Source of the DNA: Desulfobulbaceae bacterium
GTDB taxonomy: Bacteria > Desulfobacterota > Desulfobulbia > Desulfobulbales > Desulfobulbaceae
Assembly (NCBI GenBank): GCA_026987195.1
Contig: JALSNC010000013.1
Location: 1 to 64,000 of the forward strand
DNA length: 64,000 nucleotides
Direction of reading: 5' to 3'
Numbering within the stretch: the stretch's first letter is position 1; every line of letters starts with the position of its first letter. The notes below the pieces were generated by a model. The model was not told where the DNA came from. It did not search any database and was given only the letters and a program-made list of their open reading frames with translations. Of the stretch, positions 1 through 64,000 are shown piece after piece. The position numbers and the translations under genes were made by a program.

Positions 1-62
1 AAGCTCCTCAGCGCCGATGGTACTGCACGGGAGACTGTGTGGGAGAGTAGGTCGCCGCCGAA
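1..62 (+). rRNA. rrf: 5S ribosomal RNA, 3' part
   Basis: The first ~62 bases match the conserved 3' half of bacterial 5S rRNA, including GCGCCGATGGTACTGC and the closing TGGGAGAGTAGGTCGCCGCC. The 5' half lies outside the window, so an rRNA operon reads into the window on the plus strand. An intrinsic terminator follows within 15 bases. Confidence 0.92.
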
Positions 63-73
63 TCTTTTCCAGG

Positions 74-110
74 AAAAAGCCTTCATTTCTTCGTGAAATG
101 AAGGCTTTTT
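74..110 (+). terminator. Terminator of the rRNA operon
   Basis: A near-perfect hairpin, AAAAAGCCTTCATTT paired with AAATGAAGGCTTTTT around a short CTTCG-like loop, ends in a T run just after the 5S rRNA. The flanking A and T tracts would let it work in both directions, which could also serve the minus-strand kinase gene ending at 144. Confidence 0.9.
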
Positions 111-143
111 CTCTTTCAGACCGCTGAAAAAAGAACAGTTCCT

Positions 144-3068
144 TTACACGCTCCCACCCCTCTGTTCTTCCAGGACCCTCTTCACCTCGTGGGCCAGCTG
201 TTCCGCGGTAAAGGGCTTTGCCAGGTAGCCGTTGATTCCCATCTCGCGGGACGATTCTGCCGTCACATGCTCGCTGTACCCGGTACACAGAAGGACAGGC
301 ATAGCCGGCTCAATCCTCTTGATCCGGTCATAGAGCTGCAGACCGGTCATATCCGGCATGGCCATGTCCGTGATCACCAGGTCCAGGGCGGCATGCAGCT
401 CCTTGAAGGCCTCCAGTGCCTGCAGGCTCGAGGTATGGCCATAGGTGACATAGCCTGCCTGCTCCAGGACCTGCACTTCGTAGTCCACGATCTGCTGTTC
501 ATCATCGACCACCAGAATCTTCCCCTCCCCGCTCCGGATATGGGTCTCCCGCACCTCCTGCTCGGCAACAGCGGCATCGACCTCGGGCAGGTAGACCGAG
601 AAACAACTGCCCCGGCCCGGTTCTGATTCCACAGTGACGGCGCCACCGTGGTCGTTGACGATACCATGCACCACCGACAACCCCAGGCCCGTGCCCTCGT
701 CTTTTTTCCTGGTGGTGAAATAGGGCTCAAAGATACGGTTGATGTATTCGGGCGCAATGCCGCGGCCATTGTCCTCCACCCGCAGGCGAACGTACCTGCC
801 GCCGCTCAGATTACCCAGCTCCACACCCTTGCGGGCGTCCACCTCCACGGAATCGAGGCTGACCCGGATCCAGCCGGTATCGTTGCCAAGGGCCTGGTAG
901 GCATTGGTACAGAGGTTCATGATCACCTGGTGGATCTGGGTGGGATCTGCCCGGACCATGGCCCTGGTCTCGATATCGGCAACGAGATCGATATTGGCCG
1001 GCAGGCTGGCGCGCAACAGCTTGAGCACCTCCTTGACGATCATGGAAACCTGGAGAGAGGCGACATGTTTTTCCGTCTGCCGACTGAAGGTCAGAATCTG
1101 GTCGATGAGCTTGGCCGCCCGGTCAGCGGCCCTGATGATCTCCTGCAGGTTCGAGGCAAGCAATGGATCATTGGCCGCACGCAGGAGAGAAAGCTCGGCA
1201 AAACCAAGGATGGCGGTGAGGATGTTGTTGAAGTCATGGGCAACCCCGCCGGCCAGGGTCCCGATGGCCTGCATCTTCTGCGACTGGCGGATCTGGCGTT
1301 CCTGGAGGACCTGCCGGGTGATATCCCGTTTCACGGCCACGTAATGCTTGATCTCACCCGCGTTGTTCCGGACCGGGGTGATGGTGGATTCCTCCTCGAA
1401 CAGGGTGCCGTCCTTTTTCCTGTTGATCAGGGTACCCCGCCAGACTCTGCCGCTGGAGATGTCCTGCCAGAGAAGCTGATAGTGGTACTTCTGTAACTTG
1501 CCGGAATTGAGGAAACGGGGATTCCTGCCGATCACCTCGTCGTAACTGTAGCCGGTGATCTTTTCAAAGGCCGGATTGACATACTCGATATTGCCCTGCA
1601 GGTCCGTGATGATCACCGATTCCGCCACCTGCTCGACGGCCGCGGCAAGCAGACGGCGACGCTCCTCGGTCTTGAACCGTTCGCTGATATCGTGAAAGAT
1701 CCCCTGCACCACCTCCCTGCCGCCGATACTGGTCCTGGAGGCACTGATCTCCACCGGGATCCTGCGACCGTCGCTGTGCTGGACGAAAACATCGTGCAGT
1801 CCCTCGGAGGATGTCCGGTATTCCGGGTCCTGAAACCGACGCCGGTAGCGTTCACGGTCCTCCGGAGGATGCAGCTCGCACTGATGCATGCCCACGATCT
1901 CGCTCACCGGTCTGCCGATCAGTTCCGCTGCCCGCTTGTTGGCCTCCAGGATAATACCGGTCTTGGCATCGGCAACGAATATGGCATCATTGGCGGTCTC
2001 CAGCAGCAGCCGGTAGCGTTCCCTGGATTCGAGCAGTCGCTGCTCTGCCTCCTTCTGCGCCGTGATGTCGGTCAGGGTTGCCAGTACCAGGTGTGATTCC
2101 GGCGCCGGCAGGACATCGATGCTGAGAATGGTGCTGATGACCCGGCCCTTGAGGGTCAGGAACGGGAACTCCAGGGAAAAGTGGTGCCTTTCCGTATAGA
2201 GGTTCTGAAAAAGACGGACAAAGGATTCCCTGGCCTCCGGGGTGAGCAATCGGGGCAGATTGTCGTAGAGATAGTTCCGGTCAGGCGTGCCGAAGAGCTC
2301 CAGGGTGGCCGGGTTGACATCCACCACCCGGATCCTGGCGAGCACCTGGTCCAGGAGGCCGGGATGCTGCCGCAGGTATTCGTCGGCACGGTAGACCTTC
2401 TGCCGCCGGAGGGTACGGATCGTCGGCCGCAGGCCGGAGAGGTCAACGAGCCAGAGCGAACTGGAGGAATTCTGAAAAAGGGAGCGCAACCGCTGTTCAC
2501 TGCGGGCAAGGTCGGCATCCACCTTCTGCCGCTTGGCGATGTCCTTTTTCACCGTTGCCAGGAGATTGGCCGTCTCGCAGGCATCGCGCAGCCGGAGGGC
2601 AGCATGCTGGAACAGGTCCATGTCCTCGCGGCTCCACTGCCGGTCAGCGGAACAGCGCTGCAGACAGAGCCCCCAGGCCCGGTCATTTTTCATCTTCAGG
2701 GCCATGGCCAGCTCGGAACGGACCGCCGGCACACCGGCCTGCCTGCTCCACTCTGCCCAGGCGGCCCCGTCATACCGCAGGACCGGTGCCTCGGAGCGCA
2801 GCATCTCTTCCATCAGCCCTGCCAGGTCCCGGTTGACACGCACATTGTCCGACCCCGCCGGCAGGGGAGGAAACACAGGCCCATCGCCTTCGCATCGTAT
2901 CCGGCATACCCCTGCCGCCGGATCGCAGGGATAGAGGAGACAGGCCCGGTCGACATCGAGAACCTCGCGAAACCGTGCCAGCGCGGCCTCCATGATCTCC
3001 ATGGAATCCTCTTCCCGGTCGAGGATGTCCGTCAACCGCTTGAGTCGATTCAGGATCTGGTTCGCCAT
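144..3068 (-). CDS. Hybrid sensor histidine kinase (GAF-PAS-PAS-PAS-HisKA-HATPase-REC)
   Basis: Predicted soluble 974-residue sensor kinase with its own receiver domain. Domains in order are a GAF-like N-terminus (about 20-165), three PAS regions (about 195-340, 350-470, 475-595), a HisKA box with the motif GGVAHDFNNILTA around residue 620, a HATPase domain with the GTGLGLSVV box, and a C-terminal receiver with ILVVDDE and the phospho-acceptor Asp in VITDMAMPDM. No transmembrane segment is evident, so it should sense a cytoplasmic signal. It has no DNA-binding output domain and no cognate regulator next to it, so phosphate probably passes to a partner elsewhere. The ATG at 3068 is preceded by GGGCGGGAA. 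Confidence 0.9.
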   Translation of the reverse strand: MANQILNRLKRLTDILDREEDSMEIMEAALARFREVLDVDRACLLYPCDPAAGVCRIRCEGDGPVFPPLPAGSDNVRVNRDLAGLMEEMLRSEAPVLRYDGAAWAEWSRQAGVPAVRSELAMALKMKNDRAWGLCLQRCSADRQWSREDMDLFQHAALRLRDACETANLLATVKKDIAKRQKVDADLARSEQRLRSLFQNSSSSLWLVDLSGLRPTIRTLRRQKVYRADEYLRQHPGLLDQVLARIRVVDVNPATLELFGTPDRNYLYDNLPRLLTPEARESFVRLFQNLYTERHHFSLEFPFLTLKGRVISTILSIDVLPAPESHLVLATLTDITAQKEAEQRLLESRERYRLLLETANDAIFVADAKTGIILEANKRAAELIGRPVSEIVGMHQCELHPPEDRERYRRRFQDPEYRTSSEGLHDVFVQHSDGRRIPVEISASRTSIGGREVVQGIFHDISERFKTEERRRLLAAAVEQVAESVIITDLQGNIEYVNPAFEKITGYSYDEVIGRNPRFLNSGKLQKYHYQLLWQDISSGRVWRGTLINRKKDGTLFEEESTITPVRNNAGEIKHYVAVKRDITRQVLQERQIRQSQKMQAIGTLAGGVAHDFNNILTAILGFAELSLLRAANDPLLASNLQEIIRAADRAAKLIDQILTFSRQTEKHVASLQVSMIVKEVLKLLRASLPANIDLVADIETRAMVRADPTQIHQVIMNLCTNAYQALGNDTGWIRVSLDSVEVDARKGVELGNLSGGRYVRLRVEDNGRGIAPEYINRIFEPYFTTRKKDEGTGLGLSVVHGIVNDHGGAVTVESEPGRGSCFSVYLPEVDAAVAEQEVRETHIRSGEGKILVVDDEQQIVDYEVQVLEQAGYVTYGHTSSLQALEAFKELHAALDLVITDMAMPDMTGLQLYDRIKRIEPAMPVLLCTGYSEHVTAESSREMGINGYLAKPFTAEQLAHEVKRVLEEQRGGSV

Positions 3069-3318
3069 ATTCCCGCCCGTTTCAACAACCGGAAAGCAGA
3101 GAGCCGCAGGTCCACCCGGGCAGCCGGTTGCGACGCCATGCCGTGGTTGCTGTTCCGCTCGTCAAACATCTGTCACATTCCATGCCCCATGGCCGGGGAG
3201 TTGAAAAAGCCAAACCTCCGGAGCCAGCGGCCACCAGATGTCGACATTAGTCAACTCCTGCCGTAAAATCAAGCCATTGCTCCGGAACGGAAAAAGATCT
3301 CCCGCTGCAAATCCCCTG

Positions 3319-3346
3319 TTGTCGAATGGATTCGAACCGCTATAAT
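3319..3346 (+). promoter_or_regulatory. Sigma70-type promoter for rsmI
   Basis: TTGTCG at 3319-3324 and a perfect TATAAT at 3341-3346 are separated by 16 bases. The site lies in the gap between the divergent kinase gene and rsmI and would start transcription about 140 bases upstream of the rsmI start codon. Confidence 0.6.
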
Positions 3347-3491
3347 GGGAGTCATCGACTCAAAACCACTGGCCCCCAACGACTTTGAAGCCTGCCCACC
3401 ATTCCATGCACCCACTGCCGCTCTTCCACCGGATTCCCTTTTACTCCTCACGCCGGCCAGGCATGCCATCCCTGCCGGTGCAGGTGACGCC

Positions 3492-4394
3492 ATGACTCTG
3501 TCCCGCAAGCCCGGCACCCTCTACGTTGTCGCCACGCCCATCGGCAATCTCGGCGATATCAGCCAGCGCGCCATCCAGGTGCTGACCGATGTCGACCTCA
3601 TCGCCAGCGAGGATACCCGCCACACCGGCAAACTGCTGCGCCACCTGGGGATCGGAACCCCGCTGACCAGTTACTACCGCGAAAGGGAGCAGCACAAGGC
3701 CGCCCTGCTGCTGCACCGTCTCCACGCCGGTGAAGACATCGCCCTGGTCTCCGATGCCGGCACACCGGGAATCTCCGATCCCGGTTCAGTGCTGGTCAGG
3801 CTGGCCCGCGAAAACAACATCCCAGTCACGGCGGTTCCGGGCCCATCGGCCCTCACCGCCGCACTCTCCACAGCGGGGCTGACCGGGAGTTCCTTTTATT
3901 TTGGCGGATTCCCGCCGGCCCGGCAGGAGGCCAGACGGAAGTACCTCGCCTCCCTCGTTGCCCTGCCCTGCCCGCTGCTTTTTTATGAATCACCACACCG
4001 TATCGGCAAGTGTCTCGCCGACTGCCTGCAGGTCCTCGGTGACCGTTCCGCCCTGCTCTTTCGGGAACTGACCAAGCTCCACGAGGAATGCCTGCAGGGC
4101 AGCCTGTCACAACTTGTTCGCCGCTGTGAACAGCGGATCCGTGGAGAGCTGGTGCTGATCATCCATCCGGCCGCGGAAACGGTTCAGGAGCGCCCCGAAG
4201 ATCTGGACGGCCTGATCAGGTGGTACCGGGACGAGGCCGGCAGCTCGCTCAAGGATGCGGTCCGCCGGATCTCCTCGGACCTGGGCGTCTCCCGGTCCCG
4301 GGTCTATCAGCAGGCACTTGTCATCTGGAACGAATGCGGCCAACCGGCACAACAACCCGAGGACGGACATGACAAGAGCGGACAATCGTGCTAA
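3492..4394 (+). CDS. rsmI: 16S rRNA (cytidine1402-2'-O)-methyltransferase RsmI
   Basis: SAM-dependent enzyme of the tetrapyrrole-methylase fold that 2'-O-methylates C1402 in the 16S rRNA decoding centre. The N-terminal PIGNLGD motif (residues 16-22), EDTRHT near 40 and SDAGTPGISDPG near 86-97 are characteristic of RsmI, and the C-terminal part resembles a short helix-turn-helix-like tail. The length is 300 residues, usual for the family. The frame stays open upstream to 3345, but the ATG at 3492 is preferred: the CAGGTGACGCC sequence gives it a ribosome site, and the residues before it do not resemble the family. The gene is monocistronic and followed by repeats. Confidence 0.95.
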   Translation: MTLSRKPGTLYVVATPIGNLGDISQRAIQVLTDVDLIASEDTRHTGKLLRHLGIGTPLTSYYREREQHKAALLLHRLHAGEDIALVSDAGTPGISDPGSVLVRLARENNIPVTAVPGPSALTAALSTAGLTGSSFYFGGFPPARQEARRKYLASLVALPCPLLFYESPHRIGKCLADCLQVLGDRSALLFRELTKLHEECLQGSLSQLVRRCEQRIRGELVLIIHPAAETVQERPEDLDGLIRWYRDEAGSSLKDAVRRISSDLGVSRSRVYQQALVIWNECGQPAQQPEDGHDKSGQSC

Positions 4395-4473
4395 GCTGGG
4401 TTGAGATCCAGGGAATAACCGATCGCCATGGCCGGGGGATCATGGCCTGGCCGTGACCACCGGCCGCAGACAC

Positions 4474-4706
4474 GCAACTCCTCACGGGAGGGCTGACCAC
4501 CGGTCTGTCCGACCGCAATGGTGCAAGCGCTCTCAGGGGCCGCAGATTTGTGCAGGCGTTGCCCGGCAGACCGATGCAACGAAGAGGCTGAGGCACGTCC
4601 CTCGCGCTCCATCCACGCTGGTCTCCGGTATCACCGGGAGCGTAATCTCCTTCTCTCCGCCGCAGGCGGTATGAAGAATGCTGACTTCCGGCCTTCTGAT
4701 TTTCTG
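4474..4706 (+). repeat. Repeat island: R1 fragment plus R5
   Basis: 4474-4570 is a shortened copy of the dispersed palindrome R1 (start resembling GTAACCCCTCACGGG, then GCGCTCTCAGGGGCCGCAG). 4571-4706 matches the R5 element also found at 35781-35965 and in part at 59688-59789, ending in the R7 motif CTTCTGATTTTCTG just upstream of the HD-hydrolase start. Confidence 0.75.
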
Positions 4707-4721
4707 AAAAAGGACAGCGGT

Positions 4722-5285
4722 ATGAGTTACGGCATTACCAGGGCCGAGGCCCTGGAGCTGGTGCGGGAGCACCTGGAGAATGAGAACCTGATTAAACACA
4801 GCCTGGCCAGCGAGGCCGTGCTCCGTGCCCTGGCCCGCCGACTGGGAGAGGACGAGGAGAAGTGGGGCCTGGCCGGCCTGCTGCATGATCTGGACGCGGA
4901 AAGCCAGCCCGATCTTGCCATGCATACCAGCGAAACCGTGCGCATCCTCACCGGGCGCGGCGTGGATGGAGAGATCATCGATGCCATCCGCATGCATAAC
5001 GAGAAGGCCCACGGCGACAGGCGCTCCACCCCCTTCCATCATGCCCTGGCTGCCGGCGAAACCATCACCGGCCTGGTCATTGCCACGGCCCTGGTCTATC
5101 CGGACAGAAAACTGGCCTCGGTCAAGCCGAAATCTGTGCGCAAACGGTTCAGGGAAAAGGCCTTTGCCCGTGGCGCAGACCGGGAGATCATCCGTGAATG
5201 TGAACATCTCGGTCTTGAGGTCAACGAATTCTGCGACCTGGCCCTGGCCGCCCTGTGCGACATTGCCGATGAGCTCGGCCTGTAA
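4722..5285 (+). CDS. HD-domain metal-dependent phosphohydrolase
   Basis: Small soluble hydrolase of 187 residues. The HD metal-binding signature is LLHDLDAES near residue 52, preceded by KHSLASEAVLRALAR, which supplies the first His. The C-terminal half (RMHNEKAH and YPDRKLASVK) matches the small HDIG-type hydrolases usually annotated only by domain, so the substrate is unknown. I chose the ATG at 4722 because AGGA lies 8 bases upstream and similarity begins there; the longer open frame from 4518 only reads through the repeat island. The 5' leader carries the R7 heptamer-like motif. Confidence 0.85.
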   Translation: MSYGITRAEALELVREHLENENLIKHSLASEAVLRALARRLGEDEEKWGLAGLLHDLDAESQPDLAMHTSETVRILTGRGVDGEIIDAIRMHNEKAHGDRRSTPFHHALAAGETITGLVIATALVYPDRKLASVKPKSVRKRFREKAFARGADREIIRECEHLGLEVNEFCDLALAALCDIADELGL

Positions 5286-5293
5286 AAGGGTAA

Positions 5294-5512
5294 CCCGTCA
5301 ATCGGTTTGTCCGACCACAATGGTGTAAGCGCTCTCAGGGGCCGCAGATTCGGAGTCTACGCTTACCTGTGCAGGCGTGCCTGACCGCAGGTAGGCGACC
5401 GCAGGGAGACTCCGATAGTCTACCCGGACGGGCACGACCGTGCAAAGAGGCAGGCGAAGACTCCGTGCGGCTCCTGTGAGCGCTTACGTAAAAGTTCAGC
5501 AGCACACCATCT
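5294..5512 (+). repeat. Repeat island: full R1 plus partial R2
   Basis: 5294-5488 is one of the most complete R1 copies: it begins with the GTTTGTCCGACCACAATGG flank, then GTAAGCGCTCTCAGGGGCC, and ends with the inverted GTGAGCGCTTACG. Bases 5487-5512 are the first 25 bases of R2 (GTAAAAGTTCAGCAGCAC), fused directly to the R1 end. It ends 16 bases before the next start codon. Confidence 0.8.
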
Positions 5513-5527
5513 TCCGCAGGAAAAATC

Positions 5528-6346
5528 ATGAATCGAATCGAAACCATCACCAGCCAGTGCGAAGACGCCGATCTGGCCCGTCTGCTCCGGGCCGCCGGCC
5601 GGGCGGCCCTCACCGGCGGTTCCATCATCAGGCAGCTCTACGGCAAACCGCACAATATCGAGATGAAGGGGGCCATCAACCTGGTCACCGAGGCGGACCT
5701 GGCCTCAGAGACCGCCATTGTCGCCTCGCTGAACGAAGACCTCCCCGGTATCGCCATCATGGCCGAGGAGTCGGCCGGCGACAGCCCGTCCCAACCCGAG
5801 GGCAGGAGCTGGATCATCGATCCCCTGGACGGAACCACCAACTTTGCCCACGGTTTCCCCTTTTTTGCCGTCTCCATCGCCCTGGTGGAGGATGCTGTCC
5901 CCCTGGCCGGCGTGGTCTACTGCCCCATGCAGGACGAACTCTTCTGCGCCTGCAGAGGCAGAGGGGCCTGGCTCAACAGCGACAGGATATCGGTCACCGC
6001 GACCCGTTTCCCGGTCGAGGCCCTGGTGGCAACAGGGTTTCCCTATGATATCCATGCCCGGCTGGACACGGTACTGCGACAGTTGCGATCGGTGCTGCCC
6101 AAGGTCCGCGATATCCGGCGGGCCGGCGCGGCGGCCATTGATCTTGCCTATGTCGCCAGTGGCCGGCTTGACGGATTCTGGGAAATGGATCTCAAGCCAT
6201 GGGACACGGCAGCCGGCTGGCTGCTGGTGGAGGAGGCCGGCGGCCGGGTCAGCGACTTTGCCGGCAATCCCTACTCCGCTTTCAGGCCCGAAATCCTGGC
6301 CAGCAACAGCGTGCTCCACGAGCAGCTCATCGACATGCTCACCTGA
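5528..6346 (+). CDS. Inositol-1-monophosphatase family protein
   Basis: Mg-dependent sugar/inositol phosphatase of the IMPase (SuhB) fold, 272 residues. The metal-binding motifs are all present: AEES (79-82), DPLDGTTN (98-105) and the C-terminal WDTAAGWLLVEEAGG, with the usual ending that covers the active site. Family members hydrolyse inositol-1-phosphate, fructose-1,6-bisphosphate or related esters, or bind RNA polymerase like SuhB; the sequence alone does not decide which. AGGA lies upstream of the ATG. The next gene begins 40 bases downstream on the same strand. Confidence 0.92.
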   Translation: MNRIETITSQCEDADLARLLRAAGRAALTGGSIIRQLYGKPHNIEMKGAINLVTEADLASETAIVASLNEDLPGIAIMAEESAGDSPSQPEGRSWIIDPLDGTTNFAHGFPFFAVSIALVEDAVPLAGVVYCPMQDELFCACRGRGAWLNSDRISVTATRFPVEALVATGFPYDIHARLDTVLRQLRSVLPKVRDIRRAGAAAIDLAYVASGRLDGFWEMDLKPWDTAAGWLLVEEAGGRVSDFAGNPYSAFRPEILASNSVLHEQLIDMLT

Positions 6347-6385
6347 TGTGAAGAAGGCCTCTCAACACGGCAGACGGCAAGGACG

Positions 6386-7351
6386 TTGCCGAAAACGGTG
6401 AATCCTTCTCCTCCCGGAGCCAGGCTCTCCCTGGCAACTGTGCACGGCCTGATGCTCGTGGCCGCCGGCCTGGTTTCGACCTCGTTCACGGTGGGCAAGG
6501 CCATCGCTCCGGGCCTTGACCCTGCTGTCCTCACCCTGGTCCGCTTTCTCCTCGCCGCCCTGCTCATGCTGCCCTGGGTCCGGAGCCGCTTCGGCCTCTG
6601 CCTGCCCGGCGGGAGGGCCCTTGTGCGCTACTCGCTCATCAGCGGCGTGCTGGTGGGGTTCTTCTGGCTGATGTTTCTCTCCCTGCGCTACACCACAGCC
6701 CTGAACACCGGCGTGCTCTACACCCTTGTTCCGGGGATCTCGAGTGTCTACAGCGCACTGCTGCTGCGGGAACGACTGGGCCGCTATCGGCTGATGGCGC
6801 TTCTGCTGGCCATGGCGGGCGCGATCTGGGTCATCTTCCGGGGGGACATCTCCCGCCTGCTGGCCATGGACCTGAACCGGGGCGACCTGATCTTTTTCGC
6901 CGGCTGCCTGCTGATCGCCCTGTACACGCCGCTTGTCAAACTCCTGCACCGCGGCGAATCCATGATCGTCATGACCTTCTGGGTCCTGGTCACCGGCACC
7001 TTCTGGCTCCTGCTGCTCTCCGGCAACCGCCTGGCCTCGATCTCCTGGTCAGGGGTCGCCCCCATGGTCTGGGCCGGGATCGTCTACCTGGCCGTCTTCT
7101 CCACCATTGTCACCTTTTTTCTCACCCAGCTTGCCACCCTCTACCTCGGCCCGACCCGGGTCACGGCCTACAGCTATCTCTATCCGCCCTATATCCTGCT
7201 CCTCGACTGGATCTTCGGCCATGGCCTGCCATCCCTTCGCACCCTGGCCGGGGTGGCACTCATCCTCATGGCCATGGTGGTGGTGCAGAAGGGCGCGGTA
7301 ACAGTTCACCGGTATCGGCAGCCACCTAAAGATACCGATACTTTTGGGTAA
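6386..7351 (+). CDS. EamA-type drug/metabolite transporter (DMT superfamily)
   Basis: Inner-membrane permease of 321 residues with about ten hydrophobic helices arranged as two EamA repeats (roughly residues 12-145 and 160-305). Substrate unknown; relatives export amino acids or metabolites. The start is a TTG with AAGGA 5 bases upstream. The last ~18 codons (from about 7298) and the stop codon are made of an R3 repeat, so the natural C-terminus has been replaced or extended by the repeat, giving a hydrophilic tail with the residues HRYRQPPKDTDTFG. The repeat R2 follows immediately. Confidence 0.88.
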   Translation: MPKTVNPSPPGARLSLATVHGLMLVAAGLVSTSFTVGKAIAPGLDPAVLTLVRFLLAALLMLPWVRSRFGLCLPGGRALVRYSLISGVLVGFFWLMFLSLRYTTALNTGVLYTLVPGISSVYSALLLRERLGRYRLMALLLAMAGAIWVIFRGDISRLLAMDLNRGDLIFFAGCLLIALYTPLVKLLHRGESMIVMTFWVLVTGTFWLLLLSGNRLASISWSGVAPMVWAGIVYLAVFSTIVTFFLTQLATLYLGPTRVTAYSYLYPPYILLLDWIFGHGLPSLRTLAGVALILMAMVVVQKGAVTVHRYRQPPKDTDTFG

Positions 7352-7479
7352 AAGTCAGCAGTGCGTCAGCTGTGCGTGATCGCGGCTGGCCGTCAGGTAA
7401 GCGAGCGCAGCGAGACTCCGATAGCCCGCTATGCGGCCAGCCGCGAGCGCATGCAGATGATGTGCTGCTGAACTTTTAC
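7298..7479 (+). repeat. Repeat island: R3 joined to R2
   Basis: R3 at 7298-7351 starts GTAACAGTTCACCGG, contains CGGCAGCCACCT and ends ATACTTTTG. R2 at 7348-7479 is a full ~130-bp imperfect palindrome from GTAAAAGTCAGCAGTGC to GCTGCTGAACTTTTAC. R3 overlaps the 3' end of the transporter gene. R2 lies between convergent genes and could fold as a long hairpin. Confidence 0.85.
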
Positions 7480-7481
7480 AG

Positions 7482-9653
7482 TCAGGCCAGCTCGGCACGG
7501 ATGGCGCTGGCAAGCAGCTCCATGGTATAGGGCTTCCTGATAAACCGTCCCGCTCCCAGAGCCAGGGCCTTCCTGACCCTGGCGTCCTCGGCGTAGCCGC
7601 TGGCAATGATGGCCTTCTGGCCGGGACGGTCAGCAAGGATCCGCCGGTAGGTCTCCAGGCCATCCATGCCCGGGTCCATGATCATGTCCAGGATGACCAG
7701 ATCCACTTCGTGATACTTCAGATAGTTGATCGCATCCTCGCCGCTGGCCGCTGTTTCCGGACGGTAACCGAGATGACGCAGCATGGTCTGCGCCAGCTCC
7801 CGTACCGACGGTTCATCATCCACCACCAGGATCCGTTCTCCCCTGCCCCGCGGCCCGGCTGCCGGTTCCTCCCCGTCCCGCTTGGTGCTTCGGGCATCCG
7901 TGGGTCTGAAAAAGAGTTCGAAACAGGTACCGGCATCGTCACTGTGAACCCGGACATGACCGTCATGATCCTGGACCGTGTTCCAGACAACAGCCAGGCC
8001 AAGGCCTGAGCCGCTCCTGGCCAGATGTTTCTTGGAGAAAAAGGGCTCGAATATCCGGTCCAGATCCTCCGGCGCGATCCCGATACCGGTATCGGCCACG
8101 GAAAGCACCAGGTATTCTCCCGGCTCGGGCCCGTCATGATCCCGCTCCTCCTCAGTGTGCACTGTCCGCATTCCGGTACGGATCGTCACCTGGCCCGGAT
8201 GATCCTTCATGGCCTCGTAGGCGTTGATGACAAGGTTCATGATACTCTTGCGGATGTGGACCGGTGAGCCGTGGAGAGCGGGCAGGTCGGCAGCAAGATC
8301 AAGGACCAGTTCCACCTGCGGGTACTGGTCGGCCAGCTGGCGATATTCAGGGGATGCCAGATATTCCCGGACCAGGGAGTTGAGATCAAGAGGCTTTTTT
8401 TCCGAGGCAGAGCCCCGGGCAATGGTCAGCAGGTCGGCCACCACTGCCACCGCCTGGAGACCGGAACGTTTGATGGCCTCCAGCTGCCGGTACATGGGAT
8501 CTGCCGGGTCCATGCCGGAAAGCATCAGGTCGGGATATCCCACAATACCGCTGAGAATATTGTTCAGATCATGGGCAACGCCGCCAGCCAGCAGGCCGAG
8601 GGCCTCCATCTTCTTGGAACGGTGGATCACCCGCTGCAGCACCTCCTTTTCCTTTTCCGCCCGGATCCGTTCCTGCAGCTCGTTCTTCAGCTCTGCGGTC
8701 CGTTCGCTGACCTGGCGTTTCAGCGAGATATTCCAGGCCAGGATAGCGATCAGCAGCAGCACCAACCCTGCCACTCCCATGATGATAAGGACCCGTTTCG
8801 AAGGATACCAGCTCCTCTTCTGCAGGGTGATCCAGGATGCGACGATGCGGTTGTGCTCTTCCGGGCTGATGGAGGCCACGGCCTTGTCCAGGATGGAGTT
8901 GAGCAGGGGCCAGTCGCTGCGGGTGGCAAAGGACAGGTCGTACATGAAATCCGTGTCCTTGTAGATGGTGAGGTTGGTGATCCCGTCCTTGCGGATATAG
9001 TAACTGGCCGAGGCCAGGTTGAGTACCATGGCATCCACCTTGCCGAAGGAGACCTGGCGCAGACCGGAGGAGATATCGGGCATCACCTCGAGCTTGACCC
9101 GGGGATAGGCCCGTTTCATGTACTCGTAGGCCGCATACCCTGAAACCACCGCCACATGGAGGCCCTCCAGGGTGGTGACCTTCCGTGGCGGAATCTTCAT
9201 GTTGTCCCGGACCAGGATCACGGCGGGAAAGGTGACAAAGGGACGGGTGAACTTCATGTACTGCAGCCGCTCGGGCGTGGGGACAGCGGCGCCGAACATG
9301 TCGATCTGCCGGTTTCTTCCCTGGCGCAGGACCTCGTCCCAGTTCTTCAGATGCACGATCTCGAACCGGAGTGGCAGCTTCTTCTCGACCAGGGCAACCA
9401 GGTCGGCGGCTATCCCCCGGTAGTTGCCCCGTTCGTCAAAGTACTCGACCGGGGGAAAGTCCGGATCCGGGGCCAGGCGGATAACCGGATGCTGCCGCAG
9501 CCAGGCCTGCTCTTCGGCGGTGAGGTGGATGTCTTCGGCAGTGGCCTGGCCGCGGCAGACACCGGTGCACCAGGCACCGACGCCGACAAGAAGAAGCACG
9601 GGCAGCCAGAATCGCCACCGGCGGACCGGCAGTTGCCTGATCAGCAGCCACAT
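7482..9653 (-). CDS. Hybrid sensor kinase with periplasmic solute-binding (SBP_bac_3) sensor domain
   Basis: Membrane sensor of about 723 residues. An N-terminal hydrophobic segment is followed by a periplasmic SBP_bac_3 domain (about 45-275), a single transmembrane helix near 285-305, a short coiled coil, HisKA with GGVAHDLNNILSG, HATPase with GLGLAVVW, and a C-terminal receiver (ILVVDDEPSVRE; acceptor Asp in VILDMIMDP). The sensor probably binds a small polar ligand such as an amino acid. There is no output domain. The ATG at 9653 is preferred over the GTG at 9665 because GAGGAG, which overlaps the stop codon of the upstream peptidase gene, is 11 bases from it; the two genes are probably co-transcribed. 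Confidence 0.9.
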   Translation of the reverse strand: MWLLIRQLPVRRWRFWLPVLLLVGVGAWCTGVCRGQATAEDIHLTAEEQAWLRQHPVIRLAPDPDFPPVEYFDERGNYRGIAADLVALVEKKLPLRFEIVHLKNWDEVLRQGRNRQIDMFGAAVPTPERLQYMKFTRPFVTFPAVILVRDNMKIPPRKVTTLEGLHVAVVSGYAAYEYMKRAYPRVKLEVMPDISSGLRQVSFGKVDAMVLNLASASYYIRKDGITNLTIYKDTDFMYDLSFATRSDWPLLNSILDKAVASISPEEHNRIVASWITLQKRSWYPSKRVLIIMGVAGLVLLLIAILAWNISLKRQVSERTAELKNELQERIRAEKEKEVLQRVIHRSKKMEALGLLAGGVAHDLNNILSGIVGYPDLMLSGMDPADPMYRQLEAIKRSGLQAVAVVADLLTIARGSASEKKPLDLNSLVREYLASPEYRQLADQYPQVELVLDLAADLPALHGSPVHIRKSIMNLVINAYEAMKDHPGQVTIRTGMRTVHTEEERDHDGPEPGEYLVLSVADTGIGIAPEDLDRIFEPFFSKKHLARSGSGLGLAVVWNTVQDHDGHVRVHSDDAGTCFELFFRPTDARSTKRDGEEPAAGPRGRGERILVVDDEPSVRELAQTMLRHLGYRPETAASGEDAINYLKYHEVDLVILDMIMDPGMDGLETYRRILADRPGQKAIIASGYAEDARVRKALALGAGRFIRKPYTMELLASAIRAELA

Positions 9654-9668
9654 GGGATCATCCACTCC

Positions 9669-11447
9669 TCAGAAGCTCCCGGTCTCGAGATCGCTCAGCA
9701 TCCCCTCGATCACATCCAGGCCGCCATGCCAGAAGGCGGGCTCGTCGAGATCGATGCCAAAGGGCGCCAGCAGCTCGGCGGGGGATCGTGATCCTCCGGC
9801 GGCGAGCAGGTCCAGGTACCTGCCGACAAACCCCTCTCCCTCCTCCTGGTATCGGGAATAGAGCGCCAGGACCAGCAGTTCGCCAAAGGCATAGGAATAG
9901 ACATACCCCGGTGTGCCGAGAAAATGGGGGATATAGGACCACCAGATACCATAGTCCTTCCGCAGGGTCACGGAATCGCCGAACATCGCCCCCTGGCTGT
10001 CGAGCCAGAAGGAGGAGAGCTGGCTGGCCGACAGCTCGCCCTGCTCCCGCCGGCCGGTGTGCATGGCATCCTCGAACCGGTTCATGGCCACCTGGCGGAA
10101 CACGGTGGCAAAGATGGATTCCAGCTTCTGACAGATGAAGGCCCGTCGGGCGGCCGGATCATCCAGCAGGGCGAGCTGGGCCCTGAAGACCAGCAGTTCG
10201 GCGAAGACCGAGGCGGTCTCGGCCAGGACCAGGGGGGTATCGCTGTTGTAGAGCCCCTGGCCGGCGGCAAGATACTGGTGGATCCCGTGCCCCAGTTCAT
10301 GGGCCACGGTGGAGACATCGCGCAGGTGGCCAAGGTAGTTGACCATGACAAAGGGATGGAGATCGGGCACGCAGGGATGGGCAAAGGCGCCGCCCCGTTT
10401 GCCCTCGAGGACCGGAGCGTGAATCCAGCCGCGGCTGAAGAACATGTCGGCGATCTCCGCCATGCGGGGCGAGAATGCGGCAAAGGAATCGAGGATGATC
10501 CGGCGACAGGTCTCCCAGGAAACGGGCCGTTCGTCCAGGCCGGGAACCGGCGCATAGCGGTCATAATCCAGCAGTTCGTCCAGGCCGAGCAGTTCGCGTT
10601 TCAGGCGGTAATAGCGGTGCACCAGGGGGTAGCGCTTCACCACCGCCGCGATCAGGACCTCCACTGTCCGGTCGTCAAGCTCGTTGTCCAGGTTCATGGC
10701 GCTGATCCAGGAGCCGAACCGCCGCAGCCGGTCGCTGATCATCTTTTCCGCGGCAAGGGTGTTGAAGATATGGGTGAGAATGTGCAGGTTCTCCCGCAGG
10801 CCGGCGGTGAGCTCGGCCGCTGCCCGGGCGCGGACCTCCCGCTCGCCGCTGTAGAGGTCGGAGAGGACCTCCTCCTCGCTGCGGCCAGACTCCCCGAAGC
10901 GCATCCGGCCCATGAGTTTTTCGAACAGAACGTTCCATGCCGACCGGCCCACCGGCCCCAGCTCCTGCAGCAGTTCCTCTTCGGCCCGGCTGAGCTGATG
11001 AGGCGCAAACCGACGCATGGCGGCCAGATAATGGCGGTATCCTGCCAGGGCCGGACTGGCGAGCAGTGCCTCTGCCTGCTCCGCCGGCATCCGGTTCCAC
11101 TCCAGACGGAAGAAGACAGTGACCCGGCCGGCGCGGGCACTGATCTCCTCGACCTTCTGGAGCAGGGCCGAGGCTGCGGCGTCATCGGTTCGGACAATGA
11201 AGTTGAGGAAGGCAAAGGTGGACAGCCGGGTGAGCAGGGTATCGAGTTCCTCCAGCTCCCTGACAAGTTCCAACAGGCCGGCTGCATCCAGGGATCCGAC
11301 CCGGTCCCGCCAGGCCTCGGCCAACCGCTCGGCCCTGACCTGGACCAGCTCCATATCCCGCGCCAGGGCCGGATCGTCCACGCCTGCGTAGAGGTCGGCC
11401 AGGTTCCAGAGCACGCCGCCGGTGCCGAGATCCATACCGTCTTCCAT
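9669..11447 (-). CDS. M3-family zinc metallopeptidase (oligoendopeptidase F-like)
   Basis: Cytoplasmic thermolysin-like peptidase of 592 residues that cleaves oligopeptides. The zinc site is VAHELGHGIHQYL about two thirds along, with the downstream LAETASVFAE carrying the third zinc ligand Glu; both are diagnostic of family M3. The open frame extends upstream to 11642 through the trpA gene, but the ATG at 11447 has GGAGGT 7 bases upstream. It begins 14 bases after the trpA stop, so it lies in the same operon as trpB and trpA. No signal peptide. Confidence 0.92.
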   Translation of the reverse strand: MEDGMDLGTGGVLWNLADLYAGVDDPALARDMELVQVRAERLAEAWRDRVGSLDAAGLLELVRELEELDTLLTRLSTFAFLNFIVRTDDAAASALLQKVEEISARAGRVTVFFRLEWNRMPAEQAEALLASPALAGYRHYLAAMRRFAPHQLSRAEEELLQELGPVGRSAWNVLFEKLMGRMRFGESGRSEEEVLSDLYSGEREVRARAAAELTAGLRENLHILTHIFNTLAAEKMISDRLRRFGSWISAMNLDNELDDRTVEVLIAAVVKRYPLVHRYYRLKRELLGLDELLDYDRYAPVPGLDERPVSWETCRRIILDSFAAFSPRMAEIADMFFSRGWIHAPVLEGKRGGAFAHPCVPDLHPFVMVNYLGHLRDVSTVAHELGHGIHQYLAAGQGLYNSDTPLVLAETASVFAELLVFRAQLALLDDPAARRAFICQKLESIFATVFRQVAMNRFEDAMHTGRREQGELSASQLSSFWLDSQGAMFGDSVTLRKDYGIWWSYIPHFLGTPGYVYSYAFGELLVLALYSRYQEEGEGFVGRYLDLLAAGGSRSPAELLAPFGIDLDEPAFWHGGLDVIEGMLSDLETGSF

Positions 11448-11461
11448 GCTGACCTCCAGCC

Positions 11462-12235
11462 TCAGCTCTTCAGGAGGCCGGCGATGAACGGTCCCACGGC
11501 CGAAGGGCCCTGCTCGTCCACCAGACGGATGGTGGCGGTGCCGATGACCGCCATGTCCGCCCTGCCGGTGAGCATGGCCACGTCCTCGCGGCGGGAGATG
11601 CCGAAACCGACGGCCAGCGGCAGGTCCGTGGCCCGGCGGCACCGGCCGAGATACTCGGCAAGACCGGCGTCCATCTCGGTGGGCGCACCGGTCACGCCGC
11701 GACGGGCGACCACGTAGATGAAGCCCTGGCCCTGGTCCGCCACCTCACGCATGCGGCTATCCGTGGAGGTGGGGGTGAAGAACATGATGGGAGCAAGCCC
11801 CAGTTCGCTGCTGCGACGATGCAGATCCGCGCCTTCCTCCGGCGGCAGGTCCGGGATGATGGTACCCCGGATACCGATCCTGGCGGCATGTTCGAGAAAG
11901 GCCTCCTCACCATGGCGGAAGACGATGTTGTAGTAGGTCATGAACAGGAAATTGACCCGGGGATGGGCAGCGACCATCTCGGCGGCAAACTCGAGACAGT
12001 CCCGCACCCTGACGCCCGCGGCCAGGGCATCCTGGTTGGCCTTGAGGATAACCGGCCCGTCGGCCATGGGCTCGGAAAAGGGGATCTGCAGTTCGATGCA
12101 GTCGACGCCGTTGTCCGCCATCTGGCGGATCACCTCCCGGTTGGTCGCAAAGGAGGGATAGCCCAGCACCAGGTGGGTCATGAGGAGGATGGGTTTTTCT
12201 TCGAGACGGTGCAGCAAATCGCTTTGTAATTTCAT
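11462..12235 (-). CDS. trpA: Tryptophan synthase alpha chain
   Basis: Cleaves indole-3-glycerol phosphate to indole and glyceraldehyde-3-phosphate and channels indole to TrpB. The sequence is a TIM barrel of 257 residues with the catalytic Glu in CIELQIPFSEP, the catalytic Asp in MADGPVI, the phosphate-binding GFGIS motif and VIGTATIR near the end. It starts at the ATG at 12235; the frame is open further upstream but that part overlaps trpB. It follows trpB by about 50 bases. The other trp genes are not in the window, so this is a separate trpBA pair. Confidence 0.95.
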   Translation of the reverse strand: MKLQSDLLHRLEEKPILLMTHLVLGYPSFATNREVIRQMADNGVDCIELQIPFSEPMADGPVILKANQDALAAGVRVRDCLEFAAEMVAAHPRVNFLFMTYYNIVFRHGEEAFLEHAARIGIRGTIIPDLPPEEGADLHRRSSELGLAPIMFFTPTSTDSRMREVADQGQGFIYVVARRGVTGAPTEMDAGLAEYLGRCRRATDLPLAVGFGISRREDVAMLTGRADMAVIGTATIRLVDEQGPSAVGPFIAGLLKS

Positions 12236-12284
12236 AAGATATCCGGAATGTTCATGCCGCCGGCCAGGAAAGGGCGGCAGGCTC

Positions 12285-13529
12285 TTATCTCTTGCTGTAC
12301 TCCTCGCCGCGGCGAATGATGAACTCCTTCCAGGAGGGATCGTCAAAGGCATGGGCAATGGTGAAGATGTCCTTGTCACCACGGCCGGACATATTGATGA
12401 TCAGGGCCTGGTCGTCATCCATCTGCGGGGCCTCCTTGAAGGCCTGGACAAAGGCGTGCGCCGATTCCAGGGCCGGAATGATCCCCTCGGTCCGCATGGT
12501 GAGTGTGAGGGCGTCAAGCACCTCGCGGTCCGTGGCCGCCTCAAAGCGCACCCGGCCGGAATCACCGAGATCGGCCAGTATCGGCGAGATACCGACATAA
12601 TCCAGGCCGGCGGCAATGGAATGGGTATCGAGCATCTGGCCGTCCTCGTCCTGGAGAAACATGGACCTGTAGCCCTGGGCCACGCCCGGCGCTGCCGTGT
12701 CGCCCACCATGCGCGAGGCGTGCTCGCCGGTATCGAGCCCCTTGCCACCGGCCTCGACACCGACCAACTGCACGTCGGCGTCCTCCAGGAATCCCTGGAA
12801 GATCCCCATGGCATTGGAACCGCCGCCCACGCAGGCAAAGACCCGTTCCGGCAGGCGGCCATGCTGCTCAAGGATCTGCTGCCGCGCCTCCTGGCCGATG
12901 ATGGACTGAAACCAGGCCACCATCTCCGGGAACGGATGCGGACCGCAGACCGTGCCGAACACGTAGTGGGTCTCGTCCATGCTGGTTACCCAGTCACGGA
13001 AGGCCTCGTTGATGGCATCCTTGAGCGTCCGGGCACCGTCCCTGACCGGTACCACGGTGGCGCCCAGCTTTTCCATCCAGAAGACATTGGGCCGCTGCCG
13101 GGCCACGTCCTCCTCGCCCATGTAGATGGTACACTCGAAACCGAACCGGGCCGCCATGGTGGCCGTGGCCACGCCATGCTGACCGGCGCCGGTCTCGGCG
13201 ATCACCCGTTTCTTGCCCATTCTCCTCACCAGCAGGCCCTGGCCCATGACGTTGTTGGCCTTGTGGGCCCCGGTGTGGTTGAGATCCTCGCGCTTGATGA
13301 AGATCCGGCCGCCGCCGAAATGACGGCTCAGGTTCTCGGCCAGGGTGAGCGGTGTCGGCCGGCAGGAATAGTTCCCCATCAGTTCCACGTATTCCTTCCA
13401 GAAGGCGGGATCCCGGCGGGCATCCTCGTAGGCCTGCCGCAGTTCGACAAAGGTCTGGTGAAGCACCTCGGGGATGTAGGTTCCTCCCCAGCGGCCAAAG
13501 TATCCTTTTTTCATACGATCGGTATCCAT
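12285..13529 (-). CDS. trpB: Tryptophan synthase beta chain
   Basis: PLP enzyme that joins indole and serine to give tryptophan. The sequence has 414 residues with the PLP lysine in LNHTGAHKANN (near residue 87), the GAGQHG loop and the phosphate-binding CVGGGSNAMG motif. It is of the TrpB1 type, which pairs with TrpA. The ATG at 13529 has no clear ribosome site, and the second ATG at 13514 (before KKGYFGRWGG) is an equally good start. A compact R2/R3 repeat lies right upstream, in the region expected to hold the promoter. Confidence 0.95.
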   Translation of the reverse strand: MDTDRMKKGYFGRWGGTYIPEVLHQTFVELRQAYEDARRDPAFWKEYVELMGNYSCRPTPLTLAENLSRHFGGGRIFIKREDLNHTGAHKANNVMGQGLLVRRMGKKRVIAETGAGQHGVATATMAARFGFECTIYMGEEDVARQRPNVFWMEKLGATVVPVRDGARTLKDAINEAFRDWVTSMDETHYVFGTVCGPHPFPEMVAWFQSIIGQEARQQILEQHGRLPERVFACVGGGSNAMGIFQGFLEDADVQLVGVEAGGKGLDTGEHASRMVGDTAAPGVAQGYRSMFLQDEDGQMLDTHSIAAGLDYVGISPILADLGDSGRVRFEAATDREVLDALTLTMRTEGIIPALESAHAFVQAFKEAPQMDDDQALIINMSGRGDKDIFTIAHAFDDPSWKEFIIRRGEEYSKR

Positions 13530-13539
13530 TGAAAATAAT

Positions 13540-13634
13540 GTACCAGTTCAGCAGCACGCACAGCTGACGTGCTGCTGAACTGTTACAAAAAGTCGTTATT
13601 GTTTCAACGTGTTGCTGTTGCGGCGAACTGTTAC
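13540..13634 (+). repeat. Repeat island: minimal R2 plus R3
   Basis: 13540-13586 is a strongly shortened R2 in which the two ends are brought together as a near-perfect hairpin (CAGTTCAGCAGCACG with CGTGCTGCTGAACTG). 13587-13634 is R3 in reverse, ending CGGCGAACTGTTAC. The island lies between the trpB start and the end of the next gene. Confidence 0.85.
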
Positions 13635-13685
13635 AGAATAATGGCAAGAGTCCCTGTATTTCCAAGGTAACCCCTCGCGGGATGC

Positions 13686-15305
13686 CTAACCATTGGTTTT
13701 TCCGAGCTGTCCGCCCGCCAGCACGCCCCGGCAGGCAACGGCGAAATCTTCCGGGAAATGGCTGCTGATGAACCGGAGCTGGGCCTCGCTGAAGGCACCC
13801 ATGGACCAGGGCAGCTTGGGCAGGAACGAATAGAGGAGCCGCTGGCCGTTGTCCAGGCCGAGACGTCTGGGGTATTCAATGGACGAGACCATGCGCGCCC
13901 CGAGCCCGGCAAGGACATGCTGGGCCATGAGGATTCCGCTGTCGATGGAGGCCCGCACGCCGCTGTCCGCCTCGATCACATTGCCCACCGGCCCCTGGTC
14001 ACTGTCCGCGATCACCATCAGCTGCAACTCCCACTGCGAGACCTGGGCCTTGGGTACGAAGAGCAGGACATTGTCATCCTCCCAGACCACCAGGCTGCTC
14101 TCGCCCTCCCCCCCGTCGGTGCGCCGGTTGCCGCGGATGGCGGCAAGAAAATCGGTGAAGAAATCCCGCCCGTGTTCCTCCCTGTAGGCACGGACCGTAT
14201 CGGCCACCAGGTCGCCGCAGGAGTAGCTGTCCATGGTGCCGCCATCGGTCAGCCCGACCTTGGCGGGGACCATGGCATACTGCTGGTGGATCATCTGGTG
14301 GGAGGCATGCAGACGGCAGCCGGAACCGGAAAAATCATAGCCGAAGTTCCAGCCCCAGAGGGTTGCGGTATGCAGCCTCGCGTCCGGGGCGGCCGCTGCC
14401 TGCAGGATCCTGACACGCAGTTCCTCGAGCTCTTGCTCGCGCAGGCTCCGCCGGCGGACCGGGATCTCCAGTCCCAGTTGTGCGGCCAGGGTGACGTAGA
14501 TCCGCTGGTAATAGAGGTGGCGCAATCCCCGCATGTCACCGGGCGAGAGGTCGGCGGTGGCATAGCGGATGCAGTCGTTGGCCATGTTCGCCGCAAAATG
14601 GCCCCAGGGGATGTAGGAATTGCGGCGCAGGTACTCGAAGACATGGCTGCCGTCCTTCTCCCATTCGCCCACGATCTCGCTTGCTCCCTGCACCCCGGGC
14701 CGCAGGACCATGACCTCCTTGTAGGTGTCGGGAAGAAAGGGATTGTTGGCTATGGTCTCGAACAGTTCAAAGTCATCGATCTCGGCCCGCACCCCTCCAC
14801 CTTTGACCTTCTGGTAGCGCAGGCCCATGGGATGGCCATCCTCTCCCATCACCATCCGGCAACAGCCCCGGGCCAGCAGGACCAGTTCCTCGGGATCCGT
14901 GGAGTTGGCGGCAAGATCATAGAGCAGCGGCCGCGGCAGCTCGGCAAATACCTTGCGCGCCTGGTCAAGGTCCAGGTGATTGCCCAGGAGCTGGAGAAGC
15001 GAACAATCGGGCCGCGGCCTGATGCGGATGGAGGCAGGGTCTCCGGCCCTGGCCCGGGCCCAGACGGAATCGATGTAGGTGGTGCCGCGAAAGCTGAAGG
15101 CATTGGCGATCTCGTAGATCCAGCGCGCCGCCTCCTCCCTGACATCGTGTTCGGGAAAATTGCGCCGATTGTCGACCTCGGTCCCGTCCGCCAGGCGGCC
15201 AAGGGCACCGACGGCGTCCCCGTGCCGGAGGTTGACCACCTCGTAGAAGGGTTTATGCACGCCGACACGGAAGGTGCCGGCCGGAGTAACAGATGTATGG
15301 ACCAT
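13686..15305 (-). CDS. GalT/HIT-superfamily-like protein of unknown function
   Basis: 539-residue cytoplasmic protein without a close family that I recognise. Near residue 340 the motif GCRLHASHQMIHQQYAMVP resembles the His-rich active site of galactose-1-phosphate uridylyltransferases and other HIT enzymes, and about 80 residues later VVWEDDNVLLFVPKA resembles the second conserved strand of that family. The spacing and order fit a GalT-type two-domain nucleotidyltransferase or phosphorylase, but this is inference. The N-terminal 150 residues give no hint. The ATG at 15305 is used; a GTG lies two codons upstream. It is transcribed in the same direction as trpBA but separated from it by a repeat island. 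Confidence 0.6.
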   Translation of the reverse strand: MVHTSVTPAGTFRVGVHKPFYEVVNLRHGDAVGALGRLADGTEVDNRRNFPEHDVREEAARWIYEIANAFSFRGTTYIDSVWARARAGDPASIRIRPRPDCSLLQLLGNHLDLDQARKVFAELPRPLLYDLAANSTDPEELVLLARGCCRMVMGEDGHPMGLRYQKVKGGGVRAEIDDFELFETIANNPFLPDTYKEVMVLRPGVQGASEIVGEWEKDGSHVFEYLRRNSYIPWGHFAANMANDCIRYATADLSPGDMRGLRHLYYQRIYVTLAAQLGLEIPVRRRSLREQELEELRVRILQAAAAPDARLHTATLWGWNFGYDFSGSGCRLHASHQMIHQQYAMVPAKVGLTDGGTMDSYSCGDLVADTVRAYREEHGRDFFTDFLAAIRGNRRTDGGEGESSLVVWEDDNVLLFVPKAQVSQWELQLMVIADSDQGPVGNVIEADSGVRASIDSGILMAQHVLAGLGARMVSSIEYPRRLGLDNGQRLLYSFLPKLPWSMGAFSEAQLRFISSHFPEDFAVACRGVLAGGQLGKTNG

Positions 15306-15426
15306 TTTCACCGACCAGGAAGGACGCAGGCTGCAATGACCGGCCGGACCGTCCCCGGCTGCAAAGTCCCGTGCCCGACCGCGGACGGCGACATGCCGAG
15401 GGTGACGGACCCCGAGAGAAAATTCA

Positions 15427-15456
15427 TTGCACCCTTTTCTTTTTTCTGTGCATAAT
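15427..15456 (+). promoter_or_regulatory. Sigma70-type promoter for the cyclic-nucleotide-binding protein gene
   Basis: TTGCAC at 15427-15432 and CATAAT at 15451-15456 with an 18-base spacer, about 75 bases upstream of the preferred ATG at 15535. Its position argues against the alternative TTG start at 15427. Confidence 0.5.
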
Positions 15457-15534
15457 AGACTAATCCTTGAGAGAATTCATCATCATTTCGCCAGACGATT
15501 CAAAAGCGCCGCAGGAGGCAGCCAGACAGCCGAC

Positions 15535-16632
15535 ATGGGTTTTCCAAAGATAACATTCCGGGTCACGGAAACCCGCCACTGCCCCATGTACCGCTACGGT
15601 GATATCTTTGCCATCTCGGGAATAGCCATCTGCATGGAGAGCGAGGGAGACAACTCCTTCATCAGCACCACGGTGGTGCATTCGCCTGCGGGCCGGGAAC
15701 ATTGCAAGATCCTCAGCAGCGACCTGACCAGGATCATCATCGAGTACGAACGGGCCGACCAGATCCCCGACTGCATGATCACCTGCTCCGGCTGCACCGG
15801 TTCCATCAGGCTGGAGCACCAGCGCGGCCTGCCGGCCGAAGAGGAGGAAAGCGGTGGTGGCAGCAACCAGATCGCCGGCATCATGCACCTGCTGAGCAAT
15901 TTTTCGTTTTTCCGGAATATTGACCAGAACAACCTCAACGCGGTGATCAAGTTCTTCAACCTGCGGCGATTTACAAAGAACGAGATCATCATACGCAAGG
16001 GGGATCCCGGCGGCAATCTCTTCATCATTGTCTCCGGAACCGTGGAGATCCTCAATGACGCCGGCATCTCCATCACCAGGCTGGGCAGGGGCGAGGTGTT
16101 CGGCGAGATGAGCCTGATCTGCGAGGAGAACATCGGCGCCACGGTCCAGGCCGTGGAAGACTGCGACATCATCTACACCGAACATAAACGGTTCAGAAAG
16201 ATCCTGCAGCAGTATCCCTCCCTGCAGCTCTACTTCACCCAGCTCCTGGCCAAACGGCTGTCCGATTCCAACCGGATCCGTTCCGACGACTATGCCTCGG
16301 GCATGATCGGCAAACTCGAGGAGATCCCGCCCGAGGCGCTTTTCCAGACCCTGAACGTCAACAACAAGACCGGCATTCTCACCATCACCCAGCTCCCCAA
16401 GGGAACGGCCAGGTTCTCCCTGCGCCAGGGCGCGCTGATCAAGGCATCCTATGCCGGCCATAAGGGCGAGGCCGCCTTCTACGAGATCCTGCGCGAAAAG
16501 AAAGGCCGCTTCAAGTTCACCCCCGGCCTGCCGCCGGAAGACTTCGACGTCCCGGAAATCGGCTACTTCATGAAACTCCTCATGGAGGGCCTGCAGCGTA
16601 TCGACGAGCAGGCCGTGCCCAAGGTCAACTGA
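15535..16632 (+). CDS. Cyclic-nucleotide-binding and DUF4388 (PATAN) protein with an N-terminal cysteine domain
   Basis: Soluble 365-residue protein with three parts. Residues 1-95 form a small domain with a CSGC motif, similar to short TIGR04076-like proteins. Residues about 110-245 form a CNMP-binding beta roll with the GNLFIIVSGTVEIL and FGEMSLI motifs. Residues about 260-345 form a DUF4388/PATAN domain (LFQTLNVNNKTGILTI). There is no DNA-binding helix-turn-helix, so it is not a CRP-type activator. DUF4388 occurs in proteins linked to two-component systems and gliding or pili in deltaproteobacteria, so a signalling adaptor is likely. The GCAGGAGGC upstream of the ATG is 16 bases away, which is long. 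Confidence 0.75.
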   Translation: MGFPKITFRVTETRHCPMYRYGDIFAISGIAICMESEGDNSFISTTVVHSPAGREHCKILSSDLTRIIIEYERADQIPDCMITCSGCTGSIRLEHQRGLPAEEEESGGGSNQIAGIMHLLSNFSFFRNIDQNNLNAVIKFFNLRRFTKNEIIIRKGDPGGNLFIIVSGTVEILNDAGISITRLGRGEVFGEMSLICEENIGATVQAVEDCDIIYTEHKRFRKILQQYPSLQLYFTQLLAKRLSDSNRIRSDDYASGMIGKLEEIPPEALFQTLNVNNKTGILTITQLPKGTARFSLRQGALIKASYAGHKGEAAFYEILREKKGRFKFTPGLPPEDFDVPEIGYFMKLLMEGLQRIDEQAVPKVN

Positions 16633-16845
16633 TCCTTAGGTGACAAACCGCTTATTCCGGATATCTGAATTTTTCTTATTTCCGGAAAATACCACTCCTT
16701 CCAGGCCATTTCCCTCCAGTTCACCAGGTGGCACCTCACCACCACCCGTCCAGACAACGTCCTGAAATAACAGGAAACTCCAGAAAACATTCCCTGTAAG
16801 GCTTTCTGGTTCCCGGTTTGCATGAAATCCATACAAAAGCGGCGC

Positions 16846-16894
16846 GCAACAGTTCACCTATATCGGCAACCACCTACAAACCGGATATTTTTAC
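16846..16894 (+). repeat. R3 repeat
   Basis: A single R3 copy, from GCAACAGTTCACC through ATCGGCAACCACCT to ATATTTTTAC. The 420-base gap between 16632 and 17053 otherwise holds only two small TTCCGGA palindromes near 16660-16690 and no gene that I can support. Confidence 0.8.
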
Positions 16895-17052
16895 AGCGGG
16901 ACTGTCGGGCCATCTCCCCGGGCCACACGGCAGGAACACGTCAGAGCAACTGCTGATTGTCTTGCCATTGCCCGGGATCGCCGGTATAGTCGCCGCAGGC
17001 GGAAATTCTTCCGGCTTCTTGCCAGGATGGAGAAAAAAAGGAGGAACAGTAT

Positions 17053-18681
17053 ATGAAGAACGTCTTGATGGCTGTCGCGGCAGCAGCGACCCTCAGCCTC
17101 TGCTGGATGAGCTGGCCGGGCCAGGCCGGCGCCTGGGGCATGCGGGGCGGCGGTATGGGTGGAGGTATGGGCGGAGGTATGGGCGGAGGCTGGGCCTCCC
17201 ACCATGTCCACTGGTACGAGGAATGGGGGCCCAAGCTGGGCAACAGGTGCTTCACCTGCCATGACGGGCACCCCTCCAGGCGCACGGTCAACTATTCCCA
17301 CTGCATCCCCTGTCACAGTCCCGACGGCCAGTATGACGGCGTCAACGACCCGGAGATCGGTGCCAGGTACAACTGGAGCCAGGGTGCCTCACGCGTCTAC
17401 GACGACACGGGCCATCTCAGGCCAGGCAAGGAGAAATGGTGCCTGGGCTGCCACGACGATGGCAGGGCGGTGATCAACGAGGTCCCGGCACCCAATATCG
17501 CCGGAAAAACCATGAGCGGTGACTGGAGGTCTCCCGCCGCAGTGGTGGAGAGTGACTTCCCCGGTGCAGCCAACCTGCTGGATGGAGACACCGACACGGG
17601 CAACGTGGCCAGCGACGGGACCTACATCATCTTTGACCTGGGCGAGGTGACCGACATCTCCCATGTCAGGTTCTTCACCACCGCGGACCAGGAAAGCCAG
17701 TGGCAGGTCTACGGCAGCACCGATACCGGCAACTGGACCAGGATCCTGCTCGGCCAGTCGATCATCTTCGCTGCGCCCGCCTGGAAGACCGGTCCGGACA
17801 ACGGCTGGAATGCATCCCGCCTGGACCTCTTCATTCCGGTACGTTATCTCAAGCTGGTCCGGGTCAGTCCGTGGCCGCTGACAGTCAATTCCCTGTGCGA
17901 GTTCCAGTACAAGAAGGACCTCTCCTATGGCTACTTTGTCAATGGCCACAAGATCGGCTGCGACAACTGCCATGACATCAGGAGCAGTCACATCGACTCC
18001 CTGGCGCGGACCTACCAGGCAGACCAGGCCAACTACAGTACCGGTTACCGTCTGGTGCAGGTGGAAACCGACGGCGGGACGGTTCCTGCCATGGAGATAC
18101 CGCGCACCGGCTGCAACGCGAAGGAGGACCTGGCCACCACCAATGATTTCGCCCTCTGCTTTTCCTGCCATGACCGCAGCAAGGTGCTTGGTGACAGCAC
18201 TTCACCGGGCGAGATGTTCCAGTATCCACTGCAGACCAACTTCCGCAACGACAGCCACGTGGACGAAAACGGCAATGTCGTCAATGAACATCGCCGCCAT
18301 ATCCTGGGCCGGGGGTACTGCGGCAATGACCCGGTCTGGGACTCCGACTGGGACGGCGTGCCGGACTCTCCCATGAGCTGCACGGCCTGCCACAATGTCC
18401 ACGGCTCGCCCTCACCGGCCATGGCGCGGCACGGGGAACTGACCAGTACCCCGGGCACGGAGGACAAGGTCCCCATGATCAACCTCCGGTACCTGGATGC
18501 CAGCGGCCGGCCGGACGGTGACCTGCGCAACCTCATGGACAGCACGGGCGGGGTCACCCAGTTTTACGGCCCTGGCCCGGGTACCCCGGACAAGAACAGC
18601 ACCTGCAAGATGTGCCACAATGACAAGATCAGCTACCAGCGTACACCGGTGGATGTGGACCATGGCCTGATCCGGCCTTAA
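17053..18681 (+). CDS. Secreted heptaheme c-type cytochrome with discoidin-like domain
   Basis: Exported 542-residue protein. A Sec signal peptide covers about residues 1-27 (hydrophobic AVAAAATLSL, cleavage after QAGA) and is followed by four Gly-Gly-Gly-Met repeats. Seven CxxCH heme sites lie near residues 66 (CFTCH), 84 (CIPCH), 130 (CLGCH), 303 (CDNCH), 369 (CFSCH), 443 (CTACH) and 518 (CKMCH). Between hemes 3 and 4, about residues 153-290, is a heme-free beta-rich stretch with an F5/8 type C (discoidin) pattern: NLLDGDTDTG, YIIFDLG and ARYLKLVRV-like strands. It probably transfers electrons outside the inner membrane while binding a polysaccharide or another surface. AAAAAGGAGG lies upstream of the ATG. 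It is a single gene with its own terminator. Confidence 0.88.
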   Translation: MKNVLMAVAAAATLSLCWMSWPGQAGAWGMRGGGMGGGMGGGMGGGWASHHVHWYEEWGPKLGNRCFTCHDGHPSRRTVNYSHCIPCHSPDGQYDGVNDPEIGARYNWSQGASRVYDDTGHLRPGKEKWCLGCHDDGRAVINEVPAPNIAGKTMSGDWRSPAAVVESDFPGAANLLDGDTDTGNVASDGTYIIFDLGEVTDISHVRFFTTADQESQWQVYGSTDTGNWTRILLGQSIIFAAPAWKTGPDNGWNASRLDLFIPVRYLKLVRVSPWPLTVNSLCEFQYKKDLSYGYFVNGHKIGCDNCHDIRSSHIDSLARTYQADQANYSTGYRLVQVETDGGTVPAMEIPRTGCNAKEDLATTNDFALCFSCHDRSKVLGDSTSPGEMFQYPLQTNFRNDSHVDENGNVVNEHRRHILGRGYCGNDPVWDSDWDGVPDSPMSCTACHNVHGSPSPAMARHGELTSTPGTEDKVPMINLRYLDASGRPDGDLRNLMDSTGGVTQFYGPGPGTPDKNSTCKMCHNDKISYQRTPVDVDHGLIRP

Positions 18682-18717
18682 GTCCTGCAAGCCGGTCCCC
18701 ATCCGGCAATCGTATCT

Positions 18718-18761
18718 GCGGCAGCATGGAGGCGTCATCTCCATGCTGCCGCTTTTTTTTT
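18718..18761 (+). terminator. Terminator of the heptaheme cytochrome gene
   Basis: GCGGCAGCATGGAG pairs with CTCCATGCTGCCGC around a short loop and is followed by nine T residues. It separates the cytochrome gene from the nif region. Confidence 0.92.
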
Positions 18762-18798
18762 GCCCTGCACAGACCAATTTGTTCCCTGCCTTCCTTTT

Positions 18799-18814
18799 TG
18801 TAGCATTCCCAACA
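18799..18814 (+). promoter_or_regulatory. NifA upstream activator site for nifE
   Basis: TGT-N10-ACA (TGTAGCATTCCCAACA), the NifA-binding consensus, 88 bases upstream of the -24 element of the nifE promoter, which is within the usual range. Confidence 0.7.
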
Positions 18815-18902
18815 ATATCGTTTCCTGCCGCCAGCCGGGCCCCGACAGCAATACTCCGTTCAACATACTGTAATAACTTAAGATATAACAAACATCCTCC
18901 CA

Positions 18903-18917
18903 TTGCACACCTCTTGC
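18903..18917 (+). promoter_or_regulatory. Sigma54 (-24/-12) promoter of nifE
   Basis: TTGCAC-N5-TTGC, one mismatch from the TGGCAC-N5-TTGC consensus, 50 bases upstream of the nifE start codon. Together with the TGT-N10-ACA site it indicates RpoN- and NifA-dependent expression. Confidence 0.75.
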
Positions 18918-18967
18918 TGTAGGAACAGCACACAGGACATCATACGTCTCATCTCAAGGGGAACAGC

Positions 18968-20356
18968 ATGGAAGCCATCGCACTGCCGGATCGACAGAAC
19001 CATATCCACCGCAAGGGTGAGGCACCCTTTGCCATCAGATGCAATTCCGATTCCCTGGCCGGCGCGGTCAGCCAGCGGGCCTGTGTTTTCTGCGGCTCGC
19101 GGGTCGTTCTCTACCCCATAGCCGACGCCCTGCACCTGGTGCACGGTCCCATCGGCTGCGCCGTCTATACCTGGGACATCCGGGGCGCGCTCTCCTCGGG
19201 ACCGGAGCTGCACCGTCTTTCCTTTTCCACCGACCTGCAGGAGCTGGACGTGATCTTCGGTGGCGAGAAAAAACTGTACCGGGCCCTGATGGAGCTCATC
19301 GAACGTCATGCTCCCAAGGCCGCCTTTGTCTACTCCACCTGTATCGTCGGCATCATCGGCGACGATCTGGACGCGGTCTGCCGGCAGGTTGAGGAAGAGA
19401 CCGGCATTCCGGTCATTCCTGTCCGGTCCGAAGGATTCAAGGGCAACAAGCGGGCCGGCTACCAGGCGGCCTGTGATGCCATGGCCCGACTGATCGGCAC
19501 CGGAGACACGGCAGGAATCTCGCGATTTTCCGTCAATATCCTGGGAGATTTCAACCTGGCCGGCGAGATCTGGATGATCCGCGACTACTACCGGCAGATG
19601 GGCGTCGAGGTGGTGGCCAATATCACCGGCGACGGCCGCGTCGAACACCTCCGCCGGGCCCATGGCGCCGCCCTCAACGTGGTCCAGTGTTCCGGTTCCA
19701 CCATGCAGCTCGCTGACATGATGGAAAAGAAGTACGGCACCCCCTCCCTGCGGGTCTCCTACTTCGGTATCGAGGACATGTCCGAGGCCCTGTACGACAT
19801 TGCCCGCTTCTTCATGAAGAAGTATCCGGACGATCCGGAGGCCGCGGCCATCATGGAGCGTACCCGCGAGCTGGTGCGCCGGGAGGTGGCGGCCCTGCTG
19901 CCGCAACTGGAAGAATATCGCCGGGCGCTCTCGGGCCGGAAGGCGGCCATCTACGTGGGCGGATCATTCAAGGCATTCTCGCTGGTCAAGGCCTTCCGCC
20001 TGGTGGAGATGGATGTGGTCCTGGTGGGGTCCCAGACCGGAACCCCGGAAGATTACGCTGAACTGGCCGCGATCACCGATCCCGGCACCATCATCGTCGA
20101 CGATGCCAACCCCCTGGAGCTGACCTCGTTTCTCAAGGAAAAAGGTGTGGATGTCTTTGTCGGCGGCGTCAAGGAGCGGCCCATCGCCTACAAGCTGGGG
20201 ATCGGTTTCTGTGATCACAACCATGAACGGAAAGAGGCCCTGGCCGGTTTCACCGGTATGCTCAACTTCGCCCGCGAGGTCTACTCCTCGGTCATGAGTC
20301 CGGTCTGGCGTTTCGTGCCGGGCCGAGCAGACAGCGGGCACTCCGTAACCACCTGA
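18968..20356 (+). CDS. nifE: Nitrogenase FeMo-cofactor scaffold subunit NifE
   Basis: 462-residue homologue of NifD that, with NifN, forms the scaffold on which the NifB-derived Fe-S precursor is matured by adding Mo and homocitrate. Conserved cluster-ligand regions are visible: RACVFCGSRVVLYP near residue 38, VHGPIGCAVYTWD near 59 and STCIVGIIGDD near 112. The central NVVQCSGS stands where NifD has its cofactor cysteine region. AAGGGGA is 4 bases before the ATG at 18968. First gene of the nifENB-modABC cluster; nifN starts 19 bases after the stop. Confidence 0.96.
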   Translation: MEAIALPDRQNHIHRKGEAPFAIRCNSDSLAGAVSQRACVFCGSRVVLYPIADALHLVHGPIGCAVYTWDIRGALSSGPELHRLSFSTDLQELDVIFGGEKKLYRALMELIERHAPKAAFVYSTCIVGIIGDDLDAVCRQVEEETGIPVIPVRSEGFKGNKRAGYQAACDAMARLIGTGDTAGISRFSVNILGDFNLAGEIWMIRDYYRQMGVEVVANITGDGRVEHLRRAHGAALNVVQCSGSTMQLADMMEKKYGTPSLRVSYFGIEDMSEALYDIARFFMKKYPDDPEAAAIMERTRELVRREVAALLPQLEEYRRALSGRKAAIYVGGSFKAFSLVKAFRLVEMDVVLVGSQTGTPEDYAELAAITDPGTIIVDDANPLELTSFLKEKGVDVFVGGVKERPIAYKLGIGFCDHNHERKEALAGFTGMLNFAREVYSSVMSPVWRFVPGRADSGHSVTT

Positions 20357-20375
20357 ACATACAGGAGACAGATCC

Positions 20376-21737
20376 ATGGGCAAAAAGACACCCGACTTCA
20401 TCTCCACCACCAATGCCTGCAAGCTCTGCCGGCCGCTGGGCGCCTGCCTGGCCTTCAAGGGAATGGAAGGCACCGTACCCTACCTGCACGGTTCCCAGGG
20501 CTGCGCCACCTATATGCGCCGCTACATCATCAGCCACTACAACGAGCCCATCGATATCGCCTCGTCCTCGCTGTCGGAAAAACATGCCGTCTACGGCGGC
20601 GGTCCCAATCTCAAGCTGGGCCTGACCAATGTGGCGAAAAAATACCGGCCGCAGATGATCGGCATCGCCACCACCTGTCTCACCGAGACCATCGGCGACG
20701 ACGTGGCCATGTATCTCGAGGAATACCGACGGGACACCGAGGGTTCGGTGGGATTGCCGGACCTGGTCCACGTCGCCACGCCCAGCTACGCCGGCACCCA
20801 CATGGAGGGATTCCACGGTGCGGTACGCCAGGTCCTCGCCCGGAAGGCGGAAGGTGGACCCGGTAACCGAACCATCAACCTGCTGCCCGGTTTCGTCTCT
20901 TCGGCAGATTACCGATATCTCAAAGAGATCATGGCAGATTTCGGACTTGACTGCACCATGCTTCCCGATCTCTCCGAGACCATGGACGGCCCTGCCCGCC
21001 TGGAGTACGAAAAGATACCTGCCGGCGGCACCCCTCTGGCCGCGATCGGTGCCATGGGCAGGGCCAGGGCCACCATCGAGTTCGGACGTACCCTGGGGGA
21101 ACAGGAGGGTGGCGGCAGCCTTCTGACAGAGCGCTTCGGCATCATCAACCACCGGCTGGGACTGCCCATGGGCATCCGGGAGACCGATCGTTTCTTTTCC
21201 CTGCTCGCCGAGCTCTCCGGCCGTCCCATGCCGGCAAAATACAGGGATGAACGGGGCCGGCTGGTGGATGCCTACGTGGATGGCCACAAATACGTGTTCG
21301 GCAGACGGGCCATCATCTACGGCGAAGAAGACCTGGTGGTCGGGCTCTGCGCCCTCCTCGCCGAGATGGGTATCCGGCCGGTCCTCTGCGCCTCGGGCGG
21401 CACCTCGGGCCGACTTGCCGAAGGGGTTGCCGCGGTGAGCGGTGATATCCTTGCCGAACAGCCGCAGGTCCACGAGGGCATGGATTTCTTCGAGATCAGC
21501 GACATGGCCGAAGAGCTCGCGCCGGATCTCATCGTCGGTCACTCCAAGGGTTATCCCCTCGCACGGCGGCTGGATATTCCCCTGATCCGGGTCGGTTTTC
21601 CCATCCACGACCGGGTGGGCGGCCAGCGTATCCTCCACCTGGGCTACCGGGGCGCGCAGCAGCTCTTCGACACCGTGACCAACGCCCTGATCGCCAGGAA
21701 GCAGGACGAGTCTCCGGTGGGCTACTCCTATATGTAA
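20376..21737 (+). CDS. nifN: Nitrogenase FeMo-cofactor scaffold subunit NifN
   Basis: 453-residue NifK homologue, the partner of NifE in the NifEN scaffold. It starts with the typical NACKLCRPLGACLAFKG segment and LHGSQGCATYMRRY, followed by TTCLTETIGDD, as in the NifK/NifN family. No NifX or NifB fusion is present at the C-terminus, where some NifN proteins carry one. AGGAGA precedes the ATG. Its C-terminal VGYSYM ends 142 bases before nifB. Confidence 0.96.
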   Translation: MGKKTPDFISTTNACKLCRPLGACLAFKGMEGTVPYLHGSQGCATYMRRYIISHYNEPIDIASSSLSEKHAVYGGGPNLKLGLTNVAKKYRPQMIGIATTCLTETIGDDVAMYLEEYRRDTEGSVGLPDLVHVATPSYAGTHMEGFHGAVRQVLARKAEGGPGNRTINLLPGFVSSADYRYLKEIMADFGLDCTMLPDLSETMDGPARLEYEKIPAGGTPLAAIGAMGRARATIEFGRTLGEQEGGGSLLTERFGIINHRLGLPMGIRETDRFFSLLAELSGRPMPAKYRDERGRLVDAYVDGHKYVFGRRAIIYGEEDLVVGLCALLAEMGIRPVLCASGGTSGRLAEGVAAVSGDILAEQPQVHEGMDFFEISDMAEELAPDLIVGHSKGYPLARRLDIPLIRVGFPIHDRVGGQRILHLGYRGAQQLFDTVTNALIARKQDESPVGYSYM

Positions 21738-21879
21738 TGGAGAATACCGGTCCGGAGAGCCGGCCTGCACAGGACGCCCCAGGAAGCCCAATCGTTCGCA
21801 CACACAGCAACATATTTGAATTACAATATTTTTCCGTAACAGATTGTCGTCTTTTTTTATCTCACAAAAGGAGCATCCC

Positions 21880-23157
21880 ATGACAGCCAGCATTGACTTC
21901 AACCGCCACCCCTGCTTCAACGCCAAGGTCAAGGGACAGTATGGCCGGGTCCACCTGCCGGTGGCGCCGAAGTGCAATATCCAGTGCAACTACTGCAACC
22001 GCAAGTACGACTGTGTCAACGAATCCAGGCCCGGTGTGACCAGCACTGTACTCACCCCTGCGCAGGCCCTGCGCTACATGGGCAAGGTGCTGGAAAAGGA
22101 GCCCAGGATATCGGTGGCCGGCATTGCCGGCCCGGGCGACCCGTTCGCCAATGCGGAAGAGACCCTGGAGACCATGCGCCTGATCCGGAAAAACTTTCCG
22201 CAAACCATCCTCTGCCTGGCCTCCAACGGCATGGACCTGGCGCCGCACGTTCCGGAACTGGCAGAGATCGGGGTCTCCCATGTCACGGTGACCGTGAATG
22301 GCGTTGACCCGGAGGTCACCGCCCGGATCTACTCCTGGGTCCGCGACGGCAAGATCCTCTACCGGGGCGTCCAGGGTGCGGAACTGCTGCTTGCCCGCCA
22401 GACCGCCGCCATCAAGGCCCTCAAGCAACACGGCATCACGGTCAAGATCAACACCATTGTCATCCCGGGCGTCAACGACCACCATATCATGGAGGTGGCA
22501 AAGACCATGCAGGAGCTGGGGGCCGATCTGCTCAACTGCATGGCCATGTTTCCCAACGCCGGCACCCGGTTCGAGGACATCGTCGAACCGTCCCGATCCG
22601 AGATGGCCGAAATCCGCAACCAGGCCGAAGCGTTCCTGCCCCAGATGCGTCACTGCACCCGCTGCCGCGCCGACGCCGTCGGCCTGCTGGACGAGGACCG
22701 CACCGACGAGATGCGGGGCTGCCTGTCCGCATGCGCCAGCCTCCCCTCGACCACGGAAATCGCCAGGCCCTACGTGGCCGTGGCGACCCTGGAAGGCGTG
22801 CTCGTCAACCAGCATCTCGGCGAGGCGACCCGGTTCCAGGTCTGGAAGGAGGATGGCAACGGCGGCTACGGCCTGGTGGAAGAACGGCCGGCCCCGCCAC
22901 CGGGGGGCGGCGTGCGGCGCTGGCAGACCATCGGCAGGATCCTGGGCGACTGCCGCGCCATCCTGGTCTGTGATCTCGGCGAAACCCCGGGAAGAATACT
23001 GAAGGAAACAGGGATCCGGCCAATCACCATGACCGGCTTCATCGAACAGGGCCTGAGGGCGGTCTACACGGGCAAGGGACTGACCAGCCTGCAGGCAAGG
23101 ATGCGCAAATGCGCCTCCAAGGGCGCCTGCGCCGGTGGTGGTGGCGGCTGCGGCTGA
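21880..23157 (+). CDS. nifB: FeMo-cofactor synthase NifB (radical SAM core plus NifX-like domain)
   Basis: Radical SAM enzyme that inserts carbide and fuses two Fe4S4 clusters into the NifB-co precursor. The length is 425 residues. The SAM cluster motif CNIQCNYC is at residues 32-39, followed by the NRKYDC motif; the conserved GPGDPFAN, HVTVTVNGVDPE and the C-terminal CxxC (RHCTRCRADA) of NifB are intact. From about residue 290 there is a NifX/NafY-type domain (VAVATLEGVLVNQHLGEA). The last residues form a Cys/Gly-rich tail. The ATG at 21880 is supported by AAAGGAG; an upstream in-frame start at 21844 is less likely. No sigma54 site was found directly upstream, so it is probably read from the nifE promoter. 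Confidence 0.96.
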   Translation: MTASIDFNRHPCFNAKVKGQYGRVHLPVAPKCNIQCNYCNRKYDCVNESRPGVTSTVLTPAQALRYMGKVLEKEPRISVAGIAGPGDPFANAEETLETMRLIRKNFPQTILCLASNGMDLAPHVPELAEIGVSHVTVTVNGVDPEVTARIYSWVRDGKILYRGVQGAELLLARQTAAIKALKQHGITVKINTIVIPGVNDHHIMEVAKTMQELGADLLNCMAMFPNAGTRFEDIVEPSRSEMAEIRNQAEAFLPQMRHCTRCRADAVGLLDEDRTDEMRGCLSACASLPSTTEIARPYVAVATLEGVLVNQHLGEATRFQVWKEDGNGGYGLVEERPAPPPGGGVRRWQTIGRILGDCRAILVCDLGETPGRILKETGIRPITMTGFIEQGLRAVYTGKGLTSLQARMRKCASKGACAGGGGGCG

Positions 23158-23170
23158 AGGAGACCCGATC

Positions 23171-23974
23171 GTGCCGGCTGCAAACGAACCTCCAGCTTCC
23201 GGGCCGGACAGGTTGATCCGCCGAATACACCGGACCGGGCTCTTCAGCCTCTTCGCCATCCTGGCCCTGCTGCCGCATACCGGCCAGGCGGCACGACCCC
23301 TGGTGGTGGCGGTGGCGGCAAACTTTGCCCCGGCCGTGGAGGAGATCGGCGCTCTCTTCACCAGGGAAAGCGCCATACCGGTACAGACCACGGTCTCCTC
23401 CAGCGGCCGGCTCTATGCCCAGATCAGCAACAGGGCCCCGTTCGACATTTTCTTTTCTGCTGATTCCCGGAGGCCGCAACTGCTCTTTCAACAAGGCCTG
23501 TGCGAGCGTCCCGAGGTCTATGTCAGAGGCAGGGTCGTGCTCTGGAGCCGCGACCGCGACCTGTGTGCCGGGGCCGGCAACTGGCAGGATCTCCTGAAGA
23601 CCGGCGCAGGGAGAACAGGGATCCCCAACCCCGAACTTGCCCCCTACGGCGAGGCGGCCCGGCAGGCATTGATCCGCGCCGGCCTGTGGGACCGGCTGCA
23701 GGAGCGACTGGTATTTGCCGCCAACGTTGCCCGGAGCTTCCAGTATGCGGCCACCGGCGCGACCCGCCTCTCCTTCATCTCGGCATCGCTCGCCACCACC
23801 GCCGCCGGAACCGGAGGCTGCTTCCTGCCCCTGGACGAGGCGAAACCGGTGGCCCAGGCGGTCTGTGTGGTCAGCGCCTCGAAAAACAGGGAGGCGGCCA
23901 GGGCCCTGGTCCGGTTTCTCCGCAGGAATCCTGCCGCATCCACCCTGGAGCGCTATGGCTACGAACGGCCCTGA
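23171..23974 (+). CDS. modA: Molybdate ABC transporter, substrate-binding protein ModA
   Basis: Periplasmic molybdate-binding protein of 267 residues. A signal peptide covers about residues 1-40 (FSLFAILALLPHTGQAA). The binding fold begins with VAVAANFAPAVEEI and TTVSSSGRLYAQI, whose Ser residues bind the oxyanion, then PFDIFFSADSRRPQLL, as in ModA. The start is taken as the GTG at 23171 with AAGGAG 8 bases upstream, right after nifB. It links molybdenum uptake to FeMo-co assembly. A 106-base gap containing R7 heptamers separates it from modB. Confidence 0.9.
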   Translation: MPAANEPPASGPDRLIRRIHRTGLFSLFAILALLPHTGQAARPLVVAVAANFAPAVEEIGALFTRESAIPVQTTVSSSGRLYAQISNRAPFDIFFSADSRRPQLLFQQGLCERPEVYVRGRVVLWSRDRDLCAGAGNWQDLLKTGAGRTGIPNPELAPYGEAARQALIRAGLWDRLQERLVFAANVARSFQYAATGATRLSFISASLATTAAGTGGCFLPLDEAKPVAQAVCVVSASKNREAARALVRFLRRNPAASTLERYGYERP

Positions 23975-24061
23975 ACGACCGCCGGAGATCGCACGAGCCC
24001 AGCCGCACGCCATCTGCACCCTTCATCTTTCCAGTAAAGGCGGCAGGATAACAACGAACTT

Positions 24062-24079
24062 CTGACTTCTGATTTCTGT
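24062..24079 (+). repeat. R7 heptamer repeat before modB
   Basis: Two or three 7-base units of the type ACTTCTG/ATTTCTG end 2 bases before the modB ATG and take the place where a ribosome-binding site is expected. Similar motifs stand at 4681-4706, 37881-37893 and 59765-59789. Confidence 0.6.
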
Positions 24080-24080
24080 T

Positions 24081-24743
24081 ATGGATCTGACCCCACTCTA
24101 CCTGTCGGCCAAACTGTCCCTGATCAGCACAGTCATCCTCCTTTGCGTTGCCATGCCGCTTGCCGCCCTGCTGGTCTTTGTCCGTTTCCCGGGGCGTTTC
24201 CTGGCCGACAGCCTGGTCAACCTGCCCCTGGTCCTGCCGCCCACGGTGCTCGGATTCTACCTCCTGCTGATCATGGGACCGGACGGGCCGGTGGGCAGGG
24301 CATGGGCCGCGCTTTCCGGCGGGACCATGGTCTTCACCTTTGGCGGCATCGTCCTGGCCGCCATGGTGCACAGCCTGCCCTTTGCCGTACAACCGCTGAA
24401 GACCGCATTCGAAAAGATCGACCGCCGCCTGCTGGAGATGGCCGACGTGCTGGGCAGCTCGCCGGTTGCTGTCTTTTTCCGGGTCATCCTGCCCAATGCC
24501 ACCGGCGGCATTGCCGCCTCGGCCGTGCTGGCCTTTGCCCATACCATGGGCGAGTTCGGTGTCATCCTGATGGTGGGCGGCTCCATACCGGGCCGTACCC
24601 GGGTGGCATCCATCGCCATCTTTGAATATGTCGAGGCCATGCGCTACCGGGAGGCCGCCGTGCTCTCTCTCATCCTGGTAATCATCAGCTATACCATTCT
24701 TCTGCTGGTCAATTACCTGAACAGGAATTCCCGCCATGTTTGA
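24081..24743 (+). CDS. modB: Molybdate ABC transporter, permease ModB
   Basis: Inner-membrane permease of 220 residues with about five hydrophobic helices. The EAA loop that contacts ModC is visible as LLEMADVLGSSPVAVFFRVILP near residue 125-145, followed by AHTMGEFGVILMVGGSIPG, a ModB signature. Upstream of the ATG there is no Shine-Dalgarno sequence, only the R7 heptamers. It overlaps modC by 8 bases, so translation is coupled. Confidence 0.93.
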   Translation: MDLTPLYLSAKLSLISTVILLCVAMPLAALLVFVRFPGRFLADSLVNLPLVLPPTVLGFYLLLIMGPDGPVGRAWAALSGGTMVFTFGGIVLAAMVHSLPFAVQPLKTAFEKIDRRLLEMADVLGSSPVAVFFRVILPNATGGIAASAVLAFAHTMGEFGVILMVGGSIPGRTRVASIAIFEYVEAMRYREAAVLSLILVIISYTILLLVNYLNRNSRHV

Positions 24744-25416
24744 AGCCCACATTCTCAAGAAACGCGAACGGTTCACGGTGGATGTCAGACTGTGCTGTCC
24801 CGCAGGTGAACTCCTGGTCCTGACCGGCCCCTCGGGCTCGGGCAAGACCACAGTGATCCGTACCCTGGCCGGCCTTGAACGGCCGGACGCCGGATACATC
24901 AGGTACAGGGAAAGGTACTGGTTCAGTACAGAGGAACGGATCCTGCTGAAGCCCCGTCAGCGCAGAGTGGGCTATGTCTTCCAGGAACATACCCTGTTCC
25001 CTCACCTGACGGTGGCGAAAAATATTGCCTATGGGTGCCGGGATCCGCGGCGTGTCGATGAACTCCTCTCCATGCTCCATATCCGTCACCTGGCCCGCAG
25101 CAGGCCGCATGAGATATCGGGCGGCGAACGGCAGCGTGCCGCCCTGGCCCAGGCCCTGGCCACCGACCCGCAGGTCCTGCTCCTCGACGAGCCGTTTTCG
25201 GCCCTGGACGGAGGAACCCGCGCCCTTTTGCGCGCGGAACTGAAAAGACTGCAGAACCGCCTCCGGCTCCCCGTCATCATGGTCACCCACGATGCGGACG
25301 AGGCACGCCAGCTCGGCGACCGTCACATCCATCTCTGCAGGGGTGCGGCAACCGAGCCCGCCACCCGGGAGAACGCTCTGCCCCTGTTGCCCGCCGCCTC
25401 CTCCCTGCCTGTCTGA
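24736..25416 (+). CDS. modC: Molybdate ABC transporter, ATP-binding protein ModC (short form)
   Basis: Cytoplasmic ATPase of 226 residues. Walker A is GPSGSGKTT, the Q-loop is in GYVFQEHTLFPHL, the signature is ISGGERQRAALAQAL and Walker B is LLLDEPFSALDG with the H-loop in VTHDADEA. The C-terminal TOBE/Mop domain that binds molybdate in longer ModC proteins is missing, so this transporter probably lacks that allosteric shut-off. It ends 8 bases before a repeat island and convergent nifA. Confidence 0.92.
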   Translation: MFEAHILKKRERFTVDVRLCCPAGELLVLTGPSGSGKTTVIRTLAGLERPDAGYIRYRERYWFSTEERILLKPRQRRVGYVFQEHTLFPHLTVAKNIAYGCRDPRRVDELLSMLHIRHLARSRPHEISGGERQRAALAQALATDPQVLLLDEPFSALDGGTRALLRAELKRLQNRLRLPVIMVTHDADEARQLGDRHIHLCRGAATEPATRENALPLLPAASSLPV

Positions 25417-25423
25417 AAAGCGA

Positions 25424-25570
25424 GTAACAGTTCAGCAGCACGCCATCTGCACGCGCTCGCGCCTTGCCGCATAGCGGCCAGGCGCGATCACGCACAGCTT
25501 ACGTACTGCAGAACTGTTACAAAAAGTCGTTATTCTTCAAACAGGTTGCCACCGGCGGTGCACTGTTGCA
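25424..25570 (+). repeat. Repeat island: R2 joined to R3
   Basis: R2 at 25424-25518 runs from GTAACAGTTCAGCAGCACG to GCAGAACTGTTAC with a shortened centre. R3 (reverse) follows directly at 25519-25570. The island lies between convergent modC and nifA and may act as a two-way terminator, although no T run is present. Confidence 0.82.
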
Positions 25571-25687
25571 AAAGCGAAAAGACCGCAGTGCGTAAAAGTC
25601 ATGCGGGCGACCGCCGTCTCCCCACTGCTCCGGCCACGGTTCACCCTCGTTGCACTGCTCTGCGGTACCGCATGCTTCCTTGCTGTT

Positions 25688-27328
25688 TCAGCGATATTCC
25701 GGTCGCTTGAGATTGAACTTCTTCATCCGGTAGCCTATCTGCCGCTGGGTCAGGCCCAGTTCCCGTGCCGCCCTGGCCTGCACCCAGCCATTACGGATCA
25801 GGGCCTCCCGGACCTGTTCCCGCTCGATCTCCTCCAGGGACTTTCTGACCGTTGTCGTCTGTGCCTGACCGCTGGCCGCGTCCGGCGGCCCGGCCCCGGC
25901 CCCCGCACCATAGGAAGGGGGAGCGGCTGCGGCCGGAGGGGCGGCAACCGTTTTGGCCTGGTGGCGGAAGAAATGGTCCGGCAGGTCCTCCACCCGCAGG
26001 ATGTCATCGGTGGAGAGGATCACCAGCCGTTCCACCAGGTTCTGCAGTTCGCGCACGTTGCCCGGCCAGTCGTAGGAGGTGAGATAGTCAAGAAAATCCC
26101 TGGACATGCGGATCTTCTTCCTGTTGCGCTTGTTGCTGAGCCCCAGGAAATGGTCCAGGAGCAGGGGGATATCCTCGCGTCGGGCACGCAGTGGCGGCAG
26201 GACAATGGGGACCACGTTGAGCCGGTAGTAGAGATCGTTTCTGAATCTGCCTTCGGCCACGGCATCCTCCAGACTGACATTGGTGGCAGCAACGATTCGT
26301 ACATCCACGGTCATGGTCCGGCTGGAACCGAGCCTTTCAAACTGCTGCTCCTGCAGGACCCGCAGCAGCTTCGCCTGCAGGGACATGGGCATCTCACCGA
26401 TCTCGTCCAGGAACAGGGTGCCGGTATCGGCCAGCTCGAAGCGACCTGCCCTGGTGGAACCGGCGCCGGTGAAGGCCCCTTTCTCGTGGCCAAAGAGCTC
26501 GCTTTCAAGCAGGGTCTCGGGCAGGGCGGCACAGTTGATCTTGACAAAGGGCCTGCTGCGCCTCGGCCCGGCCTCGTGGATGGCACGGGCCACCAGTTCC
26601 TTGCCCGTGCCCGATTCGCCAAGGAGCAGGACCGTGGCCCTGCTCGGCGCCACCCGCTCGATGGACCAGAAGACCTCCTGCATGGGCTTGGAGTGGCCGA
26701 TGATGAAATGCTGGCGGTGACGGTCGTGGAGCTGGGCCCTGAGGCTGAGGTTCTCCTGGACCAGTTTCTGCCGGTCCTTGCGGATGGCCCGGTTCAGGCT
26801 CAGGAACTGGGCGATCAGGGTGGCGACGACACTCAGGAAACGGACATCCTCCTCAAAGGAGACATCCATGCCAAAGAGCCGGTCCACGCTGAGCACCCCC
26901 ACGGGCACCTCACCCAGCACCACCGGCACGCCGATGAAGGAGATGGTCCTCTTGGTATAGTCATTGCGGGCGCCGGTACGATTCAGGAACAGGGGCTCAC
27001 TGGAGACGTCGGGAACAATGAAGGGCGAAACCGTGCTGAAGACCTGGCCGTAGATCCCCTCGTCGAGGCCGTAGACCCCCCGCTGTTCCTCCTCCACGCT
27101 GAGCCCGTAGGAGGCACGGATGGTGAGATGCCGGTTCTCTTCGTCGAGCAGGGCAAGGGTGGCCCGCTCCATGCGCAGGGTGTCATGGAGCACCTTCAGG
27201 ATCGCCGACAGGGCGGTATCGAGATGCACGGCCGAGCCGATGAGCTGCACGATACGATAGAGTGCCTTGAGCTCGAGGGTTGCGGTGGTGGATCGCTCCC
27301 GGATGGAGGAGGTCGTTGTCGTTCTCAT
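25688..27328 (-). CDS. nifA: Nif-specific sigma54 activator NifA
   Basis: Enhancer-binding protein that activates RpoN-dependent nif promoters. The length is 546 residues from the ATG at 27328. An N-terminal GAF domain covers about 20-170. The AAA+ domain (about 205-435) has GESGTGKE (Walker A), the sigma54-contacting loop GAFTGA and FLDEIGE (Walker B). A low-complexity Ala/Pro/Gly linker follows (about 450-485), then a Fis-type helix-turn-helix ([15 protein letters not shown]). No cysteine pair typical of oxygen-sensitive NifA is seen in the linker. The ATG has no clear ribosome site; the frame is open to 27424. It faces away from nifV. Confidence 0.94.
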
Positions 27329-27992
27329 ATCAGAAACCAGAAGAATTGACGCCTGCGGTGATGGGCAAGGACGGGTTCCGGCAGGTTGGCTCCATTTCCC
27401 TTTGTTTGCTGCGGACCTGACCACATTGATTTGCTCAGGCCTTGTCGGCGTTTACCACCTGCTGAAATTGCAAAATACATTCCCGCCCCAGCCTGACTTT
27501 TCTCCTCTTCCCCCAACATCCTGCTGCCGACACATGGGGTTTCGCCCGGCCCAGGGAACAGACTGCTGCGGCAACTTGCACAAGAATGACGATGTTCAGG
27601 CACGATACCGGAACAACATCCACAGCCCCGGCCCACCCCTTGCTGCGCGCACATCACCCCGACAAACGCCGAAGCATACCTTCAGCCCTGATTTCACATC
27701 CTGCCGATGCCGGGATAACCAGTAGCGAACAGCCATTTTTTAACAATCTTGAAAATTTCAGGAACAGAAAAGAGCGACTGTTTACAAAATTGTTGCTACA
27801 TTCCGCCGATGAGCTGGCAACAGGGCCGATTCCGAGACGTATGGGTCCGGAATTCAGCCCCATATCGCTACCTACTCCCCATGGCACATATAGTGAATGA
27901 ACGTTGTGCAAACATGCAAGCCGGCGTCGCCATCAGCCGGATAACTTGTGTCCACAGGCAGTTCCGCCCGGACAGGCGACAGGAACAGAGGT
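27329..27992. other. Divergent nifA-nifV intergenic region without a supported gene
   Basis: This 660-base stretch holds no convincing coding region. It is locally more AT-rich near 27720-27800. A TGGCAC at 27882-27887 is not followed by a -12 TTGC, and I found no TGT-N10-ACA site. It must hold the nifA and nifV promoters, but I cannot place them. Confidence 0.5.
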
Positions 27993-29111
27993 ATGAACAG
28001 CAATTTTTCAGGAATCATCGATTCCACCCTGCGCGAAGGGGAACAGGCGCCCGGGGTGAGGTTCTGTTGCCGCGACAGAACCGCCCTTATCAGGGCACTG
28101 CTGGCCGTGGGGGTCGACGAGATCGAGCTGGGCATTGCCTCCCCTGCCAATGACCACATCCCGGGGCTGATGGCCGAGACACGGCGCCTGGCCGAAGGCG
28201 GCTGCCGCCTGGCGCTGTGGAGCCGCTGCCGGCCGGAAGACATCGCTTTTGCCGCCCGTTGCCGCCCGGATGTGCTCTCCCTCTCCATACCGGTTTCTGA
28301 CCTGCATATCAGCCAGCGCCTGCGACGGGACCGGGCCTGGGTCCTGCGGACCGTGGCCGCATCCATCCACCAGGCCCGCAGCCTGGGCATGGAGCGGGTG
28401 GCGCTGGGCCTGGAGGACGGCAGCCGGGCCGACCAGGACTTCCTCCTTCAGGTGGCAGAGACCGCCGCCACAAGCGGCGCCTTCCGGGTCCGCCTGGCTG
28501 ACACGGTGGGCATCTGTTCCCCCGGCGCCATCACCGCCCTTGTCCGGAAATTACGCGGAACGGTGGACATCGATATCGGGGTCCACTGTCACAATGATTT
28601 CGGCATGGCAACGGCCAATTCCATTGCCGCCCTCGAGGCGGGCGCAGCCTGGCTCGACGCCACGGTGCTCGGCATAGGTGAACGGGCCGGCAACTGCCGC
28701 CTTGAGGAGGTGATCGGGTTCCTGGCCCTGCAACAGGGCAGCAACCGCTACCGGCCGGAACAGCTCCCCCGCCTGTGCCGCCTGCTGGCCGGGGCAGCAG
28801 GGCTGACCATCGCCGGCAACCATCCCCTGGTGGGCAGGGAGCTCTTCACCTGCGAAACCGGCCTGCACCAGCATGGCCTGGCCGTGAACCCCGCCACCTA
28901 CGAACCCTATGATCCCGGTCGGGTCGGGGCACAACGGCAACTGCTCTTCGGCCTGAAAACCGGTACACGGGCGATCCACCTCCAACTGGCCAGCCAGGGC
29001 ATCGAGCTCTCACAGCGGCAGCTGCAGCACCTGGTCTCTTCGGTCCGCGCAGGCGGTGAACCTCTGGACAGAGAGCAGCTCCTGCTCCTGGCCTCCCGCC
29101 GGGAGACGTAA
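27993..29111 (+). CDS. nifV: Homocitrate synthase NifV
   Basis: Condenses acetyl-CoA with 2-oxoglutarate to homocitrate, the organic ligand of FeMo-co. The length is 372 residues. The DRE-TIM metallolyase signature is near the start as IIDSTLREGEQAPG, and the metal-binding HCHNDFGMATAN with the following GIGERAGN is diagnostic of the isopropylmalate/homocitrate synthase family; GNHPLVGRELFTCETGLHQHG matches the NifV C-terminal part. No regulatory LeuA dimer domain. The ATG at 27993 has AGAGGT upstream; the open frame starts at 27948. Confidence 0.95.
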   Translation: MNSNFSGIIDSTLREGEQAPGVRFCCRDRTALIRALLAVGVDEIELGIASPANDHIPGLMAETRRLAEGGCRLALWSRCRPEDIAFAARCRPDVLSLSIPVSDLHISQRLRRDRAWVLRTVAASIHQARSLGMERVALGLEDGSRADQDFLLQVAETAATSGAFRVRLADTVGICSPGAITALVRKLRGTVDIDIGVHCHNDFGMATANSIAALEAGAAWLDATVLGIGERAGNCRLEEVIGFLALQQGSNRYRPEQLPRLCRLLAGAAGLTIAGNHPLVGRELFTCETGLHQHGLAVNPATYEPYDPGRVGAQRQLLFGLKTGTRAIHLQLASQGIELSQRQLQHLVSSVRAGGEPLDREQLLLLASRRET

Positions 29112-30437
<1,326 letters not shown>

Positions 30438-30474
30438 TCCCTGCAACACGCCAACACCCACTACAACCTGCGGT

Positions 30475-30526
30475 GAAAACCGGCGCCAGGGGCCCGATCC
30501 TCCGGACGGGCCGCTTTCCGGTTTTC
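30475..30526 (+). other. Stable stem-loop between nifH and nifI1
   Basis: An outer perfect 9-bp stem (GAAAACCGG with CCGGTTTTC) encloses an inner 6-bp stem (GGCCCG with CGGGCC). No T run follows, so it is not a usual terminator. It stands where a structure protecting the nifH mRNA end or reducing read-through into the downstream genes would be placed. Confidence 0.6.
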
Positions 30527-30552
30527 CCCGATTGCCAATGGAGAACACCACC

Positions 30553-30906
30553 ATGCTTATGATCAGAGCCATTGTCCGACCGGAAAAGACCGATGCCATC
30601 CTCGCCGCCCTGATGGATGCCGGCTTTCCGGCCGTCACCAAGTACTCGGTCGCCGGCCGCGGCAAACAGCGGGGCATCAAGATCGGCGACATCACCTACG
30701 ACGAGATTCCCAAGACCATGCTCATGTCCGTTGTCGGCGACGATGACAAGGATTTCGTCATCCAGACCATCATGGACACCGCCCGCACGGAAGACAAGGG
30801 GGCCTTTGGCGACGGCAAGATCTTTGTCAGCCAGGTGGAGGAGGTCTACACCATCAGCTCGGGGCTCAAGGAAGTCTCCGCCCCGGACGAGGAGGTCGCG
30901 GCATGA
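30553..30906 (+). CDS. nifI1: Nitrogenase regulatory PII-like protein NifI1
   Basis: 117-residue GlnB-family protein. With NifI2 it forms a complex that binds and inhibits NifDK when ammonium is present, and is released by 2-oxoglutarate and ATP (known from methanogens). The start MLMIRAIVRPEK and the T-loop region GRGKQRGIKIGDITYDEIPKT lack the uridylylated Tyr context of GlnB, as is usual in NifI1. GGAG lies upstream of the ATG at 30553. Its stop overlaps the nifI2 start (ATGA). Confidence 0.95.
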   Translation: MLMIRAIVRPEKTDAILAALMDAGFPAVTKYSVAGRGKQRGIKIGDITYDEIPKTMLMSVVGDDDKDFVIQTIMDTARTEDKGAFGDGKIFVSQVEEVYTISSGLKEVSAPDEEVAA

Positions 30907-31277
30907 AGGAAGTCATAGCGGTCGTGCGCATCAACATGATGAACCAGACCAAGAAGGCCCTGGACGAAGCCGGTATCGACGCCTACTTCGCGCGCGAGGC
31001 CCAGGGGCGCGGCAAGGGGTTTGTCAACCCCATGGTCCTGGAGGGCGCGGAACAGGGATACGAGGAGGCGGCCTCCATTCTCGGCGAAAAGGGCAAGCTC
31101 TATCCCAAGCGGATCATCACCGTTGTCGTCGAGGACTCCCGCGTCGACGACGTGGTGCAGGCGCTCATCAGGACCAACCAGACCGGCATGCCCGGTGACG
31201 GCAAGATCTTTGTCCTGCCGATCATGGATGCGGTACGGGTGCGGACCGGCGAGTGTGGCGAGGCGGCCATTGCCTGA
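30903..31277 (+). CDS. nifI2: Nitrogenase regulatory PII-like protein NifI2
   Basis: 124-residue second PII-like subunit, partner of NifI1 in ammonium switch-off of nitrogenase. It has the typical MKEVIAVVRINMMNQTKKAL start and a long T-loop with GRGKGFVNPMVLEGAEQGYE, then KRIITVVVED and GDGKIFVLPI, the ATP-binding strand. It is coupled to nifI1 by a 4-base overlap and followed by nifD after 73 bases. The location between nifH and nifD is the arrangement of methanogens, clostridia and sulfate reducers. Confidence 0.95.
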   Translation: MKEVIAVVRINMMNQTKKALDEAGIDAYFAREAQGRGKGFVNPMVLEGAEQGYEEAASILGEKGKLYPKRIITVVVEDSRVDDVVQALIRTNQTGMPGDGKIFVLPIMDAVRVRTGECGEAAIA

Positions 31278-31350
31278 CCGCGTGCCGCCCGTCAAGGGAC
31301 AGATGAACCGAAGATCCACCTGAGACGACATGAACGTCATGGAGAAGAAT

Positions 31351-32988
31351 ATGGCAACAGCAGAAGAAAAGATGGTGCAGTGGGATCCCACCGACGTCAA
31401 GGCGGAGCTGCTGAAGAAGTATCCGCCCAAGGTGGCCCGCAAGCGCGCCAAACAGATACTTATCAACGAGGCCCTGGAGAACGAGACACCGGAGATCACC
31501 GCCAACGTGCGGACCATCCCCGGCATCATCACCATGCGCGGCTGCACCTATGCCGGCTGCAAGGGCGTGATCATGGGCCCGACCAGGGACATCGTCAACC
31601 TGGTGCATGGTCCCATCGGCTGCAGTTTCTACGCCTGGCTGACCCGGCGCAACCAGACCGATGCCGGCGAGGATGGCGAGCAGTACATGAACTACTGTTT
31701 TTCCACCGATATGCAGGATTCGGACATCATCTTCGGCGGGGAGAAGAAACTGGCCGCCGCCATCCAGGAGATCTACGACCTGATGCACCCCAAGTCGATC
31801 ACCGTCTTTGCCACCTGTCCCGTGGGCCTGATAGGCGATGACATCCATACGGTGGCAAAGAACATGAAGGAGAAGCTCGGCGACTGCAATGTCTTTGCCT
31901 TCAGTTGCGAGGGCTACAAGGGGGTCAGCCAGTCGGCCGGCCACCATATCGCCAACAACCAGATCTTCCGCCACCTGATCGGTGAAGACGACACCCCCAG
32001 GGAAGGCAAGTACCGCATCAACCTGCTGGGCGAGTACAACATCGGCGGCGACGGCTTCGAGATCGACCGCATCTTAAAAAAATGCGGCATCACCTGCCTG
32101 GCCACCTTTTCCGGCAACTCCACCTATGACCAGTTCGCCTCGGCCCACCAGGCCGATCTGAATGCGGTCATGTGCCACCGTTCCATCAACTATGTGGCCG
32201 ACATGCTGGAGACCAAGTTCGGTATCCCCTGGATCAAGGTGAACTTCATCGGCGCCCATGCCACGGCCAAGTCGCTGCGCAAGATCGCGGCCTACTTCGA
32301 GGACCAGGAGCTCATCGACCGGGTGGAGGAGGTGATCGCCGAGGAGATGCCGCAGGTGGAGGCGGCCATCGCCGATGTCCGCCCCAGGACCGAGGGCAAG
32401 ACCGCCATGCTCTTTGTGGGCGGCTCCAGGGCCCACCACTACCAGGAGCTGTTCCGCGAACTGGGCATGAAGACCATCTCGGCCGGCTACGAGTTCGCCC
32501 ACCGCGACGACTACGAGGGCCGGCACGTGCTGCCCACCCTCAAGGTGGACGCCGACAGCCGCAATATCGAGGAGATCGAGGTCGAGGCGGACGAGAAACG
32601 CTACCGGCCCCGCAAGAGCGAGGAAGAACTCAAGGCCCTGGAGGCTGCGGGCCTGGAATTCAAGGAGTACCGCGGCCTGATTCCCGAGATGGAGGAAGGG
32701 ACCCTGGTCATCGATGATCTCAACCAGTATGAGGCGGAAAAGCTGGTGGAGCTGATGAAGCCCGATATCTTCTGCGCCGGCATCAAGGAGAAGTATTCCA
32801 TCCAGAAGCTGGGCGTGCCCATGAAGCAGCTCCACAGCTATGATTCCGGCGGTCCCTATGCCGGATTCAGGGGTGCTGTCAACTTCTACCACGAGATCGA
32901 CCGACTGGTCAACTCCAGGGTCTGGAGCTACATGAAGGCCCCGTGGCAGGAGAACCCGCAGCTCTCGGCCGCCTATGTCTGGGAGTAG
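31351..32988 (+). CDS. nifD: Nitrogenase molybdenum-iron protein alpha chain
   Basis: 545-residue catalytic subunit that carries FeMo-co. P-cluster ligands are in TMRGCTYAGCKG and VHGPIGCSFYAW, the third in ATCPVGLIGDD; the FeMo-co Cys is in VMCHRSINY and the FeMo-co His in LHSYDSGGPYAGF. The segment from about residue 380 to 440 (EADEKRYRPRKSEEELKALE) is an insertion absent from the Azotobacter type, explaining the length. The ATG at 31351 has GGAG at 6 bases; the ATG at 31330 is an alternative. Confidence 0.97.
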   Translation: MATAEEKMVQWDPTDVKAELLKKYPPKVARKRAKQILINEALENETPEITANVRTIPGIITMRGCTYAGCKGVIMGPTRDIVNLVHGPIGCSFYAWLTRRNQTDAGEDGEQYMNYCFSTDMQDSDIIFGGEKKLAAAIQEIYDLMHPKSITVFATCPVGLIGDDIHTVAKNMKEKLGDCNVFAFSCEGYKGVSQSAGHHIANNQIFRHLIGEDDTPREGKYRINLLGEYNIGGDGFEIDRILKKCGITCLATFSGNSTYDQFASAHQADLNAVMCHRSINYVADMLETKFGIPWIKVNFIGAHATAKSLRKIAAYFEDQELIDRVEEVIAEEMPQVEAAIADVRPRTEGKTAMLFVGGSRAHHYQELFRELGMKTISAGYEFAHRDDYEGRHVLPTLKVDADSRNIEEIEVEADEKRYRPRKSEEELKALEAAGLEFKEYRGLIPEMEEGTLVIDDLNQYEAEKLVELMKPDIFCAGIKEKYSIQKLGVPMKQLHSYDSGGPYAGFRGAVNFYHEIDRLVNSRVWSYMKAPWQENPQLSAAYVWE

Positions 32989-33056
32989 GACTCCCGCATT
33001 TTCTTTTCAGCAATGGCCCGGCCAGGCCGGGCCCTTCACACCACAGAGGTTTGACA

Positions 33057-34430
33057 ATGTTACTCAGGCATACCCCGAAAGAAATCAGCGAGCGCAAGGC
33101 GGTCACCATCAATCCGGCCAAGACCTGCCAGCCCATAGGCGCCATGTACGCCGCCCTGGGCATCCACGGCTGTCTCCCCCACAGTCACGGATCCCAGGGC
33201 TGCTGCGCCTACCACCGGTCAACGCTCACCCGGCACTACAAGGAGCCGATTCCCGCGGCCACCAGCTCGTTCACCGAGGGCGCCTCGGTCTTTGGCGGCC
33301 AGGCCAACCTGATGCAGGCCTTCAACAACATCTTCTCGGTCTACAATCCTGATGTCATCGCGGTGCACACCACCTGCCTGTCCGAGACCATCGGCGACGA
33401 CCTGCCCCAGATCAGGAAAAAGGCCCTCAGGGAAGGCAAGATCCCGGACGGCAAGTACGTGATCTGCGCCTCCACCCCGAGTTACGTCGGCTCCCATGTG
33501 ACGGGATTTTCCAACATGGTCAAGGCGATGACCGAGTTCTCCGAGTCCACAGGCAAGAAAAACGGCCGTGTCAACATCATCCCCGGCTGGGTCGAGCCCT
33601 GCGACATGGAGGAGATCAAGCGGATGTGCGGCCTGCTCGGCGTCAAGTCCATACTCTTTCCCGACACCTCGGGCGTGCTCAATGCACCGCTCACCGGCAC
33701 CTACAGGATGTTCCCCGACGGCGGCACCACCATGGAGGAGCTGAAGGCCACCGGTGACGCAGTGGGCACCCTGGCCCTCGGTCAGTGGTGCTCCGCCGAC
33801 GCTGCCAGGCAGCTTGACAAGAAGAACAAGGTGCCGGCCACGGTCCTGGACATGCCCTTCGGCCTTGCGGCCACGGACCGGTTCGTCGATGCCCTGCGGA
33901 CCATCGCCGGGGTCACCGTACCCGATGAGCTGCTCACCGAACGTGGCCAGCTGGTGGACATGATCAGCGACATGCACCAGTACCTCTACCACCGCAAGGT
34001 GGCCCTGGCCGGTGATCCCGACCAGTTGATCAGCATGACCGAATTCCTGGTCTCCATCGATATGCTGCCGGTGCACATCGTCACCGGTACGCCGGGCAAG
34101 AAGTTCGAAAAACGGATCCGCGAGATCACCGCCGACATGCCGGCCGAGGTCAACGTCAAGGCCAAGGGCGACTTCTTCCTGCTCCATCAGTGGATCAAGA
34201 ACGAACCCGTTGATCTCCTGATCTCCAACACCTATGGCAAGTACATCGCCAGGGACGAGGACATCCCGCTGGTACGCTGGGGCTTCCCGATCCTTGACCG
34301 CCAGGGACACCAGTACTTTCCCACCGTGGGCTACAAGGGCGGCATCAGGCTGCTGGAGAAGATCCTCACCGCCCTCCTGGACCGCAAGGACCGGGACGAC
34401 GAGGACAAGAAATTCGAGCTCGTACTGTAA
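33057..34430 (+). CDS. nifK: Nitrogenase molybdenum-iron protein beta chain
   Basis: 457-residue partner of NifD, sharing the P-cluster. Ligand regions are NPAKTCQPIGAMYA near residue 20, HGSQGCCAYHRSTL near 57 and TTCLSETIGDD. It lacks the ~50-residue N-terminal extension of Azotobacter NifK, which goes with the NifD insertion in anaerobic-type nitrogenases. The open frame extends to 32943 but the ATG at 33057, with AGAGGT upstream, is the family start. It ends 70 bases before the NifB-like gene. Confidence 0.97.
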   Translation: MLLRHTPKEISERKAVTINPAKTCQPIGAMYAALGIHGCLPHSHGSQGCCAYHRSTLTRHYKEPIPAATSSFTEGASVFGGQANLMQAFNNIFSVYNPDVIAVHTTCLSETIGDDLPQIRKKALREGKIPDGKYVICASTPSYVGSHVTGFSNMVKAMTEFSESTGKKNGRVNIIPGWVEPCDMEEIKRMCGLLGVKSILFPDTSGVLNAPLTGTYRMFPDGGTTMEELKATGDAVGTLALGQWCSADAARQLDKKNKVPATVLDMPFGLAATDRFVDALRTIAGVTVPDELLTERGQLVDMISDMHQYLYHRKVALAGDPDQLISMTEFLVSIDMLPVHIVTGTPGKKFEKRIREITADMPAEVNVKAKGDFFLLHQWIKNEPVDLLISNTYGKYIARDEDIPLVRWGFPILDRQGHQYFPTVGYKGGIRLLEKILTALLDRKDRDDEDKKFELVL

Positions 34431-34500
34431 TGCCTCGCCCGATTCCCGCAAACCGCGTGGCGGGCCGCAGGGTCCCGCCACCACCGGAAGGACAGTGATC

Positions 34501-35652
34501 ATGATCCTCCCTTTTCCCGAGCGCGGCAGCCGGCAGCCGCCGCAGGTGGACTGGCTGCCGCTGCCCCTGGCACCCCGGGCCAACACCCGGATCCGCTTTG
34601 CCGCCACCGGCACCAGACCGATGCCGCCGGAACAGGCCATGGAATGGCTCGCCGACCTGCAGGCCCGGAGAAACTCCATTGGCGGGATCGACATCCATGG
34701 GCCGGGGGATGCCCTGGCCGAACCGCGGCAACTGTTCCATTTTCTGGATCTGTTCCGCCGCAGGCAGCCGGACCTGGCCATCCGCCTGACCACCAGCGGC
34801 CTTGGTTCCGCGGCCCTGGCTTCACGCCTGGCAGATAGTGGCGTCAGCGAGGTGGTCCTGCAGGTGGACGCGGTGCAGATCGATATCATCCAGCGCCTCT
34901 ACGCCTGGATCAGGCCCGGACGCAGGACCATTCCCCTGGCTCAGGCTGCGGCGCAGCTGGCAAGGGAACAGGCCGACGGCGCCAGGGCTCTTGCCCGGGC
35001 AGGCCTGGTGGTTCGTGTCACGACCACGGTCTACCCGGGGTTCAACGACTCCCACGTGGCGGAGATCGCCCGCAAGATGGCATCACGGCAGGTGACATCC
35101 ATGATGGTACTGCCCTTTACCGGTGCCGCACCCGAGGCTGCGGCCGAAAATGACTGTCCGCTCCCCTGCGACACCATCACCCTGGCCAGGGCCCGGCGCC
35201 AGGCGGCCGATCACCTGGCCCTGACCGAGACGCCTCCGGAGGCACCCGAAGCGGTAAACCTTGTGCCCCTTCGGGAGCATGGCCTGCCCGGCCCCACCGA
35301 CCAACGCCCCCACGTGGCGGTGGCCAGTTCCAACGGCATGGACATCGACCTGCACCTTGGCCAGGCCGCCAGGCTGCTGATCTATGGCCCGAGGGAGGAT
35401 GGCCTTGCCTGCCTGCTGGAGGCAAGGACCGTGGCACCGGTACCCGCCGGGGTGGCGCGCTGGCAGCATCTGGCCGACAGTTGCCTGAAGGACTGTTTCG
35501 CCGTCCTTGTGGCCAACGCCGGAGAGGCGCCGAAAAAGGTTCTTGCCGGCCTCGGCATCAGGGTACTGGTGTGCCCTGACAACATCGAGGGCACGGTGGA
35601 TGTCCTCTTTGGCGGCGGCAAGAAGAAAAAACCCGGGCAACAGCCCAGCTAA
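34501..35652 (+). CDS. NifB/NifX-like paralogue without radical-SAM cysteines
   Basis: 383-residue protein aligned over its whole length with NifB of this window: PGDALAEPRQL against GPGDPFAN, VSEVVLQVDAV against VSHVTVTVNGV, RVTTTVYPGFNDSHVAEIARKM against KINTIVIPGVNDHHIMEVAKTM, and a C-terminal NifX domain (VAVASSNGMDIDLHLGQAARL). The three cluster cysteines of NifB (CxxxCxxC) are replaced by Ala27, Ile31 and Ala34 in APRANTRIRFAATG, and the later NifB CxxC is gone. It cannot be a radical SAM enzyme. Expression right after nifK, with GGAAGGA before the ATG, suggests a carrier or chaperone for FeMo-co or its precursor, like NifX/NafY. This role is inference. Confidence 0.85.
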   Translation: MILPFPERGSRQPPQVDWLPLPLAPRANTRIRFAATGTRPMPPEQAMEWLADLQARRNSIGGIDIHGPGDALAEPRQLFHFLDLFRRRQPDLAIRLTTSGLGSAALASRLADSGVSEVVLQVDAVQIDIIQRLYAWIRPGRRTIPLAQAAAQLAREQADGARALARAGLVVRVTTTVYPGFNDSHVAEIARKMASRQVTSMMVLPFTGAAPEAAAENDCPLPCDTITLARARRQAADHLALTETPPEAPEAVNLVPLREHGLPGPTDQRPHVAVASSNGMDIDLHLGQAARLLIYGPREDGLACLLEARTVAPVPAGVARWQHLADSCLKDCFAVLVANAGEAPKKVLAGLGIRVLVCPDNIEGTVDVLFGGGKKKKPGQQPS

Positions 35653-35660
35653 TATCCAAA

Positions 35661-36021
35661 ATCTGCGCCCCTGAGAGCGCTTACACCATTGTGGCCTGAC
35701 AAACCGATGGTTAGCCACCCCGTGAGGGGTTTCGTGAACTGTGACCAGTGAACAGGCTCCACCAGCCTCAGCAACCGATGAATCAGCATGCCCGCAGGAG
35801 CGGGCACAACAACCGATGAAAATCAGGCAGAGGGTATCCTGTTCCACCGCAGAGCGGTGCAACGAGGTCGAGGTGCGGCAGATCGCTCTGCCCCCGTGCC
35901 GGTCGCCTGTATCGCCGGGAGTTCAATCTTCATCTCCCGCCGCAGGCAGCACGAAGATTCCCGGCCCCCGGAACCTGGCACCTGGTACCTGATACCTGGT
36001 ACCTGACACCTGGCACCTGGC
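35661..36021 (+). repeat. Repeat island: R1 fragment, R5 and R6 heptamers
   Basis: 35661-35732 is the end part of R1 in reverse (CCCTGAGAGCGCTTACACCA and CCGATGGTTAGCC). 35781-35965 is the longest R5 copy (GCCCGCAGGAGCGGGCACAAC through CCGCCGCAGGC). 35973-36021 are seven 7-base units of the type ACCTGGC/ACCTGGT/ACCTGAT. They fill most of the 405 bases between the NifB-like gene and the ferredoxin gene. Confidence 0.78.
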
Positions 36022-36057
36022 CCTGCCCCCCTGGTTTTCCCATCAAAGGAGAGAACA

Positions 36058-36363
36058 ATGGCCATACCCGAGCGGCAGATCATCCTCTGCCAGAGTTTCC
36101 GCGTCGCCGGAGACAAGAAAGGACTCTGCCACAAGCAGACCGACGGTTTTCTGCAGTACATCGAGGAGGAGGTGCTTGACCGTGGCCTTGACTGCCTGGT
36201 CAGTGCCACCACCTGTCTCAAACAATGCGAAAAAGGCCCGGTGATGGTGATCCAGCCGGAAAACTGGTGGTTCGGAGGCGTGGACTCCGAGGATGCCATC
36301 GATGCCATCCTCGACGGCCTGGAGGATGGGGCTCCGGCCCGGGACTACCTGCTGCCGGGCTGA
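36058..36363 (+). CDS. Thioredoxin-fold [2Fe-2S] ferredoxin of the nif region
   Basis: 101-residue Shethna-type ferredoxin. Cysteines at about 11, 24, 53 and 57 (ILCQSF, GLCHKQ, TTCLKQCEKGP) are the ligand pattern of thioredoxin-like 2Fe-2S ferredoxins, and PVMVIQPENWWFGGV is their conserved end. Related proteins are found next to nif genes in Azotobacter (FeSI) and others, where they have been linked to nitrogenase assembly or protection. AAAGGAGAG precedes the ATG. The tandem R6 heptamers end 37 bases upstream of the start codon. Confidence 0.88.
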   Translation: MAIPERQIILCQSFRVAGDKKGLCHKQTDGFLQYIEEEVLDRGLDCLVSATTCLKQCEKGPVMVIQPENWWFGGVDSEDAIDAILDGLEDGAPARDYLLPG

Positions 36364-36368
36364 TCGAC

Positions 36369-36860
36369 ATGACGCGGATGCCGGAAACCATGCGATCCGA
36401 TGCGGCCGGGATCAGTATACGCAGCGCCGGATCCGGGGATCTCGACGCCCTGGTCGGCCTGCTCAGGATCCTCTTTGCCATTGAGGAGGATTTCAGCTTT
36501 GACGAACAAAGGGTCCGGCAGGGGTTGCGGCTGCTGCTGGCCGCCAGCCGGGCCACCATCCTGGTCGCCGAGCAGGACAGGCAGGTTGTCGGCATGTGTA
36601 CAGGCCAGGTGGTCATCTCCACGGCCGAGGGCGGTCCTGCACTCCTGGTCGAGGACGTGGTGGTGCTTCCCGACCGGCGGGGACGCGGTATCGGCAGGGC
36701 ACTGCTGGATGCCCTGGCCGCCTGGAGCCTGGATGCGGGCGCTAACCGGATGCAGCTCCTTGCCGACCGGAACAACGGCGGTGCCCTTGCCTTCTACCGC
36801 CACTGCGGCTGGCAAGGCACACGGCTCATCTGCCTCCGGAAGAGAGGAACCGGCCCGTAA
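36369..36860 (+). CDS. GNAT-family N-acetyltransferase
   Basis: 163-residue acetyl-CoA-dependent acyltransferase. The A motif LLVEDVVVLPDRRGRGIGRALLD-like region (Q/RxxGxG/A as RRGRGIG) near residue 100 and the C-terminal NNGGALAFYRHCGW are typical. Substrate unknown. The ATG at 36369 follows the ferredoxin stop by 5 bases, so the two are co-translated; nearby ATG codons at 36378 and 36390 are possible. Its presence in the nif operon could be incidental. Confidence 0.85.
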   Translation: MTRMPETMRSDAAGISIRSAGSGDLDALVGLLRILFAIEEDFSFDEQRVRQGLRLLLAASRATILVAEQDRQVVGMCTGQVVISTAEGGPALLVEDVVVLPDRRGRGIGRALLDALAAWSLDAGANRMQLLADRNNGGALAFYRHCGWQGTRLICLRKRGTGP

Positions 36861-36959
36861 TGGCCTCCGGCATCGCCGGACGCCATGCGACCGGCCTCCG
36901 GCCTTCTGAGACGACAGTCCTGCAATAACGCCCACAAGGAATGACAAGGCAAAGGCAGC

Positions 36960-36998
36960 AGTATTCCGAGGGACTTGCCGCTATCGGCAAACTGTTCC
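36960..36998 (+). repeat. Degenerate R3 repeat before the HEPN-like gene
   Basis: AGTATTCCGAGGGACTTGCC then GCTATCGGCAAACTGTT follows the R3 order (reverse) with several changes. It ends right before the GAGGAG ribosome site of the next gene. Confidence 0.5.
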
Positions 36999-37011
36999 AT
37001 GAGGAGAGATC

Positions 37012-37461
37012 ATGAACACGACCGTACAGATGGATATCAGGCCCATGCCGGAGATCAGCGGCTGGCAGGAATTTCTCAGGCAGGGTGAGGGATACCTGAA
37101 GACAGCCTCCGGCGGTTATGCCCGGCGCAGGAAGATCTTCACCCCGGAGATCCTCTACAACCTGGTGGCCATGGCCATTGAAAAATTCGCCATGGCCGCA
37201 CTGATGCGCCATGGCGCCCTGCCCTACAACCACACCATGGCGGATCTCGTCGAGGCCATGGACGCGCTCTTTCCCGATGCCATCGACGAGTTGCGGGAGG
37301 GGCTGCTGGCACTGGACCGCTACCAGGAGATCTGCGCCCTGGATACCTATTCCATCAGACCACCCTCCATGGAGGAGGTGCCGGCCATGCTGGACCTGGC
37401 CCGGCGCCTGAAACAACTGCTGGAGAATGTGGACCAGGACCGCGGTACGGGCAATGCCTGA
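37012..37461 (+). CDS. HEPN-like protein of the nif region
   Basis: 149-residue all-alpha protein. The pattern GYLKTASGGYARRRKIFTPE, then LVAMAIEKFAMAALMRHG and PYNHTMADLVEAMD is that of HEPN domains, with the helix-pair core and a His-containing LV segment. The RxxxxxxH RNase motif is not clearly kept. HEPN proteins often act with nucleotidyltransferases, but none is adjacent. GAGGAGAG is 5 bases before the ATG. It is followed by the next small gene after 25 bases, so it is part of the downstream nif unit; the function there is unknown. Confidence 0.65.
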   Translation: MNTTVQMDIRPMPEISGWQEFLRQGEGYLKTASGGYARRRKIFTPEILYNLVAMAIEKFAMAALMRHGALPYNHTMADLVEAMDALFPDAIDELREGLLALDRYQEICALDTYSIRPPSMEEVPAMLDLARRLKQLLENVDQDRGTGNA

Positions 37462-37486
37462 GAGCAGGAGACAAGGAGGCGCAACA

Positions 37487-37795
37487 GTGGCACTGAGAAA
37501 ACTCGGGGTGGTGAAGACCATTGTCGAAACAGTGGGCATGGACATCGGCCACGTCTGGGATGACCTGGTCTTTCTCAACCACACCGGTCTGATACTGCAG
37601 TTTACCGATCAGGAGGACACCATGCGGATACACAGAAATTACGAAGGGGAATCATCCATCCTCGAACGGGCGATCGACCTGCTCAAGGAGACAGCGCGCC
37701 TCTATGCGATGACCTTTCTTGACGGCGAGGAGTTCCGTATCTCCCAGGGGGACGATGAAGAGCTGCGCCTGGAATTCCTCGGCACCAACCGATGA
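37487..37795 (+). CDS. Small nif-region protein of unknown function
   Basis: 102-residue acidic protein that I do not recognise. It starts at a GTG with a very good AAGGAGG 7 bases upstream; the frame is open from 37427. It is predicted mixed alpha/beta, with LVFLNHTGLILQFTD in the middle and SILERAIDLLKETARLY near the end, and has no cysteine, transmembrane segment or signal peptide. Its position between the HEPN-like gene and the Nif11 gene, and a terminator 4 bases after the stop, suggest that it ends the operon. Confidence 0.65.
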   Translation: MALRKLGVVKTIVETVGMDIGHVWDDLVFLNHTGLILQFTDQEDTMRIHRNYEGESSILERAIDLLKETARLYAMTFLDGEEFRISQGDDEELRLEFLGTNR

Positions 37796-37798
37796 CTG

Positions 37799-37822
37799 AA
37801 CCCGGATGGAACCGGGTTTTTT
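37799..37822 (+). terminator. Terminator of the downstream nif unit
   Basis: AACCCGG pairs with CCGGGTT around a 6-base loop and runs into six T residues, right after the stop codon of the 102-residue protein gene. Confidence 0.88.
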
Positions 37823-37852
37823 GTAAGCGCTCACAGATGCCTGTCCACAGAC

Positions 37853-37893
37853 ACCTGGAACCTGGAACCTGGAACCTGAATACCTGACTTCTG
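37853..37893 (+). repeat. R6/R7 heptamer array before the Nif11 gene
   Basis: Three perfect ACCTGGA units, then ACCTGAA and ACCTGAC, pass into the R7 form ACTTCTGAC. The array ends about 20 bases before the start codon of the Nif11 gene, just upstream of its AAGGAA ribosome site. Confidence 0.75.
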
Positions 37894-37910
37894 ACAAGGA
37901 ACAAGCACCC

Positions 37911-38132
37911 ATGGCCAAGAAAGACGTTGAGAACCTGCTCATTGCAGGCGGAGAGGACAAACACCTGCGGGCCAAGTACGACGGCCCGGCCACCATGGAG
38001 GAATTTGTCGCCCTGGCGGCAGCAGACGGTTACAACTTCACGGTGGAGGAACTGGCCCAGGTCCTGCGGGAATCGGGCGATGTCTTTGACAAACACGGCA
38101 ACCCGCCCAAACGGTCCATCTGGTGGACCTGA
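37911..38132 (+). CDS. Nif11-family protein, free-standing
   Basis: 73-residue small protein with the Nif11 pattern: TMEEFVALAAADGYNFTVEELAQVL (residues about 28-53). Nif11 domains were first seen next to nif genes and are also used as leader regions of ribosomal peptide precursors. Here there is no glycine-glycine cleavage site followed by a Cys/Ser/Thr-rich core; the protein ends in PPKRSIWWT, so a precursor role is less likely. It lies after a terminator and has its own leader with the heptamer array. AAGGAACAAG precedes the ATG. Confidence 0.82.
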   Translation: MAKKDVENLLIAGGEDKHLRAKYDGPATMEEFVALAAADGYNFTVEELAQVLRESGDVFDKHGNPPKRSIWWT

Positions 38133-38143
38133 GAAAAACACCC

Positions 38144-38508
38144 TGAAAGTACCAGTATTTTCAAGAGATTGCCGGCAGCGGTGAACTATTACCAAACACC
38201 CAGGAAGCGCAAAGCCGTCGGCAACAGCGTTGCACTGTTACGATCTGAAAGCACACGACCCTGCCCGTCCCCGACCGGGCCGGTGATAAGCGCTCACAGG
38301 AGCCGCACGGAGTCTTCGCTTACCTCTTTGTACGGTCGTGCCTGCCCGCATAGGCAGGCTATCGGAGTCTCCCTGCGGTCGCTTACCTGCGGGTCAGGCA
38401 CGCCTGCACAGGTAAGCGTAAACTCCGAATCTGCGGCCCCTGAGAGCGCTTACATCATTGTGGCCGGACAAACCGATGGCTTGACATCCTGTGAGGAGTT
38501 ACGGCCAG
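38144..38508 (+). repeat. Repeat island: two R3 and one R1
   Basis: R3 in reverse at 38144-38194 (AGTACCAGTATTTTC to GGTGAACTATTAC), a partial R3-like piece at 38210-38241 (GCACTGTTAC end), and a full R1 in reverse at 38283-38508 (AAGCGCTCACAGGAGCCGC to GAGGAGTTACGG). It fills the 396 bases between the Nif11 gene and the convergent SH3-domain gene. Confidence 0.82.
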
Positions 38509-38528
38509 GGTCGTGTGCGGGACCCTGC

Positions 38529-38987
38529 TCAGGGCCAGACCAGTGACTTGTGGATCCAGCCGGTGATCCGGGGATGGGAGATCTTGATCCAGTCGCCCTT
38601 GCTGGCCACTTTTTTCAGAATAACCTCACGGGCTACGCTGCCAATCTTTTTATAGTTCCTGCCCGGGCCACTGCGCACGTTCCCCTCCTTCACCTTCACA
38701 ATCACATAGGGTGTCTTGCTCACCAGCGCGCCATAGATCCAGCCCTTGTCATTCTCGAAGTCAGAGACCTTGATCCATTTCCCCTGGCGGGACAGGACCT
38801 TGAGCGGATAGCCGGAAGGTAACTGGTAGAGTGTCTCATACTTGGTGTCAGGGCCCGAGCGGAGGTTGACCCCATCCTTGACCACGCTGACATATTCGGC
38901 GGCGAATATACTGCCGGCCGTGCCGCACAACATGACCACGGCCATGACCCCGATCTTCATTTTCCCCATAAGTCCATTGTTTCCCAT
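38529..38987 (-). CDS. Exported protein with two SH3b domains
   Basis: 152-residue protein with a signal peptide (about 1-29, ending SIFAA) and two bacterial SH3 repeats: GVNLRSGPDTKYETLYQLP (residues about 39-85) and EGNVRSGPGRNYKKIGSV (about 98-150), each ending with a WI-type strand (GWIYGALV, GWIHKSLV). SH3b domains usually bind peptidoglycan. AAGGAG is 6 bases before the ATG at 38987, so the longer N-terminus is real. It is a single gene on the minus strand between repeat copies. Confidence 0.88.
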   Translation of the reverse strand: MGNNGLMGKMKIGVMAVVMLCGTAGSIFAAEYVSVVKDGVNLRSGPDTKYETLYQLPSGYPLKVLSRQGKWIKVSDFENDKGWIYGALVSKTPYVIVKVKEGNVRSGPGRNYKKIGSVAREVILKKVASKGDWIKISHPRITGWIHKSLVWP

Positions 38988-39032
38988 CTCGATCTCCTTC
39001 TGGCGTCAAATAGCTTCTTTCAGGCAGGAGCC

Positions 39033-39083
39033 TGTGAATATACCGGCATTTCAGAATGGTTGCCAACAGCGGCGAACTGTTAC
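39033..39083 (+). repeat. R3 repeat
   Basis: R3 in reverse (ATATACCGGCATTTCAG, then GGTTGCCAACAGCGGCGAAC, TGTTAC), between the SH3-domain gene and the end of tlyA. Confidence 0.82.
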
Positions 39084-39090
39084 GGATGCC

Positions 39091-39822
39091 TCATCCCGTG
39101 ATATACATCAGAAATTCCAGGTTTCCCCTGGCACCCTTCACCGGCGACTCCACAACACCCCGGCATCGGAGTCCTGCCTCGCGCACATATTCCTCCACCA
39201 TGGCCACTGCCTGACGATGCAGGTCCCGTTCCCTGACCACCCCGCCCCTGGCCACCTTCTCCCGGGGCAGCTCGAACTGCGGCTTGACCAGTGCGATCAC
39301 TCGCACATACCGCTGAAACAGTGCGGCCACCGGCTCCAGCAGCAGATGAAGCGAGATGAACGAGGCATCGATGACGGCGAGATCCAGGGCTTCAGGGATC
39401 TCCTTTGCAGAGAGGTAGCGGGCATTGATCCGTTCAAGCACCACCACCCGTTCATCGCTGCGCAGACTCCAGTCCAGAACGCCGTAGCCCACGTCGACAC
39501 TGTAGACCCTGGCTGCCCCGTGCTGCAGGAGGCAATCGGTAAAACCGCCGGTGGAGCAGCCGATATCGGCGCAGACCCAACCCTGCGGTGCAATGGCAAA
39601 GGCCGTAAGCCCGGCTGCCAGTTTGTCGCCACCGCGGCTGACGTAGGACTTTTTCTTCTCCAGGGCAAGCCGGCAGTCGGGCGGAACAAGGGTCGCCCCC
39701 TTGCTGGCAAAGGCCCCGTTGACCAGGACCTGCCGGTCCGCTATCAGGGCCCTGGCCTGTTCCCGGTCAGCGGCAAGCCCCCGTGCCACAAGCAGGGCAT
39801 CGAGCCGCTTCCTGGCGGCCAC
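39091..39822 (-). CDS. tlyA: TlyA-family rRNA 2'-O-methyltransferase
   Basis: 243-residue protein with an N-terminal S4 RNA-binding domain (RLDALLVARGLAADREQARA) and a FtsJ-like methyltransferase domain: ADIGCSTGGFTDCLLQHGA is the SAM-binding motif, and VYSVDVGYG, LVKPQFE and LDLAVIDASFISL follow as in TlyA/hemolysin A proteins, which methylate 16S and 23S rRNA cytidines. It starts with GTG directly after the cpoB stop (1 base apart), so it is the last gene of the tol-cpoB operon. Confidence 0.94.
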   Translation of the reverse strand: MAARKRLDALLVARGLAADREQARALIADRQVLVNGAFASKGATLVPPDCRLALEKKKSYVSRGGDKLAAGLTAFAIAPQGWVCADIGCSTGGFTDCLLQHGAARVYSVDVGYGVLDWSLRSDERVVVLERINARYLSAKEIPEALDLAVIDASFISLHLLLEPVAALFQRYVRVIALVKPQFELPREKVARGGVVRERDLHRQAVAMVEEYVREAGLRCRGVVESPVKGARGNLEFLMYITG

Positions 39823-39823
39823 C

Positions 39824-40843
39824 CTAAAGATTTGCCAGCCGTTTGCGGGCCGTGGCCGCCTCGGGGCTGCCGGAATAATCGTTGATCAGCTTCTTGTAGA
39901 TGATCTTGGCTGTCTCGTGATCGGTCAGTTTTTCAAACGACATCCCCTGTTTGAGGAGCGCCGCCGGCGTATGCGGATCACGGGCATGGTTGGAGATCAC
40001 CTTCTGATAATCCAGGATGGCCAGGTCATATTCACCCTGGTTGTACAGACACTCACCCATATAGAAAAGTGTCTCCGCGGCCTTGGCGCCCTTGGGGTTG
40101 CCGGAGAGGACCTGTTCGAACATCCTGTAGGCATCCTTGTATTTCTTGGCCTTGTACAGGGCCATGGCCCGGCTGAAGGGTCCGGCGGTCGCATCCGGAG
40201 TGGTGACCACCTGTACCTGGGCCTTTTCACCGGCCTCGGCCGGTCGGGCCGCTGGCCTGGTGGCGGGAGTGCCGGATGCAGGGGCAGCGGCCGCCACCAC
40301 CTTGCCGGAGCCGACCCGCACCTTGCGGCGATCCGGTGTCACCTTGACAGTGCCGCCGCTGCTGCCGGCCGCGGTCACTACGCGCCTGCGGGCTGCCTCT
40401 GCACGCCTGGCGGCCTCCCGCGCCCGTTCCTCGGCGGCACGGATTCTCTCCTGCTGCACCTTGCTGAAAGCGGCATTCAACCGGTCAACCTTCTGGGCCA
40501 GCTCCTCTATCTTCTGCTCGTTCTCAGTACGAAGCTCCGCAACCGCCTTCTCCAGGGTGGCCAGGTCCTGGCCGGTCTTCTGGCGGAACTGGCTGGCACG
40601 ATGTTCCGACTCTTCGAGCCGGGACTTGAGACGAAGGGTCTCCTCCTCCACCTGGTCGATCTTGGACACAGAGCTGGCCTGTCGTTTCTGGATCGTGCCA
40701 ACGGCCTTGGTCCGGACCTCCTCCACCTTCTGGTTGACGGCGCGGATCTGGTAGTTGAGCTCCCGGACCTCGTCCTGGGTGGCACACTGGCTCAGCAGCA
40801 GCAGCGAACAGCCTGCAAGGGCAAGGTTTCGTATCATCTTCAT
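39824..40843 (-). CDS. cpoB: Cell division coordinator CpoB/YbgF-like lipoprotein
   Basis: 339-residue lipoprotein. The signal peptide ends in a lipobox (LLLLSQC, Cys near residue 19). A long coiled coil follows (about 25-160), then an Ala/Arg/Pro-rich linker and three TPR-like repeats (about 235-335: ALYKAKKYKDAYRMFEQVL, ETLFYMGECLYNQGEYDLAI). This is the YbgF/CpoB layout, which links Tol-Pal with peptidoglycan synthesis at division. GAGGAAAG precedes the ATG at 40843; the frame is open to 40939. Pal itself is not seen in the window. Confidence 0.9.
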   Translation of the reverse strand: MKMIRNLALAGCSLLLLSQCATQDEVRELNYQIRAVNQKVEEVRTKAVGTIQKRQASSVSKIDQVEEETLRLKSRLEESEHRASQFRQKTGQDLATLEKAVAELRTENEQKIEELAQKVDRLNAAFSKVQQERIRAAEERAREAARRAEAARRRVVTAAGSSGGTVKVTPDRRKVRVGSGKVVAAAAPASGTPATRPAARPAEAGEKAQVQVVTTPDATAGPFSRAMALYKAKKYKDAYRMFEQVLSGNPKGAKAAETLFYMGECLYNQGEYDLAILDYQKVISNHARDPHTPAALLKQGMSFEKLTDHETAKIIYKKLINDYSGSPEAATARKRLANL

Positions 40844-40949
40844 AGGCTTTCCTCTTTCATCATCAGACATCTTGCACAACATAACCAGCACAAGGGGGAG
40901 CGTACCGAACCTGGCTGCCGGTGCATCCCGGGACCGCATCGAAGCGCCG

Positions 40950-42254
40950 TTATCGGGGGCGTGGCGACCACTGCGGATAGGACTGGTTTCCTTTCAGTTT
41001 GAAGAGTACCCGCAGGTCCTTTCCACTGGCAAGGACCGCACAGATCTCCGAATGACCGTTCCGACGCCGGGAAAAGGCGAGCTGCCGTCCGTCGGGCGAC
41101 CAGGTCGGGGATTCATAATCACCCCAGGCCGAGGTCACCTGACGGGGAGCACCGCCGGCAGGAGCAATGGTGAAAATCTGGTAATGGCCGTCTACCAGGC
41201 TGGTATAGGCGATCCGGTCTCCCTTGGGCGACCAGGAAGGCTCGCTGTTTTCCGAGCCCTGGAAGGTCAGCCGACGGACCTTGAGACTCTCCATGTCCAT
41301 AATATAGAGCTGCGGCCTGCCGCTGCGGTCAGAGACAAAGACCAGAGACCTGCCATCCGGCGCAAAGGAAGGAGAAACGTTGATACCGGCGCGCCGGGTG
41401 AGCCGCTTGAGGATCCGGCCCTTGCGGTCAAGGAGGTAGAGGTCGGGGCTGCCGTCCCTGCTGAGTGTCAGCACCATGGTCCTGCCGTCGGGCGAAAAGG
41501 CCGGCGCCAGGTTCATGCCCTTCCGGCGGGACAGGGCACGGGTGACCCTGTCCTGACGCAGATCGGTGATATAGAGATCCTGGTTGCCGCGATGATAGGT
41601 GGTATAGGCCAGAAAGTTGCCATCCGGTGTAAAGCGGGGCGAGACACAGAGGTGCCGGTGTCGGGTCACCTGCCGCCTGGTACGGCCGAGCACGTCGCTG
41701 ATGTAGATCTCCTTGCGGCCGGTCTCGTCGGAGACATAGGCGATGGAGGTGCGGCTGATGCCGGGGGTGCCGGTGAACTCCTCCACCAGGGCGTCGCAGA
41801 AGCGCAGCACCATGTCATCCTGCTGCCGGGCCAGGCCGCGGTAGCGTCGACCGGCCAGCAGCCGGTCCGCTGCCACGTCGAACAGCCGTCCCTCCACGGT
41901 CAGTTTTGTGCCGTCCGGCTCGTAGGCGCCCCGGATGACATAATCGACCTGCAACTGTTTCCAGTCCGCATCCTGGAGGCCGCCATACCGGCCGGGCTCG
42001 AGCACCCGGACAAAGCCATGAAAATCAAGGGCCCGGCCAAGCAGCGATGCCATGGCCAGGCCGCGCCTGCCGGTGGGATCGGTGCCTTTCCTGTCGACAA
42101 AGGCGGGGATCGCCACCACCACCTTGCGGACATCGGAGGCCGTGATATCGAGATAGACCCGTTCCGCCTGCGCCTGCCGGGCCATTGCGGCCAGGAGCAA
42201 AAGACAGAGCAGGACCAGGGAAAGAAAACGCGTTGGGAAAATATGTAAGCGCAT
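40950..42254 (-). CDS. tolB: Tol-Pal system beta-propeller protein TolB
   Basis: 434-residue periplasmic protein. A signal peptide covers about residues 1-31 (FLSLVLLCLLLLAAMARQAQA). The TolB N-terminal domain follows to about 150, then a six-bladed propeller built from WD40-like repeats (SPRFTPDGNFLAYTT, APAFSPDGRTMVLTL, SPSFAPDGRSLVFVS, EPSWSPKGDRIAYTS, SPTWSPDGRQLAFSR). It binds Pal and TolA in the envelope. The ATG at 42254 is used; the frame is open to 42311. It lies between tolA and cpoB. Confidence 0.95.
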   Translation of the reverse strand: MRLHIFPTRFLSLVLLCLLLLAAMARQAQAERVYLDITASDVRKVVVAIPAFVDRKGTDPTGRRGLAMASLLGRALDFHGFVRVLEPGRYGGLQDADWKQLQVDYVIRGAYEPDGTKLTVEGRLFDVAADRLLAGRRYRGLARQQDDMVLRFCDALVEEFTGTPGISRTSIAYVSDETGRKEIYISDVLGRTRRQVTRHRHLCVSPRFTPDGNFLAYTTYHRGNQDLYITDLRQDRVTRALSRRKGMNLAPAFSPDGRTMVLTLSRDGSPDLYLLDRKGRILKRLTRRAGINVSPSFAPDGRSLVFVSDRSGRPQLYIMDMESLKVRRLTFQGSENSEPSWSPKGDRIAYTSLVDGHYQIFTIAPAGGAPRQVTSAWGDYESPTWSPDGRQLAFSRRRNGHSEICAVLASGKDLRVLFKLKGNQSYPQWSPRPR

Positions 42255-42356
42255 GGAATGAAATCTCTCTTCAGCTCCGGCCTGGCAGGGGATGCAGGGG
42301 ACCTCCCTCACCGTACCGGATGGGGTTGATGCCGCCTGGACGTGGGCGTTGGCTCT

Positions 42357-43304
42357 TTACATCGACAGCTCACCTGGCCGGAACCGCAGGCCGACTTCGA
42401 TGGTCTTGTCGGGCATCAGTTTGGAAAAACGCGGCATGGGAGAGGCGTTCTGAATCGTCTTCATGACAAACCGATCAAAGAACGGATCCCGGGACCTCTT
42501 TTCCATCGTTGTCCGCAGCACGGTCCCGTCCCGGCCGATGGTCAGGACCACCACGGCCTCAAGGCCAGGATCCCACTGTCGCATCTCCGGCAGGACCCAG
42601 TAGGAATGCACCCTGTCGTACAGGGCGGACAGGTACTGTTTGAAAACAATGGAACGTACCTGCCTGCCACCAGAGGAGGAATTTCTGCGGGTCGACGGCG
42701 CCGCAGCATCACTGGTCCTGATCAGGGCGGCGAGCTCGGCCACTGCCCGGCGCCTGGCCTCCTCAGCCTTTCGCTCCGCCTCCCTGGCCCTTGCAAGCTC
42801 CTGCCGGCGCACCGCCTCTCTCCGCTGCCGTTCCCGGGCCTCCCGGGCCAGCCGCTGCCGTTCCTTTTCCTCGGCCAGCCTGGTATCCCTCGCCTTCCTG
42901 ATCTTCCGCTTCAGCGGCCTGATGGAAACGGGCCGGGCCGAAGCCGCAGGTTCCGGCTTTACCTCCGGCACCGGTGTCGCGGCCACCGGCGCCGGCTCCG
43001 GGGGGATCACGGGCCGGGTCGTTTTTTTCGGCGCCACCGGTTCCGCCTTCCGCACCGGCGGAGAAGGGGCGGGAGGAGCCTTGGCCGGTTCCGGCAGGGA
43101 AACCAGATCCACGGTGACCACCTCGTCCAGCAGCGGCCGGTGTCTGATGATGCCGGGAAGATACAGCGCTCCGGCAAAGAAGGCGACGTGCACAGCAATG
43201 GCAAGACTGACGGGCAGCAGCCAGCGCCAGTCTGCAGATCGCTGTTCCTCGAAAAACTCCCTGTCGTTGAACCCTATTCCATCCAACGGATCATCCATCG
43301 TCAT
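42357..43304 (-). CDS. tolA: TolA/TonB-family envelope protein
   Basis: 315-residue inner-membrane protein with one N-terminal transmembrane helix (LLPVSLAIAVHVAFFAGALYL, about 30-50), a Pro/Ala/Lys-rich stretch, a long charged alpha helix (KERQRLAREARERQRREA) and a TonB-type C-terminal domain (YDRVHSYWVLPE, VVVLTIGRDGTVL). The helix and gene context with tolQ, tolR and tolB identify it as TolA; it is shorter than the Escherichia coli protein (about 420). The ATG at 43304 is used; a GTG at 43337 would overlap tolR. Confidence 0.88.
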   Translation of the reverse strand: MTMDDPLDGIGFNDREFFEEQRSADWRWLLPVSLAIAVHVAFFAGALYLPGIIRHRPLLDEVVTVDLVSLPEPAKAPPAPSPPVRKAEPVAPKKTTRPVIPPEPAPVAATPVPEVKPEPAASARPVSIRPLKRKIRKARDTRLAEEKERQRLAREARERQRREAVRRQELARAREAERKAEEARRRAVAELAALIRTSDAAAPSTRRNSSSGGRQVRSIVFKQYLSALYDRVHSYWVLPEMRQWDPGLEAVVVLTIGRDGTVLRTTMEKRSRDPFFDRFVMKTIQNASPMPRFSKLMPDKTIEVGLRFRPGELSM

Positions 43305-43329
43305 CCTGAACCCGGAGCAGGCGGGCCCC

Positions 43330-43752
43330 TCACCCACCCCTTTTGTCCGAAGGTCGGGTGATCATTCCCAGCTTGGTGAAGCCGGCCCGCTTGATGGCCG
43401 CCATGGTGGAGACCACCAGGCCATAGGGGACCTTGCGGTCGGCCCGCAGATAGATCGACTCTTTCCGTCGCTCCGGGGGCAGGCCCTTCAACTGCTGCAC
43501 CAGGAGCGATTCCTTGACCCGGACCTTGCCGAGAAAGATCTCGCCCTTGCCGTTGATGGTTACCACCAGGGGCTCTTCGTGCTGACGCAGGGCCTTGCTT
43601 GTGGTCCTGGGCAACTCGACCTCGATACCCTGGGTCATCATCGGTGCCGTAACCATGAAAATAATCAGCAATACCAGCATGACATCCACCAGAGGTGTCA
43701 CATTGATCTCCGCCACCAGGCCCCTGCGGCCTCTGCTTCCCATTGGTCCCAT
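43330..43752 (-). CDS. tolR: TolR/ExbD-family proton-channel subunit
   Basis: 140-residue protein with a single transmembrane helix that carries the proton-path Asp (INVTPLVDVMLVLLIIFMVT, residues about 17-36) and a periplasmic domain (GKGEIFLGKVRVKE, IYLRADRKVPYGLVVSTM). It works with TolQ to power TolA. No ribosome site precedes the ATG; a likely -10 box ends 10 bases upstream. A repeat island of about 250 bases separates it from tolQ, to which it is normally joined. Confidence 0.93.
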   Translation of the reverse strand: MGPMGSRGRRGLVAEINVTPLVDVMLVLLIIFMVTAPMMTQGIEVELPRTTSKALRQHEEPLVVTINGKGEIFLGKVRVKESLLVQQLKGLPPERRKESIYLRADRKVPYGLVVSTMAAIKRAGFTKLGMITRPSDKRGG

Positions 43753-43762
43753 AATTTCAGTA

Positions 43763-43771
43763 AGTATACCA
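43763..43771 (-). promoter_or_regulatory. Possible extended -10 promoter of tolR, giving a near-leaderless mRNA
   Basis: On the minus strand TGGTATACT (extended -10 form TGN-TATACT) lies 10 bases before the tolR ATG, with a weak TTCGTT 16 bases upstream of the -10. Transcription would start at or within a few bases of the start codon. Confidence 0.4.
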
Positions 43772-43809
43772 GAAATTCATTGAAAACGAAGCTGCGGATG
43801 AGAAATTTC

Positions 43810-44058
43810 GTAATAGTTCACCGCCAACGGCAACCAGCTGAAAAAACCAATACTTTTGCTAAATGTTCAGCGGTGCGTCGGCTGTGCGTGATCGTGGCCG
43901 GCCGTCAGGTGAGCGAGCGCAGGGAGACTCCGACAGCCTCCCTCTGCGGACAGGCACGCCTGCAAAGGTAAGCGTAGACTCCGAATCTGCGGTCCCTGAG
44001 AGCGCTTACACCATTGTGGCCGGACAGACCGATGGTTAACCATCCCGTGAGGGGTTAC
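43810..44058 (+). repeat. Repeat island between tolQ and tolR: R3, R2 half, R1 half
   Basis: R3 at 43810-43860 (GTAATAGTTCACCGCC to CAATACTTTTGC) runs into the first half of R2 (TGTTCAGCGGTGCGTC, GCTGTGCGTGATCGTGGCC), which switches near 43920-43950 into the second half of R1 (GGCACGCCTGCAAAGGTAAG to GTGAGGGGTTAC). Confidence 0.85.
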
Positions 44059-44084
44059 GACAATCTGACCCGGCCATGCCGGCT

Positions 44085-44777
44085 TTATCCACGGCTCAGG
44101 ATATCCCGCTCTATCAGGTTCAGAAAGTCGGTGGAAAAATGTTCCACGTCCGACTCGAAATCCGCCTGCCTGTTGGAATAGTAATTATAGAAGATCACCG
44201 CCGGGATGGCCACGGCAAGCCCTGCCGCCGTGGCGACCAGGGCCTCGGAGATCCCCGGCGCCACCACCGCGAGGGAGGCCGAACCGCGGACACCGATGTC
44301 CTGGAACGATGTCATGATCCCCCAGACCGTCCCGAACAGGCCGATGAAGGGCGTGGCACTGCCCGTGGTGGCAAGAAAGGCAAGGGACCTGCCCAGACGG
44401 TCGCTCTCCATGAGCTGCGCCTTTCTGACCGCCCGTTTCAGGTTGTCCATCACCGCAAGCTGCATCTCCAGGGTGTCGGCCCGGCCCTGCTCGTCGCGGG
44501 CGGAGCCGATCTTCTTCAGTTCGTTGAAACCGGAGACAAAGACCGCAGCCTCGGGACTGAGCGTGTACTCGCGGGCCGCATCATAGGCCTCGTTCAGGGT
44601 CCTGCTCTCCCAGAAGCGATCCAGAAACTCGTCCGATGCCCTTCTCGCCCGGGTGAACATGACCTGTTTCATGATGATGATGGACCAGGAGGCCACGGAA
44701 AAGATCAGCAGGGTCGTCATGACCAGCTTGACCATGAGACCGGCGCCGGCCATCATTGAAAAGATAGATATCGTCAC
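44085..44777 (-). CDS. tolQ: TolQ/ExbB-family proton-channel subunit
   Basis: 230-residue membrane protein with three transmembrane helices (about 14-36, 130-155, 168-192) and the MotA/TolQ/ExbB signature ATTGSATPFIGLFGTVWGI. With TolR it uses the proton motive force to energise TolA. It starts with GTG and AAAGGAACC upstream. It is first of the tolQ-tolR-tolA-tolB-cpoB-tlyA set, but a repeat island divides it from the rest. Confidence 0.95.
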   Translation of the reverse strand: MTISIFSMMAGAGLMVKLVMTTLLIFSVASWSIIIMKQVMFTRARRASDEFLDRFWESRTLNEAYDAAREYTLSPEAAVFVSGFNELKKIGSARDEQGRADTLEMQLAVMDNLKRAVRKAQLMESDRLGRSLAFLATTGSATPFIGLFGTVWGIMTSFQDIGVRGSASLAVVAPGISEALVATAAGLAVAIPAVIFYNYYSNRQADFESDVEHFSTDFLNLIERDILSRG

Positions 44778-44937
44778 GGCTGGGTTCCTTTACGGAGTGC
44801 TGAGACAGAGACAGGAAGCGACCCGCCTCCTGCCACCGATGGTGGATAGTCTGATACGAAAAGACAACGGTTGTGCTGCGGCACGGCATTGCATCCGGAC
44901 CCGGTCCGCCCGGTGTCGCGGCCGTCTGTTTGCCTGA

Positions 44938-45215
44938 TCAGCCCTCACGGGCCCGCGGTTTTCCCGAGAGCCGGCAGCAGACCGCATCCTTCCATGCCTC
45001 GATCTGCTCCTCGTAGGCCGAGGCCGGCAGTTCCTGTCCGCACGCCGTGCAGACTACCCGGGCACTGTGTCAGCGACCGGCAAGCCGGGCCGGGCCATCG
45101 CAGATGAGGCACCGCAATTCCATCTCTGCAAAATCGCTGCCAGTTCCGGCCTGATCACCTTGCCGCACCCGTGTCCCGGCAGGGGGCAACGGACAGGAAT
45201 CCCTTGCCTGTTCAA
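44938..45215 (-). pseudogene. Zinc-ribbon-like gene remnant with in-frame TGA
   Basis: From an ATG at 45123, a frame reads MELRCLICDGPARLAGR, then TGA (45070-45072), then continues in frame as HSARVVCTACGQELPASAYE to a stop at 44938, giving two CxxC knuckles on either side of the TGA. A second frame from a TTG at 45215 reads RCPLPGHGCGKVIRPELAAI and would need a frameshift near 45130 to join. The cysteine pattern suggests a real zinc-binding protein that has decayed by a frameshift and a nonsense change. A selenocysteine codon is the alternative. Confidence 0.4.
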
Positions 45216-45362
45216 TGGTCTGAGATTTTTTTACCACAGCTGTTCAGTATATCGCATATGAATTATTCTGTCGACCTCGTTCTGCAGATAGTGTACAAAT
45301 TCAGGGACGAGATTTCCATGGTCCGGTGACAGCGACGGGAGGCCGGAGATCGGTCGCGGCAA

Positions 45363-45537
45363 GTAATGGTTCACCGTTATGGGCAACCACCTAACAGACC
45401 GACACTTTTACCGCGGCAAGGCTGCTGACTGCCGGATCTGCCGTTGCCCTCCGCGATGCGCTGCCCGGATCGGCAACCGGCGGAATCAGTAAAAACGCTG
45501 ATATTCTTAGTAGTTGCCGATGGGGATGAACTGTTTC
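45363..45537 (+). repeat. Two R3 repeats in opposite orientation
   Basis: 45363-45411 (GTAATGGTTCACCG, GGGCAACCACCT, GACACTTTTAC) and, reversed, 45489-45537 (GTAAAAACGCTGATATTC, GTTGCCGATGGGGATGAACT) stand 77 bases apart upstream of the flavoprotein gene. The gap from 44778 to 45579 otherwise holds only the zinc-ribbon remnant. Confidence 0.75.
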
Positions 45538-45579
45538 CAGGATCACAACCCATGGCAAGAACGACAGGAGGCACAACCC

Positions 45580-46506
45580 ATGGCAGACGAAATCTTTGAT
45601 GTGGTGATAACCGGCGTCGGTCCGGCCGGAATCCAGGCAGGGATCCACGCGGCCCGGAAAAAGACCAGGGTCCTGCTCCTCGGGCGTATCGAAAACAGCG
45701 CCCTGTACGGAGCCCATATCGAAAATTATGCCTTTGTCGACGGTGTCACTGAAGGCCGGACCATGCTCGAGGTTGGCCTGGCCCAGGTCCGGCGTTTCGG
45801 GGCCGAGGTCCGGGCCGAGGACGTGCTCAGGATCACCGCCGGCGACGATGGCCTGTTCGGCCTCGATCTGGAGAGCGGCCGGACCATCCAGAGCCGCAGC
45901 CTGATCCTCTGCATGGGTGTCGCCAAGAAAAAACTGGCCGTGCCGGGCGAAAAAGAACTGGCCGGCCGCGGAGTCAGCTATTGCGTGGACTGTGACGCCA
46001 ATTTCTTCCGTAATGCGACAGTGGCTGTTGTCGGCAACAGGAGTGCCGCTGTCGACGGGGCCCTGACCCTGCTCGATTATGCGGCCACGGTCTACCTGGT
46101 GGCCAGAAAGATCGAGGTCTCGGAAGAACTGCGGGCCCGCCTTGCGGCCAGTGACGTGCAGGTGCGCGAGGGAACCTGGATCAAGGAGATCAAGGGGGAG
46201 AATGCTGTCACCGGCATCGACCTGGACAGCGGCGAGTCCCTGGCCGTGGACGGCATCTTCATCGAGCTGGGCTCCAAGGGCGCCCTGGAACTGGCCACCC
46301 AGATCGGTGTGGCCCTGGACACCGAGACCTTCAAGTATATCGACACCAACCGCAGGCAGGAGACCAACATCCCGGGCATTTATGCCGCCGGAGACATCGT
46401 CGGCCCCCCCTACCAGATGGCCAAGGCCGTGGGCGAGGGCTGCGTCGCCGGCATGGAGGCCGCCACCTATGCCAGGCGGCAGAAACGCTCTTCCGCCGCC
46501 GGCTGA
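45580..46506 (+). CDS. Thioredoxin-reductase-like FAD/NAD(P) disulfide oxidoreductase
   Basis: 308-residue flavoprotein of the TrxB fold. The FAD-binding start VVITGVGPAGIQAG is at about residues 8-21, the redox pair in SYCVDCDANFF (about 135), the NAD(P) region AVVGNRSAAVDGALTLL follows, and IPGIYAAGDIVGPPYQ is the second FAD motif. The second nucleotide motif is GNRSAA rather than the usual GGGxxA/G, so the cofactor may differ from NADPH; ferredoxin-type or unusual reductases are possible. ACAGGAGG precedes the ATG. A hairpin follows the stop. Confidence 0.88.
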   Translation: MADEIFDVVITGVGPAGIQAGIHAARKKTRVLLLGRIENSALYGAHIENYAFVDGVTEGRTMLEVGLAQVRRFGAEVRAEDVLRITAGDDGLFGLDLESGRTIQSRSLILCMGVAKKKLAVPGEKELAGRGVSYCVDCDANFFRNATVAVVGNRSAAVDGALTLLDYAATVYLVARKIEVSEELRARLAASDVQVREGTWIKEIKGENAVTGIDLDSGESLAVDGIFIELGSKGALELATQIGVALDTETFKYIDTNRRQETNIPGIYAAGDIVGPPYQMAKAVGEGCVAGMEAATYARRQKRSSAAG

Positions 46507-46519
46507 CAGACCAGGGCTT

Positions 46520-46559
46520 CCGGTCCCCGCCCCGCCACCACAGGGGACCGGCCACTTTT
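46520..46559 (+). terminator. Probable terminator of the flavoprotein gene
   Basis: A perfect 9-bp stem (CCGGTCCCC with GGGGACCGG) is followed by CCACTTTT. The T run is short, so strength is uncertain. Confidence 0.65.
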
Positions 46560-46561
46560 GC

Positions 46562-46590
46562 TTGCCATTTTCGGCCAAATCTGGTACTTT
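46562..46590 (+). promoter_or_regulatory. Sigma70-type promoter upstream of the biotin carboxylase gene
   Basis: TTGCCA at 46562-46567 and TACTTT at 46585-46590 with a 17-base spacer, preceded at the -10 by TGG. Transcription would start near 46597, about 200 bases before the carboxylase start codon and 36 bases before an intrinsic terminator. Confidence 0.5.
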
Positions 46591-46632
46591 AGCCTGCTGA
46601 TATCCCAAGCAGCAATCCAACACACCTTCATT

Positions 46633-46662
46633 CCCCGACAGGCCCTCCTGGCGGGGTTTTTT
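46633..46662 (+). terminator. Leader terminator before the biotin carboxylase gene
   Basis: CCCCG-A-CAGG pairs with CCTG-G-CGGGG and is followed by six T residues. It stands between the predicted promoter and the gene, so it could be an attenuator or end a short RNA. Confidence 0.75.
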
Positions 46663-46797
46663 ACACAGGCCGCCCCTGTCCAATCCGACACAACCTGCGA
46701 CCCTGCAAGCCCGACTCCATGGGAGAAACGGGAGATCCACAACTGCAGCCAAAGGACGACAGGAGTACTACGTCAACACAAGCGATGAGATGGACCA

Positions 46798-48240
46798 TTG
46801 AAAACGAAAATTCTAGTTGCCAACCGTGGTGAGATCGCCATCCGTATTATTCGTGCCATCCAGGAGCTCAACTATGACGCCGTTGCCATCTACGAAACCC
46901 CGGACCGTGACTCACGCCATATCCGGATCGCCAACGAGGCGATCTGGATCGGTGACGGCCCGCGCAGTGACTATCTCGACATCGACAAGGTGATCGACGC
47001 CGCCCTCCGCTCGGGCGCCGTCGCCATCCACCCCGGCTACGGCTTCCTTGCCGAGAACCCCGAATTCGCCAGGGCCTGCGAGGATGCCGGCCTCATCTTC
47101 ATCGGCCCCGCATCCAAAACCATCGAAGAGCTGGGCAACAAGGTCAAGGCCCGGCAGATCATGGCCGACGCCGGCATCCCCATGGTGCCGGGAACCGCCA
47201 ACCTGTCGCCGGGCGAGGCCGGCCTGGAGGAGGCCATCGCCTTTGGCAGGCAGCACGGCTATCCCATCATGCTCAAGGCCACCTCCGGCGGCGGCGGACG
47301 CGGCATCCGCCGCATCGAGAACGAGGACGAGCTGGCCGAGCAGTATGCCATTGCCCGCTCCGAGGCCAAGGCGGCCTTCAATGACGACTCGGTCTACCTG
47401 GAAAAGGTGGTGGTCCGGCCCAAGCATGTCGAGGTCCAGATCATCGCCGACCGCAAGGGCAACACTGTACACCTGGGAACCCGTGACTGTTCCATCCAGC
47501 GGCGCAACCAGAAGCTGATCGAAATCGCCCCGGCCTTTCACCTCACACCGGAACAGAGCGAGGCCATCTGCGAGACCGCAGTCAGAGCGGCCAGGGCGGC
47601 CAACTACTTCAACGCCGGCACGGTTGAATTCCTCCTCGACGCCGACGGTTCTTTCTATTTCATGGAGATCAACACCCGGCTCCAGGTGGAGCACACGGTC
47701 ACCGAGATGATCACCGGCATCGACATCGTCCGCACCCAGATCAAGCTGGCCATGGGCAAGGACCTGCTCTTCACCCAGGACGACGTGCAACCGCGCGGTC
47801 ACGCCATCGAGATGCGCATCAATGCCGAGGATCCGCGCAACGATTTCATGCCCGAGGGCGGCAAGACCATCAGCGTCTACCGTTCACCCGGCGGCTACGG
47901 TGTACGCCTGGACGGGTTCTGCTACCAGGGCTTCACCATCCCCGAGGTCTATGACTCGCTGCTGGTCAAGCTGACGGTCTTCGGCTGGTCCTGGCACGAG
48001 ACCGTGGACAGGCTCAGGCGCTGTCTCACCAATTTCGTCATCACCGGTCCCAAGACCACGATCCCCTTCTACCTGAACCTGATCAATGACCCGGATTTCC
48101 AGGCAGGCGAGTTCGACACCTCCTTCCTCGACACCCATGACCACCTGTTCGAGTACGAAGAGCAGGTGAGCGAGGTCAACAAGCTGGCCCGGCTGATCGC
48201 CGAGATCCACTACAAAAGGCAGAATACCTACGCCGCCTGA
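46798..48240 (+). CDS. Biotin carboxylase subunit (pyruvate/acetyl-CoA carboxylase type)
   Basis: 480-residue ATP-grasp enzyme that carboxylates biotin with bicarbonate and ATP. The N-terminal ILVANRGEIAIRIIRA, the glycine-rich ATP loop SGGGGRGIRR, the metal-binding EINTRLQVEHTVTE and the C-terminal half are all typical of AccC/PycA. The start is a TTG (KTKILVANRG follows) with GAGATGG upstream. The next gene, a carboxyltransferase with its own biotinyl domain, indicates a two-subunit carboxylase, not acetyl-CoA carboxylase. Confidence 0.93.
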   Translation: MKTKILVANRGEIAIRIIRAIQELNYDAVAIYETPDRDSRHIRIANEAIWIGDGPRSDYLDIDKVIDAALRSGAVAIHPGYGFLAENPEFARACEDAGLIFIGPASKTIEELGNKVKARQIMADAGIPMVPGTANLSPGEAGLEEAIAFGRQHGYPIMLKATSGGGGRGIRRIENEDELAEQYAIARSEAKAAFNDDSVYLEKVVVRPKHVEVQIIADRKGNTVHLGTRDCSIQRRNQKLIEIAPAFHLTPEQSEAICETAVRAARAANYFNAGTVEFLLDADGSFYFMEINTRLQVEHTVTEMITGIDIVRTQIKLAMGKDLLFTQDDVQPRGHAIEMRINAEDPRNDFMPEGGKTISVYRSPGGYGVRLDGFCYQGFTIPEVYDSLLVKLTVFGWSWHETVDRLRRCLTNFVITGPKTTIPFYLNLINDPDFQAGEFDTSFLDTHDHLFEYEEQVSEVNKLARLIAEIHYKRQNTYAA

Positions 48241-48280
48241 CCAGAGGGATCACCGTTGTCGAGACGTACAATTATCACCA

Positions 48281-48314
48281 GTTTCAGGTGGTCGCCGATA
48301 GCGGTGAACTTGTA
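48281..48314 (+). repeat. R3 repeat inside the carboxylase operon
   Basis: Partial R3 in reverse (GGTGGTCGCCGATAGCGGTG then AACTTGTAC) between the two subunit genes, 49 bases before the second start codon. Confidence 0.72.
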
Positions 48315-48362
48315 CGCCGAGACAGCCGTTCAACACGAATTATCAGAGAATCGAGGAATAAG

Positions 48363-50270
48363 ATGACACGTATAACCCAGGGCATGGCACCTTCCGAGGT
48401 CCTGGCCATTCTGCGCCAGGCCGACGGGTATTATATCACCAACACGGCACGGGACATGTCCCAGTCCGACTACAAGAACCGGATCCTGCTCCATACCGAC
48501 CTGCTGGCCGCGCCGGCCCGCGAGGCGGCCGGCTACTTCTCGCTGGAGATCACCGGCGGCGCTTCTGTGCACGTCGACATCCTCCGCAAGCAGGTGGATC
48601 CCTTTCTCAAGCTCGAACTGCTGCGGGAGAAGATGCCCGACACCATGTTCCAGACCCTGTGCCGGGGGGTGAACCTGTTCGGGTACCGTCCCTATCCCCA
48701 GAACGTGATCCGCCTCACCGTGCGCGAGTTCGCCAAGTACGTGGACGTATGGCGGACCTTTGACTTCATGAACCATATCCCCAACATGGAGGCGGTATTC
48801 GAGGAAGTGGCCAAGGCCGGCAAGATCAACGAACCCTGTATCTGCTTCTCCACCGGGCCGGAACATACCAACGACTACTACATCGGCAAGGTGCGCGAGA
48901 TCCTGGACGTGACCGGGGACGAGATCATCCTCTGCATCAAGAACCACGGCGGCCTGGGCACGCCCCGGCGCATCGGCGAGCTGGTGAATGCCATCAAGCA
49001 GGCCTACCCGGACCTGGTGATCCATTACCATGGCCACAACACCGACGGCAATGATATCGGCCGGATCACCGCCGCCATCCTGAACGGCGCCACCATTGTC
49101 GACGCCTCTGACCATGCCTTTACCGGCTTTTACGGGCCGCCGCCGATCCTCACCGTTATCCAGACCATGAAGGACCACGGCAGGACGGCCATCGGCATTG
49201 ACGAGGAGGCGGTGATCGCCACCTCTGACGCCATCCGCGACGAACGGCCCCACTATGCCCAGTTCGAGGCCCAGATCAAGGGCTTCCTGCCCACGGTCCA
49301 GATCCACAAGCTGCCCGGCGGCGCCATGGGCTCGAGCCTGGAACAGGCCTCCAAGGGCGGCTTTCTCGACAGGATGCCCGACATCCTCCACAAGGAACTG
49401 CCCAGGGTGCAGATCGAGCTGGGCAACTGGTGGAGCGTGACCCCCGGCTCCCAGATCCTGTGGACCACGGCGGTCTCCAATGTCCTCGAAGGAGAGCGCT
49501 ACGGCAACCCTTCCGGTGACCTCAAGAACCTGTTACTGGGCAAGTATGGACCCTTTCCCTTCTACCGCCCCGAGGACTGGATCTACGAGAAGGTCTTTGG
49601 CCGCAACTGGAAGGAGATCCTTGACAAGGAGGGCGGGATCGAGCAGATCGAGGACATGGATATCGAAAAGGAACGGCAGACCCTGACCGAGCGGATGGGA
49701 GCCGAGCCCACCGAACAGCAGCTTGTCCTCTACCTGCAGCATCCCAACGATGCGGTGGACTTCTTCAAGTTCGAGGAGAAGTTCGGCAAGGCCTATGTGC
49801 TGCCGCCCTCCATCTTCCTCCGCCAGGGCGGCTTCCAGCTTGGTGAGACCCTGGTCTTCCGGGACGATACCGGCAAGGAACATATCGTTGAGATCGGCCC
49901 GGCCCAGCAGACCGATGACGGCGAGACCAATGTCTATCTCAACGTCGATCACGACCAGCGGTTGTTCGTCTTTGAACCCGAGGCCCAGGAGGGATCGGCG
50001 CCTGTGGCCCAGCTCTCCAAGCAGGAGATCGCCAGGCTGGCCAGGCAGGGCGACATCCGCGCTCCCTTTGCCGGCAATCTGTACGCGGTCAGTGTCGAGA
50101 TCGGCCAGGAGGTGGCCGAGGGCGATCAGCTGGCTGTCCTGGAGGCAATGAAGATGCAGACTCCCATCACCAGCGAGGTGGCGGGCACGGTCAGCGAGAT
50201 CCAGGCCAAGGTCGGCCAGGCCCTGCAGCCCGGTGACCCGATCCTGACCATAGAGATCCCTGAGGAGTAA
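48363..50270 (+). CDS. Carboxyltransferase subunit with biotinyl domain (PycB/OadA-like, divergent)
   Basis: 635-residue protein. The N-terminal DRE-TIM carboxyltransferase domain (about 1-300) and following PYC/OADA domain (about 320-480) end in a biotinyl domain with EAMKMQT (lysine near 605). The usual RDAHQS is RDMSQS and KDMAGLL is KNHGGLG, while the metal ligands (Asp, the carbamate Lys and the His pair in HYHGHNTDG) are kept. It may be a pyruvate or oxaloacetate enzyme or act on another 2-oxoacid. GAGGAA precedes the ATG at 48363. Confidence 0.85.
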   Translation: MTRITQGMAPSEVLAILRQADGYYITNTARDMSQSDYKNRILLHTDLLAAPAREAAGYFSLEITGGASVHVDILRKQVDPFLKLELLREKMPDTMFQTLCRGVNLFGYRPYPQNVIRLTVREFAKYVDVWRTFDFMNHIPNMEAVFEEVAKAGKINEPCICFSTGPEHTNDYYIGKVREILDVTGDEIILCIKNHGGLGTPRRIGELVNAIKQAYPDLVIHYHGHNTDGNDIGRITAAILNGATIVDASDHAFTGFYGPPPILTVIQTMKDHGRTAIGIDEEAVIATSDAIRDERPHYAQFEAQIKGFLPTVQIHKLPGGAMGSSLEQASKGGFLDRMPDILHKELPRVQIELGNWWSVTPGSQILWTTAVSNVLEGERYGNPSGDLKNLLLGKYGPFPFYRPEDWIYEKVFGRNWKEILDKEGGIEQIEDMDIEKERQTLTERMGAEPTEQQLVLYLQHPNDAVDFFKFEEKFGKAYVLPPSIFLRQGGFQLGETLVFRDDTGKEHIVEIGPAQQTDDGETNVYLNVDHDQRLFVFEPEAQEGSAPVAQLSKQEIARLARQGDIRAPFAGNLYAVSVEIGQEVAEGDQLAVLEAMKMQTPITSEVAGTVSEIQAKVGQALQPGDPILTIEIPEE

Positions 50271-50274
50271 GTCC

Positions 50275-50427
50275 GTAAGCGCTCACAGGACCCGCACGGA
50301 GTCTTCGCTTACCTGCGGTCAGGCACGCCTGCACAGGTAAGCGTAGACTCCGAATCTGCGGCCCCTGAGAGCGCTTACACCATTGTGGCCGGACAAACCG
50401 ATGGTCAGCCATCCCGTGAGGGGTTAC
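50275..50427 (+). repeat. R1 repeat (shortened)
   Basis: R1 in reverse, without its centre: GTAAGCGCTCACAGGACCCG to GGTAAGCGTAGACTCC, then CCCTGAGAGCGCTTACACCA and GTGAGGGGTTAC. It starts 4 bases after the carboxyltransferase stop. Confidence 0.85.
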
Positions 50428-50561
50428 GATCACAGACTTCCATCCCTGCGGGCAAGAGCTCGCTGCCATCGGCAATTCCCTTGAAATACCAGGGATTTTA
50501 TCCTGCAGCAGCAAGGCGCCGAACCGCAGCGCCTCGTCCTCCGCCGTCTCCCTTGCCCCTT

Positions 50562-51044
50562 TCAGGAATTCCCGCCATCTGCAGGTACCTCTTCTTTTCC
50601 CCCTGCACCGGTAAATGTGGGCCGGAAAAACCCCCCTTCCGCAAACCAGGGCCGGCTGACATCCAGGCCCGTGATCTCGAAGAGAACCGCCTCCATCACC
50701 AGGTAGACCTCGGTGTCCCGGCGCACACAGCCTGTCAGGGTCTTGCCGTGATGGCCCATGGCGGCATGGAGATGGATCTTCGGCTCTTCGCCATCCAGGA
50801 AGATGGAGCCGGTGCCCAGCACCTCGCGCGTATCCTCCACCTGTTCCCACACCGGTTCCGGCGGCACGGTGGGTTCACGCGGCCCGGTCACCACACCGGC
50901 CCCGGCCAGACCGCCGAACAGGTGGAACCAGGCGCAGCGGATCTTTTCCTGCCGCGCCAGGCGGACCAGCTCCGCCATCAGGTCATCACCATGATCGAAA
51001 CGAACATAGACCACCCTGCCCACAGTTGCACATTGATACTCCAT
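50562..51044 (-). CDS. PPC (DUF296) domain protein
   Basis: 160-residue protein with the plants-and-prokaryotes-conserved fold: GDDLMAELVRLARQEKIRCAW, then PKIHLHAAMGHHGKTLTGCV with the conserved His pair and VYLVMEAVLFEI. Bacterial members form trimers with a metal site and are of unknown function; they are often called DNA-binding by similarity to AT-hook proteins, but no AT hook is present. GGGGAGA precedes the ATG. A heptamer array lies 17 bases upstream. Confidence 0.87.
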   Translation of the reverse strand: MEYQCATVGRVVYVRFDHGDDLMAELVRLARQEKIRCAWFHLFGGLAGAGVVTGPREPTVPPEPVWEQVEDTREVLGTGSIFLDGEEPKIHLHAAMGHHGKTLTGCVRRDTEVYLVMEAVLFEITGLDVSRPWFAEGGFFRPTFTGAGGKEEVPADGGNS

Positions 51045-51060
51045 TGCTGTCTCCCCTGTT

Positions 51061-51115
51061 CCCTGACACCTGACACCTGATACCTGGCACTTGGCACCCG
51101 GTTTCTGATTTTCTG
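51061..51115 (+). repeat. R6/R7 heptamer array before the PPC gene
   Basis: Six 7-base units (CCCTGAC, ACCTGAC, ACCTGAT, ACCTGGC, ACTTGGC, ACCCGGT) followed by TTCTGATTTTCTG, 17 bases upstream of the minus-strand PPC start codon, in the opposite orientation to the arrays at 35973 and 37853 relative to the gene. Confidence 0.72.
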
Positions 51116-51161
51116 CTGAGAATACCGGTCGCGCGAACCGGCTGCCCGGCGCTGCGAACGG

Positions 51162-51698
51162 TTACATTCTCTCCAGCCGTTCCTGTTCACGGGCGGCGCG
51201 CAGCATGCGAAATATCTCGCGGCTGTGCCGCCTGTTCCTGGTCCCGGCATAGAGCCAGGCCAGTCGGCTCAGGGCCCGGGTATCAACACCAGGGAAACGG
51301 TTGCCGATCTCCTCCACCACCCGGCTGGACCAGTCCTCTTCCCACTCTAGTTGCCGATCCTGATGAAGCCGCTGCTGTTCCAGGGCCTCGTTGAGCAGGG
51401 CATCACGCAGATACTCCAGCTCATGCTGGACCCTTTTTTCCTCCAGGGCAGCGCCACGCCGCCTGGAGACAAAGCTGTAGAGTTCCTCCACCGGTTCATT
51501 CCTGAGCCGCCTGGTGATGTACTTGATCTGCCGTTTCCTGGCCCCCCCCTTCATGGCCGCCGCATCCCGGATCAGCCCGATGACCTCCTCCGGAGCCGGC
51601 AGGGAGGCAAGCACAGGGGCCGGCATGGCGACCAGTTCCATGACCAGCTTCTCCAGCTCCCTGATCCGACGTTTCTGTTCACTCCTGCTCAACTTCAC
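51162..51698 (-). CDS. darP: Ribosome-associated protein DarP (YjgA family, DUF615)
   Basis: 178-residue basic alpha-helical protein of the YjgA family, which binds the 50S subunit late in assembly. LSRSEQKRRIRELEKLVMELV at the start, MKGGARKRQIKYITRRLR near 50-65 and TRALSRLAWLYAGTRNRR near 145 are family motifs. It begins with GTG after GGAGGTCTGGTC. The repeat island R2/R3 lies right upstream. This family is mostly reported from beta- and gammaproteobacteria, so its presence here is of some interest. Confidence 0.88.
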   Translation of the reverse strand: MKLSRSEQKRRIRELEKLVMELVAMPAPVLASLPAPEEVIGLIRDAAAMKGGARKRQIKYITRRLRNEPVEELYSFVSRRRGAALEEKRVQHELEYLRDALLNEALEQQRLHQDRQLEWEEDWSSRVVEEIGNRFPGVDTRALSRLAWLYAGTRNRRHSREIFRMLRAAREQERLERM

Positions 51699-51717
51699 GA
51701 CCAGACCTCCGACATCG

Positions 51718-51896
51718 GTAACAGTTCAGCAGCACGCCATCTGCACACGCTCGCGGCCGGCCTCATGGCGGGTTATCAGAGTCTGGCCACGCAAGCTTAC
51801 CTGCCGGCCAGCCGCGATCACGCAGACCTGGCGCACTGCTGAACTGTTATGTCTTGCGAGATTCAAGGTTGCTGCCGGTGGCGGTGAACTGTTCAC
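51718..51896 (+). repeat. Repeat island: R2 joined to R3
   Basis: R2 at 51718-51850 from GTAACAGTTCAGCAGCACG to GCACTGCTGAACTGTTAT, with a full-length centre (CGCGGCCGGCC, GCCGGCCAGCCGCG). R3 (reverse) at 51857-51896 with GCTGCCGGTGGCGGTGAACT. Confidence 0.85.
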
Positions 51897-51970
51897 CTGA
51901 CATCCTGCGACGGGAAGGACAAGCTTTTGTTGGCGAAAGGACCAGGGTGCGATATAGTAGGGGTCCCGGC

Positions 51971-52048
51971 CCGGAGGCGTACATGGAGTACGTCGAGCAT
52001 TGGCCGTCTCCGCTGCAACGCAGCAGATCGGACTTTTGCGACGCCATC
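51971..52048 (+). repeat. R4 repeat, copy 1
   Basis: GGAGGCGTACATGGAGTACG, then TCGAGCATTGGCCGTC, and ATCGGACTTTTGCGACGCC. The same sequence in reverse orientation is at 55859-55943. It ends 22 bases before the alcohol dehydrogenase start. Confidence 0.85.
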
Positions 52049-52069
52049 TTCTTTCACGGAGCACACTGT

Positions 52070-53257
52070 ATGAACCTTTCATCACCATTTTCCATCGTCC
52101 AGCCCACCGACATCCATTTCGGTACCGGTATACTGCACAGGCTACCCGAAATCATCGCCGGTCTCGGCGGCACAAGACCGCTGCTGGTCATGGACCCCGG
52201 CCTGATCAGGGCCGGGCTGGACAGCCGTGTCACCTCGGTTCTCGAGAACGGCAAAATCCCCTATATCCTCTATGACAAGGTCGATCCCGAACCGGGTCTG
52301 CGCCTTGCCGATGCCGGTGCGGCACTGGCCGGCGAGGAAGGGTGTGACTGTGTCATCGGGGTCGGTGGCGGCTCTGCCATGGACGTGGCCAAGGCCATCG
52401 CCATCCTCTGCACCAACGGCGGCCGGGCAGCGGACTACCTTGGCCTGGGCAGGATCACCAAAGCCGGCCTGCCCAAGATCATGATTCCCACCTCTGCCGG
52501 AACCGGGGCCGAAGTCACCTTCACCGCGGTTTTCATCAACGAGGAGACCGGCTCCAAGGGTGGCATGAACGGAGATCCCCTCTACCCGGAAGCGGCCCTG
52601 CTCGACCCGGAGCTGACTGTCAGCCTGCCACCGCATGTGACCGCCGCCACCGGCATAGATGCCCTCACCCATGCCCTGGAGGCCTTTACCTCGGTCCAGG
52701 CCCACCCGGTCTCGGAGATGTACTCTGCCAGGGCCATCGAACTGATCCAGGCCAATATCCGCGCCGCCTATGCCGACGGCAGGAACCTGGCCGCCCGTTC
52801 GGCCATGCTGCTGGGCAGCCTCATGGGCGGCAAGGCCCTGGCCATGGCCGGGGTCGGCCTGGTCCACGCCATGGCCTATCCCCTGGGCGGCATGTTCGGT
52901 ATTCCCCATGGCCTGGCCAATGCCGTGCTCCTGCCCTTTGTCACCGAATACAACCTGATCGGCAACCTGGAAAAACACGCCGCCCTGGCCGGGATGCTCG
53001 GCCAGGATACGGAAGGGTTGTCCCTGCGGGACGCGGCCGATCTCCTGGTGGATGAACTGCATGGCCTGAACCGGGACCTGAACATTCCCGACAGCCTCGA
53101 TGCCCTGAATATCGACCCGGGAAAGATCGGCGAAATGGCCGATATCGCCCTGACCGTGGCCAGGCCGGTGGAGAACAATCCCCGTCAGCCGAGCCGTGAT
53201 GATGTGATCGCCATCTACGAGACCGCCATGGAAGGTTGGGGCACAGCCGGATTCTGA
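52070..53257 (+). CDS. Iron-containing alcohol dehydrogenase
   Basis: 395-residue group III NAD(P)-dependent dehydrogenase. The nucleotide-binding GVGGGSAMDVAKAIA is near residue 95; SAGTGAEVT, the metal-ligand helix DALTHALEAFTS and AMAYPLGGMFGIPHGLANA carry the Asp and His ligands for iron. It should interconvert an alcohol and aldehyde; anaerobes use such enzymes for short-chain alcohols. GGAG lies 10 bases before the ATG at 52070; the frame is open to 51854 through the R4 repeat. Confidence 0.94.
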   Translation: MNLSSPFSIVQPTDIHFGTGILHRLPEIIAGLGGTRPLLVMDPGLIRAGLDSRVTSVLENGKIPYILYDKVDPEPGLRLADAGAALAGEEGCDCVIGVGGGSAMDVAKAIAILCTNGGRAADYLGLGRITKAGLPKIMIPTSAGTGAEVTFTAVFINEETGSKGGMNGDPLYPEAALLDPELTVSLPPHVTAATGIDALTHALEAFTSVQAHPVSEMYSARAIELIQANIRAAYADGRNLAARSAMLLGSLMGGKALAMAGVGLVHAMAYPLGGMFGIPHGLANAVLLPFVTEYNLIGNLEKHAALAGMLGQDTEGLSLRDAADLLVDELHGLNRDLNIPDSLDALNIDPGKIGEMADIALTVARPVENNPRQPSRDDVIAIYETAMEGWGTAGF

Positions 53258-53269
53258 CAGACCGGCATC

Positions 53270-53460
53270 GTAATAGTTCACCGCTGACAGCAACTGCCTG
53301 AAAATAGCAACACCTTTGGTAAAAGCTCGGCAGTGCGTCAGCTGTGCGGCCAGCCGCGAGCGCATGCAGGTAAGCGCAGACTCCGAATCTGCGGTCCCTG
53401 AGAGCGCTTACACCATTTTGCTCGGACAAGCCGATGGTTAGCCATCCCGTGAGGGGTTAC
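53270..53460 (+). repeat. Repeat island: R3, R2 part, R1 part
   Basis: R3 at 53270-53322 (GTAATAGTTCACCGCTGAC to ACACCTTTGG), the start of R2 (TAAAAGCTCGGCAGTGCGTC) and, after GCATGCAGGTAAGCGC, the end half of R1 (CCCTGAGAGCGCTTACACC to GTGAGGGGTTAC). It has the same order as the tolQ-tolR island. Confidence 0.85.
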
Positions 53461-53483
53461 TGCCGCTGAACTTATACCCGGCA

Positions 53484-54707
53484 TCAGGAGCGGAGCAGTT
53501 CCACCACCCGGTCCCATATCCTGTCAGCAGTGGCCTCCTTGGAGAGAAGCGGCAGCCGACGCACATCGTCGCCGGTGAGCAGGGTGACCTGGTTGGTCTC
53601 CACATCGAAGCCGGTCCGGCTGCCGAGGATGTCGTTGATGACCACCAGGTGCAGGTTCTTTTCGACCAGTTTGCGCCTGCCCTCTGCTTCGTGATCATGG
53701 CTCTCGGCGGCAAAGCCGACCAGCAGCTGGCCAGGCCGGCGTCGTCCGCCCAGCCCGGCCATGATGTCCGGGTTGGACTCAAGCTCGATACAGCGGCTTG
53801 CGGCCTCTGTCTTCTTGATCTTTCGCTCCTGGCAGACAGCGGGCCTGTAGTCGGCCACTGCCGCGGCTCCGACGATGATATCCATCCGCTCAGCCAGGGT
53901 GCCGACCGCATTCTCCATCTCCACGGCAGTGGTCACCCGCACCATCTCCACCCCCGGGGGATCGTCCAGATGCACCGGCCCGACCACCAGGGTCACCTCG
54001 GCACCCCGGCGCCGGGCCGTCCGGGCCAGGGCATATCCCATCCTGCCGCTGGAGCGGTTGCTGAGATAACGCACCGGATCCAGGGGTTCCCTGGTCGGAC
54101 CGGCCGTGATCAGGATACGACGTCCGGCCAGATCCTGCTCGGTGAACAGGGCCAGCAGGGTCTCCCGCACCAGGTCCCATTCCGGCAGTCGTCCCGCTCC
54201 CTTGTCACCGCAGGCCAGGGTGCCGCAGGCCGGAGCGATCACGGTATAGCCGAACCCGCGCAGCCGTTCCAGGTTGTCGCGGGTCGCCGGATGGTGCAGC
54301 ATATTGGTGTTCATGGCCGGACAGATGACCACAGGCCTGTCGGCAGCAAGAACCGTGGCCGACAGCAGGTCATCGGCCATGCCGTGTGCCAGGCGGGCTA
54401 TGGTCTGGGCGGTGGCCGGGGCGATCAGCACACAGTCTGCTTCCCGCGACAGGGTGATATGGGCCATGATCCGCTCCGGATGATGGTCGAACATGTCACC
54501 ATGCACCCGGTTGCCGGACAGGGCGCCAAGGGTCAGTGGCGAGATGAACTGCTTCGCGGCCCTGGTCATCACCACCGTGACCCGGGCCTCCTCCCGTGCC
54601 AGGCTGCGGATCCAGCCGGCCGCCTTGAAAGCGGCGATGGAACCGGTGACACCGAAGAGGATGTGGCGGCCCTGGAGCCCGGGCTCCGGGCCGGTCTGCG
54701 GCGCCAC
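53484..54707 (-). CDS. coaBC: Bifunctional phosphopantothenoylcysteine decarboxylase / phosphopantothenate-cysteine ligase
   Basis: 407-residue enzyme of coenzyme A synthesis. The N-terminal CoaC flavoprotein domain (about 12-185: ILFGVTGSIAAFKAAGWI, PAMNTNMLHHPATRDNL) decarboxylates phosphopantothenoylcysteine. The C-terminal CoaB domain (about 195-405: ILITAGPTREPLDPVRYLSN, SSGRMGYALA) joins cysteine to phosphopantothenate with CTP. The GTG start overlaps the TAG stop of the upstream lipoprotein gene by one base, so the three genes from 55725 to 53484 form an operon. Confidence 0.95.
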   Translation of the reverse strand: MAPQTGPEPGLQGRHILFGVTGSIAAFKAAGWIRSLAREEARVTVVMTRAAKQFISPLTLGALSGNRVHGDMFDHHPERIMAHITLSREADCVLIAPATAQTIARLAHGMADDLLSATVLAADRPVVICPAMNTNMLHHPATRDNLERLRGFGYTVIAPACGTLACGDKGAGRLPEWDLVRETLLALFTEQDLAGRRILITAGPTREPLDPVRYLSNRSSGRMGYALARTARRRGAEVTLVVGPVHLDDPPGVEMVRVTTAVEMENAVGTLAERMDIIVGAAAVADYRPAVCQERKIKKTEAASRCIELESNPDIMAGLGGRRRPGQLLVGFAAESHDHEAEGRRKLVEKNLHLVVINDILGSRTGFDVETNQVTLLTGDDVRRLPLLSKEATADRIWDRVVELLRS

Positions 54708-55204
54708 TACTTGCCGACCGCCTCGCCGAACGGATTGAGGCCGGCGGCCGCTGTCTTGTCAATGGTGACATAGAGGGTGAGATCGGTCTTGCCGAAATTC
54801 CCCTCCGAGATCACCATCATGCAGGTCTTGCTGGGCTTGACAAAGGCCAGGAGGATATCCTGGGAGGTCGCCTCGCCCACCAGCTTCCACTTGTGGTCCT
54901 GCATGGAGCTGATCATGAAATCCTTGAGCGAGATCGGCTCCACCTTGCCTTCGTAACGCCAGACACCGCCCCGGAAGGACTCGGTCTTGATGGTCATGGA
55001 CTTCTTCCGGTTCCATTCCAGCTCGGTGGGGAGCACGATATCCTGGATATCATCGGCAAAGCCGGATACCGGTGGCAGGGCTGATGCGTCAGCCGTGACC
55101 TGCTTGCCGGCAAAGGGCTGACCGGCACAACCAGCGGTCAGAAAAAGCGCTGCCGCGATCAGAAAAAACAGTGTCCCCCGAAATCCGATCCTCTCTGTCT
55201 TCAT
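54707..55204 (-). CDS. Lipoprotein of unknown function
   Basis: 165-residue lipoprotein. Signal peptide with lipobox (FLTAGC, Cys near 26). The mature part is mixed alpha/beta with KKSMTIKTESFRGGVWRYEG and SLKDFMISSMQDHKWKLVGE, resembling the small outer-membrane lipoproteins found next to other genes in deltaproteobacteria, whose function is not known. Its ATG overlaps the nitroreductase stop by 4 bases (ATGA), and its stop overlaps the coaBC start, so translation is tightly coupled. Confidence 0.8.
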   Translation of the reverse strand: MKTERIGFRGTLFFLIAAALFLTAGCAGQPFAGKQVTADASALPPVSGFADDIQDIVLPTELEWNRKKSMTIKTESFRGGVWRYEGKVEPISLKDFMISSMQDHKWKLVGEATSQDILLAFVKPSKTCMMVISEGNFGKTDLTLYVTIDKTAAAGLNPFGEAVGK

Positions 55205-55725
55205 GCCTCATCTCCTTCTATTTCTTTGAGGATGAAATCAGCCAGCGGCCTGCGCCGCGAACGCTGATTCCTGTGTGACGGGTGGCCTACGGCAATCAGG
55301 GCCATCAGGTCATACCTGCTGTCCAGGCCAAGGATCTCGCCCACCCGGTCTTTGTTTTGCAAAATCTGGCCCAGCCAGACCGCTCCCAGGCCAAGCTCGG
55401 TTATACAGAGGAGCATGTTCTGGATGCAGGCTCCGGCGGCCTGATGGTCCTTGACCGGGTCGTACATGGCCTCGGTATCGAGATACACGGCGATCAGGGC
55501 CGGCGCGGCCGTGACGATCCGGCCATACCGCGTCTGAGCGGCCAGCTGTCCGGCTGTATCCTTATCACGAATGAGCACAAAACGCCAAGGCTGATTGTTC
55601 AGCCCTGACGGTGCCCAGATACCGGCGGTGATGATCTTCTGCAGTTGCGCGCTGCTGACAGGCTGCGCTGTAAACTCCCGGATACTGCGCCGGCTGACAA
55701 TGGCCTCAAAAACAGGTTCCTCCAT
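55201..55725 (-). CDS. Nitroreductase-family FMN protein
   Basis: 174-residue FMN-dependent oxidoreductase of the nitroreductase fold. SRRSIREFTAQPVS at residues 11-24 contacts FMN, and APSGLNNQPWRFV near 38-50 is the second flavin motif; the C-terminal MALIAVGHP is usual. The substrate cannot be told; such enzymes reduce quinones or nitro compounds or take part in cofactor metabolism. GGGAGGTC precedes the ATG. First gene of the operon with the lipoprotein and coaBC. Confidence 0.92.
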   Translation of the reverse strand: MEEPVFEAIVSRRSIREFTAQPVSSAQLQKIITAGIWAPSGLNNQPWRFVLIRDKDTAGQLAAQTRYGRIVTAAPALIAVYLDTEAMYDPVKDHQAAGACIQNMLLCITELGLGAVWLGQILQNKDRVGEILGLDSRYDLMALIAVGHPSHRNQRSRRRPLADFILKEIEGDEA

Positions 55726-55858
55726 GGACGACCTCCCTTTCAGGTTGTATACTCTGCAATGTAGTAAAAAAATACAATTTTCTTGTCAACCACCATTCTG
55801 GCCCCGGATAACTGATCACAGGACATGCAAGGTCACGATTTTTCAACTTCGCTCTTCT

Positions 55859-55943
55859 GATGGCGTCGCAAAAAGTCCGATCTACCGCGTTGTAGCGGGT
55901 ACCGCCAATGCTCGACGTACTCCATGTACGCCTCCGCCCGGCC
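55859..55943 (-). repeat. R4 repeat, copy 2
   Basis: Reverse complement of the R4 at 51971-52048, with GGCGTCGCAAAAAGTCCGAT, then GCCAATGCTCGACGTACTC and CATGTACGCCTCCG. It differs from copy 1 in a few bases near the middle (GTTGTAGCGGGTACC). Confidence 0.85.
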
Positions 55944-56085
55944 GACACCGCTGCGCCTCGGAGTCTTATTCCGTTCGCTTACCTGTATATCGAACTTTTT
56001 GCTTAGTCATCTTCAGAGTGTGATGGAGTTTTTTCGAGTCCATCTCTTGTGAGCAGTCTCAGATGCCACCACCTGCCACGCACGC

Positions 56086-56409
56086 GTAAAAGTTCAGCAG
56101 CACGCCATCTGCACGCGCTTGAGACTGCCCGCATAGCGAGCTATAGACAACCAGTGACGATCACGCGCAGCTCTGAGGCACTGCTGAACTTTTACCAGAA
56201 GCAGCGGCAATTCAAAGGTAAGCACTCACAGGGACCGCATCTTTGCACGGTCGTGCCTGCCCGCATAGGTAGGCTATAGCGGTCAGGCACGCCTGCACAA
56301 ATCTGCGACCCCTGAAAATGCTTACACCATTGTGGTCGGACAGACCGATGGTTGGCCATCCCGTGAGGGGTTACATTCAAAGTGGTTGCCGATAGCGGCG
56401 AACTGTTAC
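56086..56409 (+). repeat. Repeat island: R2, R1 and R3 in a row
   Basis: R2 at 56086-56195 (GTAAAAGTTCAGCAGCACG to GCACTGCTGAACTTTTAC), R1 in reverse at 56218-56374 (GTAAGCACTCACAGGGACC to GTGAGGGGTTAC) and R3 in reverse at 56375-56409 (GTGGTTGCCGATAGCGGCG, AACTGTTAC). The 730 bases between the nitroreductase and TatD genes hold these and R4, but no gene that I can support. Confidence 0.85.
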
Positions 56410-56457
56410 ACGGACGCAGACCGGGGTTGATTCTTGTCAGACAGAAATGATTCTGGT

Positions 56458-57303
56458 ATGACAGGTGGCATGAAAAACAACAGCACACCATCAGCTCCAC
56501 CCTGCCTGCCCCCGGACAGCGAGCTCATCGACTCCCACTGTCACCTCGACATGGACGCCTATGGCGATGACCTCGATGCGGTCATTACCCGTGCCCGGAA
56601 GGCCGGGGTCAAGCGGATCATCACCATCGGTATCGACACGGTCAGCTCCCGCAAGGCCGTGCGGCTGGCCGAAAGTCATGCAGCAATCCATGCCACGGTG
56701 GGGATACACCCCCACGATGCCGCCCGGGCGGGGGCAAAGGATTTCACCGAACTGGCCCGGCTGGCCGAGCGCCCCGAGGTGGTCGGCTACGGCGAGATCG
56801 GCCTGGATTACGCAAAACTCTACAGCCCGCCGGAGGTGCAGCGGCCGATCTTTACCCGGCAGCTCGCCCTGGCCCGGGAGCTCGATCTGCCGGTGATCAT
56901 CCATGACCGGGACGCCCACCAGGACACCATGCGCCTGCTCGGGGAGGCGGCACCCCTTGCCGCCGGTGGAGTGATGCATTGCTTTTCCGGAGATATCGCC
57001 CTGGCCCGGCAGGTGCTCGAGCTCGACATGTACATCTCGATCCCGGGTATCGTCACTTTCAAGAACGCCGCCACCCTGCAGGAGGTGGTCCGGGAGATCC
57101 CCATGGACCGCATCATCCTCGAGACCGACGGCCCTTTCCTGGCACCGGTTCCCTTCCGGGGCAAGCGCAACGAACCGGCCCACCTCATCTTTACCGCGGC
57201 CAGGGTCGCCGAGATCAAGGGGATGGAACTGGAAGAGGTGGCCCGCCTGGCCACAGAAAATACCTGCAGGCTCTTTCGCCTGCCCACCACGGGTGCACCA
57301 TGA
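56458..57303 (+). CDS. TatD-family metal-dependent hydrolase (YcfH type)
   Basis: About 281-residue TIM-barrel hydrolase. The metal-binding IDSHCHLD is near residue 23, followed by GEIGLDY, IIHDRDAH, MHCFSG and LETDGPFLAP, which together define the TatD DNase family. The proposed role is DNA/RNA nuclease or D-aminoacyl-tRNA-type hydrolysis; not settled. The start is uncertain: TTG 56434, ATG 56458 or ATG 56470 are possible and none has a good ribosome site. Its stop overlaps the next start (ATGA). Confidence 0.93.
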   Translation: MTGGMKNNSTPSAPPCLPPDSELIDSHCHLDMDAYGDDLDAVITRARKAGVKRIITIGIDTVSSRKAVRLAESHAAIHATVGIHPHDAARAGAKDFTELARLAERPEVVGYGEIGLDYAKLYSPPEVQRPIFTRQLALARELDLPVIIHDRDAHQDTMRLLGEAAPLAAGGVMHCFSGDIALARQVLELDMYISIPGIVTFKNAATLQEVVREIPMDRIILETDGPFLAPVPFRGKRNEPAHLIFTAARVAEIKGMELEEVARLATENTCRLFRLPTTGAP

Positions 57304-57986
57304 TCTGCGATAACCTCTCCGCCATCCGAGCCGCCATTGCCGAGGCTGCCCGCCGCTGCAGCCGTGATCCCGACAGTATCGAGCTGGTGGCTGTCTCCAA
57401 ACGCATGGACAGAAAAAAGATCCTCCGGGCCGCTGAATGCGGCCAGACCGTCTTTGGCGAAAATTATCTGCAGGAGGCCAGGGACAAGATCGAATCCCTG
57501 CCTCCGGCACTGCGCTGGCACTTCATCGGCCACCTGCAGAGCAACAAGGCCAGGGAGGCGGTGCGGCTCTTTGATCTCATCGAAACCGTGGACCGCTGGA
57601 AACTGGCCCGGGCCCTGGACAGGCATGCCGCTCAACTGCAGCGCTGCCAGGAAGTCCTGGTCCAGGTCAACGTAGGGCGGGAACCGCAGAAGTCGGGCGT
57701 GCTGCCGGAGGATGCCGAGGAGCTCCTGCGGGCCATGTCCGGACTTGCACACCTCCGGGTCCTGGGGCTCATGACCATGCCGCCGCGTGCTGCCGAGCCA
57801 CAGGAATGCCGCCCGTATTTCCGGGAGCTGCGGCGACTCGGGGAGACGTTTGCCGCCAGGGGGCTCTTTGCCGACAACACCCGTGTCGAGCTCTCCATGG
57901 GGATGTCCGCGGACTTTGCCGTGGCCATCGGGGAGGGAGCCACCATGGTCCGGGTGGGAACGGCCATCTTCGGCCGACGGTCCTGA
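57300..57986 (+). CDS. YggS-family pyridoxal phosphate homeostasis protein
   Basis: 228-residue single-domain PLP-binding protein. The PLP lysine is Lys34 in LVAVSKRM; FGENYLQEARDKI, HFIGHLQSNKAREAV and LSMGMSADFAVAIGEG with TMVRVGTAIFG follow the family closely. It binds PLP and keeps vitamin B6 and amino-acid pools in balance; no catalytic activity is known. It overlaps the TatD gene by 4 bases, so the two are translated together. Confidence 0.95.
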   Translation: MICDNLSAIRAAIAEAARRCSRDPDSIELVAVSKRMDRKKILRAAECGQTVFGENYLQEARDKIESLPPALRWHFIGHLQSNKAREAVRLFDLIETVDRWKLARALDRHAAQLQRCQEVLVQVNVGREPQKSGVLPEDAEELLRAMSGLAHLRVLGLMTMPPRAAEPQECRPYFRELRRLGETFAARGLFADNTRVELSMGMSADFAVAIGEGATMVRVGTAIFGRRS

Positions 57987-57996
57987 ACCTTCCCCC

Positions 57997-58225
57997 GTAA
58001 AAGTTCAGCTGCACGCCATCCGGTGTCTGCGCTTACCTGCACGCGCTCGCGGCTGGCCGCATAAATGGGCTATAGCGACCAAACGCACCTGCACAAATCT
58101 GCGGCCCCTGAGAGCGCTTACACCATTGTGGCCGGACAAACCGATGGTCAGCCATCCCGTGAGGGTTACGTTATCAACCCTGTGAAGGGTTACGAAGGCA
58201 GTTGCCTATGGAGGTGAACTGTTAT
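57997..58225 (+). repeat. Repeat island: R2 part, R1 part and R3
   Basis: R2 first half at 57997-58075 (GTAAAAGTTCAGCTGCACG) changes into the R1 end half (CCCTGAGAGCGCTTACACC, CATCCCGTGAGGGTTACG, with the last 18 bases doubled) and ends with R3 in reverse (GCAGTTGCCTATGGAGGTG, AACTGTTAT at 58217-58225). Confidence 0.8.
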
Positions 58226-58290
58226 CCATCATCACGCCGCGGCGCAGATCGTTCTGCTGCGGCAAAGCACAGGACAAAAAAGGAGCACCC

Positions 58291-59601
58291 ATGAACATCA
58301 CCATGATCGGTACCGGCTATGTGGGCCTGGTCACCGGCACCTGTCTGGCCGAGTTTGGCCACCACGTCACCTGCGTGGACAAGATCGAGGATAAGATCAG
58401 GCAACTGCAGAGCGGCAGAATCCCCATCTATGAACCGGGCCTCGACGGTCTGGTCGAAAAAAACGTCAGCGAGGGGCGCCTGCAGTTCACCACCGATCTC
58501 GCCCAGGCCGTGCCCGAGGCCGAGGCGGTGTTCATTGCCGTGGGTACACCCAGTTCGCGCCGGGGCGATGGTTATGCCGATCTGACCTACATCTTTGCCG
58601 CGGCCCGGGAGATTGCGGAACATCTGCAGGGCTACACGGTCATCATCGACAAGAGCACCGTACCCGTGGGCACGGCCAGGCAGGTGGAGCGAATCATCCG
58701 CGAGACCAACGGCAACGCCGATTTCGACGTGGCCTCCAATCCCGAGTTCCTGCGCGAGGGTGCTGCCATTTCCGACTTCATGCGTCCGGACCGGGTGGTC
58801 ATCGGCGTGAAGTCGGAGCGGGCTGAGCACGTGCTCAAGGAGATCTACAAACCCCTCTATCTCCTCGACACCCCCATCGTCAGCACCACCGTCGAGACCG
58901 CGGAGCTGATCAAGTACGCTGCCAATGCCTTCCTGGCGGTCAAAATCAGCTTTATCAACGAGATCGCCAATGTCTGCGAGGCAGTGGGCGCCGATGTCGC
59001 AGCCCTTGCCAGGGCCATTGGCATGGATGGCCGGATCGGGAGCAAGTTCCTGCACCCCGGTCCGGGCTATGGCGGCTCCTGTTTTCCCAAGGATACCCTG
59101 GCATTGATCAGGATCGTGCAGGAGCATGGAGAAAACGTGCGCATCGTCGAGGCGGCCGTGGAGGTCAATGCGGCGCAGAAGGCGCGAATGGTCAAGAAGA
59201 TCAGGGAGATGCTCGGAGGATCCGAGGCTGGCAAGACAGTGGGCATCCTCGGGCTGACCTTCAAGCCCGAGACCGACGACATGCGCGAGGCCCCGGCAGC
59301 CACCATCCTGCCGGCCCTCCTGGAAAAGGGTGCCCGGATCAGGGCGCACGATCCCAAGGGGATGGAAGAGGCAAAAAACTACCTGCCGCCGGAGATCGAG
59401 TATGTGAACAATGCCTATGAGGCTGCGGAAGATGCGGATTGCCTGGTCCTGATGACCGAGTGGAACCAGTACCGGGCCCTGGACCTGGAACGGATCAGAA
59501 AGACGATGAGGGAGCCGGTCTTTGTCGACCTGCGCAATGTCTACGAGCCGGAGAAGATGCGGCAGGTGGGATTCCGCTATACCGGCATCGGCAGAAACTG
59601 A
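58291..59601 (+). CDS. ugd: UDP-glucose 6-dehydrogenase
   Basis: 436-residue NAD-dependent enzyme that oxidises UDP-glucose to UDP-glucuronate for surface polysaccharide. The Rossmann start MIGTGYVGLVTGTCLAEFG is at residues 5-23, the catalytic Cys is in GPGYGGSCFPKD near 262, and the C-terminal domain has LGLTFKPETDDMREAPA. AAAGGAGCACCC precedes the ATG at 58291. No other sugar-nucleotide genes lie next to it. Confidence 0.96.
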   Translation: MNITMIGTGYVGLVTGTCLAEFGHHVTCVDKIEDKIRQLQSGRIPIYEPGLDGLVEKNVSEGRLQFTTDLAQAVPEAEAVFIAVGTPSSRRGDGYADLTYIFAAAREIAEHLQGYTVIIDKSTVPVGTARQVERIIRETNGNADFDVASNPEFLREGAAISDFMRPDRVVIGVKSERAEHVLKEIYKPLYLLDTPIVSTTVETAELIKYAANAFLAVKISFINEIANVCEAVGADVAALARAIGMDGRIGSKFLHPGPGYGGSCFPKDTLALIRIVQEHGENVRIVEAAVEVNAAQKARMVKKIREMLGGSEAGKTVGILGLTFKPETDDMREAPAATILPALLEKGARIRAHDPKGMEEAKNYLPPEIEYVNNAYEAAEDADCLVLMTEWNQYRALDLERIRKTMREPVFVDLRNVYEPEKMRQVGFRYTGIGRN

Positions 59602-59687
59602 CGAATTCTCGCCCGGCCGCAAGGAACGGGCAATGAAATAGCATGATGACTAGGGCATGGGTCCAATAACACGACAGCAAACCTACC

Positions 59688-59789
59688 TGTCCGCAGGAGC
59701 GGGCACAACAGCAGCGGAACAGCGGGCAGAGGGCGTGTTGCACCGCAGGCGGCACGAAGACTCCTGACTTCTGGCCTTCTGATTTTCTG
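59688..59789 (+). repeat. R5 (short) with R7 end
   Basis: GTCCGCAGGAGCGGGCACAAC and CACCGCAGGCGGCACGAAGA match the two ends of the longer R5 at 35781-35965; then CTGACTTCTGGCCTTCTGAT follows as at 4681. Confidence 0.7.
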
Positions 59790-59791
59790 TC

Positions 59792-59834
59792 AAAAAAAAA
59801 CAGCCCGGCAGGGATCACCTCCCTCCCGGGCCTG
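59792..59834 (-). terminator. Terminator of the PxxKW protein gene
   Basis: On the minus strand CAG-CCCGG pairs with CCGGG-CTG, with an inner AGGGA/TCCCT stem, followed by nine T residues; 20 bases after the stop codon. Confidence 0.9.
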
Positions 59835-59854
59835 CCGTTTGAACAGACGTTCTT

Positions 59855-60100
59855 CTATCTCCGGCGTGAGGCGCGCTTGGCGGCCTTGAGCGGATTGATA
59901 CGAACCTTGACGACCTTGATCTCCGGCTTGGCATGGGTGGCGAAGTTGCACATGCCAAGCCGCCACTTGGCCGCCGGCTTCACATAGACCCGGCAGTACC
60001 TGACATCCTCTTCTTCTACGATTCTCTCGCAGCCGTCACACTGGTCCACCACCGGCTGAAACGGCCCTGCTCCATATTTTACGCTCTCACTGGCCTGCAT
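59855..60100 (-). CDS. PxxKW-family cysteine-rich protein
   Basis: 81-residue small basic protein. Cysteines are in DQCDGCERIV (CxxC), RYCRVY and GMCNFATH, and the PAAKW motif (residues about 42-46) that names the family is followed by RLG. The C-terminus is rich in Lys and Arg (LKAAKRASRRR), which suggests nucleic-acid or ribosome binding. The four cysteines probably hold zinc. The family is known from sulfate-reducing bacteria; function unknown. AGGAGG precedes the ATG. Confidence 0.82.
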   Translation of the reverse strand: MQASESVKYGAGPFQPVVDQCDGCERIVEEEDVRYCRVYVKPAAKWRLGMCNFATHAKPEIKVVKVRINPLKAAKRASRRR

Positions 60101-60489
60101 TGTGCCAACCTCCTGAAAAAATATCAGCTTTTTCTTGAATCAGAAAATTTTCTTCCATACAATAAATTATATCCTGCCTGGCACGGACGTACCAGCATAA
60201 AAAGTAAAGTCTATAAAGACAATTCCACCATCTGTCAACAGGTTATCCTGATTTTCGTACAGCGCCACAGGCAGCGCATGGAGTCCGCGCCCCGCTCCGC
60301 TCATCTCTTCGCACCATCGGTTCTGGTCGCTCAGGAGGATATGGAGGTAAAAGCGTGCGCACGACTCTGCGGCTTCCGGGGCAACATACAGTCCGGTGCC
60401 TGACAGACACAGAGATGGAAACACTGTAATGAGCAACTGATTTTCCGCTCTTTACTGACCCGGGGACCGGAACACGGAGAAACTGCAAC
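60101..60489. other. Intergenic region between the PxxKW gene and pilC
   Basis: About 390 bases without a supported gene. It should hold divergent promoters; AT-rich stretches are at 60115-60185, but I cannot pick a clear -35/-10 pair. No member of the repeat families is present. Confidence 0.5.
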
Positions 60490-61695
60490 ATGCCGGTATA
60501 TATCTGGAAAGGGAAGAACAGCTACGGCGAGAAACGAAAAGGCGAGCTCGAGGCCCCGGACGAGGCCGCGGCCCGGGCCCACCTGAAACGACTGCGCATC
60601 GAAAATCCGACCATCAAGGAAAAGCCCAAGGACATCCTGGAAAACATCACCATTTTCCAGCCCAAGGTTACGGGCAAGGACATTGTCATCTTCACCAGGC
60701 AGCTCTCGACCATGATCGATGCCGGCCTGCCCCTGGTACAATGTTTGCAAATCCTTGCCAAACAGCAGAGCAACACCACCTTCAGGCGTGTGCTCACCGA
60801 GATCCAGACCGATGTCGAGACCGGCACCACCCTTGCCGACGCCATGCGCAAACACCCAAAGGTCTTTGACAACCTCTACACCAATATGATCGAAGCCGGT
60901 GAGCTGGGCGGTATCCTGGATACCATCCTCTCCCGGCTGGCAGCGTTCAAGGAAAAATCCATGGCCCTGCAGAAAAAGATCAAAGGTGCCATGACGTATC
61001 CTGTCATCTGCCTTGCCATATCTATTCTCATCCTGATCGTCATCCTGGTTTTTGTTATTCCGGTCTTTGTCGAGATGTTCGAGAGCATGGATTCGGCTCT
61101 GCCAGCCATTACCCAGATGGTTGTCGACATGAGCGACTTTGTCAAAAGTAATTTTCTGTATATTGCGGTGGCGGCCATCCTGGTCATCTACGGCTTCAAA
61201 AAATTCTACAAGACGGAGAAAGGCCGGGAAAAAATCGATGCTCTGGCCCTGAAATCACCGGTTGTCGGGCCTCTGATTCGCAAGGTTGCAGTGGCCAAAT
61301 TCACCAGAACGCTCAGCACCATGCTACAGAGTGGCGTCCCCATCCTGGATGCTCTGCAGGTCGTTGCCAGGACCTCGGGCAACAAGATCATCGAACGGGC
61401 CGTTTTCAGGGTAGCGGATTCCATTGCCGAAGGTCGACCCATTGCTGAACCCCTGGAGGAATCCGGGGTCTTCCCCAACATGGTGGTACAGATGATCAAC
61501 GTCGGCGAGTCGGTGGGTGCCCTGGATACAATGCTTGAAAAAATCGCTGACTTCTATGATGATGAGGTGGACCAGGCTGTGGAAAACCTCACCTCCATGA
61601 TCGAACCCTTCATGATGGTCTTTCTCGGCGGCATGATCGGCGGCCTGGTTGTTGCCATGTACCTGCCCATCTTCCAGATGGCTGGAAATATCTAA
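60490..61695 (+). CDS. pilC: Type IV pilus / type II secretion inner-membrane platform protein PilC
   Basis: 401-residue member of the GspF/PilC family. Two T2SSF domains (about 68-190 and 270-393) carry the motifs FTRQLSTMIDAGLPLVQCL and FTRTLSTMLQSGVPILDAL, with three transmembrane helices near 165-195, 220-240 and 370-395. It is the membrane platform turned by the pilus ATPases. No other pil genes lie next to it. The ATG at 60490 follows ACACGGAGAAACTGCAAC. Enolase follows after 27 bases, apparently in one transcript. Confidence 0.94.
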   Translation: MPVYIWKGKNSYGEKRKGELEAPDEAAARAHLKRLRIENPTIKEKPKDILENITIFQPKVTGKDIVIFTRQLSTMIDAGLPLVQCLQILAKQQSNTTFRRVLTEIQTDVETGTTLADAMRKHPKVFDNLYTNMIEAGELGGILDTILSRLAAFKEKSMALQKKIKGAMTYPVICLAISILILIVILVFVIPVFVEMFESMDSALPAITQMVVDMSDFVKSNFLYIAVAAILVIYGFKKFYKTEKGREKIDALALKSPVVGPLIRKVAVAKFTRTLSTMLQSGVPILDALQVVARTSGNKIIERAVFRVADSIAEGRPIAEPLEESGVFPNMVVQMINVGESVGALDTMLEKIADFYDDEVDQAVENLTSMIEPFMMVFLGGMIGGLVVAMYLPIFQMAGNI

Positions 61696-63018
<1,323 letters not shown>

Positions 63019-63020
63019 CA

Positions 63021-63050
63021 TTGACAAACTGATACACCACGACGTATCAT
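63021..63050 (+). promoter_or_regulatory. Sigma70-type promoter for the HU/IHF gene
   Basis: TTGACA at 63021-63026 (a second TTGACA is right before it at 63015-63020) and TATCAT at 63045-63050 with an 18-base spacer. It lies just after the enolase stop and gives a leader of about 170 bases. Confidence 0.68.
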
Positions 63051-63228
63051 TGATGCGCTGCAAAAATCGCTGAAATAACAGCAGAACGCCGTCTTTTCAT
63101 GGACCGGCCTTCCGGGCAGGAACATGTCATGTCCCGGAGTGGCCCTGAACGATACACGTCCGGCCGAAGACCAGTTTCCCCGGATGAAATCCGGTGGCTT
63201 CAGAATCATGCAACGGAGGTCCAACCCC

Positions 63229-63516
63229 ATGACCCTGACAAAAGCGGACCTGGTACAGCAGGTCTACAAGAAACATCCCTCCCTGACCAAGGCCCAGGCC
63301 ACGGATTCGGTGGAGGCATTCCTGTCCATCTCCAAGGCATCGCTGATCAGCGGCGAGGATCTGCTGCTCAGCGGTTTCGGCAAGTTCAACGTCAAGGACA
63401 AGAAGGCCCGGCGTGGCCGAAATCCCCAGACCGGCGACGAGCTGACCCTCGAGGCGAGGCGGGTGGTCACCTTCAAGCCCTCCGGTATCCTGCGCGCCAA
63501 GATCAACCAGGGCTGA
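63229..63516 (+). CDS. HU/IHF-family DNA-binding protein
   Basis: 95-residue nucleoid protein. MTLTKADLVQQVYKKHPSLT at the start, LLLSGFGKFNVKDKKARRGR and RNPQTGDELTLEARRVVTFKP at the beta arm give the standard pattern; the RNP tip and the Arg-rich arm are as in IHF alpha. It bends DNA and could act at the two sigma54 nif promoters, which usually need IHF. ACGGAGGTCC precedes the ATG at 63229; the frame is open to 63124. Confidence 0.92.
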   Translation: MTLTKADLVQQVYKKHPSLTKAQATDSVEAFLSISKASLISGEDLLLSGFGKFNVKDKKARRGRNPQTGDELTLEARRVVTFKPSGILRAKINQG

Positions 63517-63629
63517 TCCTGCCTGCCGGAGCTGTGCCCCGGCGTCCGGTTGCGGTCCCGGGGCATATCCCTTGCCAGGCCCTGCCCCTTCCCCAGCCTT
63601 CATACCGGTAGCCAGGCGCCCAAAACCGT

Positions 63630-64000
63630 GTAAAAGCTCAGCAGCACACCATCCGGATTCTGCGCTTACCGGCTCGCGGCTGCCCGCATAGCGGGCTACC
63701 GGAGAATCGCCACGCTCGTTTACCTGTCGGCCAGCCCTGATCACACAGCTGACGCACTGCTGAACTTTTGCAAAGAAATGCCGCCATTCCGAGACAGATA
63801 ACCACTCACAGGATGACCACGAGCACAATGGTGCAAGCGCTCTCAGGGGCCGCAGATTCGGAGTCTGCGCGTACCTGTGCAGGCGTGCCTGACCGCGGGT
63901 AAGCGACCGCAGGGAGGCCCCGACAGCCTACCTGTGCGGCAGGCACGACCGTACAAAGAGGTAAGCGGAGCGGAGCGTAGACTCCGTGCGGCCCCCGTGA
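63630..64000 (+). repeat. Repeat island: R2 and R1 (cut by the window end)
   Basis: R2 at 63630-63771 (GTAAAAGCTCAGCAGCACAC to GCACTGCTGAACTTTTGC). R1 at 63799-64000 in plus orientation (ATAACCACTCACAGGATG, GCAAGCGCTCTCAGGGGCC to TCCGTGCGGCCCCCGTGA); its last bases lie outside. Confidence 0.83.

What the first reader, a model, noticed from the sequence alone, without database searches (positions are those of the whole stretch)
34501..35652. NifB paralogue without the radical-SAM cluster, in the nifHDK operon
A full-length relative of the NifB in the same window (nifB at 21880) keeps the barrel strands and the NifX-like end but has Ala, Ile and Ala at the three cysteines of the CxxxCxxC motif, and has also lost the later CxxC. 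The frame is intact, has a good ribosome site, and follows nifK by 70 bases, so it is kept by selection and not a pseudogene. No separate nifX or nafY is present in the window. A catalytically dead NifB used as a carrier of NifB-co/FeMo-co or as a NifDK chaperone would be a new kind of nif accessory protein.
Basis: partly seen in the sequence, partly recalled or inferred. Interest (0 to 1): 0.78.

Follow-up and report, generated by a model that had tools for sequence, protein, structure and literature searches.

The report
Catalytically dead NifB paralogue after nifK
Beside the normal NifB enzyme that starts building the nitrogenase cofactor, sulfate-reducing bacteria of the Desulfobulbus group carry a second, enzymatically dead copy placed directly after the nitrogenase genes; it keeps the conserved histidine that holds the cofactor in related carrier proteins, so it is probably a cofactor carrier or assembly helper rather than an enzyme.

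Summary
Window 34501-35652 encodes a 383-aa full-length NifB paralogue (28-30% identity to the NifB in the same window). Ala27, Ile31 and Ala34 stand at the three radical-SAM cysteines. HPC, CxxCRxDAxG and the loop with the next NifB cysteine are also gone. It is neither a pseudogene nor a sequencing error. 77 distinct relatives were read and none has CxxxCxxC; dN/dS is about 0.08-0.40. In the class, 143 of 258 genomes carry it and 136 of these also have NifB. It forms one clade apart from NifB (100/100 support). In all 38 named contigs it lies directly after nifK and, apart from one contig that ends first, before a [2Fe-2S] ferredoxin gene. The same order holds in three families of other classes. 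Every member keeps the His (H285) that aligns with NifX H35 and NafY H121, the experimentally known NifB-co and FeMo-co ligands. Constraint is stronger on the NifX-like domain than on the dead barrel. One relative (G206) has lost the barrel and keeps only a leader and the NifX-like domain. Best reading: a NifX/NafY-type cofactor carrier or apo-NifDK chaperone built on a dead NifB. The client is inferred from gene position only. Several relatives also have a stand-alone nifX-like gene next to nifB, so this is not simply a nifX substitute.

The parts
34501..35652 (+). NifB2: NifB paralogue without any NifB cluster cysteine (383 aa)
   Evidence: 77 distinct family members without CxxxCxxC
34486..34492 (+). 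ribosome-binding site ggaagga, 8 bases before the ATG
   Evidence: sequence
34543..35220 (+). dead radical-SAM-type barrel (about residues 15-240); A27, I31, A34 at the Cys positions; 'GPG' kept
35305..35616 (+). NifX-like domain (residues 269-372), most conserved part of the protein
35353..35355 (+). codon of H285 (DLHLG), aligns with NifX H35 and with the His of NafY core 1p90
   Evidence: alignment; invariant in A2 and 77/77 by motif
35494..35496 (+). codon of C332 (KDCF), aligns with NifX C82
33057..34430 (+). nifK, immediately upstream
36058..36363 (+). thioredoxin-like [2Fe-2S] ferredoxin gene that follows nifB2 in nearly all relatives
   Evidence: NF041612 E 1.3e-15 but below cut-off; synteny
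21880..23157 (+). the true nifB of the same cluster, all NifB motifs present
   Evidence: TIGR01290 385 bits, over cut-off; motif test

Best explanation
NifB2 is a pseudoenzyme derived from a duplicated two-domain NifB. [quoted passage not shown] Inferred: it cannot make NifB-co. It binds an 8Fe-type nitrogenase cofactor (FeMo-co or NifB-co) through H285 of the NifX-like domain and holds or hands it over during maturation of NifDK, in the manner of NafY/NifY, with the dead barrel as scaffold or docking part. It is made in step with NifDK because its gene sits in the nifHDK operon.
For: H285 aligns with NifX H35 (chain 9ian) and with the His of NafY core 1p90. It is invariant in the aligned family and the HLG-type motif is present in 77/77 members. 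H35 and H121 are the known ligands (PMC13128457; PMC8496260; PMC11938142). dN/dS is generally lower in the NifX-like domain than in the barrel (window vs L037 0.15 vs 0.47), a bias that true NifB does not show. The gene directly follows nifK in all 38 named contigs and in three families of other classes. Presence goes with nifB: 136 both, 16 nifB only, 7 nifB2 only, 99 neither of 258 genomes. G206 keeps only leader plus NifX-like domain (144 aa) at the same site. A separate nifX-like gene next to nifB in several of the same genomes leaves the NifDK side as the free role.
Against: No biochemistry exists. The partner is inferred from gene order alone. The PF02579 score of the window protein is below the gathering cut-off (22.5 vs 26.3). 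If the barrel is the NifDK-docking part, its loss in G206 is hard to explain. Some near-complete nif-bearing genomes lack the gene (G039, G200, G044, G045), so it is not essential everywhere. NifX itself can bind FeMo-co in vitro, so the ligand His does not tell which cofactor is bound.
Confidence: 0.55

Rival explanations
1. NifB2 is a NifX-type shuttle that takes NifB-co from NifB to NifEN.
For: Same NifX-like domain and ligand His. The window genome has no detectable nifX. The barrel could interact with NifB or receive its product.
Against: Many relatives have both NifB2 and a nifX-like gene next to nifB. The gene sits with nifDK, not with nifENB.
Confidence: 0.2
2. NifB2 is a placeholder or regulator (NifY/NafX/AnfO-like, or a partner of NifB) that prevents premature or wrong cofactor insertion without carrying the cofactor itself.
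For: NifX-fold proteins with such roles are known (AnfO, PMC11938142; NifY and NafX suggested as placeholders, PMC13128457). Same operon position logic.
Against: NifY and NafX lack the ligand His, while NifB2 keeps it in every member.
Confidence: 0.17
3. NifB2 is still an enzyme or SAM-binding protein with a different, unrecognised cluster.
For: The GPG motif and N182 of the barrel are kept. Some members have N-terminal CC or GCGC cysteines.
Against: No cysteine is conserved in the barrel; P0001 has none before residue 218. One member has lost the barrel entirely.
Confidence: 0.05
4. Decaying nifB duplicate, chimeric assembly or sequencing error.
For: It evolves faster than nifDK (about 40-66% vs about 80-95% identity).
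Against: 77 distinct members without the motif, dN/dS well below 1, fixed synteny.
Confidence: 0.01

Closest known systems
NifB, two-domain bacterial type (radical SAM + NifX-like)
   Same: Full-length homology, barrel fold, domain order, 28 columns conserved in both
   Different: All conserved NifB cluster cysteines, HPC, TxTxN, Cx2CRxDAxG and the C45 loop lost; separate clade; below the TIGR01290 cut-off (111.7 vs 343.65 bits)
NafY / NifY / VnfY (apo-NifDK binding, FeMo-co carrier)
   Same: Two-part layout with C-terminal NifX-like domain; ligand His as in NafY; gene beside nifK (NifY position in Klebsiella and Azotobacter is from general knowledge)
   Different: N-terminal part is a dead NifB barrel, not the small helical N-NafY domain; no DIMCO_N hit in 57 relatives, but that search had no positive control
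NifX / VnfX (NifB-co carrier to NifEN)
   Same: NifX-like fold and His35 equivalent
   Different: NifX has no barrel; NifB2 coexists with a nifX-like gene in many genomes
'NifB' annotations lacking Cx3Cx2C that PMC5715403 set aside as NifX
   Same: NifX domain present, Cx3Cx2C absent
   Different: That paper read them as mis-annotated NifX; here a full NifB-type barrel is present. Whether its excluded set held NifB2 proteins was not checked

Membership tests
NifB (catalytic) | Cx3Cx2C radical-SAM motif | tested here: not met
   0 of 77 NifB2 vs 34 of 34 NifB
NifB (catalytic) | HPC and Cx2CRxDAxG motifs (fingerprints of PMC5715403) | tested here: not met
   HPC in 1 of 77 (only L116), Cx2CRxDAxG in 0 of 77; both in 34 of 34 NifB
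NifB (catalytic) | TxTxN motif | tested here: not met
   1 of 77 vs 31 of 34 NifB
NifB (catalytic) | AGPG motif | tested here: inconclusive
   GPG kept in 76 of 77, AGPG in 12; window has HGPG
NifB (catalytic) | Score over the NCBIfam TIGR01290 cut-off | tested here: not met
   111.7 bits vs 343.65
NifB (catalytic) | NifB barrel fold | tested here: met
   model matches NifB crystal structures best
NifX/NafY cofactor carriers | NifX-like domain (PF02579) | tested here: met
   34 of 34 members match at E <= 0.01, though the window protein is below the gathering score; NifX and NafY core are the two best PDB matches of the domain
NifX/NafY cofactor carriers | Cofactor-ligand His in H-[FL]-G | tested here: met
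   H285 aligned to H35, 77 of 77
NifX/NafY cofactor carriers | NafY-type N-terminal domain (PF16844) or stand-alone NifX size | tested here: not met
   N-terminal part is a barrel; exception: the barrel-less G206 gene, 144 aa
NifX/NafY cofactor carriers | Binds NifB-co or FeMo-co | not testable with these tools
   needs anaerobic biochemistry

The most novel reading that the evidence does not exclude
A widespread, previously unrecognised class of nitrogenase assembly factor: a pseudoenzyme made by killing the radical-SAM site of a duplicated NifB and recruiting it, within the nifHDK operon of Desulfobacterota, as the cofactor carrier/chaperone that serves NifDK.
Probability: 0.45. Interest if true: 0.75.

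Novelty: new variant of a known kind. Interest (0 to 1): 0.63.

Why it matters
How FeMo-co is delivered to apo-NifDK outside Azotobacter and Klebsiella is largely unknown, and the known carrier NafY has a restricted spread (general knowledge). A conserved dead NifB beside nifK would be a candidate carrier for a large group of marine and sediment diazotrophs, an evolutionary link between the maturase NifB and the NifX-type carriers, and a possible part for engineered nitrogenase pathways. It also warns that 'NifB' hits lacking the cysteines are not always mis-annotated NifX, and that gene-content screens for nifB may count the wrong gene.

Tried and rejected
Pseudogene, frameshift or assembly error: rejected by dN/dS, synteny and 77 members without the motif. 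NifX substitute: weakened, because nifX-like genes coexist with it in many relatives. Relatives on plasmids: only three Nitratidesulfovibrio plasmid records matched; the two opened carry a true NifB and lack NifB2. NafY N-domain in relatives: no hit, but the search had no positive control. Literature searches found no description of a NifB paralogue of this kind, in an open-access library only. Phyla outside Desulfobacterota were covered only by one pattern scan for close relatives, so wider occurrence is not excluded.

Full report
Observation. The ORF at 34501-35652 is intact (383 aa), begins 70 bases after nifK with a good ribosome site, and aligns with the window's NifB over its whole length (E 5e-43). 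C12 (HPC), C45 with its loop, and C259/C262 are also gone. It scores 111.7 bits on TIGR01290 against a cut-off of 343.65, while the window's true NifB passes.

Family. Relatives are 62-66% identical in the genus and about 37-52% elsewhere in the class. The named contigs are mostly labelled Desulfobulbaceae, Desulfocapsa, Desulfurivibrio or simply Deltaproteobacteria, with Desulfopila and Desulfogranum among the named species. In the class, 143 of 258 genomes hold NifB2 and 152 hold NifB; 136 hold both, 16 only NifB, 7 only NifB2, 99 neither. Some NifB-only genomes are essentially complete (G039, G200, G044, G045), so the gene is dispensable in some lineages. Outside the class it occurs in three families of the phylum: f29 (6 genomes), f54 (G296, G543) and f91 (G608). 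None of 77 distinct members has Cx3Cx2C, against 34 of 34 NifB.

Gene order. In all 38 named contigs nifK precedes nifB2; in nearly all of them a [2Fe-2S] ferredoxin gene follows, and in those where it was not seen close by the contig usually ends first or the tblastn hit was merged with the neighbouring gene. The order nifK-nifB2-ferredoxin holds in the other classes too. In several genomes without nifB2, nifK is followed directly by the ferredoxin gene (L151, L152, L155, L156).

Tree. NifB2 is one side of a single branch from all NifB (100/100, 100% of bootstraps). The f29 and f54 proteins lie nearest to NifB, and L116 of f54 is the only one that still has HPC. The f91 protein and its NifB both nest among Desulfobulbales sequences, which suggests transfer of the operon. 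The tree holds only Desulfobacterota sequences, so the date of the duplication is not fixed.

Selection. Pairwise dN/dS of NifB2 is 0.08-0.40. In nearly all pairs it is lower in the NifX-like domain (0.05-0.28) than in the barrel (0.07-0.47). True NifB shows no such consistent bias. This points to the NifX-like domain as the functional core. G206 supports this: at the same site, just after nifK, it has a 144-aa ORF that keeps the leader (MQIIPFP...) and the NifX-like domain with His and Cys but no barrel. It is a single draft genome, so it should be confirmed.

Mechanism. The NifX-like domain matches NafY core 1p90 and NifX 9ian best in the PDB, with H285 on NifX H35 and C332 on NifX C82. H35 holds NifB-co in the NifENX structure (PMC13128457), H121 holds FeMo-co in NafY (PMC8496260), and in NifX His35 but not Cys82 is needed for binding (PMC11938142). 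NifY and NafX lack that His; NifB2 never does. The AlphaFold model is confident (pLDDT 89.6) and matches the NifB barrel. Cofactor binding and the NafY-like client are inferences; the loss of the catalytic residues, the conservation of the ligand and the gene order are shown.

Prior knowledge. PMC5715403 dropped 'NifB' entries that lacked Cx3Cx2C and judged them to be NifX. NifB2 differs from that reading because it has a full barrel. No paper found describes it, within an open-access library.

Noticed in passing
window 23135-23157; L138 1405-1779 (-), L141 1435-1902 (-): Same-genus relatives have a nifX-like gene between nifB and modA; it is missing in the window and no TIGR02663 hit exists in the whole draft genome.
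   Followed up: partly
window 37012-37461 and 37487-37795: Two small proteins (149 and 102 aa) with no Pfam or NCBIfam hit are conserved beside the nif cluster in many Desulfobulbales.
   Followed up: no
L154 2884-3318: Barrel-less NifB2 (leader plus NifX-like domain, 144 aa) directly after nifK in genome G206.
   Followed up: partly
window 35660-35830 and about 35975-36020: Repetitive sequence between nifB2 and the ferredoxin gene; a similar stretch seems to lie in contig C126 (L004), and a short CCTGGTACCTG-type tandem repeat is next to it.
   Followed up: no
L149 (Nitratidesulfovibrio vulgaris DP4 plasmid): nif operon nifDK-ferredoxin-nifEN-nifB without nifB2, followed by an annotated Drt2 antiviral reverse transcriptase.
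   Followed up: no
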